A stretch of DNA of 46,071 nucleotides, from assembly GCA_022510605.1 (NCBI GenBank), contig JAFLTB010000011.1, positions 1 to 46,071 of the forward strand, in the 5' to 3' direction. This DNA is from Lachnospiraceae bacterium (lineage in GTDB: Bacteria; Bacillota; Clostridia; Lachnospirales; Lachnospiraceae). Of this stretch, positions 1-46,071 are shown in pieces (within the stretch, counting starts at the first letter, position 1; every line of letters begins with the position of its first letter). The position numbers and the translations under genes are program-made. Under the pieces are notes generated by a model. That model was not told the DNA's origin and did no database searches. It was given only the letters and a program-made list of their open reading frames with translations.

Positions 1-1632
1 ACATAACCAGGTCGGAAAAGCACCGGCGTATTTTTCAATGAGCCACGCCAGAGTCCTCTCATAGCATCCCATGGAGGTTCTGTGAATAATATACGGCCGT
101 GTCTTTTCACCGTTTTCATCAATGTAATACATGTCAAACTGCTCTGCCAGAAGGGCATCCCATTGTATGGTAATCATGGTATCCTCTTTGCCGTATACGT
201 TTCTGGCATTGATATCCACCTTCGGACCGTAGAAGGCAGCTTCCCCCACATCCTCGGTAAACGGAATGTCAAGTTCCTGTAATATTCCACGGATATGCTC
301 CTCCGTCTCCTCCCAGACCTCTGGCTCACCAATATATTTTTCAGAATTTTCCGGGTCCCATTTAGAGAGATGGTAGGTCACATCCTCCTCTACCCCCAAG
401 GTTTGCAGACAATACTGGGCCAGGGCAATACAATCTTTAAATTCCTTTACCATCTGGTCCGGACGCACAATCAGGTGTCCCTCGGAAATGGTGAACTGCC
501 TTACTCTGGTAAGGCCGTGCATTTCCCCGGATTCCTCATTGCGGAACAGCGTCGAGGTCTCTCCATACCGGCAGGGTAAATCCCGGTAGGATTTCTGACT
601 GGCTTTATACACATAATACTGGAATGGACATGTCATAGGACGGAGAGCAAATACTTCCTTGTCCTTCTCCTCGTCTCCCAGCACAAACATCCCTTCCTTG
701 TAGTGATCCCAGTGGCCGGAAATTTTATACAAATCGGATTTTGCCATCAGCGGCGTCTTGGTTCTCATATAACCCCGCTTCTCCTCTTCGTCCTCAATCC
801 AGCGCTGCAAGGTCTGAATCACCTGCACTCCCTTTGGCATCAGCAGCGGCAGTCCCTGACCGATTACATCCACAGTAGTAAACAGTTCCAGCTCCCGTCC
901 CAGCTTATTGTGGTCGCGTTTTTTAATGTCCTCCAGGTGCTCTAAATATGCATCTAAATCCGCCTTTTTCGTATAGGCTGTACCATATACACGGGTCAGC
1001 ATTTTGTTTTTCTCGCTTCCTCTCCAGTAGGCGCCCGAGGAGGAAATGAGTTTAACCGCCTTCAAAGGTTTGGTGCTCATCAGATGCGGGCCGGCACACA
1101 GGTCAATAAATTCACCCTGCTGATAAAAGGAAATCTCTGCATCCTCCGGCAAGTCCTCAATCAACTCTACCTTGTACGGCTCCTCTCTCTTTTTCATCAG
1201 TTCAATGGCTTCCTTCCGGGGAAGGGTAAAGCGCTCTAAGGCAGCTCCTTCCTTCACAATTTTTTTGATTTCTTTTTCTATTGCATCCAAAGCCTCTCTA
1301 TCCAGAGGCTCCATGTCAAAATCATAGTAAAAGCCCTCTTCAATCGATGGCCCAATGGCACACTTGGCCTCTGGGTACAGACGCTTAATCGCCTGCGCCA
1401 GCACGTGGGAGGCAGTGTGGCGATATGCCGCCTTGCCAGCGTCACTGTCAAAGGTCAGGATGTTCAGGGTATGCTCCCCGTCCACCACTGTTCTCAAATC
1501 TACAGCCTCACCGTCTAATTCTGCCACACAGGCCACTCTGGCAAGACCCTCGCTGATATCTTTTGCAATGTCTATAATGGCCATCGCCTGTGGATATTCT
1601 TTGCTTGAACCGTCCTTTAAGGTTACTTTCAT
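1..1632 (-). CDS. thrS: Threonyl-tRNA synthetase, 3' end cut by the window edge
   Basis: Charges tRNA-Thr with threonine in the cytoplasm. The frame is open from the ATG at 1632 to base 1, giving 544 codons of a protein that is usually about 640 residues, so the C-terminal anticodon-binding domain lies outside the window. Visible parts are an N-terminal TGS domain (about residues 1-62), the editing domain with HTASH (H72, H76), and the class II catalytic core with RPMTCPF, whose Cys is a ligand of the active-site zinc. The stretch GLTRVRQFTISEGHLIV stands where many enzymes have QDDAHIF; this is a family variant. A T-box leader with a threonine specifier lies immediately upstream, which independently supports the call. 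Confidence 0.97.
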   Translation of the reverse strand, partial: MKVTLKDGSSKEYPQAMAIIDIAKDISEGLARVACVAELDGEAVDLRTVVDGEHTLNILTFDSDAGKAAYRHTASHVLAQAIKRLYPEAKCAIGPSIEEGFYYDFDMEPLDREALDAIEKEIKKIVKEGAALERFTLPRKEAIELMKKREEPYKVELIEDLPEDAEISFYQQGEFIDLCAGPHLMSTKPLKAVKLISSSGAYWRGSEKNKMLTRVYGTAYTKKADLDAYLEHLEDIKKRDHNKLGRELELFTTVDVIGQGLPLLMPKGVQVIQTLQRWIEDEEEKRGYMRTKTPLMAKSDLYKISGHWDHYKEGMFVLGDEEKDKEVFALRPMTCPFQYYVYKASQKSYRDLPCRYGETSTLFRNEESGEMHGLTRVRQFTISEGHLIVRPDQMVKEFKDCIALAQYCLQTLGVEEDVTYHLSKWDPENSEKYIGEPEVWEETEEHIRGILQELDIPFTEDVGEAAFYGPKVDINARNVYGKEDTMITIQWDALLAEQFDMYYIDENGEKTRPYIIHRTSMGCYERTLAWLIEKYAGAFPTWLC

Positions 1633-1690
1633 GGTTCGTCCTTCCTTTCTATCTTTTAATTGGAGTTTACCGCCATGGGCATTCACACAG

Positions 1691-1731
1691 AAAAACCCCG
1701 CCCCTTTCCATGTCTGGTTAAAGGGACGAGG
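1691..1731 (-). terminator. T-box-controlled intrinsic terminator of thrS
   Basis: Read on the minus strand, CCTCGTCCCTTT pairs with AAAGGGGCGGGG and is followed by TTTTT, a typical intrinsic terminator. It sits between the T-box motif and the thrS start, where the antiterminator would compete with it. Confidence 0.9.
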
Positions 1732-1734
1732 TCA

Positions 1735-1982
1735 TAATAATCTCGCGGTTCCACCCTTTTTGGAAAAATAATATACGCCCCGCTTATGCTCCATCCCGTC
1801 TGCTCTGGAACACGTATGGCAAATAATTTCTCCCGGCTTCATTCTGACGATAACGGAGTCACCGGACCGGATTAGGGCCACTCTGAGTTGGTATTCAGAC
1901 GCTTCTCATGAAAACACTTTCAGCAAAATGTGCTTCTCTCTGGCATGTTTCACGTCCTACTCGTCTCATCTGCGTGTTGCTG
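1735..1982 (-). ncRNA. T-box riboswitch leader (threonine specifier)
   Basis: The minus strand carries the T-box core AAGGGTGGAACCGCGAG (1742-1758), which pairs with the free CCA end of uncharged tRNA. Upstream is a Stem I region whose specifier loop reads GAATACCAACTCAGAGTGG. The codon ACC (1890-1892) is a threonine codon, matching thrS. Known T-box logic: uncharged tRNA-Thr stabilises the antiterminator and allows read-through into thrS; charged tRNA lets the terminator at 1691-1731 form. Confidence 0.95.
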
Positions 1983-1984
1983 TT

Positions 1985-2013
1985 ATTATAATCTTTGTTG
2001 AAAAAAAAGTCAA
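1985..2013 (-). promoter_or_regulatory. SigA-type promoter of the thrS T-box leader
   Basis: On the minus strand TTGACT (2008-2013) and TATAAT (1985-1990) are separated by exactly 17 bases. It is near consensus and lies just ahead of the T-box leader and just after the stop of the upstream phosphatase gene. Confidence 0.9.
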
Positions 2014-2062
2014 TGGGAATTGAAGGGATTTAAATACAAAGCAATATCTTTATGTTTCTCCC

Positions 2063-2602
2063 TTAAAATTCATACCTCCGAATCTCACAGTTCTTTATCC
2101 CGAAGGCGGCGTATTCCTCATTTTCCATATCGTAAAAATAAGAATGGACTACTCGTGAAATTCCGTTATGGGCAACTAAGAGAAACGTCTTCTCATCGGC
2201 CTGTGCCCTCAGTTCATCCAGCAGATTATAAATCCGCTGTGCCAGGTGCAGCATCGTTTCACCGTTGCCAAAATGATCTACAAAATGGGTTTCCATTTCC
2301 TTAAATTCTCTCCCGTCCCGGGGCGTGGCTTCATAACGTCCGAAATTCTGTTCCTTCAGGCGGGGTTCCATGCGCATGGGGATTCCGGTTATCCCAGAGA
2401 TGTGCCGGGCCGTCTCGGAAGCTCTTATCAGAGGAGAATATAGGATTTCATCAATGGGCAGGCTCTGTTTTAGTATCTCATTGCCGAGCTCCATCGCCTG
2501 CTTATGTCCCAACTCCGTCAGTGCAATGTCGGTGGCACCACAGATTTTATTTTCCACGTTCCAAATGGTCTGTCCGTGTCTTGTAAAGTACAGGTATGCC
2601 AT
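2063..2602 (-). CDS. Histidine phosphatase family protein (phosphoglycerate mutase-like)
   Basis: A small cytoplasmic phosphatase of the branch-2 'RHG' superfamily, 179 residues. The N-terminus YLYFTRHGQT holds the nucleophilic histidine, ILYSPLIRASETA the second arginine region, and LLVAHNGI the second histidine. Substrates in this family range from phosphoglycerate and cobalamin or sugar phosphates to nucleotides, and the sequence does not say which. I chose the ATG at 2602 because GGAG lies six bases ahead; an in-frame ATG at 2614 has no good ribosome site. The gene is 26 bases downstream of the PH-domain gene on the same strand, so the two are probably cotranscribed. Confidence 0.9.
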   Translation of the reverse strand: MAYLYFTRHGQTIWNVENKICGATDIALTELGHKQAMELGNEILKQSLPIDEILYSPLIRASETARHISGITGIPMRMEPRLKEQNFGRYEATPRDGREFKEMETHFVDHFGNGETMLHLAQRIYNLLDELRAQADEKTFLLVAHNGISRVVHSYFYDMENEEYAAFGIKNCEIRRYEF

Positions 2603-2628
2603 GATAATCTCCATTCATACATTTCGCA

Positions 2629-3018
2629 TCAGTCCATATCTCCCGCGTCTTCCACATCCTCCAGATCGTCCTGATGCATCATGACTTCTCTGTTGGTGAC
2701 ACGTTTTTTGTCCCTTTGAACCTCTATCATCTCTGACAGCTTTTCTTTTACTTCGCCGGGAGTTTTGATACTCTTGATCTCAAAATCTCCCAGAGTCTTG
2801 TCCGCAGAAGCACAGTTTATCGTTCCCACGCCGAAAATCCGCTGTCCCAGTGTTTTGGTGAGACTTACATCCATAATGCGGTACAGTCTGACTTCATCTT
2901 CCTTCTGGGTAAGAAAGCCGGTTTTGATAAACAGCCGTTCTTCCGTTAATTCGTACTTTGTAAAGGACAATGGCAGTCCAAACAATGTCCGCTTCCTGTC
3001 TTTCCATATAATTTCCAT
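2629..3018 (-). CDS. PH domain-containing protein (bacterial PH / DUF304-like)
   Basis: A 129-residue protein with one bacterial pleckstrin-homology-like domain: IIWKDRKRTLFGLPLSFTKYELTEERLF, then VRLYRIMDVSLTKTLGQRIFGVGTI, then the strand/helix with GDFEIKSIKTPGEVKEKLSEMI. These domains often occur at membranes, but no membrane segment is present here. The C-terminal 25 residues are acidic (DDLEDVEDAGD). The start is the ATG at 3018, five bases after GGAGG; that Shine-Dalgarno site is the last part of the structured repeat upstream. The partner and exact function are unknown. Confidence 0.85.
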   Translation of the reverse strand: MEIIWKDRKRTLFGLPLSFTKYELTEERLFIKTGFLTQKEDEVRLYRIMDVSLTKTLGQRIFGVGTINCASADKTLGDFEIKSIKTPGEVKEKLSEMIEVQRDKKRVTNREVMMHQDDLEDVEDAGDMD

Positions 3019-3023
3019 TTTTC

Positions 3024-3184
3024 CCTCCATTCCGGAGCGTCAGCGTAGGAGGCACGCCAAGAAAGATGCGAAGCATTTTTCCCGAAAGATGCTTTGCATT
3101 TTCTTGGCTGTGCATCATACTATTTGTGACGCTCCGGCACAAATAGTGGGTTGAAAAATATGCTATCGAGCAAATTTTTCAACC
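3024..3184 (-). repeat. Structured dispersed repeat, copy A (leader of the PH-domain gene)
   Basis: Read on the minus strand, this holds in order: an inverted repeat GGTTGAAAAA/TTTTTCAACC (3149-3158 with 3175-3184); hairpin 1 ACTATTTGTG/CACAAATAGT (3119-3147) with loop CCGGAGCGT; a second stem GCCAAGAAA/TTTCTTGGC (3056-3064 with 3100-3108) enclosing two smaller hairpins; the sequence ACGCTCCGG (3032-3040), exactly complementary to the loop of hairpin 1; and AATGGAGG, the ribosome site of the next gene. About 105 bases match copy B at 45970-46071, apart from an extra internal hairpin here. It has no transposase. It could be a mobile MITE-like element or a cis-acting RNA; the covarying stem favours a selected structure. 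Confidence 0.85.
3120..3182 (-). CDS. Possible 20-residue leader peptide inside repeat copy A
   Basis: A TTG at 3182 lies seven bases after a strong GGGGAGG site and opens a 20-codon frame that begins MKNLLDSIFFN and ends LFVPERHK. Its last codons and TAG stop fall inside hairpin 1 of the repeat. The visible part of copy B keeps the same end (LFVPERHK, stop). A translating ribosome would melt hairpin 1. Expression is not proven and the frame is short, so this is a candidate only. Confidence 0.4.
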   Translation of the reverse strand: MKNLLDSIFFNPLFVPERHK

Positions 3185-3223
3185 TTTATCCTCCCCGTAT
3201 CCTGATTGTCATATTTATACGTT

Positions 3224-3252
3224 ATTATACTGTAAATAATGAAATTACACAA
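3224..3252 (-). promoter_or_regulatory. Promoter for the PH-domain / histidine-phosphatase pair
   Basis: Minus-strand TTGTGT (3247-3252) and TATAAT (3224-3229) with a 17-base spacer, about 200 bases ahead of the PH-domain gene. The transcript would contain the whole repeat A as its 5' leader. The rest of 3185-3381 is AT-rich and shows no other clear feature. Confidence 0.6.
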
Positions 3253-3381
3253 GAGGGGAAACAATTCAAGTATAAGTCCAGAAAATGGGATATGTTTTCT
3301 GATAAAATATGATATACTGAAATCAGGAAAAATATATTACTACTATTTACAGTTCACACGAAAGTGCACAGAGGAGGTTAC

Positions 3382-4239
3382 ATGGTTTATCTAAAAAGTA
3401 TGACATTTCCGAATGCCGACAGAGAACATGATTTTATTATGAGCGTTAAACGTACCTGTTACGATTCGTTTTATCCATTCAGGATACTGTCCCGTAATGA
3501 TCTTTACCGGCTTGATTTTAATCCGGTTACTATACTGTACGGTGGCAATGGTTCAGGAAAATCAACCGTGCTTAATGTTATTGCAGAGAAGGTAAATGTT
3601 CGCCGTGATTCTATCTATAATAAGACGAACTTTTTCCCTGACTATGTTACATTGTGCCAGACAAATATAGAGCATACTATTCCGGAGAACAGTAGAATTA
3701 TTACCAGTGATGACGTATTCGACTATATGTTAAATATTCGTAATCTAAACGAAGGAATTGACGTAAAACGTGAAAAGCTGTTTGATGAATATCTGGATTC
3801 AAAATATTCCAAATTCCAGATGAAATCAATTGCTGACTATGACCAGTTAAAGAAAGTCAATGATTCCAGGCGAAAAACACAGTCCGCCTTTGTCAGAGAT
3901 AGTTTGATGCAAAATATACGCGAACTCTCCAATGGGGAAAGTGCTTTTGGTTATTTTACTGAAAAAATAGATGAAGATGGGCTTTATTTATTGGATGAGC
4001 CGGAGAACAGTCTTTCACCAAAACGGCAGCTTGAATTAGTGAACTACCTGGAAGATTCGGCAAGGTTCTTTGGCTGCCAGTTTATTATAGCCACCCATTC
4101 ACCGTTTCTGCTGGCTATGCGTGAAGCCAGAATATATAATCTGGATAAGGAGCCGGTGGAGGTTGAACGTTGGACAGAACTGGAAAATGTCCGCATTTAT
4201 TATGACTTTTTCAAAAAACATGAGGATAAGTTTTTATAA
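3382..4239 (+). CDS. AAA/ABC-type ATPase, stand-alone (AAA_15/AAA_21-like)
   Basis: A 285-residue soluble ATPase with the ABC/SMC-type layout: Walker A YGGNGSGKST, a signature-like LSNGESAFGYF, Walker B GLYLLDEPENSLSP and the switch histidine in IATHSPFLL. It lacks transporter membrane parts and coiled-coil arms, so it resembles the RecF/OLD-like AAA_15/AAA_21 proteins often found in toxin, defence or repair settings. No partner gene is adjacent: upstream genes run the other way and the downstream neighbour converges. I chose the ATG at 3382 four bases after GAGGAGG; a GTG at 3364 is in frame but precedes that site. Base use is visibly more AT-rich than in most neighbours, which may mean acquisition. 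Function unknown. Confidence 0.8.
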   Translation: MVYLKSMTFPNADREHDFIMSVKRTCYDSFYPFRILSRNDLYRLDFNPVTILYGGNGSGKSTVLNVIAEKVNVRRDSIYNKTNFFPDYVTLCQTNIEHTIPENSRIITSDDVFDYMLNIRNLNEGIDVKREKLFDEYLDSKYSKFQMKSIADYDQLKKVNDSRRKTQSAFVRDSLMQNIRELSNGESAFGYFTEKIDEDGLYLLDEPENSLSPKRQLELVNYLEDSARFFGCQFIIATHSPFLLAMREARIYNLDKEPVEVERWTELENVRIYYDFFKKHEDKFL

Positions 4240-4288
4240 TGGGGCCCCGGAGCTCATATTTCCCCATGCCACCTCACTTCCGAAAATA

Positions 4289-6187
4289 TTACTCCGCCCC
4301 TTCCTTCACATACCAGTAAATCCCATACCGCTCCTTTACAATCTCATAATACGGCACAAAGCACAGCGGCCCACCAAAGATTTCCTCTGCATCGGTTCCT
4401 GTCAGGATAAAGTGCAGGGATTCCCCAGACACCGGCTTCATATAATCCGAAACATGTTGCAAAAATTCTTCCCGGCTCGCACCAGTCCGCAGGGTCAGAA
4501 CCTCCGTCGGCAGAATCTCCCGGTGGCTCTCACCGTAGACAATCTCCGGAGAGGCCTCCTGTCCACCCACAATCTTTACCCCCGAAGCAATGACATCAAT
4601 CCCGGCCCCCGCTTTTTCATCAAGCCGTTCTGTCCCGAGTCTTGCCGCCAGCACATAGGGGCCGCAGGTAAAGCACACCGCCTCTGGATTATCCGGCAGT
4701 ACCTCCGTTTTTATCGGCATATCAAAATAAAGGGTAACCGTTTCTTCTTCTGTCAGGCGAAATGTGGCATAGCCCTTCTGCTCCTCCCCCAGCGCCGAAT
4801 CATCCACTGCCCTGGTGCCCTCCACATGCCAGTGCCCGTCACACCAGCGGGGAATCCGGCAGGAAAGCTTTGTAATTCCCTGGCAACGAAAGGACACCTT
4901 CATACTCCCCGAAACAGTCCCCGCATCCAGAGAGACCTGCTGTGTCAGCCTTCCACTCCCCGTCTGCACCACCGAATCCATATATTGGTTTACAAAGAGG
5001 GTATCTCCCTCCTGAAAATAAATTTCTTCCTGCAGTTTCGTATAGTTTTCCATGCCGGTGCCAGTACAGCACCAGAATTTATTTTGATTCAGGTCAGCCT
5101 CCCCAAAGGTCTTGGTGTAGCCTGTGGCCATTGGCGAAAAATAGGCTGTGGTTCCGTTTGCCGGGTCAATGGCCCCCAAAATCGCATTATGTAAAAGCCT
5201 CTCCGAGTAGGACGCATACTTTTCCTCCGGCCGGCGCAGGAAAAGACGATGGGACAGCTTCAGCATATTGTGGGCACAGCAGCCCTCACAGTTGCACTGG
5301 GTTCTCCGCCCGTCCAGAGCGTAGTCCTCATGAAAATGCTCCATATCACTGATTCCGCCGGTGGCATAGGCGTGTCGCTCCGTGGCACGCTCCCAGAAGC
5401 CCTCTGCCTGCTCCGGGTGCTGTTCCAGCGCCCCAAGAAACTTGGGAATCGTTGTATTGGCGTGCCGCCCCCGAAGGGTATCCCTTTTTTCCGAATTGAT
5501 TTCCTTCATCAGCCGGGTATCGTCAAATAAGGCCGCCGCCTCTTTGTATTTTTCCTCTCCGCTCTGATGATACAGCTGATACAGGCAGTCATTCATACCC
5601 CCGTATTCTGTGGTAAGGATATGCTCCCTGACAGATTGGCTCCAGGAACCCGCACGGTCACATACCCAGTCTCCCAGACCGCAGGCGGTCTCCAGCGCTT
5701 TGTCGTTTCCACAAAGCCGGTGTACCGAAAGCAGTCCATCCAGTATTTTGTGAAGCGTGTACCAGGGTACCCAGGTCACCATCTCCCCTTCCACATGAAG
5801 TTTCCCTTCCTCTATATCAAACTGACGCTCCGGGTACTCCCCTTCTGCCAGTCTGGCACCAAAAAGAAACCCATTGCCATGGGCCTTCTGGCACTTGTGC
5901 AGTTCCTCCACAATATAATCCAGGCGCTCCTTCATCTCCGGCTCCGGCTCACTGCTTACCAGCTGGGCCGCCGCTGTCAGGTAATGTCCCATGGTGTGGC
6001 CGCCAATCCGGCTGTCCTCCCAGCCCCCATAGGGCGCTTTCCCTTTATCGGGTAGTCCGGCACTCCGGCGGAAGCCGGACAACAGCCTGTCCGAATCAAT
6101 TTTCTTCATAAATGAAACATCCGCTTTTTTTGCACTGGCAAAGGGCCCGGACGTAATCTGAACCTCCCGCAAAGAAAAATCCTTCAT
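4289..6187 (-). CDS. Glycoside hydrolase family 127 (beta-L-arabinofuranosidase-like)
   Basis: A large (632-residue) alpha/alpha-barrel protein of the DUF1680/GH127 family, which removes beta-L-arabinofuranose from plant-derived oligosaccharides. Typical landmarks are GGWEDSRIGGHTMGHYL near the N-terminus, WVPWYTLHKILDGLL, EYGGMNDCLYQLY, and the zinc/cysteine site parts CNCEGCCAHN and FWCCTGTGMENY; in characterised members a cysteine from the second cluster is the nucleophile. There is no signal peptide, so it probably acts on imported sugars. The start is the ATG at 6187 after AGGA; the GTG at 6205 is an alternative. It is 30 bases downstream of malQ, so the two are probably cotranscribed. 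Confidence 0.92.
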   Translation of the reverse strand: MKDFSLREVQITSGPFASAKKADVSFMKKIDSDRLLSGFRRSAGLPDKGKAPYGGWEDSRIGGHTMGHYLTAAAQLVSSEPEPEMKERLDYIVEELHKCQKAHGNGFLFGARLAEGEYPERQFDIEEGKLHVEGEMVTWVPWYTLHKILDGLLSVHRLCGNDKALETACGLGDWVCDRAGSWSQSVREHILTTEYGGMNDCLYQLYHQSGEEKYKEAAALFDDTRLMKEINSEKRDTLRGRHANTTIPKFLGALEQHPEQAEGFWERATERHAYATGGISDMEHFHEDYALDGRRTQCNCEGCCAHNMLKLSHRLFLRRPEEKYASYSERLLHNAILGAIDPANGTTAYFSPMATGYTKTFGEADLNQNKFWCCTGTGMENYTKLQEEIYFQEGDTLFVNQYMDSVVQTGSGRLTQQVSLDAGTVSGSMKVSFRCQGITKLSCRIPRWCDGHWHVEGTRAVDDSALGEEQKGYATFRLTEEETVTLYFDMPIKTEVLPDNPEAVCFTCGPYVLAARLGTERLDEKAGAGIDVIASGVKIVGGQEASPEIVYGESHREILPTEVLTLRTGASREEFLQHVSDYMKPVSGESLHFILTGTDAEEIFGGPLCFVPYYEIVKERYGIYWYVKEGAE

Positions 6188-6217
6188 AATAGAATCCTGC
6201 CTCACTGCTTTATTTGT

Positions 6218-7747
6218 TTATTTATTTGCCGCTTCTGTTACCTCTTCCGTTACTTCTTCCCTGATTCTTCCATACAGCCTTGTCATACGCCGGATTTTTT
6301 CGCAAAGAATATCGTCAAAACCACCCTTTGCCATACGCCACTGCCAATTAAAGCCCAGGGTAGACGGCGTATTGATGCGGGCGGTATTTGGCAGGCACAG
6401 ATAGTCCTGCGCCGGAATAACGCACAAATCCGATACACTTCCCATCGCCAGGCAGATAAGGTCCCAGGTAAGTTTTTTCTTCGATGTAAAACGTCCACGG
6501 TTTATGTAGCGCAGGGCCACATCCTTATCCTCCTTTTTCAACTCATCCCACCAGGAAAAGGTAGTGGCATTGTCATGGGTACCAGTATAGACCACCGAAT
6601 TTTTGTCATAATGATAGGGAAGATAATCACTGTCCTCCCTGGAATCAAAGGCAAACTGCAATACCTTCATGCCAGGAAAACCGGAATCCTTCAATAACTG
6701 CCGGACAGAAGCCGTCAAAAAGCCCAAATCCTCCGCAATAATGGAAAGCTCTCCCAGTTCTTTTTCCAGTGTCTCAAACAGTTCCATTCCCGGTCCCGGC
6801 TCCCATTTCCCAAATTCGGCAGTTTTATCCCCATAAGGAATGGCATAATATTCATCAAAGCCACGGAAATGGTCAATCCGCACCATATCATACCACTGGT
6901 AGCAGTTCCGGATACGGGCCAGCCACCACTTGTATTGGGTCTTCCCATGTTCCTGCCAGTCATAGAGGGGATTGCCCCACAGCTGTCCCGTGGTGGAAAA
7001 AGCGTCCGGCGGGCATCCGGCCACCCCGATGGGCTGTCCCTCCTTATCAAACTGGAACAACTCCGGGTGCGCCCAGGTATCGGCACTGTCCAGTGCCACA
7101 TAAATCGGAATATCTCCGATAATCTGTATTCCCTTTTCATTGGCAAAGGCTTTCAGCTTTTTCCACTGGCAGGAAAATTCATATTGCAAAAACTGGTAAA
7201 AGTTTACATCGTCAATGAGCTTATTGCGGTAACTCACCATAGCTGCGGCCTCCCGCCGGCGGATGTCCTCCTCCCATTCCAGATAACTCTGGCCGTTTTT
7301 ACTGTCCTTAATCGCCATAAACAGCGCATAATCCGGAAGCCAGTCTGCGTTTTCCTGAATAAAGGTGTTATATCCGGCATCCGTCTCAATACCGCTCTGG
7401 GCAAAGGCTTTGCGCAAAAGGGTAAAGCGCTTTTCATACAGCACCTCATAGCGGATATACCTTTCATCCGTTCCCTCGGCCGCCTTTTCACAGTCCTCCC
7501 TTGTCACATATCCCTTCTCCACCAGTTCAGAGGGCGAAATAAAATAGGGATTCCCGGCAAAGGTAGAAAAGGACTGGTACGGGGAGTCCCCGTATCCCGT
7601 AGGACCCATTGGCAAAATCTGCCAGTATGACTGCCCCGCCTTTTCAAGCTGTTCCACAAATTCATAGGCGCTTTTATCAAAGCATCCAATCCCATACTCC
7701 GAAGGGAGGCTGGCAATTGGCAACAATACACCACTGCTTCTTTTCAT
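6218..7747 (-). CDS. malQ: 4-alpha-glucanotransferase (amylomaltase, GH77)
   Basis: Transfers alpha-1,4-glucan segments between maltodextrins in the cytoplasm and serves in glycogen and maltose turnover. The 509-residue protein shows the GH77 landmarks SSGVLLPIASLPSEYGIG, GDIPIYVALDSADTW, the nucleophile region RIDHFRGFDEYYAIP, the acid/base region SIIAEDLGFLT and YTGTHDNATTFSWW. The ATG at 7747 is chosen because GGAGAG lies seven bases upstream; the frame opens 14 codons earlier without a site. It follows the PrsA-like lipoprotein gene by 45 bases and fits functionally with glgC/glgD a few kilobases upstream, though those form a separate transcription unit. Confidence 0.97.
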   Translation of the reverse strand: MKRSSGVLLPIASLPSEYGIGCFDKSAYEFVEQLEKAGQSYWQILPMGPTGYGDSPYQSFSTFAGNPYFISPSELVEKGYVTREDCEKAAEGTDERYIRYEVLYEKRFTLLRKAFAQSGIETDAGYNTFIQENADWLPDYALFMAIKDSKNGQSYLEWEEDIRRREAAAMVSYRNKLIDDVNFYQFLQYEFSCQWKKLKAFANEKGIQIIGDIPIYVALDSADTWAHPELFQFDKEGQPIGVAGCPPDAFSTTGQLWGNPLYDWQEHGKTQYKWWLARIRNCYQWYDMVRIDHFRGFDEYYAIPYGDKTAEFGKWEPGPGMELFETLEKELGELSIIAEDLGFLTASVRQLLKDSGFPGMKVLQFAFDSREDSDYLPYHYDKNSVVYTGTHDNATTFSWWDELKKEDKDVALRYINRGRFTSKKKLTWDLICLAMGSVSDLCVIPAQDYLCLPNTARINTPSTLGFNWQWRMAKGGFDDILCEKIRRMTRLYGRIREEVTEEVTEAANK

Positions 7748-7792
7748 ACATACTCTCCATTCCGAAACGCCAGAAGACGCTTCTTCCATTTT

Positions 7793-8773
7793 CTACTCCA
7801 CCAACAAAGATTTACTGACCTTTACCTCATACTGCTCCGACCATTCCTGGTAAGCTCCCTGAAAGGCACTGGTCTGACGCTGCTCTACTACCTGGTTTTT
7901 GTACTCGTCATTTACCGTCTTATTGGACGGCTGGAGACAGCAGGCCAGATAATAGCCGTCCCCCTCCTCTATCACATTGGAGACGTCATATTTTTTCAGC
8001 CCCATAACAGCATTCACCAGATTGGTTCTGCTATCCAGCCGTCCAATGACATATTCAATCTCCTCCGCCTGAGTGTTGGCCTTGGCCAGCGTGTAAAAAC
8101 TGCCGCCGGAGGATTTGGCCTGCTGGTACAGCTTGTCCATCTTTTGTTTTACCTGTTCTTTATTATCTGCGTTAGCTTTCAGATAGAGTAACTGCACTCT
8201 GGCCGCCTGGGACTGCTCCTCGGAAATATTTAAATCCACTTTTCCGATTACAATATTGTACATTTTTTCCGCCAGTTTATTTTCCTCAAAAATCTGTGTC
8301 ATCAGTGCCGGGTTAATACCATTCTCCTGCTTTACCTCCTCACTGAGACTCTCGCAGAAGGTGGATGCGTTATAATTGGCCTGTTCCTTTTCATCGGCTT
8401 CCAGCTTCACACCCTGAGCGGAGGCCGCCTTGCATATAACCTTCACCTGAATGATAAGACGCAGAACATCCTCGATGGCCTCCTGTCCAATGCTCTTACT
8501 TCCTTCTGCGGTGTCAGTGTAGCTCCAGATATCGGATGTCAGCACATCCTCGTATTGATTTTTCATAAAATAATAATACACCTTATACTCCCGGTATGGC
8601 ACCGTTGTCTTTCCCACCGACAGGGTCACTGAATCCTCACTTAATGTTCCGTTGTCCACAGAGGCTGCCCGCTCAGAGCCCACTTCCGTATCCTCCACCG
8701 AAGTTCCACCGCAGCCGGTGGTTCCCACAATCATACAAAAACATAAAACCACTGCCAACAATTTAGTTTTCAT
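7793..8773 (-). CDS. Lipoprotein with SurA/PrsA-like peptidyl-prolyl isomerase fold
   Basis: A 326-residue exported lipoprotein: basic MKTK, a hydrophobic stretch, and lipobox GTTGC with the lipidated Cys at about residue 20. The mature part has a SurA_N-like helical chaperone region (about residues 50-200; KVYYYFMKNQYEDVL, EENKLAEKMYNIVIG) and a parvulin-like segment (GGSFYTLAKANTQAEEIEYVIGR... KYDVSNVIEEGDGYYLACCL). Known family members fold exported proteins at the outer face of the membrane. The parvulin part is divergent, so isomerase activity is uncertain. The ATG at 8773 follows GGAGG by five bases and overlaps the last codons of mfd by 11 bases, implying translational coupling. Confidence 0.85.
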   Translation of the reverse strand: MKTKLLAVVLCFCMIVGTTGCGGTSVEDTEVGSERAASVDNGTLSEDSVTLSVGKTTVPYREYKVYYYFMKNQYEDVLTSDIWSYTDTAEGSKSIGQEAIEDVLRLIIQVKVICKAASAQGVKLEADEKEQANYNASTFCESLSEEVKQENGINPALMTQIFEENKLAEKMYNIVIGKVDLNISEEQSQAARVQLLYLKANADNKEQVKQKMDKLYQQAKSSGGSFYTLAKANTQAEEIEYVIGRLDSRTNLVNAVMGLKKYDVSNVIEEGDGYYLACCLQPSNKTVNDEYKNQVVEQRQTSAFQGAYQEWSEQYEVKVSKSLLVE

Positions 8774-11700
8774 CACTACCTCCATCCTTCCAACTCAATT
8801 TCCCGATTTCTTCTGTTATCCACTCTGCCTGCTCCAAAAGCCGGCCCTCCGGTTCATAGAGAAAATATGGGTTTGCCCCGGGCACAAACCGGAGCCGTCT
8901 CCCCATCCCCGCCACCAGAGCAGGAATTTTCTCCGATGCTATTTTCGCTTTTGGATACATGGCAAAGCGCAATTTATCTCCTTTGTTTTCAATGGCCGTT
9001 ATATACGCCCGGTGGGCTTTCGCCTTCAAAAGCGCAATGGCAAGCAGATTCATAACGCTCTTTGGCGGCTCCCCGAACCGGTCAAGAAGTTCATCCAGCA
9101 TATCGCTCTTTTCTTCCTCGGTCTCCAGCTCCGCAATCCGTTTGTAAATATCCAGTTTTTGGAACTCATTTTTAATATAACTGACTGGGATAAATGCGTC
9201 AACCTTTATATCTACGCTGGTTTCAAATTCTTCCTCCGCCACCGTCTCGCCTTTTTGCCTTTTCACCGCCTCATTTAACATCTTGCAGTACAAATCATAT
9301 CCTACGGCCTCCATATGGCCATGCTGTCTGGCTCCCAACAGATTTCCTGCTCCCCGTATTTCCAAATCCCGCATGGAAATGCGGAAGCCGGAACCCAGTT
9401 CGGTAAACTCTTTAATGGCTGCCAGCCGTTTCTCCGCCACTTCTTTAAGCATTTTGTCCCGCTTATACATGAGGAAGGCATAAGCCGTCCGGTTGCTCCG
9501 GCCCACCCGGCCCCGCAGCTGATATAACTGTGACAGTCCCAGCCGGTCGGCGTCTTCAATCATAATGGTGTTGACGTTGGGAATATCCAGACCTGTCTCC
9601 ACAATGGTGGTAGCCACCAGCACATCAATATCCCCCTCTACAAACTGAAACATGGTCTTTTCCAGTTGTCTTTCATTCATCTGTCCGTGGGCATAGGACA
9701 CCACTGCCTCCGGCACCAGTCTGGCTATCTCATTTGCCACCACTTCCATGTTGCCCACACGGTTGTATACATAGTACACTTGGCCTCCCCGGCCGATTTC
9801 CCGGAGAATCGCCTCCCGCACAATCTCTTCATTTTTTTCCATGACAAAGGTCTGTATCGGCATACGGTCCACCGGTGCTTCCTCCAATACACTCATATCC
9901 CGGATACCTACCAGGCTCATATGCAGGGTGCGGGGAATCGGCGTAGCCGTCAAAGTCAGTACATCGATGTCATGCTTCATCTGCTTTAGCTTCTCCTTGT
10001 GGCTCACGCCAAAGCGCTGCTCCTCATCCACAATTAGAAGCCCCAGATTTTTATAGGAAATATCCTTGCCTAGCAGTCGGTGGGTTCCCACCACCACATC
10101 CACACTGCCCTTGCGCAGTCCTTCAACGGTTTTCTTCTGCTCTGCCGTGGTGCGCAGCCGGCACAGTAACTCCACATTAATGCCGAAGTCCCGCATACGC
10201 TGGGTAAAGGTGTTGTAGTGCTGGGCGGCTAATATAGTGGTAGGCACCAGAAAGGCTGCCTGTTTTCCATCCATCACCGCTTTAAAGGCCGCCCGTATGG
10301 CAATCTCCGTCTTCCCATAGCCCACATCGCCGCAAATCAGGCGGTCCATAATTTTGGCGCTCTCCATATCTGCCTTGGTCTCTTCAATGGCCTTTAACTG
10401 GTCCTCTGTCTCCTCGTAGGGAAACAGTTCTTCAAATTCCTTCTGCCATATGGTGTCCTTTTCAAAAGGGTGTCCTTTTCTGCTCTGCCGTTTGGCATAC
10501 AGCTCCACCAATTCTGCCGCTATCTCCTGAACCGCACCTTTCACTCTGGATTTAGTCTTTTTCCACTCTGGTGAATGAAGGCGGTTTAATTTCGGTACTT
10601 TGGCATCGCTGCCGGCATATTTTTGCAGTACCTCAAGGGAAGTGGCCGGCACATAGAGATTACTGCCCGCCGCATAGGCCACCTTCAGATAATCCTTTGT
10701 CACATGCTCCACTTCTATTTTCTCAATACCCTGGTAAATCCCGAGACCATGGTTTTCATGCACTACATAATCTCCGATTTTAAGGTCGTTGAAGCTATGG
10801 AGCGCAGTTCCCTCATATCGGCGGATTTTTTTCCGTTTCTTCTTTTTTCGTCCTCCAAAAATATCGCTTTCCGTCACCACGATAAACCGGAGGTTGGGGT
10901 ACTCAAATCCCCGCCGCAGATTACCTCTGGTAACCATCACCTCTCCCGGCTGCAGTTCGTGCTCCATCTTTCCATCATAGAAGGCATTAATTTCAAAGTC
11001 CATCAAATCCTGACACAGCCTTCTGGCTCTGGTCTCCGAGGCCGATACCAGAAGCACCCGGTATTTCTGCCGCTTCAGTCTCTCAATATCCTTTGCCAGC
11101 ATGGAAAAATTGTTATTATAGGAAGGTGGAGACTGCACCTGGAAATAAAACTTCCGCTCCACCGTCATTTCTTTTATCGTGGCATCCAGCGTGGACAGCA
11201 GCACCAGCGGACAGCTCTGTAACCGGGTGGTCAGCTGGGGCAGAGCGTACAGCACATCCATCTGCTTTGGCAGGATATAGCCCTTTTCCAGCCGACTTAC
11301 CATGCTCTCCCTGAATTCATATTCCACCGCCTCTGCCTTTTCCACACAGCGGTTTGGCTCATCCAGAAAAACTACGGTTTTTTTCTCCCGGAAATAGTCA
11401 AAGAAGGATACCGGAGAAAAATCTTCTCCCATTCCCTGGGTAAAATAGGAAATATAACTCTCCAGATTTACCATGCCCCGGCAGGCCTCAAAGGTGCCCC
11501 GGAAATTCTCCACGTTCTGGCGCAGCCTGGCGGCCTCCTCCTGCTTTCCCTGCTCCCTGAGTTCCTTCACACAGGCCTCCATATCCAGGTTGATTTTCCG
11601 CAGGCCGGCTAAGGCTCTGTCCTCTGTCATAAAGATTTCCGCCGCCGGATAGATTACTATTTCCTCCAGATTTTCCACGGAGCGCTGGCTTTCCACATCT

Positions 11701-12311
11701 ATGCTGCGGATGGTGTCCACCTCGTCGCCCCAGAAGTCAATCCGGCAGGGGCTCTCCTCCGTCAGCGGGAACACATCCAGGATGCCGCCCCGGACAGAAA
11801 ATTCTCCCTCTCTCTCCACCTGGCTCACGCTTTCATATCCCATATCCGACAGCTGCCTCTCCATCTGGGACAGGTCAAAGATGCTGCCTTGGGCCACCGT
11901 GATTTTATTTTCCAAAAAACTTTTTACCGGCAGACAATAATCCATGCCGGCATCTATGGTAGTAACTATCGTGACAGGCTCATTTTCCGCAATCTTTTTA
12001 ATCACTTTCAACCGCTCTTTCACAATGGCCTGCCCGTGTACATCGGCGCTGTAAAAAATCAGGTCCTTGGCCGGATAGTACATAACATTCCGGTCGTACA
12101 TACGGTAGTCCTCTAACAGCTCCTTGGCACGGATTTCATTGTGTGTCACAATCAGACGGAAATCAAAGGCCCCTGCCAGACCATAGATAAGATGACATTT
12201 CTGCGTGTCAATGCCGCCGATGACATTCACCGGCGTATTGCCCTTCTCAACGGCTATCTTCAGTTGTCCAAATTCTTCCAGTTCCCGCAGGGGGGCTAAT
12301 AATGTCTCCAC
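8763..12311 (-). CDS. mfd: Transcription-repair coupling factor
   Basis: Removes RNA polymerase stalled at DNA lesions and recruits UvrA for excision repair. At 1182 residues it is full length. Domains in order: UvrB-like region (1 to about 330), the RNA-polymerase-interacting CarD-like domain (KIGDYVVHENHGLGIYQGIE, about 490-560), and a superfamily 2 translocase with Walker A GDVGYGKTEIA and Walker B LLIVDEEQRFG. Then come the translocation motif RISMRDLEIRGAGNLLGARQHG region and a C-terminal TRCF domain. The start is GTG at 12311, three bases after the pth stop, with AGGTAGGA as ribosome site. The pth-mfd-PPIase order is a common clostridial operon. Confidence 0.98.
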   Translation of the reverse strand: METLLAPLRELEEFGQLKIAVEKGNTPVNVIGGIDTQKCHLIYGLAGAFDFRLIVTHNEIRAKELLEDYRMYDRNVMYYPAKDLIFYSADVHGQAIVKERLKVIKKIAENEPVTIVTTIDAGMDYCLPVKSFLENKITVAQGSIFDLSQMERQLSDMGYESVSQVEREGEFSVRGGILDVFPLTEESPCRIDFWGDEVDTIRSIDVESQRSVENLEEIVIYPAAEIFMTEDRALAGLRKINLDMEACVKELREQGKQEEAARLRQNVENFRGTFEACRGMVNLESYISYFTQGMGEDFSPVSFFDYFREKKTVVFLDEPNRCVEKAEAVEYEFRESMVSRLEKGYILPKQMDVLYALPQLTTRLQSCPLVLLSTLDATIKEMTVERKFYFQVQSPPSYNNNFSMLAKDIERLKRQKYRVLLVSASETRARRLCQDLMDFEINAFYDGKMEHELQPGEVMVTRGNLRRGFEYPNLRFIVVTESDIFGGRKKKKRKKIRRYEGTALHSFNDLKIGDYVVHENHGLGIYQGIEKIEVEHVTKDYLKVAYAAGSNLYVPATSLEVLQKYAGSDAKVPKLNRLHSPEWKKTKSRVKGAVQEIAAELVELYAKRQSRKGHPFEKDTIWQKEFEELFPYEETEDQLKAIEETKADMESAKIMDRLICGDVGYGKTEIAIRAAFKAVMDGKQAAFLVPTTILAAQHYNTFTQRMRDFGINVELLCRLRTTAEQKKTVEGLRKGSVDVVVGTHRLLGKDISYKNLGLLIVDEEQRFGVSHKEKLKQMKHDIDVLTLTATPIPRTLHMSLVGIRDMSVLEEAPVDRMPIQTFVMEKNEEIVREAILREIGRGGQVYYVYNRVGNMEVVANEIARLVPEAVVSYAHGQMNERQLEKTMFQFVEGDIDVLVATTIVETGLDIPNVNTIMIEDADRLGLSQLYQLRGRVGRSNRTAYAFLMYKRDKMLKEVAEKRLAAIKEFTELGSGFRISMRDLEIRGAGNLLGARQHGHMEAVGYDLYCKMLNEAVKRQKGETVAEEEFETSVDIKVDAFIPVSYIKNEFQKLDIYKRIAELETEEEKSDMLDELLDRFGEPPKSVMNLLAIALLKAKAHRAYITAIENKGDKLRFAMYPKAKIASEKIPALVAGMGRRLRFVPGANPYFLYEPEGRLLEQAEWITEEIGKLSWKDGGSDEN

Positions 12312-12314
12312 GTC

Positions 12315-12890
12315 CTACCTCTCTATCTTCTTTCCATTTACCCGGTTCATGGCACTGTCCACACCCTCTGTCATAATGGCGGTACAGGCTTCTTCCGCCA
12401 GCCCGAATATCTCGCGAACCATGCCATCCTCCTCTTTGGAAAAACGCCCCAGTACATGTTTAACCAGGTCGCCGCCCTCCGGCTTACTCCCCACGCCGAT
12501 TTTTATCCTGGCAAATTCCTGGGTGCCCAGATGGTTAATAATGTTCTTGATCCCATTATGCCCTCCGGCACTTCCCTTGGGGCGCACCCGTATCTGTCCC
12601 ACCTCCAGACTGATATCGTCGTATATCACAATCAAATCCTCTATGTCCAGTTTATAATAATCCACCAATGCCCGGAGGCTTTCCCCGCTGAGATTCATAT
12701 AAGTCTGGGGCTGTGCCAGCATCACCTTCTGTCCTTCTATAATGCCCTTTCCCACCAGCGCCTTGTGCTCTTTACTGCGCAGGGAAATGCCATATTTGTC
12801 ACACAGATAGGTTACCATATCAAAGCCAATATTATGTCTGGTAGCGGCATATTCCATACCTGGATTGCCCAAGCCGGCAATTAAATACAT
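12315..12890 (-). CDS. pth: Peptidyl-tRNA hydrolase
   Basis: Recycles peptidyl-tRNA dropped from ribosomes. The 191-residue protein carries the family signature GLGNPGMEYAATRHNIGF, with the conserved Asn and catalytic His, plus LIVIYDDISLEVG with the catalytic Asp and KGSAGGHNGIKNI. The ATG at 12890 lies four bases after GGAGGG; this ribosome site is embedded in the recurrent CGGAATGGAGG cassette (12897-12917). It heads the pth-mfd-PPIase-malQ-GH127 run and is separated from spoVG by a terminator. Confidence 0.97.
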   Translation of the reverse strand: MYLIAGLGNPGMEYAATRHNIGFDMVTYLCDKYGISLRSKEHKALVGKGIIEGQKVMLAQPQTYMNLSGESLRALVDYYKLDIEDLIVIYDDISLEVGQIRVRPKGSAGGHNGIKNIINHLGTQEFARIKIGVGSKPEGGDLVKHVLGRFSKEEDGMVREIFGLAEEACTAIMTEGVDSAMNRVNGKKIER

Positions 12891-12984
12891 ATTACCCTCC
12901 ATTCCGAAGCGTCAACAGGGGAGATGCGCCCCTTTTGGCTCCAACACGTTTTGCCCGACGGCGGTTACCCTCGGGCTGTTTATC

Positions 12985-13013
12985 AGTATAGCATATTTCC
13001 AGACAAAAAGAAA
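12985..13013 (-). promoter_or_regulatory. Probable extended -10 promoter for pth-mfd
   Basis: On the minus strand TATGCTATACT gives TG-N-TATACT (the TATACT at 12985-12990). The -35 region TTTCTT (13008-13013, 17-base spacer) is weak and overlaps the end of the spoVG terminator. Between it and pth are two GC-rich inverted repeats but no further gene. Confidence 0.45.
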
Positions 13014-13052
13014 CCGCCAGTTGAAGTTCAATATCTCCAACCTGACGGTTTC
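13005..13052 (-). terminator. Intrinsic terminator after spoVG
   Basis: On the minus strand GAAACCGTCAGGTTGGAG pairs with CTTCAACTGGCGGTTTC around a short loop and is followed by TTTTTG. It lies just downstream of the spoVG stop codon and separates the glgC-glgD-spoVG unit from pth. Confidence 0.9.
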
Positions 13053-13067
13053 CTGCTCGCTCTACTT

Positions 13068-13361
13068 CTACACAGACTCAGATTCCTCGTCTTCGTCTGG
13101 CAATTCCGCTAATGTCTGCTGGAATTTTTCAAGTATTGCGTCTTGAAGCGCTGCACGCATGTTTCCATTGATTGGATGGGCAATATCGCGGTATTCTCCA
13201 TCCGGGGTTTTCTTGCTTGGCATAGCAATGAACAGCCCCTTTTCCCCTTCAATCACTTTTATGTCGTGAACCACAAAAGCGTCGTCAAAGGTAACAGAAA
13301 CCACAGCCTTCATTTTGGATTCTTTGCTTACAACCCGAATGCGGATATCTGTTATTTGCAT
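13068..13361 (-). CDS. spoVG: Septation/stage V sporulation protein SpoVG
   Basis: A 97-residue SpoVG-family protein, a small DNA/RNA-binding global regulator known to affect sporulation, septation and virulence factors in other Firmicutes. The match is almost end to end: MQITDIRIR at the start, [46 protein letters not shown], then an acidic tail (DEDEESESV). A strong purine-rich site precedes the ATG. It follows glgD by 24 bases, so it is probably expressed with the glycogen genes, an arrangement that may tie storage to development. Confidence 0.96.
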
Positions 13362-13385
13362 CCCGCTTCCCCCCTTCTCTGATTA

Positions 13386-14507
13386 TTACAGTACGTATCG
13401 TTCATTTTTTTCCAGAATAATCTTGATGTCGTCAGGAGTACCCACATAGTTCGAATTGGCGCTAATGGTGTCATGACTTTCTACGATGCAGTTTTCTATA
13501 TAAGTATTATCTCCAATATACACATCATTGAGTATAATGGAATTACGTATTGTACAATTGTTACCCACATACACTTCCTTGAACAGAATCGAATCCATTA
13601 CTTCTCCGTTGATAATACATCCGCTGGCAATCAGGCTGTTACGCACCTGGGAGCCCACGTTGTATTTAGCCGGCGGCAAATCTTCAATCTTGGATGCCAC
13701 CTGCGGATACTCATCGAAAAAGTACTGTCTGGTCTCTCGGTTCAGGAAATCCATGTTCGTCTGAAAATAGGAGTCCACTGTCGTGATATTGCTCCAGTAG
13801 GAATCCATCTGGTAGGCATAAATTTTCTTTAAGCCCTTGTAACGAATAAATATGTCCTTAACCAGGTCAAAGCCGCCTTCTGCCCCTGCGCGCTCAATCA
13901 TCTCAATCAACTGTCTGCGGCGGATAACATAAATACCGGTAGATACCAGCGTCTTGGAGGTCACAATCGGCTTCTCCTCAAACTCTGTTATCAGACCACT
14001 GCTGTCCACAGCTACCACACCAAAACGGCTTGGGTCGTCTACCGCTCCCAAATCCTTGGTCACAATGGTAATGTCTGCGTTTTTCTCAATATGATATTCC
14101 AGCAGCTTATTCATGTCCATCTTATAGACACAGTCACCGGATGCAATGACAACATACGGCTCATGACTGGTCTTCAAAAAGTCAATGTTCTGGGCAATGG
14201 CGTCTGCCGTTCCACGATACCAGTAATTGTTATCGTGGGTCTGGGTCGGTGTAAATACAAACAACCCGCCCTGCTTACGTCCGAAATCCCACCATTTGGA
14301 AGAATTCAAATGCTGTGTCAGGGATTTGGAGTTGTACTGGGTAAATACGGCAACCTTGTTAATATGTGAGTTCGACATGCTGCTCAGCGCAAAATCGATG
14401 CTACGATAACCACATGCAATCGGCAGTGCCGATGTTGCACGTTTTTTTGTCAGTTCCTTCATCCGGCTGCTGTTACCACCGGCTAAAATAATTCCTATTG
14501 CTCTCAT
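13386..14507 (-). CDS. glgD: Glucose-1-phosphate adenylyltransferase regulatory-type subunit
   Basis: GlgD partners GlgC in the ADP-glucose pyrophosphorylase of many Firmicutes. The 373-residue protein has the nucleotidyltransferase fold and a C-terminal left-handed beta-helix of hexapeptide-like repeats ([23 protein letters not shown]). The nucleotide loop reads [16 protein letters not shown] instead of GlgC's [11 protein letters not shown]...KPAV, and GDCVYKMD replaces GDHIYKMD. This is typical of GlgD, which is thought to be poorly active alone and to modulate GlgC. The start overlaps the glgC stop by four bases (ATGA), implying translational coupling. Confidence 0.95.
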
Positions 14508-15781
14508 AACATGTCACCTGCCTTTATCAAAGTCTCTCCACCTGCCAGGGTGTCGTCTGGATAGTCTGCTTTCGTGGTCTTACCTGATATGGCAGTATTT
14601 TTACCAATGGTAACTCCATCCGGAATTACTGTCCTGTCACCTACGGTAACCAGGTTAAAGGCATAGACATCCGGCTTTAACTTGTTCACCACATTTTCTT
14701 CACCGGCGCCCAATACGCAATTAGCCCCAATCACAGTGTCCTCGGACACAATCGCCTTGTCCAGTATGGTATTCTTACCAATCCGGGTGGAATTCATAAT
14801 TATGGAATCCCGTACCACGGCACCCTCCTCGATAATGACATCCGAGCCAATTACCGAATTGTGTACCTCGCCGTAGATTTCACAGCCATCTCCCATGATG
14901 GCCTTGTCCACAATGGCATCCTTCGCAATGTACTGTGGTCTCAGCCACTCGTTGCGGGTATAAATCTTCCAGAACTCCTCATACAGATTGAATACCGGAA
15001 TCAAATCAATCAATTCCATATTCGACTCCCAGTAAGAGCCCAGTGTTCCTACATCCTTCCAGTAGCCGTTGTACTCGTATGCAAAGATACGATCCCCTCT
15101 CTCATGGCAATATGGCAGGATGTGTTTGCCGAAGTCACAGCCCTTCTGATCCTTCAGCGTAATCAATGCCTCTTTCAGCACCGGCCATGAGAAAATGTAA
15201 ATTCCCATGGACGCCAGATTGCTCCTTGGATGTTCCGGTTTTTCCTCAAACTCCAGTATCCGGTGGGTGTCATCCGTGATACAAACACCAAACCGACTGG
15301 CCTCCTCCATTGGAACCGGAATCGTGGCCATCGTAACGTCTGCGTTATTGGCCTTGTGAAAATCCAGCATAACCTGATAATCCATCTTGTAAATGTGGTC
15401 ACCGCCCAGAATCAGCACATATTCCGGATTATAATATTCCATATAATTCAGATTCTGGAATATGGCATTTGCTGTTCCTGTGTACCACTCACTGCTTGTA
15501 CTCTTCTCATATGGCGGGAGAACGGACACGCCCCCAATATTGCGGTCCAGATCCCACGGAATGCCAATACCGATGTGAGTGTTCAGCTTCAACGGCTGAT
15601 ACTGAGTTAAGACTCCCACCGTATCGACACCTGAGTTAATACAATTACTCAACGGAAAATCAATGATCCGGTACTTTCCCCCAAAAGCAACAGCAGGTTT
15701 TGCTACATTTGCGGTCAAAACACCCAGTCTTGACCCTTGCCCTCCAGCAAGTAACATGGCTATCATTTCTTTTTTTATCAT
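14504..15781 (-). CDS. glgC: Glucose-1-phosphate adenylyltransferase (ADP-glucose pyrophosphorylase)
   Basis: Makes ADP-glucose from ATP and glucose-1-phosphate, the committed step of glycogen synthesis. The 425-residue protein has [14 protein letters not shown] with [15 protein letters not shown], the metal-site motif [25 protein letters not shown] and a C-terminal beta-helix. The ATG follows GGGGTG. It is the first gene of glgC-glgD-spoVG, with its own promoter 33 bases upstream, divergent from murC. Confidence 0.97.
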
Positions 15782-15813
15782 GTTATCACCCCTGTTGTTA
15801 GATTATGTTATAG

Positions 15814-15842
15814 AGTATATCATATTATTTTACAAATGTGAA
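15814..15842 (-). promoter_or_regulatory. Promoter of glgC-glgD-spoVG
   Basis: Minus-strand TTCACA (15837-15842) and TATACT (15814-15819) with a 17-base spacer, just ahead of the GGGGTG ribosome site of glgC. Confidence 0.7.
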
Positions 15843-15933
15843 TATTTTGACGAAATTTTTCAAAACTTTTTTGCATTTTTCGTCGTTTTGCACAAAAAAT
15901 CGCAAGATTTATTAAGCAAAATCACCTTTTACC

Positions 15934-15962
15934 TTGTTTTTTCCAGGATGAAATTATATAAT
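15934..15962 (+). promoter_or_regulatory. Promoter of murC
   Basis: TTGTTT (15934-15939) and TATAAT (15957-15962) with a 17-base spacer, 33 bases before the murC ATG. The AT-rich stretch 15843-15933 between the two divergent promoters holds nothing else recognisable. Confidence 0.7.
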
Positions 15963-15995
15963 AAAAGCAAATAATCTGGAAGAAAGGTGTTACTT

Positions 15996-17378
15996 ATGTA
16001 CGAAATTGATTTTGAACATCCTGGCAAAATTCATTTTATTGGAATTGGCGGTATCAGCATGAGTGGTTTTGCAGAGCTTCTCCACTCCATGGGATTTACC
16101 ATCACCGGTTCCGACTGGCATGAGAGCAAAATAACCAGACATCTGGAAAGCCTCGGCATACAAGTAGTATATGGACAAAAAGAAGAAAATATTACAAAGG
16201 ACATTTCCCTTGTGGTATATACAGCAGCCGTAAAACCGGATAATCCGGAATACAAAAAGACGGTGGAACTTGGCATCCCGATTATGGAGCGGGCTGTCAT
16301 GGTAGGGCAGGTTATGAAAAACTATTCCTCTGCCATCGCCATTGCCGGCACCCACGGCAAGACCACCACTACCTCCATTGCCTCCCAGATTTTTTTAGAG
16401 GCAGATCTTGACCCCACTATATCCGTGGGTGGAATTCTGAACACCATTGGCGGCAACATCCGCATCGGCCACTCGGAACACTTTATTACCGAGGCCTGTG
16501 AATACACCAATAGTTTTCTCCAGTTCTTCCCCACCGTGGGAATTATACTTAATATAGAAGAAGACCATATGGATTTTTTCAAGGATTTAGCAGATATCCG
16601 GCATTCTTTCCGGGAATTTGCCAAAAAAATTCCAGCCCATGGCACTCTGATTATCAATGCTGACATCGAAAACTATACTGAGATTACGGAGGGACTGTCC
16701 TGCCGGATTCTCACCTATGCCCTGGACAATATAGAGGCGGACTTCACCCCGGAGGACATCACCTATGACGACATGGGCCGCGGCCAGTTTACCGCTGTCC
16801 AGAACGGACAGAAGGGCTCCCGCTTTTCCCTGTCTGTCGTAGGCCGGCACAACATTTCCAACACCCTGGCCTGTCTGGCGTTAGCCTCCCTCTACGGAAT
16901 CGGGGACGACACTATCCAACAGGCGCTGGCTTCCTTCCATGGTACCGAGCGGCGCTTTGAGTACAAGGGAAAGAGAAACGGCTTTACCATCATTGACGAT
17001 TATGCCCATCACCCTACGGAAATTACTGCCACTCTCACGGCGGCGGATAAATATCCCCACAAGACACTGTGGTGCCTCTTCCAGCCTCATACCTATACCC
17101 GGACCAGAGCCTTTCTGACAGATTTCGCAGCGGCTCTTGCCCAGGCAGATAAGATAATTCTCGCTGATATTTACGCTGCACGGGAAAAAGACCCGGGAGA
17201 TATTTCCTCCCGGACACTGGAACAGGAAATTAAAAAACTGGGAAAAGAAGTGTATTATTTTCCTGATTTTGAAGAAATTAAAAAATTTATTTTGAAAAAT
17301 TTAGTCGACGGTGACCTGTTGATAACTATGGGAGCCGGAAACATTGTAGATATAGGGAATGACCTTTTGAACCCCTGA
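15996..17378 (+). CDS. murC: UDP-N-acetylmuramate--L-alanine ligase
   Basis: Adds the first amino acid of the peptidoglycan stem peptide in an ATP-dependent cytoplasmic reaction. The 460-residue protein opens with HFIGIGGISMSGFAELL (UDP-binding domain). The central ligase domain has the P-loop GTHGKTTTTS at residues 118-127 and EACEY; the C-terminal domain has IDDYAHHPTEI and FQPHTYTRT. The ATG at 15996 is preferred, with AAGG eight bases upstream; a GTG nine bases earlier is in frame but overlaps that spacing. It is transcribed alone and ends at the terminator at 17390-17443. Confidence 0.97.
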   Translation: MYEIDFEHPGKIHFIGIGGISMSGFAELLHSMGFTITGSDWHESKITRHLESLGIQVVYGQKEENITKDISLVVYTAAVKPDNPEYKKTVELGIPIMERAVMVGQVMKNYSSAIAIAGTHGKTTTTSIASQIFLEADLDPTISVGGILNTIGGNIRIGHSEHFITEACEYTNSFLQFFPTVGIILNIEEDHMDFFKDLADIRHSFREFAKKIPAHGTLIINADIENYTEITEGLSCRILTYALDNIEADFTPEDITYDDMGRGQFTAVQNGQKGSRFSLSVVGRHNISNTLACLALASLYGIGDDTIQQALASFHGTERRFEYKGKRNGFTIIDDYAHHPTEITATLTAADKYPHKTLWCLFQPHTYTRTRAFLTDFAAALAQADKIILADIYAAREKDPGDISSRTLEQEIKKLGKEVYYFPDFEEIKKFILKNLVDGDLLITMGAGNIVDIGNDLLNP

Positions 17379-17389
17379 TTTATGCACAC

Positions 17390-17443
17390 TATCCACAGTC
17401 TTATCAACATTCAGTCGAATGAGTGGACTGTGGATATTTTTTT
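17390..17443 (+). terminator. Intrinsic terminator of murC
   Basis: TATCCACAGTC (17390-17400) pairs perfectly with GACTGTGGATA (17426-17436), a smaller CATTC/GAATG hairpin nests inside, and seven T residues follow. The stem arms double as imperfect DnaA boxes. Confidence 0.88.
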
Positions 17444-17617
17444 GTCAAGGAAAATTTGTGAATAACTCAAAAAAATTTTTATTTCCATACAAAGCCCGAA
17501 AAATCGTTAGTTGTATTTTATCTTTCTACAAAAATAGTCCAGTCGAACATACGTTGTCAACATTATCCACATTGTCAACACGCCTTTTCTACAAGAAATG
17601 TACACACTTTCGGGCAT

Positions 17618-17646
17618 TTGCAACTCATTTTTCTTTATGTTATACT
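17618..17646 (+). promoter_or_regulatory. Promoter of the dnaD-like gene
   Basis: TTGCAA (17618-17623) and TATACT (17641-17646) with a 17-base spacer. A DnaA-like box CTATGCACA on the opposite strand (17651-17659) covers the expected transcription start, and the perfect box TTATCCACA lies about 47 bases upstream of the -35. Confidence 0.65.
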
Positions 17647-17668
17647 CGTTTGTGCATAGATACCAACG

Positions 17669-17694
17669 TTAGCACGATGGCACCGTCGTGCTAA
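17669..17694 (+). promoter_or_regulatory. Perfect inverted repeat in the dnaD-like 5' leader
   Basis: TTAGCACGA and TCGTGCTAA are perfect 9-base arms around an 8-base centre, directly before the AGGAAAGGA ribosome site. It could be a protein operator or an mRNA hairpin next to the ribosome site. There is no T run, so it is not a terminator. Confidence 0.65.
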
Positions 17695-17716
17695 GGAAAG
17701 GAAACGATTACATATT

Positions 17717-18859
17717 ATGGGTTTTACAGTTACTGTGGAGCAGGAGGAAGCGTCTACGCAGATTCCTAACTGGTTTATCCAGAACTACCTGCCCTCTGCC
17801 AACGGAAACTTTATAAAGGTCTACCTGTATCTTCGGATGGCCTGCCAGCATCCGGCCCAGACCGGCACCCTGTCTGTCAGTATGCTGGCCGACCGGATGG
17901 AATGCACGGAAAATGATATTTTGCGGGCACTGCGTTACTGGAAACGGGAAGGGCTGGTATTGCTGTCAGAGAAGGACAGCGAGATTACCGGCATCACCCT
18001 GTGTCGGCCGGATTTCCCACAGGAACTCCATGGGCTTTCTTCCTCCCAGGAGAAGGAAGCAGAAGCGGAGCCGGAAGAGCACTGGCCGCCGGAAGAAGCC
18101 CCGCAGAGAGCACGCTGGCAGCCGGAGATTTTACAGACCACCGCCACCTCGGAAACGAAAGTGCCGGACAAGCAGACCTATACGCCGCTTCAGGCCGAAG
18201 CCTTTTTAAAGGATGCGGAAATCAACCAGACCATAACCAATATAGAGCAGCTGCTTGGCGCTCCGGTATCTCCGGCCCATTTGCAATTGATTTTATATTT
18301 TATGTGCGATGTTGGTTTCTCTTCGGAACTTTTGGTTACGCTATACGAAACGGCGCTGAAAAAAGACAAAAAACAACCTAATTATATTGAATCCATTGGC
18401 ATCAGCTGGGCCAAAAAGGGCATTACCACCCCAGAGCAGGCCAGAGAAGAGGCCGCCAGTTTCAGTGGAAAATACGCCCTTGTCACCCGGGCGCTCGGCA
18501 TTAACCGAAGCCTGGCGCCAGCGGAGCGCACCATTATTGACGGCTGGGAATCCTATCACTTCGCCGACTCTATTATTGATGAGGCCTGTCGGCGGACGGT
18601 TCTCCAGACCGGAGATACTGACCTGCGCTATGTCTCCCGGATTTTAGAGGACTGGCACAAACAGAATGTAATTTCCCTGCAGGATATAGAAAAATGTGAT
18701 GAGGCTTTTAAACGCCAGAGAAAAAACAGCGGAAGCTCCCGTAAAAACAGTTCCCGGAAAAACCAGTTTCAGAATTTTCCGCAGCGGGCCTATTCCCAGG
18801 GAGATTACGACAGTCTCGAGCGAAGGCTTCTGCAGGGGCCAAAGGCAGAAAAGGCGTGA
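17717..18859 (+). CDS. DnaD/DnaB-family primosome protein
   Basis: A 380-residue protein related to the DnaD/DnaB primosome proteins that load the replicative helicase at oriC and at restart sites in Firmicutes. It has an N-terminal winged-helix-like region (FIKVYLYLRMACQHP... LADRMECTENDILRALRYWKREGLV), an acidic low-complexity linker (about 105-165), and two DnaD C-terminal domains (about 170-255 with PNYIESIGISWAKKGITT, and 260-345 with DLRYVSRILEDWHKQNV). A basic, Ser/Arg-rich tail follows. The Shine-Dalgarno AGGAAAGGA is an unusually long 14 bases from the ATG and no closer in-frame start exists. It lies 115 bases upstream of the helicase-loader gene. Confidence 0.88.
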   Translation: MGFTVTVEQEEASTQIPNWFIQNYLPSANGNFIKVYLYLRMACQHPAQTGTLSVSMLADRMECTENDILRALRYWKREGLVLLSEKDSEITGITLCRPDFPQELHGLSSSQEKEAEAEPEEHWPPEEAPQRARWQPEILQTTATSETKVPDKQTYTPLQAEAFLKDAEINQTITNIEQLLGAPVSPAHLQLILYFMCDVGFSSELLVTLYETALKKDKKQPNYIESIGISWAKKGITTPEQAREEAASFSGKYALVTRALGINRSLAPAERTIIDGWESYHFADSIIDEACRRTVLQTGDTDLRYVSRILEDWHKQNVISLQDIEKCDEAFKRQRKNSGSSRKNSSRKNQFQNFPQRAYSQGDYDSLERRLLQGPKAEKA

Positions 18860-18943
18860 CTGAGAATCGCACGCCTCTAAAAAATGCTTCGCATTTTTTG
18901 CTTCGCACAAGAGAGAGGGACTGATATATAGAAAAGGCGTGAC
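18847..18943 (+). repeat. Hairpin insertion flanked by 14-base direct repeats
   Basis: The 14-mer agaaaaggcgtgac occurs at 18847-18860, covering the stop codon of the dnaD-like gene, and again at 18930-18943. Between them lie AGGCGTG/CACGCCT (a 7-base hairpin) and AAAAAATGC/GCATTTTTT, which can act as a terminator-like hairpin. AAAAATGCTTCGCAT is shared with the internal hairpin of repeat A (3066-3080, opposite strand). A TATAAT-like sequence follows at 18953-18958. It looks like a small repeat insertion that duplicated its target, or a tandem slip. Confidence 0.6.
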
Positions 18944-18974
18944 AAGATCATGATATAATAAAAGGGAGGATTTT

Positions 18975-19964
18975 ATGGTACTTACAAACAGCCAATACGA
19001 GCAGTTGATGTCCCGGTATTATGACAGACAGCTTCGCAGCAGACACATTTCTGAAAAGCGGTATCAGGAAGTAATCACAGCAGTTCCCTCCCTGAAGGAA
19101 TTAGAACAGCGCATACAAAAAATGTCTCTGGCCCATGCGCGGGACAGGCTTGCCGGCAACGGACAGGGGGCTGACCTGTCAGAGGAAATTGCCGCTGTGA
19201 CTAGGGAACGGGAAGAACTGTTAACCGCCCATGGTTTCCCGGCGGACTACTTAAAACCGGTATATGAGTGCCCGGACTGTCAGGACACCGGCTACATAGG
19301 CGATAAAAAATGCCACTGCTTTGAGCGAGAAATTGTCAATTTCCTCTACTCTCAATCCAACCTGCAGGAGGTATTGGACAGGGAGAACTTCTCCCGCTTT
19401 AATCTGGAACTTTACCCGGACGATTACATGGAGGAGACCACCGGTCAGACGCCACGGGACAACATGAGAAATATTTTCAGGACCGCAAAGGAATTTGTCC
19501 GGAATTTTGACAACGGATGTCAGAATTTACTGTTATATGGAAATACCGGCGTGGGCAAGACCTTTCTCACCAACTGCATTGCCAAGGAACTGTTAGACTC
19601 CTCCCACACCGTAGTCTACTTGACTTCTCTGAAACTATTTGATATTTTAGAGACGTATAAATTTGACAGGGATTTATCCCAGGCGGCGAAAAACGCATCT
19701 GTTTCTTATATTCTGGATAGCGACCTGTTGATTATTGATGATTTGGGGACAGAATTGAATAACAGCTTTACCTCGTCCCAGTTGTACCGCTGTATTGATA
19801 CCAGGCAGAATAACGGAAGCTCCACTATTATTTCCACCAATCTTTCCTTTGATGATTTGCGGGAGCAATACAGTGAGAGAATTTTTTCACGGATTACCAG
19901 CAACTATACCCTGTTAAAACTGACCGGTGATGATATACGCTTGAAAAAGGCGTGGCTGAAATAA
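18975..19964 (+). CDS. Helicase loader ATPase (DnaI/DnaC-like)
   Basis: Loads the replicative helicase onto single-stranded DNA together with DnaD-type proteins. The 329-residue protein has a DnaI-like N-terminal helical region, a zinc-binding CPDCQDTGYIGDKKCHC motif at about residues 98-114, and a AAA+ domain with Walker A GNTGVGKT and Walker B LLIIDDLGTE. Sensor and arginine-finger candidates lie in STIISTNLSFDDLREQYSER and SRITSNYT. The ATG follows GGGAGG. It follows the dnaD-like gene, so helicase-loading functions are grouped, but a hairpin repeat and a TATAAT-like box in between suggest it may also have its own promoter. Confidence 0.92.
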   Translation: MVLTNSQYEQLMSRYYDRQLRSRHISEKRYQEVITAVPSLKELEQRIQKMSLAHARDRLAGNGQGADLSEEIAAVTREREELLTAHGFPADYLKPVYECPDCQDTGYIGDKKCHCFEREIVNFLYSQSNLQEVLDRENFSRFNLELYPDDYMEETTGQTPRDNMRNIFRTAKEFVRNFDNGCQNLLLYGNTGVGKTFLTNCIAKELLDSSHTVVYLTSLKLFDILETYKFDRDLSQAAKNASVSYILDSDLLIIDDLGTELNNSFTSSQLYRCIDTRQNNGSSTIISTNLSFDDLREQYSERIFSRITSNYTLLKLTGDDIRLKKAWLK

Positions 19965-20017
19965 AAAAGGATACCTACACAATTTCCAATACATAATAAA
20001 AACATGGAGGAACAAAA

Positions 20018-21181
20018 ATGAGCCAAAAAGATTTAGCACAGACAATCCCTTATGGAGACCTTGGTATTATCCCATTGGAGAGCAGCCGCTCTATTGGTGA
20101 AAAGGTAGACGCCTATATTGCCAGATGGCGCAACGAGGCCACCCCAGGAACCTCCATTCACTTCAACAATTACAAAAAGGATTCCTATATTATTGACGCT
20201 GTGTGTCCGCGTTTTGGCTCCGGCGAATCCAAAGGAATCCTGAATGAATCGGTACGGGGAAAGGATATTTATCTTCTGGTGGATGTGTGCAACCATAGTC
20301 TGTCCTATAAAGTCTGCGGCCAGATTAATCATATGTCACCGGACGACCACTATCAGGATTTAAAGCGCATGATTGCCGCCATCAGTGGCAAAGCAAGGCG
20401 TATTACAGTGATTATGCCCTTCCTCTATGAGAGCAGACAGCATAAGCGCAGCTCCAGAGAATCCCTGGACTGTGCCTTGGCTTTACAGGAAATGACAAAC
20501 ATGGGTGTGGAAAACATCATTACCTTTGACGCCCACGACCCACGGGTGCAAAATGCCATCCCTCTGAAAAGCTTTGAGACAGTGCAGCCCACTTACCAGT
20601 TTATTAAGGCACTGTTGGCCAACGTGTCGGATATCCGCATGAATGCTCAGAACATGATGATTATCAGCCCGGATGAGGGCGCCATGGGACGAGCCATCTA
20701 CTTTGCCAATGTGGCCGGCGTAGATGTGGGAACCTTTTACAAACGGCGGGATTACACAAAAATTGTAGAGGGGCGCAACCCGATTATCGCCCATGAATTT
20801 CTGGGTGCCGATGTGGCGGGTAAGGATGTGGTGATTATCGATGACATGATTTCCTCCGGCGAGAGCATGATTGATGTTGCCACAGAATTAAAACGCCGGA
20901 AGGCTAACCGTATTTTCGTCGCCTCCACCTTCGGTCTCTTTACCAACGGACTGGCTAAATTTGATGCGGCCTATGAGAGCGGTCTGATTGACCGCCTTAT
21001 GACCACCAATCTCATCTACCAGCCGGAAGAGCTTCTGCAGAGAGAATATTACATTAACGTAGATATGAGTAAATATATCGCACTTCTGATTGATACCTTA
21101 AATCACGATTCTTCCATTTCCGGATATCTGGATCCAGCAGACCGGATTGAACGGATATTGAAAAAGTACAATCAGAAATAA
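20018..21181 (+). CDS. prs: Ribose-phosphate pyrophosphokinase, long form
   Basis: Makes PRPP from ATP and ribose-5-phosphate for nucleotide, His and Trp synthesis. At 387 residues it is longer than the usual 310-320, with an extended N-terminus and insertions. Core motifs are kept: the ATP-site region MPFLYESRQHKRSSRES, the metal-site FDAHDPRVQN and the PRPP loop DVVIIDDMISSGESM. The longer branch may differ in allosteric control; that is inference. GGAGG lies seven bases before the ATG. It follows the helicase loader by 53 bases and converges on the PBP gene. Confidence 0.92.
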   Translation: MSQKDLAQTIPYGDLGIIPLESSRSIGEKVDAYIARWRNEATPGTSIHFNNYKKDSYIIDAVCPRFGSGESKGILNESVRGKDIYLLVDVCNHSLSYKVCGQINHMSPDDHYQDLKRMIAAISGKARRITVIMPFLYESRQHKRSSRESLDCALALQEMTNMGVENIITFDAHDPRVQNAIPLKSFETVQPTYQFIKALLANVSDIRMNAQNMMIISPDEGAMGRAIYFANVAGVDVGTFYKRRDYTKIVEGRNPIIAHEFLGADVAGKDVVIIDDMISSGESMIDVATELKRRKANRIFVASTFGLFTNGLAKFDAAYESGLIDRLMTTNLIYQPEELLQREYYINVDMSKYIALLIDTLNHDSSISGYLDPADRIERILKKYNQK

Positions 21182-21201
21182 ATTTATATCGGTTTCATCT
21201 T

Positions 21202-23523
21202 TTAAGGAGTCTCCTCCTGATTTTCGGTTTCTCCCGTGCCATCGTCATTCGGATTTTCTCCTTCCCCTCCAGTACCGTCGCCCCCATCTACGGCTGGCGG
21301 CTCTGTGGCTGGAACCGGTGTTGCTGGCACGCTGGTGGCCGTCGGCGCTTTTGTCGTTGACGGCTTTTTCGTTTTGGATGGTTTTTTCGTCTTTCTTGGC
21401 CCTAAATCATCCGGGTCTTCATCTACCTCCGACTCATCATCAGGATCACGGTCCACATCTCCATCGTTGGAACTACTGCCGGAGCCTGAAGAACCGCTCC
21501 CTGAATAAGAGGAGCCGCTGCTGGAAGGATCCTTTTCATATGGAAATTCCTTTACCTTCAATCCTTCATGTATTCCCTCCATAAATTCATGCCAGGTTCG
21601 TCCCGGATAACTGGCGCCATACAAATCACTTACGGTCTGCGGGGAATCACATCCTACCCATACGGCAGTGGTATAGTATGGCGTGAAACCACAGAACCAG
21701 CCATCCTTTCTATCGTTGGTTGTACCGGTCTTGCCTGCACATGGCATGCCATTACTTATGCCTAAGCCCCGGGCGGTTCCCCGGACTAACACACCTTTCA
21801 GAATATCTACCATGGCATTGGCCGCATCTGCGTTATAAATATATTTTTCATTTACATCGTCCTCTATTATCACATTGCCATCCGAATCCCGTATTTCCAC
21901 AATACAGGTAGGCTCCCGGTATTTTCCATCGTTTTCCAGTGTCGCATAAGCAGACGCCATCTCTAACGGGCTGGCGCCATAGGTCAGTCCTCCCAGGGAA
22001 GCCGGCAGATAATAATCCGATTTTACAATCCGGCTGAAATTCATCTGCAGCAGATAATCCAGCCCTACCTCCGGTGTCAGTTTTTCAAATAACTGCCAGG
22101 CCACCGTATTCAAGGACTGCTCCACCGCAAACCGCAGAGACACATACCCATAGTACCGGCCGCTGGCATTGGACGGCCCATCCGCAAACTTGTGGTCGTT
22201 GATGGTAGTATTGGCCGTATCGCCTCTTTCCAGAGATGGTGTGTATACAACCAGCGGTTTAATGGAACTTCCCGGCTGGCGGAAAGACTGATAGGCACGG
22301 TTCAGGGAATACCCTTCTGTTTTCTGGCTCCGCCCTCCCACAATGGCCACTACCCGGCCGGTTTTATTGTCAATGCAGACCGCCGCTCCCTGCATTTTAT
22401 ACATACCGTTAGAACCTTTTTCCGTAAAACCGGAAAGGTTGTTATTAATGGCAGACTGCAGTTTTTTCTGTTTTTGCAAGTCAATGGAGGTATAGATACG
22501 GTACCCATTGTTCAGCAGCATCTGCTGTGCCGTAGCATAGGCCTCATCATACTCATCATCATATGTTTTCTTTTCCTTGTCACTGTCAAATTCATTTTGA
22601 AACTCGAATCCATTTTTTTTCATCAGTGCGCGGGTAGCGCTATAGGTGATAAAGGTCTGAATGTAATCCCTCTTTTTTACCTCCTGGATGTTCAGCTTAA
22701 TCTTTTCGTTGTAAGCCTCGTCATACTCCACCCGGTTAATTACGCCGTCGTTTAGCATCTGGTCTAAAATACGATTTTTCCTGGAAATGGTATTGTCAAA
22801 ATTCTTCTCCGGATCATACAGCGTAGGGTTATTGGGAATTGCACAGAGAAAACAAATCTGTCCCAGAGACAATTCCTGACTGCCTTTACTGAAGTATCCC
22901 CTGGCAGCTGCCTCCAGGCCATAATACCCATTGGCGAAATAAATCGTATTCATATAAAATTCCATAATCTGTTCTTTCGTGTATTTATCCTCCAGCTCCA
23001 TGGCAATAAAAATTTCTTTTATCTTTCGCTCATAGGTTTTGTCTGTAGTCAGGAAAGTCCCCCTGGCTAACTGCTGGGTAATAGTGGAAGCACCCTGGGT
23101 CTTTTCCCCTTTATTTCGTATCAGCTCCAGTCCCGCACGCACAATACCCTCAGCGTCAATGCCGTTATGGCTGTAAAATTTCTTGTCCTCTGTAACAATC
23201 ATAGCTTCTTTAGCGTATTCCGGAATGGAATCAAAGTCCAGATAATAGACGTCCTTATCTCCCTTTAATACGGCAATTTGCTTACCCTTACTGTTATAGG
23301 CAATAGAAGTCTCCGAGGTCCGGAAGGTCTCTGCAGAAGATGCCTGCACCAGCGCCTTGGCCTCCTGCTGCATGGCAAAAATATCTTCGCCATATCGGAA
23401 GTAGAAAAACAGGCCGCCAGCCAGAATCGTCAACAAAATAAATAAAACAAAAATTTTAACAACCAGCCAGAATTTTCTATGCTTTTTTTGTCTCTTTTTC
23501 TTTTTCAGTTTCTTCTCAGCCAT
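21202..23523 (-). CDS. Class A penicillin-binding protein (PBP1A-like)
   Basis: A bifunctional peptidoglycan glycosyltransferase/transpeptidase of 773 residues, anchored by one membrane helix after a very basic cytoplasmic N-terminus (KKLKKKKRQKKHRK). The GT51 domain has VTEDKKFYSHNGID with the catalytic Glu, and GASTITQQLARGTF. The transpeptidase domain has QPGSSIKPL (SxxK), SLNT (SxN) and CAGKTGTTND (KTG). The extracellular tail of about 105 residues is low-complexity: a Ser/Gly run, an acidic stretch, then Lys/Thr/Pro-rich sequence. The ATG at 23523 has GGGAGG five bases ahead; the open frame runs 20 codons further without a site. It lies 19 bases after the PAS gene, so cotranscription is likely. 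Confidence 0.95.
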   Translation of the reverse strand: MAEKKLKKKKRQKKHRKFWLVVKIFVLFILLTILAGGLFFYFRYGEDIFAMQQEAKALVQASSAETFRTSETSIAYNSKGKQIAVLKGDKDVYYLDFDSIPEYAKEAMIVTEDKKFYSHNGIDAEGIVRAGLELIRNKGEKTQGASTITQQLARGTFLTTDKTYERKIKEIFIAMELEDKYTKEQIMEFYMNTIYFANGYYGLEAAARGYFSKGSQELSLGQICFLCAIPNNPTLYDPEKNFDNTISRKNRILDQMLNDGVINRVEYDEAYNEKIKLNIQEVKKRDYIQTFITYSATRALMKKNGFEFQNEFDSDKEKKTYDDEYDEAYATAQQMLLNNGYRIYTSIDLQKQKKLQSAINNNLSGFTEKGSNGMYKMQGAAVCIDNKTGRVVAIVGGRSQKTEGYSLNRAYQSFRQPGSSIKPLVVYTPSLERGDTANTTINDHKFADGPSNASGRYYGYVSLRFAVEQSLNTVAWQLFEKLTPEVGLDYLLQMNFSRIVKSDYYLPASLGGLTYGASPLEMASAYATLENDGKYREPTCIVEIRDSDGNVIIEDDVNEKYIYNADAANAMVDILKGVLVRGTARGLGISNGMPCAGKTGTTNDRKDGWFCGFTPYYTTAVWVGCDSPQTVSDLYGASYPGRTWHEFMEGIHEGLKVKEFPYEKDPSSSGSSYSGSGSSGSGSSSNDGDVDRDPDDESEVDEDPDDLGPRKTKKPSKTKKPSTTKAPTATSVPATPVPATEPPAVDGGDGTGGEGENPNDDGTGETENQEETP

Positions 23524-23542
23524 TGTTACCTCCCTTTTACAA

Positions 23543-24841
23543 CTATACCCGTATGTACCGTTCTCCCTTGGTAATCTTTGCAAGGTGCAGGGCTTCTTCT
23601 ACTTCCTCATAAAAAACGGAAAAATTCACAGCCCCCTGCATCAGCGCCGCACCAATACAGCACGATAGGGATAAATCTGCCACCTTATTATCCTCATGTT
23701 CTATCATAGAAACAATATGCTCCATAATGGAGTCCAGTTCCTCCTCCGAAAGATTTTTTAGATACAAAAGAATCCGGCCGTCCCCCATACGCCCCAGCAT
23801 GGCATGTCCATCGACTTCCTTCTGTATCAGATCCATTGCCTTAAACAACACCGCGTCTCCACAGGCCACGCCATTTTGTTCCACAATTTTTTTGAAATGG
23901 TCAATGGCCACAATGGCCATGGCGTGGGTATCCTCCAGTTCAGCATTTTCCAAAGTATCCTGGATTTTCCCCCGTATGCCGCTTTTCTCATACAGTTTCC
24001 TCTCCCACTCTGTCTTTGCCTCCTGACGCCTTAACATCTCATCGTGTATATTTTTAATGCGGCCGATAATCCGGATTACATTCCCACTTTCATCCTCAAT
24101 ACTGGTGTAATACAGCCAATGCCATTCATACCCGCGTCCTGATATTTTGCTCAGGTATTCAAACTGCCCCTCTGCCTTTTTGCCAGCGGCCGTATTCAGA
24201 TGCCGGCAAAACATTTCCATATGCTCCGGATGTACCAGGGGATATTTCTGCAGCATTTCCGAGTAATGGGGCACCCTGCGCCGAATCAATTCTCCATCTA
24301 TTTCCTTATAGGAATAAGTCATAGTATCTTCTAACACATTTACTTCAAATAAAATTTCATCTGAAGTCTCCTCCAGAAGCCGGTAGCGCTCATTTTGTAC
24401 CGCCAGTTCATGCTCCAGTTTTTTCTGCCGGGTAACATCCAGTATAATTGCAATGAAAATATGACGTCTACGGTATCGCCTGAGAATTCTTCCGCGCACC
24501 CATACCCAGCCGTTTTTTTTCGGCATCATACGGTAGTGCAACTCACAGTCCAGTACCTTTCCCGTCTCCACTGCCATCTGTACTTCATCCCGCAGCCGCT
24601 GCGCATGATGTTCTGTCAGCAAAAATTCTGCATTTTCCTTTGCCTTATCATAGAAATCCTCTTCAAAACCATGGCACAACTGCAGCGCACCGGAGCTTAA
24701 ATAGAGCGGACGAATCTTATCACTACATTCATACACGCCAATTCCCCCTGGTAAAAGATTGCCAAAGGATTCCAAAAAAATATTCCAGGCTTCAAACTCT
24801 TTTTTCAGACTATTGCTCTTTTTTATTTCTGTTTTCCCCAA
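23543..24841 (-). CDS. PAS-domain protein with degenerate GGDEF domain
   Basis: A 432-residue cytoplasmic signalling protein. Two PAS-type sensor domains are visible: one around LHYRMMPKKNGWVWVRGRILRR...ILDVTRQKKLEHELAVQNERYRLLEE, a second around GQFEYLSKISGRGYEWHWLYYTSIEDESGNVIRIIGRIKNI. The C-terminal 165 residues have the GGDEF fold, but the active-site strand reads LGRMGDGRILLY where RxGGDEF is expected, so cyclase activity is probably lost and a ligand- or GTP-sensing role is more likely. The TTG at 24841 is chosen because AGGAGG lies nine bases upstream; an ATG at 24868 is the alternative. Frame upstream of that overlaps the CgeB-like gene and is not used. Confidence 0.82.
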   Translation of the reverse strand: MGKTEIKKSNSLKKEFEAWNIFLESFGNLLPGGIGVYECSDKIRPLYLSSGALQLCHGFEEDFYDKAKENAEFLLTEHHAQRLRDEVQMAVETGKVLDCELHYRMMPKKNGWVWVRGRILRRYRRRHIFIAIILDVTRQKKLEHELAVQNERYRLLEETSDEILFEVNVLEDTMTYSYKEIDGELIRRRVPHYSEMLQKYPLVHPEHMEMFCRHLNTAAGKKAEGQFEYLSKISGRGYEWHWLYYTSIEDESGNVIRIIGRIKNIHDEMLRRQEAKTEWERKLYEKSGIRGKIQDTLENAELEDTHAMAIVAIDHFKKIVEQNGVACGDAVLFKAMDLIQKEVDGHAMLGRMGDGRILLYLKNLSEEELDSIMEHIVSMIEHEDNKVADLSLSCCIGAALMQGAVNFSVFYEEVEEALHLAKITKGERYIRV

Positions 24842-24892
24842 TTCATCACACCTCCTGCCATAAGACATCAGGCTTCTGATACCGCATTTTAT

Positions 24893-24921
24893 ATTATACC
24901 CCATTTTAGGGTATCTTGCAA
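24893..24921 (-). promoter_or_regulatory. Promoter of the PAS/PBP pair
   Basis: Minus-strand TTGCAA (24916-24921) and TATAAT (24893-24898), spacer 17 bases. It overlaps the 3' end of the CgeB-like gene, 50 bases ahead of the PAS gene start. Confidence 0.7.
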
Positions 24922-26093
24922 AGTATTTCTTCGTGGATGCGTCTGGCTCTGTCCGCCCAGGTATGCCCTGCCGCAGCACTTTTATACCCCTGGCAGGAAA
25001 GTCTTTCCCAACGCTCCCTGTCCGCCAGCAGACTCCGTATCTGCTCTGCCAGCGCCTCCCGGTTATCCAGTTCATAAAAAAGAATCTCCTCACCCTCTTT
25101 CAATTCCTCCTGGAGATAATGGCTCCAATCCGTAACACAGACGGCGCCATTTAACATGGAATTAAACACCCGGTCGTGGGCACCCTCCTTAAACCAGGGC
25201 AGGACATTCAGGGAAATCTTCGCCCGGCTGATTTGCTGCAGGCATCCCAGGGAATCCAGGGATTTGCCCTTTATAAGGTTTTCCGGATTCCTGCACGCCA
25301 GCTTTTCCCAGCCCGCACCATAACAGGTCACCGTCACACCCGCCTCCACCAGGCTTTTTACCACTTCGCCGCGAAAATAATTTCTCACGTATAAATCAAT
25401 CATAATCATGTTGGGCATACATTCTTTTATGCCCTCCTCATTAATATCTTCTACCTCCCGCTCCAGATGCTTGATAATCCCCGTGCTCATTCCCATATGG
25501 GGATGTTCGATGAAATCCTGTATAATACCGTAATAAAATTCTGTATATTCGTCGTTTATCCGGGTCAGGGTATGCTCAAAATCCGACGGCGGCGTATAAT
25601 TCCCCGTGAACACCACTTCGAGCGGTCGCTCCTCCCAGCCCGGCAGAGTGTCCGGCTTCCACAGAGAAGTGCCCGCCAGAGGCAAAAAAGGCCCTCTTTT
25701 TATTTCCGGGAAAAATCGTTTCAAATAGGCCTCGTGCTCCCTGTCAATGGATATTTGTGCATAATCCTCCGGCAAATAGGGGCGGAATTTGTGATAGTAA
25801 AACGGATGGTCCACCACAATATTGATAAGGGGAATCTGGCGGGCTTCAAAAAAGTTTACGCCTTTGGCGTCTATCATATAATCCTCACCCCGGCAGCCGT
25901 CAAAGTTAAAGCTCACTACCGCTGTCACCTTCGGTTCACAGAACCAGAGCAGTTTGGAAAAGCTGTCATACTCTGCACACTGGTCAAAGTAAAACACCTC
26001 ATAGCCCAGCTTCTGAAAAGCCTTTCCCATCTGCTCGCTGAAAAAACCCAGTGTCTCAATCCCCTTGGTAAATAATACCAGCTTTCGTATCAT
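24906..26093 (-). CDS. CgeB-like glycosyltransferase (DUF3880 family)
   Basis: A 395-residue cytoplasmic protein of the CgeB/GT4-like type. The N-terminal half resembles DUF3880 (KLVLFTKGIETLGFFSEQMGKAF..., VVSFNFDGCRGED, IVVDHPFYYHKF); the C-terminal half is a glycosyltransferase-like Rossmann domain (GVTVTCYGAGW, ISRAKISLNVLPWFKEGAHDRVFNSMLNGAVCVTD). In Bacillus, CgeB is linked to the outermost spore layer, and relatives occur in flagellin or surface glycosylation clusters. The acceptor is unknown here. The ATG at 26093 follows GAGG by seven bases. No glycan cluster surrounds it, although two GT-C enzymes lie 5 kb away. Confidence 0.82.
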   Translation of the reverse strand: MIRKLVLFTKGIETLGFFSEQMGKAFQKLGYEVFYFDQCAEYDSFSKLLWFCEPKVTAVVSFNFDGCRGEDYMIDAKGVNFFEARQIPLINIVVDHPFYYHKFRPYLPEDYAQISIDREHEAYLKRFFPEIKRGPFLPLAGTSLWKPDTLPGWEERPLEVVFTGNYTPPSDFEHTLTRINDEYTEFYYGIIQDFIEHPHMGMSTGIIKHLEREVEDINEEGIKECMPNMIMIDLYVRNYFRGEVVKSLVEAGVTVTCYGAGWEKLACRNPENLIKGKSLDSLGCLQQISRAKISLNVLPWFKEGAHDRVFNSMLNGAVCVTDWSHYLQEELKEGEEILFYELDNREALAEQIRSLLADRERWERLSCQGYKSAAAGHTWADRARRIHEEILCKIP

Positions 26094-26168
26094 GGACATT
26101 CCTCTTTTCTATTCTGGCGCGATGGTGCAAGACGAAACAGGATGCAACTTAGCGCCATCCTGCTATGT

Positions 26169-26195
26169 AAAAATCCCACCGCATAAATGCGGTGG
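26169..26195 (-). terminator. Intrinsic terminator after the hydrogenase gene
   Basis: On the minus strand CCACCGCA/TGCGGTGG (perfect 8-base stem, loop TTTA) followed by GATTTTT. A second hairpin, CAGGATG/CATCCTG, lies just downstream, about 26125-26165. Confidence 0.85.
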
Positions 26196-26231
26196 AGATT
26201 TCATAAAATTTCTTTTTTTCGCCACTGTCTG

Positions 26232-27731
26232 TCATGGGAGCTCTATTTTGGAATACTCTTTCGGCGGCAATGGCGTCGTAGAGTCCTTTACAAACTTACG
26301 GACGGCCTGGGATGCCTTGGAAATGGCAATGTTGGTACCGGCACCAGCCACGCAGCCTCCCGGACAGCCCATGCCCTCAATCAGACAGCCATCCTTTTTG
26401 CCTGCCTTCGCCAGCAGCAGCATTTTCTGGCATTCATCCAGACCCTCGGCGTGCTCAATATACACATCCGTATCCGGATAATATTCGTTAATACATTTCT
26501 CAATGGCATTGGCCACACCACCGGCCACTCCGTAACCACGTCCGGCGCCGGTAGCGTCATGGATTGGCTCCTCGCACTGATAAGTCTCCATATCAATGCC
26601 CTTCGCCTCAAATATGGCCTCCAGTTCCTCAAAGGTAATAACAAAATCCACATCACTCCGCACCGTGCGGCGGGAAGCCTCCAGTTTCTTGGCGGCACAT
26701 GGCCCTACAAATACAATTTTGGATTCCGGATGGCGCTGCTTAATGGTACGGGCTGTGGCAACCATTGGCGTCAGCGCACTGGATACCGTCTCCACCATAT
26801 CCGGCAGTGTCCGTTTGGCTAACATAGACCAGGCCGGACAACAGGAGGTCAGAAGAAATGGCAGTTTGCCCGTCTTTACCTCTTGCACATAATGTCTGGC
26901 TTCCGTAATGGCTCCTATATCTGCTCCCAGCGCTACCTCATAAACATCTGCAAAACCAATTTCCTTCAGGGCCGCCTTAATCTTCCAGAGACGCACATCA
27001 TCCCCGAACTGTCCGATTACTGCCGGAGCCAGTTCCACAATTACCGGTCCCTGTTTCATGGCCTGTATCAGCTGGAATATCTGGGATTTGTCGGCAATCG
27101 CACTAAAAGGACAATTCACCATGCACTGGCCGCAGGAAACACATTTTTCATTATCAATCTTGGCACGTCCGTGTTCATCACTGCCAATGGCATGAATACC
27201 ACAGACGGCGGCGCAGGGACGAAGTTTTTTGGCAATGGCATCGTAAGGACAGATTGCCTTACATTTTCCACATTTAATACACTTTTCCCTGTCAATATGG
27301 GACTTCCCATTGGCATAGGTAATTGCCTCCTTTGGGCAGACCTCTACACAAGGGTGTGCAATACAGCCGCGGCACTGATCCGATACCTCGTATACATTAT
27401 CCTCACACATGTCACAGGCGGAAGGAATCACCTGCATTAACGGCGGCTCATAATATTTCTCTGCCACATTGCTGGCATCCAATCCACTGGTAACATGAAC
27501 CGGTTCATCGTCCGGCCGGAGAGAAAGTCCCATGGCCAGCCGCACACGCTCGGAACAGATGGCCCTTTCGCGGTAAATGCTCTCACGGTACAATGGCACG
27601 TCTCCCGGAGTAATCTTATAGGGAATCGCTTCAATATCATTGTTAATATCCTTTGACTCAAAGGCCACCCTTGCCACTTCCGTAAATACCTGTTTCCTCA
27701 GTTTTTTAATGGGGGTTCGTATACCTCTCAA
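26232..27731 (-). CDS. Monomeric [FeFe]-hydrogenase, group B-like
   Basis: A 499-residue iron-sulfur hydrogenase, cytoplasmic, that would exchange electrons between ferredoxin and H2. The N-terminal half has an unusual Cys region (CDMCEDNVYEVSDQCRGC, then CVEVCP) and two further ferredoxin-type clusters (CIKCGKCKAICP, CVSCGQCMVNCP). The H-cluster motifs are P1 TSCCPAW, P2 VGPCAAKK and P3 EGMGCPGGCVAG. P2 with VGPC rather than MPC, and the lack of a GGGQP ending in P3, fit group B better than group A enzymes. It starts at TTG (27731), seven bases after AGGAGG. No HydE/F/G maturation gene or electron-bifurcating subunit is nearby. It ends at a clear terminator. Confidence 0.88.
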   Translation of the reverse strand: MRGIRTPIKKLRKQVFTEVARVAFESKDINNDIEAIPYKITPGDVPLYRESIYRERAICSERVRLAMGLSLRPDDEPVHVTSGLDASNVAEKYYEPPLMQVIPSACDMCEDNVYEVSDQCRGCIAHPCVEVCPKEAITYANGKSHIDREKCIKCGKCKAICPYDAIAKKLRPCAAVCGIHAIGSDEHGRAKIDNEKCVSCGQCMVNCPFSAIADKSQIFQLIQAMKQGPVIVELAPAVIGQFGDDVRLWKIKAALKEIGFADVYEVALGADIGAITEARHYVQEVKTGKLPFLLTSCCPAWSMLAKRTLPDMVETVSSALTPMVATARTIKQRHPESKIVFVGPCAAKKLEASRRTVRSDVDFVITFEELEAIFEAKGIDMETYQCEEPIHDATGAGRGYGVAGGVANAIEKCINEYYPDTDVYIEHAEGLDECQKMLLLAKAGKKDGCLIEGMGCPGGCVAGAGTNIAISKASQAVRKFVKDSTTPLPPKEYSKIELP

Positions 27732-27777
27732 CTCAATTCCTCCTGTTCATTTGTCCATATTTTTCATAAAATTCTAT

Positions 27778-29052
27778 CTACCGTACGACCGGTTCAAGAA
27801 CAATACAGTTCCGGCCGTCTTCTTTGCCCTGATATAGCAGTATATCCGCCCGGCGAACCAATTCATCTATTGTCTCACCTTCCTGGTATACCGCCACGCC
27901 AAAGGTCATAGAAATCGTAAATTTACGGTCATCCGTTTCAAATTCCGCATCGGATATACACTTACTGACTTTATTCAGACGCTCTTCCAAGTCTGGAAGA
28001 CTTCCCTGAAAGCCAATCAAAAATTCCTCGCCACCCCATCGGGATACAAAGCCTTCTTCGCCCTCCGCAATCTCTTCAAGGCATCCCGCTACATGCCTCA
28101 GCACTTCATCTCCCATCTTATGTCCATACTGATCATTCACCCGCTTAAAAAAATCAATATCTCCCATAGCCACTACAAAAGGCCCGCTTTCCTGCCGTTT
28201 TTCCACCTTCTTCAAAAAGGCCCGGCGGTTCAAAAGTCCAGTCAGCGGGTCCTTCTCCACCATGTCCTTCAGTGAGTGGCTGACGCTTACTGCATATTCT
28301 CCCATATCTGCCAGCTGGTCTCTCCGTTCCAAAACCTCTTCCGGCATTTTCTGTGAAAAATCGCCGTGGGCCAGACGGCCCAAAAACTGCTTAATGCAGG
28401 AAATAGCACTTACCATACGTCTGGCTAACATATTACAGATAAAGCCCGCCAGCAAAATGGCAAAAATACAGATGATAACATTTCCCTCCACCATAAAACG
28501 TATGGAAGAATTAACGGAGTCCTTTGGTTCCCCGGCAAAACTCATTCCAATTGTATCTCCCTCATCGTTTGTTATTGGCACATAATATCCAAAATAAGGG
28601 ACTCCATTGACATCCGCCTGTTCAGAAAAATATTCCTCTCCCTGATTCAAAACCCTCTCTATTACTCCCGGGGAGGCTTTTGTTCCAATCAGACGCTTGC
28701 CGGATTCATCTACCAAAGTGGTAAGGCACCGCTCATTACCAATAAAAATTGTTACATCCGCTCCGGTGTCATTTTTCATATCATCCAACAGGCGGTAATC
28801 CGAGGTCAATTCTGTGTTCCCCTTCATCACTCTGCCATCTTCGTAAGAAAATTCACCGGCATCCATCATGTTATAGGTACTAATCAAACTGTGGGCCAGA
28901 CCCGACAGGCTTTTTTCCACTTCAAAACTCATTCCCTCCCGGACCGAGTTCTGGCTGTAAACAGTGAGTACAATACCCAAACCAATTAACGGAATTACAG
29001 ACATCCTCAAAACAGCAATAATGAGGCTCTTTCGTTTTTTCTCCTTTTCCAT
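27778..29052 (-). CDS. Membrane-bound diguanylate cyclase (Cache-HAMP-GGDEF)
   Basis: Predicted to make cyclic di-GMP in response to an extracellular signal. The 424-residue protein has a membrane helix (about 9-29), an extracellular single-Cache-like domain (about 35-185, with DTGADVTIFIGNERCLTTLVD region and GVPYFGYYVPITN), a second helix (about 190-212), a HAMP linker and a GGDEF domain (about 268-424). The active site is intact: KDPLTGLLNRRAF, DIDFFKRVNDQYGH and SRWGGEEFLI. The RxxD inhibitory site expected just before the motif is absent. GGGGGTG precedes the ATG. It sits between the hydrogenase and symporter genes on the same strand. Confidence 0.92.
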   Translation of the reverse strand: MEKEKKRKSLIIAVLRMSVIPLIGLGIVLTVYSQNSVREGMSFEVEKSLSGLAHSLISTYNMMDAGEFSYEDGRVMKGNTELTSDYRLLDDMKNDTGADVTIFIGNERCLTTLVDESGKRLIGTKASPGVIERVLNQGEEYFSEQADVNGVPYFGYYVPITNDEGDTIGMSFAGEPKDSVNSSIRFMVEGNVIICIFAILLAGFICNMLARRMVSAISCIKQFLGRLAHGDFSQKMPEEVLERRDQLADMGEYAVSVSHSLKDMVEKDPLTGLLNRRAFLKKVEKRQESGPFVVAMGDIDFFKRVNDQYGHKMGDEVLRHVAGCLEEIAEGEEGFVSRWGGEEFLIGFQGSLPDLEERLNKVSKCISDAEFETDDRKFTISMTFGVAVYQEGETIDELVRRADILLYQGKEDGRNCIVLEPVVR

Positions 29053-29080
29053 TGTGTCACCCCCGGAGCAAACCCGTTAT

Positions 29081-30595
29081 CTAGTCTTCCTCTTTTGGCA
29101 AAGCCATCTTCTGCTCAACCACTACTTTTTCCTCTAAACACTCAAATATATTGTCTACTTCCTCCCGCTTCATCTTCGGGCTCAGTACACTGACAATCGG
29201 CACTACCACCAGTCCGGCCACCATAGCAATGGCACCAGCGTTAATCGGAGAGGCAATGTATTTCAAAAACATATTGGAGACGGTAATACCAATTCCACAA
29301 ATGAAGCTGGCCCATACGGCTGCCTTGGTCACGCCCTTCCAGTACAAACCATACAGGAACGGCGCCAGGAAAGCACCTGCCAGCGCTCCCCAGGAAATTC
29401 CCATCAGCTGTGCAATAAAGGCCGGAGGGTCCAGGGCAATAACCACAGAAATAATAATGAAGACGGCTAACAGCGCACGCATCCAGATTAACTGCTTTTT
29501 ATCATCCATATTCTTTACAAACAGCGGCTTGATAAAATCCAGGGTCAGCGTGGAACTGGAGGTCAAAACCAGACTGGACAGAGTGGACATGGAAGCCGAC
29601 AAAACCAATACGATAACAATACCAATCAGAATGTCCGGCAAAGCCGAAAGCATCATTGGAATAATGGTGTCATAGGCCACACTGCCATCTGGCGCAGCCT
29701 GCACACCGGATATCTGGCTGAAGCCTCCCAGGAAATAACATCCTCCGGAAACCACCACGGCAAAAAGTGTAGAAATAATCGTTCCTGTGTGTACCGACTT
29801 TTCATCCTTAATGGCGTAAAATTTCTGAATCATCTGCGGAAGTCCCCAGGTTCCCAGAGAAGTCAGAATGACTACTCCCAGCAGATTCAGCGGGTCTGGT
29901 CCAAAGAAGGAGGCATAAGCTCCCGGCATAACATCACTTGGCACCTGTGCCAGTTCTTTTATGGCTGCTATGAAACCACCATGCCCGCTCAGCACTGCCG
30001 CAATTACTGCCACAATACCAAACAGCATGATGATACCCTGAACCAAATCATTCAGCGCAGTAGCCATGTAACCGCCTACAATTACATAGACACCGGTCAA
30101 TACTGCCATTACAATAACGCATATTCTATAGTCCACATCAAAGGCCATACCAAACAGATTGGACAAACCATTATATACGGAAGCCGTATAAGGAATTAAA
30201 AATACAAAGGCAATCATGGATGCCGCCACCCGGAGACTTTTGCTGTCATAGCGCTTTCCAAAAAAATCCGGCATGGTCATGGACTTTAAGTGCTTCGTCA
30301 TAATCCGGGTTCTTCTTCCCAGAACCACCCAGGCAAGCAGGGAGCCTAACACTGCATTTCCAATACCAATCCAAGTCGAAGCCAGGCCATACTTATAGCC
30401 AAACTGCCCTGCGTATCCCACAAAGACAACGGCGGAAAAATACGAGGTTCCGTAAGCAAACGCCGTCAGCCATGGTCCTACGGAGCGGCCTCCCAGAACA
30501 AAGCCATTGACATTGGTTGCATGCTTCCGGGAATAAAATCCAATCCCCAGCATCACGGCAAAAAAGATTATCAATAATATTATTTTAACAGCCAT
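29081..30595 (-). CDS. Sodium:solute symporter family protein
   Basis: A 504-residue integral membrane protein of the SSS/PutP family, with about 13 hydrophobic helices. Recognisable parts are the N-terminal GFYSRKHATNVNGFVLGGRSVGPWLTA and AYGTSYFSAVVFVGYAG (sodium-site helix TM1/TM2 region), TSLGTWGLPQMIQKFYAIKDE, and the later helix with SASMSTLSSLVLTSSSTLTLD, whose Ser/Thr residues form the Na2 site in characterised members. Substrate (proline, pantothenate, sugar or carboxylate) cannot be read from the sequence. AGGAGGAACAT precedes the ATG. It has its own promoter. Confidence 0.92.
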   Translation of the reverse strand: MAVKIILLIIFFAVMLGIGFYSRKHATNVNGFVLGGRSVGPWLTAFAYGTSYFSAVVFVGYAGQFGYKYGLASTWIGIGNAVLGSLLAWVVLGRRTRIMTKHLKSMTMPDFFGKRYDSKSLRVAASMIAFVFLIPYTASVYNGLSNLFGMAFDVDYRICVIVMAVLTGVYVIVGGYMATALNDLVQGIIMLFGIVAVIAAVLSGHGGFIAAIKELAQVPSDVMPGAYASFFGPDPLNLLGVVILTSLGTWGLPQMIQKFYAIKDEKSVHTGTIISTLFAVVVSGGCYFLGGFSQISGVQAAPDGSVAYDTIIPMMLSALPDILIGIVIVLVLSASMSTLSSLVLTSSSTLTLDFIKPLFVKNMDDKKQLIWMRALLAVFIIISVVIALDPPAFIAQLMGISWGALAGAFLAPFLYGLYWKGVTKAAVWASFICGIGITVSNMFLKYIASPINAGAIAMVAGLVVVPIVSVLSPKMKREEVDNIFECLEEKVVVEQKMALPKEED

Positions 30596-30624
30596 ATGTT
30601 CCTCCTCTTACAAACTATCATAGA

Positions 30625-30654
30625 ATTATACATAAAATGTGATATACGTTTGAA
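30625..30654 (-). promoter_or_regulatory. Promoter of the sodium:solute symporter gene
   Basis: Minus-strand TATAAT (30625-30630) with a weaker -35 TTCAAA (30649-30654), 18-base spacer, 29 bases upstream of the symporter start. Confidence 0.5.
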
Positions 30655-30749
30655 TCTATTTTACCACAAAACGGTCTTTCCTGTAAAGGGGGGCGTTTTG
30701 CCGGGGACTGTTTCAACCAATCTCCCAATATATAAAACGTAAAAAAGGG

Positions 30750-30778
30750 TTGACTTATTATTTTTTTTATTAGACAAT
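30750..30778 (+). promoter_or_regulatory. Promoter of the two GT-C genes
   Basis: TTGACT (30750-30755) and GACAAT (30773-30778) with a 17-base, T-rich spacer. The tandem Shine-Dalgarno duplication starts four bases downstream, so the leader would be very short. Confidence 0.6.
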
Positions 30779-30781
30779 AGA

Positions 30782-30819
30782 TTGGTACGGAGGGCAAAAA
30801 TTGGTACGGAGGGCAAAAA
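30782..30819 (+). repeat. Tandem duplication of a Shine-Dalgarno segment
   Basis: The 19-mer ttggtacggagggcaaaaa occurs twice back to back (30782-30800 and 30801-30819). Each copy carries GGAGGG. The second is seven bases before the ATG at 30821. The first sits six bases before a TTG at 30801 that opens a seven-codon frame ending in a TGA overlapping that ATG. Confidence 0.9.
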
Positions 30820-30820
30820 A

Positions 30821-32560
30821 ATGATAAATACTGTCAATGTGATTACTACAATAATAGGTATTGCTGTATTGGGAGCGGCCGTTTATTTCTGGTACATGCA
30901 ATTGAAAGGAAATAATATAGCAAAAACAAAATCCAGTACAAAATCCAGTACAAAATCCAGTACAAAATCTGAAACAGGCAAAGAAAAATGGTGTGAGTGG
31001 ATAATATTTGGCGCTTTGCTCCTTGTCGCTTTTTTGCTTCGGGTATATCAGTTTGGAGAAATCCCTGGTGGAATGAACCAGGACGGCGCCATGGCGGCTG
31101 TGGACGCAAAGGCGCTTGCTGATTACGCCACTGACCGCTATGGTATGTTTATGCCAGTGCATTTTACTGCTTGGGGTTATGGACAGATGAGCGTTCTCCT
31201 TTCCTATCTTATGGTACCCTTTATTAAACTGTTTGGTTTATCTACTGTGACAGCCCGGCTTCCAATGTTAATCGTGAGTATGTGTGGCATCGCCGCTGCA
31301 TATTTCCTGTTCAAGAGGCTCTTTGGCATCCGTGCAGCACAAATTGTGTTAGTATTTCTTGTGGTAAATCCATGGCACTATATTCAGAGCCGGTGGGCAT
31401 TAGACTGTAATGTATTTCCCCATATGTTTGTGCTGGGGCTTTTATTCATGGTAATGGGCATTCAGGAAAAAAGACGCTGGCTGTATCTTTCCATGGTTTT
31501 CTATGCCCTGTGTATGTACAGTTATGGAATTTCTTTTTATACGGTACCCGTCTTCTTATTGGTGATATGTATTTATATGTTGGTAAAAAAGGTTATTAAG
31601 TGGAAAGATGCAGGCATCAGCGCAGGCATCTATGCCTTGATTTCATGGCCAATTTACGCTACTATGGCAATTAATGCACTGGGAGGAAAAACCATAGAGA
31701 CTCCGTTTTTCACCATTCCCTATTTCCCAGACAGCGTGCGTTCACAGGACATTCTGTTTTTCGCAGAAGACAAATGGGAACAGCTTGTTACAAATGTAAA
31801 AGCAACATTTTCTGTAATTTTAACCGGGGACACCCTGCCGTGGAATACCATTATCGGCTATGGTGTCATTTATACCTGTTTTTTGATTTTCATTATTGCC
31901 GGAATCTATTACACCATTCATCTGACCCGAAAAGAAGATGATGCCGCAAAACGAGTAGGTTATATCAGCCTGTTTCTGTTTCTTGGAATTGGTCTTCTGG
32001 CAGGCTTTATCACGGCAAGTGTCAATGTAAACCGGATAAATATTATTCTGTATCCGATAATTTTCTTTGCGGCACTGGGCATTTTCTTTGTCTATAAAAG
32101 CCGGAAACAACTGCTGTATGTATTAGTTCCCATGTATCTGCTAATGAGTGGTATGTTTTTATACAGTTACTTTACAGACTATGCAGAGACGATTCGATAC
32201 ACTTTCTTTGATGGATTTCTTGAGTCAGTGAAGGATTTATCTGCCTCCCGCTGCCAGATATGGTGTATTACGCCAGATTCTCAATATCAAGGCTCCTATA
32301 ATGTCAGCGAAATTTTGACTCTGTTTGCTTTGCAGATAGATGCAAAATATTATCAGGGGGTAGAGAATAATGGACTGATACCCTACCAGGAAAAATTCTA
32401 CTACTGCAATGCTTCACAAACACAGATTAACCCGGAAGCATCTATAGGATATGTCATAAATAACGCAGAACTGGAACTGTTTTCGGAAGAAGACTTTGAG
32501 ATTATAACACACGATAATTTTAGTGCGGTAATACCAAAAAAAGATTATACAGCAAGATGA
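30821..32560 (+). CDS. GT-C fold glycosyltransferase (ArnT/PMT-like, GT39 type)
   Basis: A 579-residue membrane protein with about 12 hydrophobic helices and a soluble C-terminal part (from about residue 455). The first large loop has RVYQFGEIPGGMNQDGAMA, where the Asp fits the catalytic acid region of polyprenyl-phosphate-sugar transferases, followed by ARLPMLIVSMCGIAAAYFLFKRL and VNPWHYIQSRWALDCNVFP. It probably moves a sugar from a lipid carrier onto an acceptor outside the membrane. After the first helix lies a hydrophilic (KSST)n spacer encoded by 12-base repeats. The ATG at 30821 follows a duplicated GGAGGG. The next gene begins 14 bases later, and both are AT-rich relative to neighbours. 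Confidence 0.8.
   Translation: MINTVNVITTIIGIAVLGAAVYFWYMQLKGNNIAKTKSSTKSSTKSSTKSETGKEKWCEWIIFGALLLVAFLLRVYQFGEIPGGMNQDGAMAAVDAKALADYATDRYGMFMPVHFTAWGYGQMSVLLSYLMVPFIKLFGLSTVTARLPMLIVSMCGIAAAYFLFKRLFGIRAAQIVLVFLVVNPWHYIQSRWALDCNVFPHMFVLGLLFMVMGIQEKRRWLYLSMVFYALCMYSYGISFYTVPVFLLVICIYMLVKKVIKWKDAGISAGIYALISWPIYATMAINALGGKTIETPFFTIPYFPDSVRSQDILFFAEDKWEQLVTNVKATFSVILTGDTLPWNTIIGYGVIYTCFLIFIIAGIYYTIHLTRKEDDAAKRVGYISLFLFLGIGLLAGFITASVNVNRINIILYPIIFFAALGIFFVYKSRKQLLYVLVPMYLLMSGMFLYSYFTDYAETIRYTFFDGFLESVKDLSASRCQIWCITPDSQYQGSYNVSEILTLFALQIDAKYYQGVENNGLIPYQEKFYYCNASQTQINPEASIGYVINNAELELFSEEDFEIITHDNFSAVIPKKDYTAR
30926..30969 (+). repeat. 12-base coding tandem repeat (KSST)
   Basis: acaaaatccagt is repeated three times exactly (30926-30961) with a partial fourth copy, encoding a Lys-Ser-Ser-Thr spacer between the first membrane helix and the rest of the glycosyltransferase. 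The unit is a multiple of three, so gain or loss keeps the frame. Confidence 0.9.
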
Positions 32561-32574
32561 GGGAGGTAATGTAA

Positions 32575-33897
32575 ATGGCATTAAATATAATACTATCTAT
32601 ACTCATCTGGGGAACCACGGCAGCTCTTATTCTCAGCATATTGACAACGAGCGGACTTTTACTGCCCTCATTTCTTCAGAAAACTGCCTTTGCCAAAAAA
32701 TATCTGAAATTTCTTAACAAAACAGAGAAGTTCCAGACAGGTTTTTCCCCTGCTCGGAAAACCTATCTGGAAGTATTTTTTTCAACATTTTTCCTGCGGA
32801 TTGCAATGGTTTTATTTGCCGCTATTGCCATATGTCTGTTTATGAGCGAGGAAACCCTTAAATTGGATGATTTTCTGCAGAAATTTGTAATTTGGGATGC
32901 CAATTCCTATGTGAATATTGCAAAGGGCGGATACACAGAATATATGGAAAATGGGGAACCTATTACCTTAGTCTTTTTTCCGTTTTATTCCGCATTAATC
33001 CGAATTATTTCTGTAATCATACCAGATATCCGGCTGGCAGGACTGGTAACCAGCGCTATCTGCTTTTCTACAGGATGCTGCCTTTTATATTCCTACGTGG
33101 CAAAAAACTATGGCGGAGAAATTGCAAAAAAAGCTGTATACTACCTCTCTCTTTCGCCATTTGGTTTCTTTTTTGGAACATTGATGTCAGAAAGTACATT
33201 TTTTATGATGATTTGCCTGTGTTTGTACTTTATTAATGAAAATAAGTGGGGACTGTTTTCAATCGCTGGCATCTTGTGTTCCCTTAGTCGGATGCAGGGC
33301 ATTTTAATTATAATTCCCGCATGTATTCAATGGTTTGAGAAATATCAATTGGTTTATCATATACGCAAAAAGAACTGGAAACAAATATGGGAAAATGTTT
33401 ATAAACGGTTTATTTTTATTCCAATCCCCATCGTCGGCACACTGCTTTATCTGTGGATTAATCATCAGGTAGCCGGAAATGCCTTTGCTTTTCTGGATTA
33501 TCAGAGACGATACTGGACCCATGGTTACCAGTACATTGGCAAAGCCATGGCGCAAAATTTGAAAAATGCTTTCACTGGCGGTCTGACGATACAGCACGTA
33601 AGCATATGGATTCCACAACTGTTCTTCTTTTTGCTGGCCCTGGGGCTTTGTATTTATGGCGCAAAACGACATGACAATAAACTGACTGCGTATCTTCTCG
33701 CATATACGGTTATAAGCTATTCACTGGACTGGCTTATCAGTGGGCCCCGTTATATGCTGACAGCAGTACCAATGTGGATTTTTTTAGCAGAACTTGGCTA
33801 TCGTTTCAAGAGACTTGACCGGGTCATTACCGTATTGTCTCCTATACTGATGGGAATTTACTTTACGGGGTATTTATTTATGAAACAAATTGTATAA
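32575..33897 (+). CDS. PIG-V-like mannosyltransferase family membrane protein
   Basis: A 440-residue polytopic protein of the GT-C superfamily resembling the PIG-V/GT76 mannosyltransferases. After two hydrophobic segments, the loop WDANSYVNIAKGGY carries the conserved WD...Y acidic site. Then come FFPFYSALIR, LSPFGFFFGTLMSESTFF, LSRMQGILI and, near the C-terminus, SGPRYMLTAVPMWIFLAELG. In eukaryotes the family adds mannose to GPI precursors; in bacteria such proteins are uncharacterised or work in cell-surface glycan assembly. It is 14 bases downstream of the GT39-like gene with GGGAGG as ribosome site, so the two form one unit, perhaps acting on the same glycan. It converges on the NUDIX gene with no clear terminator between. 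Confidence 0.8.
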   Translation: MALNIILSILIWGTTAALILSILTTSGLLLPSFLQKTAFAKKYLKFLNKTEKFQTGFSPARKTYLEVFFSTFFLRIAMVLFAAIAICLFMSEETLKLDDFLQKFVIWDANSYVNIAKGGYTEYMENGEPITLVFFPFYSALIRIISVIIPDIRLAGLVTSAICFSTGCCLLYSYVAKNYGGEIAKKAVYYLSLSPFGFFFGTLMSESTFFMMICLCLYFINENKWGLFSIAGILCSLSRMQGILIIIPACIQWFEKYQLVYHIRKKNWKQIWENVYKRFIFIPIPIVGTLLYLWINHQVAGNAFAFLDYQRRYWTHGYQYIGKAMAQNLKNAFTGGLTIQHVSIWIPQLFFFLLALGLCIYGAKRHDNKLTAYLLAYTVISYSLDWLISGPRYMLTAVPMWIFLAELGYRFKRLDRVITVLSPILMGIYFTGYLFMKQIV

Positions 33898-33924
33898 GTC
33901 AGCATACTTTCTGTTCCCTTTCCT

Positions 33925-34416
33925 CTACCGGATTTTCTCCCCATCCAGTACCGCCTCTACAAGCTGCTCTCCCTGTTCACTTCCTTCATATCGCAATTTC
34001 AGCGAAAAAAACTCCCGGTCCTCCTCCAACAACTGGAAAAAAATCCGGTCCCCTTCCCAGAGATTCAATTCGGATATGCGGTCCTTCTCCACCCACTCCA
34101 AATCTCCTTCATCGCAGTCCGCAAGCATCTCTCCTTCGTACCCATCTGCGGTATACAGGCACATATACATAGCGTCATCATCCCCGCAGAGAAATGTCAC
34201 CAAACCCCGGAAGCGGTAGCTTGTCAAGGTCAGCCCCGTCTCCTCCTTCACCTCACGCAACAGACAATCTTCCGGACTCTCATCCTTTTCAAACCTTCCT
34301 CCCACACCAATCCATTTATCCTTATTGATGTCATTTTCCTTTTTTACCCGATGCAGCATTAGATACTGGTTCTCCCGCTCAATGTAGCACAAAGTCGTCA
34401 TGACCGCTCCCTGCAT
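33925..34416 (-). CDS. NUDIX hydrolase (8-oxo-dGTP diphosphatase-like)
   Basis: A 163-residue cytoplasmic pyrophosphohydrolase. The Nudix box GGRFEKDESPEDCLLREVKEETGL region matches GX5EX7REUXEEXGU in order and spacing. The N-terminus MTTLCYIERENQYLMLHRVKKENDINKDKWIGVGG resembles the MutT/YtkD-type enzymes that clean oxidised nucleotides, but the substrate is not certain. The ATG at 34416 is chosen because AAAGGAG lies seven bases upstream; a longer frame to 34533 would run across the atp terminator and is rejected. Confidence 0.9.
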   Translation of the reverse strand: MQGAVMTTLCYIERENQYLMLHRVKKENDINKDKWIGVGGRFEKDESPEDCLLREVKEETGLTLTSYRFRGLVTFLCGDDDAMYMCLYTADGYEGEMLADCDEGDLEWVEKDRISELNLWEGDRIFFQLLEEDREFFSLKLRYEGSEQGEQLVEAVLDGEKIR

Positions 34417-34449
34417 AAATCTTCTCCTTTCACAAACAACGCTCTTAGG

Positions 34450-34486
34450 AAAAACCCCCTGACTACGCGCCAGAGGGTTTTTTGCT
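34450..34486. terminator. Intrinsic terminator at the end of the atp operon
   Basis: On the minus strand AACCCTCTG pairs with CAGGGGGTT around GCGCGTAGT and is followed by a T run; the plus strand also ends in TTTTTT, so it can work both ways. It separates atpC from the NUDIX gene. Confidence 0.9.
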
Positions 34487-34510
34487 TCATTATTATGGCA
34501 TTTCTGTCGG

Positions 34511-34924
34511 TTACTTTCTTCCCGCCAGTTCAATACGAATCAGGGATTTGCGCAATGCCAGCTCCGCACGGCTCACGTTTATGTTGGCATCGGAGCTCTT
34601 TAATCGCCGCTCTGCCCGTTCCCTAGCTTCAATGGCACGGTTTACGTCAATCTCTTCCGGCCATTCACAGGACTGGGCCAGAATCGTTACCTTTTCCTGG
34701 GTAATTTCCATAAAGCCTTCCAGTACAGCGGCCTCTTTTTTCTCACTGCCGCTTTCCGTAATGGTCAGCACTCCCGGTGCCACAATGGTTGTCAGCGGAA
34801 TGTGTTCGGCATAAATACCAATATCTCCCTCCGTCGTTGTCAATTCCACCATTTCCACATCGCCCGTGTAAAATACGCGCTCCGGAGAAATCACTTCTAA
34901 CTGGAATTTTTTCAACTCAGCCAT
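34511..34924 (-). CDS. atpC: ATP synthase F1 epsilon subunit
   Basis: The central-stalk epsilon subunit, 137 residues, couples gamma rotation to the c ring and can inhibit hydrolysis. It has the N-terminal beta barrel (FQLEVISPERVFYTGDVEMVELTTTEGDIGIYAEHIPLTT region) and a C-terminal helical hairpin rich in Arg/Glu (AIEARERAERRL). It is the last gene of the atp operon, six bases after atpD, and is followed by a strong terminator. Confidence 0.97.
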   Translation of the reverse strand: MAELKKFQLEVISPERVFYTGDVEMVELTTTEGDIGIYAEHIPLTTIVAPGVLTITESGSEKKEAAVLEGFMEITQEKVTILAQSCEWPEEIDVNRAIEARERAERRLKSSDANINVSRAELALRKSLIRIELAGRK

Positions 34925-34930
34925 GCTGCA

Positions 34931-36346
<1,416 letters not shown>

Positions 36347-36365
36347 TTACCTCCATTCCGAAGTG

Positions 36366-37259
36366 TCAACTGATGGCTGAAGCCCCAGCGACAATTTCTG
36401 TCAACTCCTGGGTAATCGCTGCCTGGCGGGCGCGATTGTACTGCAAGCCCAGGCTGTCTATCATTTCCTCTGCATTGCTTGTAGCAGAGTCCATCGCCTG
36501 CATTCTGGCACCGTTTTCACTGGCGGCCGCTTCCACCAGAGCACCAAAAATCAAGCTGTTCAAATACAATGGAATAATGTAACCGAGAGTTTCTTCTTCC
36601 TCCGGCTCATAATTCATCAGCGCCACAGCTCCCTTTTTCTCCTCCGGCTCTGCTCCCTCTGACTGCATTTCCTGGATGTCTTCCTCACTGAAAGGAAGCA
36701 TTTTAATGAGGGTAGGAATCTGGGTCACTGTATTCTTAAAAACGGTATATGCCAGATACACTTCGTCGATTTCGCCACTTTCCAGAGCTCCTGACACAGT
36801 TTTTCCAATGGTAACGGCGTCGCCAAATAACGGTTTGTTCATTACCTCGGAAAAGTCTCCTACGCAGGTGTATCCCATGCGCTGTACGGCTTCCAATCCC
36901 TTGCGTCCCACTGGAAAAATAACGGTGTTTTCCGTGTCAAAGTCTCCCTGGGAAATTAATTTTACCACATTGGAATTGTAACCTCCGGCCAGACCACGGT
37001 TGGACGTAATCAATATCACGCCTTTTTTCTTCGGCCCGTCACTGGTCTGAGATGCACGGTAGGGATTGTCTCCGCCGCCGGTGCGGGCAAGCATGCCGGA
37101 CACCGTCTGGTACATTTTATTGAAATACGGCTTCGTCTCCTCGGCACGACCCTTGGCCTTCTGTAACTTTACAGTGGAGACCAGTTTCATTGCCTTGGTT
37201 ATCTGGGAAGTGCTCTGAATACTCGTTCTACGCCTTTTAATATCTCTCATTGAGGCCAT
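36366..37259 (-). CDS. atpG: ATP synthase F1 gamma subunit
   Basis: The rotating shaft of F1, 297 residues. The N-terminal helix MASMRDIKRRRTSIQSTSQITKAM region and the C-terminal helix with NAEEMIDSLGLQYNRARQAAITQELTEI region are the family landmarks, and SNRGLAGGYNSNV marks the Rossmann-like domain. A lysine/acid-rich insertion (around residues 195-215, EEDIQEMQSEGAEPEEKKG) is somewhat longer than in many homologues. It lies 14 bases after atpA. Confidence 0.96.
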   Translation of the reverse strand: MASMRDIKRRRTSIQSTSQITKAMKLVSTVKLQKAKGRAEETKPYFNKMYQTVSGMLARTGGGDNPYRASQTSDGPKKKGVILITSNRGLAGGYNSNVVKLISQGDFDTENTVIFPVGRKGLEAVQRMGYTCVGDFSEVMNKPLFGDAVTIGKTVSGALESGEIDEVYLAYTVFKNTVTQIPTLIKMLPFSEEDIQEMQSEGAEPEEKKGAVALMNYEPEEEETLGYIIPLYLNSLIFGALVEAAASENGARMQAMDSATSNAEEMIDSLGLQYNRARQAAITQELTEIVAGASAIS

Positions 37260-37273
37260 ATCATCACACCTCT

Positions 37274-38788
37274 CTAATTTTCATGCAAAAATGTTTTTTT
37301 GTATTCTTCAATTGCCTGAATCAGTTTTGGCTCTGTGGCATCGCTGATTTCCTTCTCATCGCGGATGGCCGCCATCACCTCGGAATACTTCGTATCCATA
37401 AATTCAAACAGGCCCTTTTCAAAGTTCAGAACATCCTCCACCGGAATATCCAGCAGGTACTGCTTTGTGGCCGCATAAATAATAACGACCTGATACCATA
37501 CCGGCAGTGGCGCATACTGGCCCTGCTTCAAAATCTCACGGATTCTTTCACCCTGGTCTAACTGGCGTTTGGTGTCAGCGTCCAAATCGGAGCCAAACTG
37601 GGAAAAGGCCGCTAACTCACGGTACTGTGCCAGTTCGATACGGATTGGGCCGGCAATTTTTTTCATGGCTTTTATCTGGGCAGAGCCACCTACACGGGAT
37701 ACACTCAGACCCGGATTCACCGCCGGACGGAAACCGGAGTTAAACATTTCTGTTTCCAGATAAATCTGACCATCGGTAATGGAAATTACGTTGGTCGGGA
37801 TGTAAGCCGACACGTCTCCTGCCTGGGTCTCAATAATCGGCAGAGCCGTTAAGGAACCGCCGCCCAGCTTATCCGAAAGTCTCGCCGCACGCTCTAACAG
37901 ACGGGAATGCAGATAGAATACATCACCCGGATATGCCTCACGTCCCGGCGGTCTGCGGAGCAGCAGGGACAAGGTACGGTAAGCCGCCGCATGTTTACTT
38001 AAATCATCGTATACCACCAATACATCTTTGCCGTTCTCCATCCACTCCTCACCGATGGCACAGCCGGCATATGGGGCAATGTACTGCAGCGGAGCCAGCT
38101 CACTGGCCGTAGCTGCTACTACGGTGGTATAGTCCATAGCACCACTTTCCTCCAGAGTCTTCACGATATTGGCAACCGTGGAGGCTTTCTGTCCAATGGC
38201 TACATAAATACAGAGAACATTCTGGTCCTTCTGGTTAATAATCGTGTCAATGGCGATGGCCGTCTTACCTGTCTGACGGTCACCGATAATTAACTCTCGC
38301 TGTCCCCGTCCAATTGGCACCATGGAGTCAATGGCCTTGATACCAGTCTGCAGCGGGGTATCTACGGATTTACGGGAGATAACGCCGGAAGCCACACGCT
38401 CAATCGGGCGAATTTTGTCCGTATTGATTGGGCCTTTACCGTCAATCGGCTGTCCCAGCGCATTTACAACACGGCCCGATAACGCATCGCCTACCGGCAC
38501 CGTGGCAACCCGCCCGGTTGTCTTTACAATATCGCCTTCGTTGATGTTGGACGCATCACCGAGAAGTACCGCACCTACGTTGTCCTCCTCCAGGTTCAGC
38601 ACCATGCCGTATACTTCATTGGGGAACTCCAGAAGTTCTCCCTGCATAGCCTTTTCCAGACCATGAATCCGGGCAATACCATCGGCAACCTGAATGACGG
38701 TTCCTACGTTCGCAACCTCGAACTCCGTACTATATTTCTTTATTTCTTCTTTAATCACTGAACTAATCTCTTCAGGTCTTAAGTTCAT
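37274..38788 (-). CDS. atpA: ATP synthase F1 alpha subunit
   Basis: The regulatory nucleotide-binding subunit, 504 residues. Walker [32 protein letters not shown] and [24 protein letters not shown] are intact. The protein begins [17 protein letters not shown] chose the ATG at 38788, which fits family starts, over the longer open frame to 38827. The ribosome site AAGG is 12 bases away, which is unusually far. A 70-base gap with two hairpins separates it from atpH. Confidence 0.97.
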
Positions 38789-38810
38789 GTTTTTCGCACA
38801 CCTTCTTTCC

Positions 38811-38871
38811 AGGAACTGGCCTGTCACAGCCTGTCGTTCCTTTTTGAACCAACTGTCATTAGCTGGACAGT
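38811..38871 (-). other. Two intergenic hairpins between atpH and atpA
   Basis: ACTGTC/GACAGT (38852-38857 with 38866-38871), overlapping the atpH stop region, and AGGAAC/GTTCCT (38811-38816 with 38836-38841). No T run follows, so they are not terminators. They may affect mRNA stability or atpA translation, since atpA has a weak ribosome site. Confidence 0.45.
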
Positions 38872-39410
38872 CTTACCTTACTAAGCTGTCTCGACATCGC
38901 ACCCATTTTGGAGCGAATACTGTTGTCGAGAACACGGTCGCCAATACGAATTACCATACCGCCTAACAGACTTTCATCTATCTGATAGTGGATTTCCAGT
39001 GTCTCGTACTGGGAAACCGCAAGAAGCTTATTCTCCACCTGCTCCTTCTGGCTGTCAGATAAGGGCAGTGGCGTGGAAACGTTCACCACACCAATTTTCA
39101 AATATTCCTTTACCTGCGCTTCAAAATATTCCAACACCGGCAGAAGTTCACGGATGCGTCCCTTGCGCACCAGGACATTCAAAAATCCCATCATCTCCTC
39201 TGACATATCCTTTTTGAACATCTCTTCGAGCATGGAAAGTTTCTTTTCCTGGGACATCTCAGGATGGCACAATACCGATAACAGCTCCGGGTTTTCCCCG
39301 ACTGCCTGCTTTATCACATCTGCCTCATTCCGCAGAAGTTCCAGTTTATCTTCCTCTACTGCAAGTGAAAATAAAGCATCTCCATATACTTTTGAAACTA
39401 ATTTTGCCAT
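38859..39410 (-). CDS. atpH: ATP synthase F1 delta subunit
   Basis: The stator subunit that links F1 alpha to the b stalk, 183 residues. The N-terminal six-helix domain starts [20 protein letters not shown], and the C-terminal part has the typical [23 protein letters not shown]. It overlaps the end of atpF by 13 bases, which suggests coupled translation. Confidence 0.95.
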
Positions 39411-39916
39411 GTGTCATCACCCATTTCTTTCAAGGTCTCGTCAATGAGTTTTGCCTGTGTGGCCTCATCTATGGATTCGGATACAAATTTTCCTGCCATA
39501 AGTGTAGCCACCTGTACCATTTCCTGCTTCATCTCATCCCGTACCTTATCCTTTTCCAGGGCCACTTCCTTTTCTGCCCGCGTCACAATGCGGTGCGCCT
39601 CTTCCTGGGCCTGGGCCACAATCTCATTTTCACGGGACTGTGCCTTTTTCCGGGCCTCGGTCAAAAGGGCGGCAGACTCTTCCTCTACGCCGGCAAGCTT
39701 CGCATCATAGGCCGTCTTCATATCCAGAGCATCCTGTCTGGCAGAAGCAGCTTCGTTTAACTGACTCTGAATGTAATCTTTACGCTTCTGAATCAGCTGT
39801 CTGGCCGGGTTAAACAGAAGATAGGATAAAAGGATAAAGAGAACCAGCATGGCTATCAGTGTAACCCCCGTGTCTACCAGGGTCTGCACGTCTAATCCAA
39901 ATATTCTGTTATCCAC
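39398..39916 (-). CDS. atpF: ATP synthase Fo b subunit
   Basis: The peripheral stalk, 172 residues: one N-terminal membrane helix (VTLIAMLVLFILLSYLLF) and a long charged coiled coil (KRKDYIQSQLNEAASARQDALD...) that reaches delta. It starts with GTG at 39916, eight bases after AGGAGG. It follows atpE by 44 bases. Confidence 0.95.
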   Translation of the reverse strand: MDNRIFGLDVQTLVDTGVTLIAMLVLFILLSYLLFNPARQLIQKRKDYIQSQLNEAASARQDALDMKTAYDAKLAGVEEESAALLTEARKKAQSRENEIVAQAQEEAHRIVTRAEKEVALEKDKVRDEMKQEMVQVATLMAGKFVSESIDEATQAKLIDETLKEMGDDTWQN

Positions 39917-39960
39917 TTATGAATCCTCCTTTCTCATATCTTTTATGAATGGATTTTTCA

Positions 39961-40972
<1,012 letters not shown>

Positions 40973-40976
40973 GCTT

Positions 40977-41360
40977 TCATCTCCTTTCCTTTAATTTTTC
41001 AAACCACGACACAGAGAGTGCCGCGAATTTTCTTCCTAACATGCCAGTAAATACCGTAAAAGGCAAGAGCCACTGGGGTATAAACATACTGCCCGCTAAT
41101 ACTGCCAGTTCCAGAAAACTCCGCAGAATGGACATGATGCGGGCATGGTTCACTGCCTGCTTCCGTGGCAAATCCATCTCGGTTTCCAGACTTCGGTATA
41201 ACTGTATCATCATGCCGGTGGCAGTGAGGCTTCCCACTGCTTCACCAAGCGTATAGGCCAGGGGATTGGATACCCAGAACACGCCCGCCAAAATTACGAT
41301 GCCCGCCAGAATCCAGATGCCGGCAATTACCTGCTTTAGACTAGTCCTGGCTGTCTCCAT
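40977..41360 (-). CDS. atpI: ATP synthase subunit I (AtpI-like)
   Basis: A 127-residue membrane protein with four hydrophobic segments (IAGIWILAGIVILAGVF, PLAYTLGEAVGSLTATGMMI, SFLELAVLAGSMFIP, LLPFTVFTGMLG), typical of AtpI, which helps c-ring assembly. The ATG at 41360 follows GGAG by six bases. It overlaps atpZ by 20 bases and ends four bases before the atpB start. Confidence 0.85.
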   Translation of the reverse strand: METARTSLKQVIAGIWILAGIVILAGVFWVSNPLAYTLGEAVGSLTATGMMIQLYRSLETEMDLPRKQAVNHARIMSILRSFLELAVLAGSMFIPQWLLPFTVFTGMLGRKFAALSVSWFEKLKERR

Positions 41361-41622
41361 GGGTCTCTCCATCCTTTTCTTTAACATAAGAGCTTTCCGG
41401 CTTCTTAAAATACCGCTCTGTTAAAATAAACAGACTGCGAATCGCCGCCAGAATACCGATGAATAACATAATGATAAGCCAGTATCTGGTGCCAAACAAA
41501 CGGTCAATATAATATCCGATTGCCATGCTCATTCCCATACAGGTGAGCATAGCCAATCCAATCTGTAATACCATCGTCAGGGCATGTATAATTTCCCTTT
41601 GATTCTTCTTTTTGTCACGCAT
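41341..41622 (-). CDS. atpZ: AtpZ/AtpI family protein
   Basis: A 93-residue protein with two membrane helices (ALTMVLQIGLAMLTCMGMSMAIGYY region and YWLIIMLFIGILAAIRSLF) separated by the short loop IDRLFGTR, as in AtpZ, and ending in a charged tail. AtpZ with AtpI is known in other bacteria as a cation channel or transporter companion of the ATP synthase. The ATG at 41622 has GGGG eight bases upstream; an ATG at 41628 is too close to the site. It overlaps the proC stop by eight bases. Confidence 0.83.
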   Translation of the reverse strand: MRDKKKNQREIIHALTMVLQIGLAMLTCMGMSMAIGYYIDRLFGTRYWLIIMLFIGILAAIRSLFILTERYFKKPESSYVKEKDGETHGDSQD

Positions 41623-42448
41623 CTGCATTTCCCCTGTCTCTTCCCATAAGGGCGGCTTTCTTTACACAGGCCATCTGTCCTTCTATAATGGCACTGCGCA
41701 GTCCCTTTTCCTCCAATATGCGCACCGCCTCTATGGTAGTCCCTCCTGGGGAGCACACCATATCCTTTAATTCTCCCGGATGCTTTCCAGTCTCTAATAC
41801 CATTTTGGCACTTCCGTATACACTCTGAGCCGCCAGCTGGTACGCCTGTGCCCGGGGCATCCCGTCTGCCACCGCCGCATCCGCCATGGCCTCAATAAAC
41901 ATAAAAACATAGGCCGGGGAACTGCCGCTGACACCGATAACGGTATCCATCAGACTCTCAGGAACCACGGCAACTACACCGAAACTTTCAAAAAGACGGA
42001 TAACTTTCTCCTGCTCGTCCTCTGTGACATTTTCATTAAAACACATACCCGTGGCACCGGCCATGACTAATGCCGGCGTATTTGGCATGGTTCTTACCAG
42101 TTTAAGGTTTTTATCAAAAACTTTTTTACCAAAAATTTTCTCGATATTTGAAATGGTCTGGCCTGCAGCAATGGAAATTACCAGTGTATCTTCAGACACC
42201 CGGTCTGCAATCTCCGGAATGACATTGGCAAACTGATTCGGCTTTACGGACAGAATCAGCACATCGGCCTTTTCTGCCACCTCGCCATTGTCTGTCGTGG
42301 CCTGAACGCCATACTCTTTTTGAATGGCCTCCAAAGCACTGCGGCTGCGGCGGGACACCAGAATATCCTCTTTTTGGTAAAGCCCCTTTTCCAATATTCC
42401 TTTCAGCATGGCCTGGGCCATGTTGCCACATCCAATAAAACCTAACAT
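41615..42448 (-). CDS. proC: Pyrroline-5-carboxylate reductase
   Basis: Last step of proline synthesis, NAD(P)H-dependent, 277 residues. Rossmann motif MLGFIGCGNMAQAML at the N-terminus, VRTMPNTPALVMAGATGMC in the middle, and the dimer/active-site helix VSGSSPAYVFMFIEAMADAAV. The ATG at 42448 has GGAGG five bases upstream. Within the rpiB-proC-atp run it occupies the place held by ywlG-glyA-upp in B. subtilis. Confidence 0.96.
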   Translation of the reverse strand: MLGFIGCGNMAQAMLKGILEKGLYQKEDILVSRRSRSALEAIQKEYGVQATTDNGEVAEKADVLILSVKPNQFANVIPEIADRVSEDTLVISIAAGQTISNIEKIFGKKVFDKNLKLVRTMPNTPALVMAGATGMCFNENVTEDEQEKVIRLFESFGVVAVVPESLMDTVIGVSGSSPAYVFMFIEAMADAAVADGMPRAQAYQLAAQSVYGSAKMVLETGKHPGELKDMVCSPGGTTIEAVRILEEKGLRSAIIEGQMACVKKAALMGRDRGNADA

Positions 42449-42504
42449 TGCTGCCTCCACCCCGAAGCATTTTTCACCAATCATGCTCCGGCCTTCTATC
42501 CATA

Positions 42505-42936
42505 TCAGTCTTCTTCAATCATATCTACCCGGCGGGCATGTCTCTCTGCGCCGGAAAATTCCGTGTCCAAAAAGGTATCGACTATTTTTTCTGCCAGCCC
42601 CGGCCCGATTACCCTGGCCCCAAAAGCCAGAATATTGGCGTCATTGTGAAGTCTGGTGGCCTCTGCGCTGAAACAGTCGCTGCATACTGCCGCACGGATT
42701 CCCTTTACCTTATTGGCCGCAATGGAAATACCAATGCCGGTTCCGCAAATTAAAATCCCTTTGTCACATTCCCCTTCTACAATGGCATGGGCCACTTTTT
42801 TTCCGTAAATGGGATAATCCACCGGCTCGGCATTATAACTGCCGTAATCTTTATAGGCGAGCCCTCTCTCCTCCAGATGTTTCATAATCACCTGCTTCAA
42901 TTCATAACCTGCCTGGTCGCTTCCCAATGCTATCAT
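42505..42936 (-). CDS. rpiB: Ribose-5-phosphate isomerase B / RpiB-LacA/B family
   Basis: Interconverts ribose-5-phosphate and ribulose-5-phosphate; 143 residues. It has the family core: ALGSDQAGYELK, YPIYGKKVAHAI, the catalytic Cys in GILICGTGIGISIAANK, AATRLHNDANILAFGARVIG. The usual His of GSDHAG is Gln here; that His contacts substrate phosphate in E. coli RpiB, so substrate preference may differ. The ATG at 42936 follows GGAGGA. Order tsaC-ywlE-rpiB matches B. subtilis ywlC-ywlE-ywlF. Confidence 0.93.
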   Translation of the reverse strand: MIALGSDQAGYELKQVIMKHLEERGLAYKDYGSYNAEPVDYPIYGKKVAHAIVEGECDKGILICGTGIGISIAANKVKGIRAAVCSDCFSAEATRLHNDANILAFGARVIGPGLAEKIVDTFLDTEFSGAERHARRVDMIEED

Positions 42937-42957
42937 AACTGTCTCCTCCTTGTGCAA

Positions 42958-43416
42958 TCAGTTCCACTCCAGTTTTTTCTTTACTTTATACAACAAATCT
43001 TTTAACTCGACATAGCACTCCTCGTAGGCATCCTCATCCCCGCCGTAGGGGTCTGTCACATCGCCTTCCTCCTCCACAAATTCCTTCAGGGTAAATACAT
43101 TGTCTGTCAGGGAAAAATCCTCCACCAGCTTTACCTTCTCCGTGAAATTCATGGCGATAACCAGGGTTTCTTCATCCACCTGGTCCGGAACAAATTCCTG
43201 AGACACCTGCTCCTCACAGGGGACGGCGTGATTCATCAACACATCCGTCACCTTCATATTTCTCGGTTCCGGGAACAGTACCACCAGTCCCCGGGACTCA
43301 ATGACTTTTGTTTTATCCATCAGAATGCTTTTCATAATCCATTCCGCCATGGGACTTAAATAAACATTCTCCTTACACACAAAGATAATTCTCTGTATGG
43401 TATGGTAATCTGTCAT
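42958..43416 (-). CDS. LMW protein phosphatase (YwlE-like) with degenerate P-loop
   Basis: A 152-residue protein of the low-molecular-weight phosphotyrosine/phosphoarginine phosphatase fold. Position and fold match YwlE, the protein-arginine phosphatase of B. subtilis. The P-loop should read C-x5-R-S; here it is VCKENVYLSPMAEW, so the Cys is kept but the phosphate-binding Arg is Leu and the usual second Cys is Tyr. The general-acid segment is kept as TDPYGG. The codon is unambiguous (TTA). Loss of the Arg should abolish ordinary catalysis, so this may be a binding protein or pseudo-phosphatase. The frame is intact, so it is not a decayed gene. ATG at 43416 after GGAGG. Confidence 0.85.
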   Translation of the reverse strand: MTDYHTIQRIIFVCKENVYLSPMAEWIMKSILMDKTKVIESRGLVVLFPEPRNMKVTDVLMNHAVPCEEQVSQEFVPDQVDEETLVIAMNFTEKVKLVEDFSLTDNVFTLKEFVEEEGDVTDPYGGDEDAYEECYVELKDLLYKVKKKLEWN

Positions 43417-43430
43417 ACAGTTTCCTCCAA

Positions 43431-44483
43431 TCATTTCCCCGGAAGAATTTCCACATGATAGCCCGCCGCCTTTTTCAGCCGGTTCATAATGGCCTCACTG
43501 TCTCTCTCCCCGGAGAAGGTTTCGGAAAAAATGACTTCCACTCCCAGATGGTCAAATGTCCGCAGCGCTCTATAGAGCCCTTTTCCTATGGTGCCCGCTG
43601 TGCGCGAGCCCACGGTGACAACCTGTCCATGCGGATACCGTTCTTTTGTTTCCTCCGCTGCCAGAATCCCAACCTTATCCGCCGGATAGTCCCCGGCCAA
43701 CTGGTTAATCCTCTCTATGACAGTCTCCATCTCTCCTTCAATAATCGTCATGGCCGCTTCCGGCGCATAGTGGCGGTATTTCATTCCCGGCGCCTTCGGT
43801 GGTTCCAGGGAATCCTTCCCCGCCAGCCCGGCGTCCAGTCTCACCTCTCCAATAACCTCTGCTATCATGGCCGAAGTAACCGCTCCCGGCCGGAGTATCA
43901 CTGGCACGGTCTCTGTCAGATCTATAATCGTGGATTCCAATCCAATGCCAACGTTTCCTCCGTCAATAATCAGGTCGATTCTGCCGTCCAAATCCTCCCG
44001 GACGTGTTCTGCCGATGTGGGGCTTGGCCTTCCCGATATGTTGGCGCTTGGGGCTGCTACCGGCACACCGGCGCAGGCAATCAGTTCCCTGGCTCCCGGA
44101 TGCTCCGGCATCCGTATCGCCACCGTATCCAGCCCCCCTGTCGTTTCAAGGGGCACTCTGTCTGTCTTTTCAAATATCAGCGTCATGGGGCCCGGCCAGA
44201 ACGCCTCCATCAGCCGTTTCCCTGTATCGGAAACCTCCCGGACAAGAGGAAATAATTCCTCCTGACTGCTGATGTGAAGAATCAGTGGATTATCACTGGG
44301 ACGCCCCTTGGCCGCATAGATTTTTTCTGCCGCCGACGCAAGCAGTCCATTCCCGCCCAGGCCGTATACCGTCTCCGTGGGAAATGCCACCAGTCCGCCC
44401 CGCCGGAGAATCTCCGCCGCCCGGGCCAGTTCTTTACCCTGATAACCACATTCTCTATCCCATGTAATGTATTGTGTATTCAT
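43431..44483 (-). CDS. tsaC: Threonylcarbamoyl-AMP synthase (Sua5/YwlC type)
   Basis: Makes threonylcarbamoyl-AMP for the t6A modification of ANN-decoding tRNAs. The 350-residue protein is the long Sua5 form: YrdC domain (about 15-205, with VAFPTETVYGLGG, KGRPSDNPLILHI, APSANISGRPSPT and RPGAVTSAMI) and a C-terminal Sua5 domain (about 230-345). The latter is joined by a linker with PKAPGMKYRHYAPEA. AGAGGTAATT precedes the ATG. A promoter lies 22 bases upstream, inside the end of cwlD. Confidence 0.96.
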   Translation of the reverse strand: MNTQYITWDRECGYQGKELARAAEILRRGGLVAFPTETVYGLGGNGLLASAAEKIYAAKGRPSDNPLILHISSQEELFPLVREVSDTGKRLMEAFWPGPMTLIFEKTDRVPLETTGGLDTVAIRMPEHPGARELIACAGVPVAAPSANISGRPSPTSAEHVREDLDGRIDLIIDGGNVGIGLESTIIDLTETVPVILRPGAVTSAMIAEVIGEVRLDAGLAGKDSLEPPKAPGMKYRHYAPEAAMTIIEGEMETVIERINQLAGDYPADKVGILAAEETKERYPHGQVVTVGSRTAGTIGKGLYRALRTFDHLGVEVIFSETFSGERDSEAIMNRLKKAAGYHVEILPGK

Positions 44484-44504
44484 AATTACCTCTCGTACTT
44501 TTCT

Positions 44505-44533
44505 ATCATACCATAATCTGCCTATTTATACAA
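44505..44533 (-). promoter_or_regulatory. Promoter for the tsaC-to-atp run
   Basis: Minus-strand TTGTAT (44528-44533) and TATGAT (44505-44510) with a 17-base spacer, overlapping the last codons of cwlD. No other strong promoter was seen between here and atpC, so tsaC through atpC may be one long unit. Confidence 0.6.
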
Positions 44534-45241
44534 GAAATTTTCAATACCTTCGCAAATCCCCTGAGCCATTTTTTCCTGATAATTTTCGTCACACAACAGA
44601 GTTTCTTCTTCAGGGTTTGATAAAAATCCACACTCCACAATAACAAAGGGACAGGTTACCTTTCTCAGCATGTAATAGCTGTCGTTGGCCTTTTCTACCC
44701 GGTGATTCTCATCTCCGATAATCTCCCGGATGGTGTTTTGCAGGATACCTCCCAGTTTTTTCCCTTCCTCCGAACTGGTATAGTAAAATACCTGCGCTCC
44801 CTTTGTCCCCGCCGAGTAGCTGTTCTGATGGATGCTCACCGCCAGCGCCGGCTTCGCCCCCTCAATAATTGCCACCCGGTTTTTTAAGTCTGCTGCCTTT
44901 TTGGAGGGCTCGTTTCCCTGACACAAAGCTTTGTCCTCCGTCCGGGTCATATGCACCGTATAACCGCTGTCTGCCAGTTTTTTCTCCACCTTTTTGGCAA
45001 TTGCCAGATTGATATCCTTCTCCAGCGTCTTTTTGACTCCCACCTTGCCCGGGTCAAATCCTCCATGCCCCGCATCAATTACTACCACCGCTTTCGTTCC
45101 CTGAGCCGTCATGTTTAACACGGGTATTCTTTCTCTGTTTCCCCAGGCCAGTACAAAAATGACAGCCGCGGTCAAAATCGCACCGCCTGCTGCCATTTGC
45201 TTTCTGTGTTTTCTGAAATTAAATTCTTTGAACCTTTTCAA
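44522..45241 (-). CDS. cwlD: N-acetylmuramoyl-L-alanine amidase (CwlD-like)
   Basis: A zinc-dependent amidase_3 enzyme of 239 residues, with one N-terminal membrane anchor (AAGGAILTAAVIFVLAWG) and the catalytic domain outside. Zinc and catalytic residues are in VVVIDAGHGGFDPG (His), LEKDINLAIA (Glu), VSIHQNSYS (His) and FVIVECGFLSN (Glu). In Bacillus and clostridia CwlD helps form muramic lactam in spore cortex. Length and layout fit that role. It starts at TTG (45241) with GGGGAAG seven bases upstream; that site lies in a hairpin overlapping the previous gene's stop codon. Confidence 0.9.
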   Translation of the reverse strand: MKRFKEFNFRKHRKQMAAGGAILTAAVIFVLAWGNRERIPVLNMTAQGTKAVVVIDAGHGGFDPGKVGVKKTLEKDINLAIAKKVEKKLADSGYTVHMTRTEDKALCQGNEPSKKAADLKNRVAIIEGAKPALAVSIHQNSYSAGTKGAQVFYYTSSEEGKKLGGILQNTIREIIGDENHRVEKANDSYYMLRKVTCPFVIVECGFLSNPEEETLLCDENYQEKMAQGICEGIENFLYK

Positions 45242-45248
45242 ACCGGCA

Positions 45249-45289
45249 CTTCCCCAGTCATTTACTCATCAAAGTATATGATGGGGAAG
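45249..45289 (-). promoter_or_regulatory. Hairpin that covers the cwlD ribosome site
   Basis: CTTCCCCA pairs with TGGGGAAG (45282-45289 with 45249-45256) around a 25-base centre that contains the DUF6033 stop codon (45269-45271) and a small TCAT/ATGA stem. One arm is the cwlD Shine-Dalgarno GGGGAAG. A ribosome finishing DUF6033 would open it. Confidence 0.6.
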
Positions 45290-45964
45290 GTGTCCACTAT
45301 GCACATTATTTCTGGATGCCTCCGCTTCAGTTTCCTTTGCCGCGTCAATCAATGTCTGGATTTCGTCATCATTAAAAACCAGTGTGCCATCTTTTGCATC
45401 CTCCATCTTTTTTTCTAATTTCTCTGCCAGTTCCTCTGTCTTTCTGCGGGAATTTTCCCTGGTTTTTTCAATCTGCTTCTCAGCATTTTCCTGCGCTTTT
45501 TTGCGAAGCTTTTCGTTTAATTTATCTTTACGAACCGTCCGGGCTGTATGCCATATTTTCCCATCTTTATCGATAAACCAGTGGCTGTACTCCGTGGTAA
45601 ATCCCCGGGAAGTCGTAATGCTTTCTCCCAATTTTTCTGCTCGCTCGATATCTTTCATACGCTGGGTATAATATTTTTCTTTTTCCGGATTATTCTGCAT
45701 CTGGGCCAGTATGTCCGGATGGACAGTAAGGGTGCCGACTCTCCGGTCTTTTGATGTAGGTATGCTGTACCCCGTCCCTAATTTCATAGAAGGAACCTTC
45801 TTTTGTAATTTACCAAGATAATCGCTGTTGTCAGTTGCGGCATCCACGTTTTTCTGCGCTGCCGCTGTTTCTTTTGTTTCCTCCTTCTTAGCCGTCTGCT
45901 GTTTTTGTGTTCCATATGCACTCTCGTACACATTGTTATAATTGTTTGTAATCTCCATTGCCAT
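45269..45964 (-). CDS. DUF6033 family protein
   Basis: A 231-residue hydrophilic protein with no signal peptide or membrane segment. The N-terminal part is Gln/Lys/Thr-rich and probably disordered. The conserved middle (LGTGYSIPTSKDRRVGTLTVHP... EKEKYYTQRMKDIERAEKL... EYSHWFIDKDGKIWHTAR) is what I recognise as DUF6033. A long Lys/Glu coiled coil follows (about 150-205). The function is unknown. The ATG at 45964 follows GGAGG by five bases; that site is the end of repeat copy B. A longer frame upstream to 46066 is only the repeat being translated. It is upstream of cwlD and probably translationally coupled to it. Confidence 0.75.
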   Translation of the reverse strand: MAMEITNNYNNVYESAYGTQKQQTAKKEETKETAAAQKNVDAATDNSDYLGKLQKKVPSMKLGTGYSIPTSKDRRVGTLTVHPDILAQMQNNPEKEKYYTQRMKDIERAEKLGESITTSRGFTTEYSHWFIDKDGKIWHTARTVRKDKLNEKLRKKAQENAEKQIEKTRENSRRKTEELAEKLEKKMEDAKDGTLVFNDDEIQTLIDAAKETEAEASRNNVHSGHLPHHIL

Positions 45965-45969
45965 AATAA

Positions 45970-46071
45970 CCTCCATTCCGGAGCGTAAGCGGAGGAAGCA
46001 CGCCGAGAAAGATGCCTCGCATTTTCTCGGCTGTGCATCAATACTATTTGTGACGCTCCGGCACAAATAGT
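45970..46071 (-). repeat. Structured dispersed repeat, copy B (cut by the window end)
   Basis: Read on the minus strand: hairpin 1 ACTATTTGTG/CACAAATAGT (46043-46071) with loop CCGGAGCGT; stem GCCGAGAAA/TTTCTCGGC (46023-46031 with 46002-46010); ACGCTCCGG (45978-45986), complementary to the loop; then AATGGAGG, the ribosome site of DUF6033. Compared with copy A, stem position 4 changes from A-T to G-C on both arms, so pairing is preserved. The region upstream of hairpin 1, where copy A has its leader ORF start, lies outside the window. Confidence 0.85.

Follow-up and report, generated by a model that had tools for sequence, protein, structure and literature searches.

Small structured repeats of Lachnospiraceae-type bacteria located between the Shine-Dalgarno sequence and the start codon of host genes

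The structured element at positions 3024 to 3184 of the window, the whole stretch of 46,071 nucleotides that was analysed, belongs to a large repeat family that has so far not been described. The members of this family are about 120 to 190 nt long, multi-copy and without a protein gene, and are probably mobile, structured elements of Lachnospiraceae-type bacteria whose sense-oriented insertion separates the start codon of a host gene from its Shine-Dalgarno sequence (SD). After insertion, at the sites compared, the host SD is located 5' of the element, a few nucleotides before an NTG codon at the 5' end of the element, and the 3' end provides a second SD at a distance of about 6 nt from the host start codon. 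Conserved in the sense strand is a fold consisting of P1, P2 and P3, with the loop of P2 paired to the strand just 5' of the second SD. We infer from this arrangement that the RNA of the element controls translation of the downstream gene.

The window copy and its family

All parts of the window element are on the minus strand, as established by direct reading of the letters, the list of inverted repeats and translation of the leader. The preliminary description of a TTG leader open reading frame (ORF) behind a strong GGGGAGG is confirmed: GGGGAGG at 3190-3196, probably the displaced host SD as judged from other insertion sites, is separated by 7 nt from the leader LKNLLDSIFFNPLFVPERHK (3120-3182), which starts with TTG at 3182-3180 and after 20 codons stops with TAG at 3122-3120. 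Hairpin P1 (3149-3184; GGTTGAAAAAT ... ATTTTTCAACC) has 16-nt arms with 94% complementarity; hairpin P2 (3119-3147) exposes the loop CCGGAGCGT at 3129-3137. Both are found in the inverted-repeat list and covary, as does stem P3 (3052-3113), which varies in length from copy to copy. The leader stop had been assigned to the first hairpin, but TAG is located in the 3' arm of the loop-bearing hairpin P2. The tail strand ACGCTCCGG (3032-3040), which holds a CTCC complementary to the SD, is the pseudoknot partner of the P2 loop and its exact complement, as had been noticed, within an inverted repeat of 11 nt (100%); its distance from the second SD, GGAGG at 3024-3028, is three bases (AAT) and not the four previously given. 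This second SD, read directly, forms the 3' end of the element, and the tail CGGAATGGAG occurs five times in the window compared to 0.11 expected occurrences. The downstream gene (2629-3018, minus strand), with ATG at 3018-3016 as the most likely start codon, codes for a bacterial PH domain protein (PF03703, E 4.4e-16). A second copy on the minus strand (45957-46071), truncated by the contig end, precedes an ORF of 231 amino acids (ATG at 45964).

The window copy folds with a z-score of -7.1 on the minus (sense) strand and, more strongly, of -9.8 on the plus strand, as expected of palindrome-rich DNA, so that fold energy alone is no proof of an RNA. No Rfam family matched within the window at its gathering score; the best sub-threshold score was obtained for TD-2 (28.8 with 48.7 needed), and the six sub-threshold matches, to TD-2 and microRNA families, were taken as chance. 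Equally, a full-text literature search, with subscription papers largely outside its reach, retrieved no description of such an element.

DNA search detected 39 matches in the own genome, many of them at contig ends as expected of repeats, which break assemblies, and matches in 29 of 61 genomes when 60 relatives were included. With a covariance model of the family built from 20 aligned copies, eight genomes were found to contain 24 (own genome), 45, 34 (G025), 54 (G022), 6, 7, 18 and 14 copies. Throughout the order, the element occurs in at least eight of 196 genomes from two families and four genera, counts that are lower bounds with 15 candidates scored per genome and stricter filters applied. 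An exact 23-nt motif of the element is present in at least 120 stretches of the GTDB collection; the 80 titles listed comprise Lachnospiraceae, Acetatifactor, Roseburia, Eisenbergiella and Lachnospira, besides some labels that are uncertain or of other Clostridia type, and named carriers among the matches listed bear mostly labels of Lachnospiraceae or its genera, which suggests that the genome of the window is itself Lachnospiraceae-type. The same exact motif had no match in IMG/VR as a sign of carriage by phages.

Many copies are near-identical within one genome, which indicates recent amplification. Tandem insertions also exist, with three elements in L129 (G022:C91:208-637) and two in L100 (G014:C8:4367-4652); each junction of these arrays shares an SD. 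G014, G022, G025, G043 and G016 together account for 165 counted copies, of which 86 were fetched for the subsequent analyses of position.

Location between Shine-Dalgarno sequence and start codon

The tail was recognized in 82 of the 86 fetched copies, and in 66 of these a start codon that opens an ORF of 40 or more amino acids comes next, the spacing being 6 nt in 42 copies and 7 nt in 16 (together 58 of 66). The exact-motif set comprised 122 matches at 120 loci, one match duplicating another; with five too near to contig ends, 117 were scored. Among the matches listed, 95 of the 117 passed a strict test that demands the tail, then a start codon, then an ORF, with a spacing between tail and start codon of exactly 6 nt in 79 of the 95, while the orientation control, an opposite-strand start codon with an SD just past the 5' end, was positive in only 4 of 114 of the matches listed. 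When restricted to 80 of these 120 loci, the strict test was passed by 59 of 78. The expectation that copies lie upstream of start codons in one orientation is borne out by the 95 copies, while 22 fail the strict test. Nineteen of these failures belong to the first 80 motif loci and three to the rest. Inspection by eye places a start codon behind a variant tail in L193, L204, L220, L225, L235 and L249 and an ORF of 50 to 52 codons behind L180, L206 and L250, and ten loci do not fit (L172, L173, L176, L187, the masked L188, L232, L244, L245, L246 and L248); among the last three, L272 has an ORF of 53 codons and L276 and L289 have start codons behind variant tails. L005, a copy of the own genome, precedes a start codon that opens no long ORF.

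Upstream of the element, the flanks of those 73 of the 86 fetched copies that passed head and tail filters, a set also used for the leader-end and upstream-SD counts, were analysed. Within the 18 nt preceding the element, 66 of 73 copies have an SD-like 4-mer compared to 17 of 73 at 40 nt further up and to a mean of 30.0 and a maximum of 42 in shuffles; equally, 66 of 73 copies have TA immediately before the element. In 42 of the 73, the element shares its strand with the closest ORF upstream, and for 34 of those this ORF is at most 60 nt away in an operon-like arrangement. In L115, L117, L123 and L128, a short ORF follows the element before the start of the next gene, and translational coupling is possible.

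Element-free alleles in close relatives, available for eight sites (L295, L301, L168, L169, L170, L424, L426 and L430), carry the same SD and start codon, and the element sits between the two. Two of these sites were compared directly with close relatives and six were found by joined-flank queries, whereby joined flanks were made for 19 copies and seven were searched, with three of the rest common to G016 and G024. The element-free allele of L295 in G024, for example, reads TTTTGGAGGAATA/ATGTGAATAAG, whereas the occupied site reads TTTTGGAGGAATA, element, GGAATGGAGGAATAATGTGAATAAG; the site is not simply empty in all relatives, with a degenerate copy in G020 and a fragment in G016. In L168, L424, L426 and L430, the element is flanked on both sides by the host SD together with all or part of the spacer; L169, L170 and L301 deviate slightly in their spacers. 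L296 compared with G005 agrees with insertion into the SD gap as well. So do five genes of greater distance, namely argH, fabG, thioredoxin, a response regulator and an unnamed one (named by sequence reading rather than annotation), the five informative cases out of 16 queried and eight with matches; in argH, thus named, the unusual SD GGCGG is found 5' of the element. The SD before the leader, which had been counted as part of the repeat, is indeed present, but wherever an element-free allele is comparable it is the displaced SD of the host gene; for the window copy, this assignment is made by analogy.

Whether the 3' SD is brought by the element can be read in two ways. With regard to a target-site duplication, SD and spacer are seen on both sides of the element, but with varying length and with a tail SD that depends on the subfamily. 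Repeats shared by the two flanks reach 10 nt or more in 10 of 73 copies versus 1.96 by permutation (maximum 6 in 500) and 8 nt or more in 17 versus 11.8 ± 2.4, where an excess is not clear, and the spacer alone matches over 3.49 nt versus 3.00 ± 0.10. The 3' SD differs by subfamily, being AATGGAG, AATGGGG or AATGAGG, which argues for an origin in the element; on the other hand, the tail of L168 retains a host letter, which argues for origin by duplication of host sequence. The 94% identical orthologues L104 (G014) and L134 (G025) carry elements of different type at the same place, with re-insertion or conversion as candidate explanations.

Bare 3' tails such as TTGACGCTTCGGAATGGAGG also stand as ribosome sites with no element upstream, as for three further genes of the window (7755-7764, 12897-12906 and 36351-36360, minus strand). 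The own genome contains the pattern CGGAATGGAG-N4-8-ATG 47 times and the reversed pattern not once, and at 20 of 30 such sites viewed the element is absent. These bare tails look like relics of the element; an independent ribosome-site motif is a further reading, as relatives in which DNA search gave no match to the element have bare tails too (21 in G034). G046, a member of another family of the order, contains a different short repeat in six copies (L408-L412 and L414), which precede unrelated ORFs, have the same CGGAATGGAGATTAATATG as their end and share ACTATTTGTGCCG; L416 in G034 is similar. This repeat is possibly a sister family of the element.

Conserved fold and leader reading frame

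Covariation, previously noticed for one stem between copies, was tested with the covariance model on a larger alignment and bears out P1 to P3 as well as the loop-tail pairing. Among 96 aligned copies, 95.3% of the cells of P1 to P3 are paired and 36 of 41 pairs show changes on both sides, with the caveat that the alignment itself had been fitted to these helices. The score of the pseudoknot is less biased since its pairing is absent from the alignment model: its 9 bp are paired in 96.1% of cells, seven of nine pairs have changed on both sides, and 75 double-change cells compare with 19.2 ± 3.5 in shuffles, while sliding by one to three columns leaves a pairing of only 18.9 to 41.3%. Loop and tail types that have changed together include CCGGAGCGT/ACGCTCCGG, CCGAAGCAC/GTGCTTCGG, CCGAGAACG/CGTTCTCGG and CCGCAGGCG/CGCCTGCGG. 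Complementarity of 28 distinct loops averages 7.9 nt with the own tail versus 5.9 nt with other tails, calculated from the 153 of 177 rows that passed and with approximately three apparently mis-assigned loops kept in the averages. Two further alignments, one of 91 loci omitting among others L112, L114, L115, L121, L122, L125-L128, L162 and L163 and one of 72 of the first 80 motif loci, each include a few weak opposite-strand matches. The P2 loops of L153, L155, L167 and L168 contain an extra hairpin of the AGAAC...GTTCT type and retain the pairing half GGAGCG.

The leader is likely to be translated. GTG, TTG or ATG occupies the fixed leader-start place in 107 of 124 non-redundant copies, and a stop codon within the first 12 codons occurs in 6 of 124 in the leader frame versus 118 and 98 in the other frames; these counts derive from 148 of 177 rows, and the copies are related and hence not independent. 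The proposal of a structured cis element with a leader start codon behind an SD is supported. A fixed leader stop, as deduced from the window copy, is rejected, as only some subfamilies terminate the leader in P2, and in others it reads to or into the gene.

Element type, candidate switch and known systems

Mobile element and cis-acting RNA had been put forward as alternatives; both readings hold and are compatible with each other. The element behaves like a mobile small interspersed repeat and like a translational leader, while neither definition covers it fully. The element would keep the host gene translatable, which would explain the survival of copies at gene starts. There is a real chance that the family constitutes a new class. 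In its most far-reaching form, to which we subscribe only tentatively but as a serious possibility, this would be a class of mobile elements that exploits translation initiation: it would recognize SD-start gaps, enter in sense orientation, supply a start codon for the old SD and a new SD for the old start codon, and have an SD-mimic loop compete for the same strand, so that a genome would gain dozens of translation switches whose 3' remnants persist as ordinary ribosome sites.

A plain MITE-like DNA repeat, with folds serving single-stranded-DNA transposition and with SD and leader as by-products of a preference for GGAGG as target, appears rather doubtful in comparison. Recent amplification and tandem insertions, the patchy host range (at least 8 of 196 genomes across the order), flanking host sequence at either end of the element and the strong folding of both strands are what such a repeat would show, and the copies are short, numerous and without a protein gene. 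Terminal inverted repeats joining the two ends are, however, lacking, the inverted repeats of the window copy being internal (the 5' end within P1, the tail with the P2 loop); furthermore, the loop-tail pairing abuts the SD, and sense orientation and start-codon position are combined in 95 of 117 of the matches listed. An IS200/IS605-type mobiliser was considered and rejected: PF01797 (Y1_Tnp) is present in five of seven genomes and absent from the copy-rich G022 (54 copies) and G025 (34 copies), which also speaks against a plain MITE-like repeat; Y1_Tnp was the transposase family covered by this search, and it yielded no mobilising enzyme. Among the loci examined, none was an autonomous copy that holds a gene in the interval from P1 to P2. 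The expected P2 pattern was missing in 7 of 121 copies, as determined by a scan with direction fixed, P1 being palindromic; by eye, L083, L148, L305 and L375 have a variant P2, L024 and L314 pass from P1 into the tail within 17 nt, and L180 is a chance match.

With regard to the mode of control, the tail strand holds CTCC in the commonest type and also CTTC or CTCA, with correspondingly GGAG, GAAG or TGAG in the P2 loop, and can pair either with this loop or with the SD (CTCCG-GAA-TGGAG). The longest helix of SD and tail has a mean of 4.29 bp versus 2.75 bp for shuffled strands. Since the tail strand pairs either the loop, with the SD free, or the SD, which is then blocked, loop pairing may free the SD and not block it. 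We infer, although weakly, a freeing of the SD by loop pairing, which leader ribosomes would reverse. In the corresponding switch, which is proposed with considerable reservation, the host SD would drive synthesis of the leader peptide, the tail strand would choose between the P2 loop, an SD mimic with GGAG, and the SD itself, pairing of P2 loop and tail would free the second SD, and ribosomes on the leader would open P2 and shift the tail strand onto the SD. The SD-tail hairpin, although paired in 92.4% of cells, was not accepted as a proven switch, as its covariation is at shuffle level (the score was reached by 247 and the double-change cells by 323 of 500 shuffles); only three of its pairs are doubly changed, a number reached in 16 of 500 shuffles.

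The opposite sign, with the P2 loop blocking the SD through pairing with ACGCTCCGG and translation of the leader opening it, is the one originally suggested and seems unlikely, even though the paired strand is 3 nt from the SD, probably inside the 30S footprint, and the leader is open through P2 in most copies. The complementarity of the same strand to the SD (4.29 versus 2.75 bp) implies that the SD would become free once the loop has captured this strand. Nested folding of 72 copies without pseudoknots also gives a slightly lower probability of an unpaired SD with P1-P2 occluded (0.23) than for the full element (0.31), with exposure lower in 28 and higher in 6 of the 72 copies, a small change. 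As originally worded, the blocking sign is unsupported, with CTCC of the tail able to pair the SD itself, and neither sign is proven.

A classical, vertically inherited cis-regulatory RNA of a regulon, be it a riboswitch or a leader attenuator, would equally show a covarying, pseudoknotted fold ahead of the SD, as found here, sense orientation and a leader ORF, and six orthologous gene pairs carry copies in two species, but alleles without the element largely refute it, and together with presence and absence between close relatives, near-identical copies inside one genome, downstream genes from unrelated pathways and shared positions limited to six among 113 genes compared make it very improbable. 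No coherent gene set was recognized among ten own-genome genes (with L028 behind a partial copy) or among the 113 genes, which are 120 downstream stretches minus seven without an ORF of 50 amino acids, with two further loci without tail.

Small repeats of bacteria are usually regarded as intergenic clutter. Most copies of the present element are placed so as to rewire the translation start of one gene, with a fold supported by compensatory changes, and the family amounts to a natural replicated experiment in ribosome-site swapping. Unrelated genes might by this route acquire the same translational control, and the question of how the element finds SD-start gaps becomes directly testable. Like the present element, Correia elements, ERIC and REP are short repeats with a structure of their own that become part of mRNAs; the present element differs in its targeting of the SD gap, and to our knowledge no such target rule has been reported for them. 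The preQ1 and SAM-II riboswitches control translation by a pseudoknot that adjoins or includes the SD. A pseudoknot next to the SD is common to these riboswitches and the present element, whose copies, however, are mobile and serve unrelated genes with no ligand implied. The group I intron of Clostridioides difficile with its c-di-GMP aptamer is a structured insert that alters how the SD meets the start codon; the present element is far smaller, and the window gave no match to an intron or ribozyme family. Rickettsia palindromic elements and mitochondrial byp elements are mobile hairpins inside coding sequences that are tolerated because translation continues, whereas the present element resides in the SD-start gap. 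Nearest among the published systems retrieved, BOX, RUP and SPRITE of Streptococcus pneumoniae are small interspersed repeats that are transcribed and can affect neighbour genes, with BOX being modular and BOX-encoded ORFs lacking good SD candidates (PMC3049150). The present element is likewise a small interspersed repeat, and differs from BOX, RUP and SPRITE, as far as they are described there, by insertion into the SD-start gap, fixed orientation, a terminal SD and a pseudoknot between the loop and the strand next to the SD (PMC3049150).
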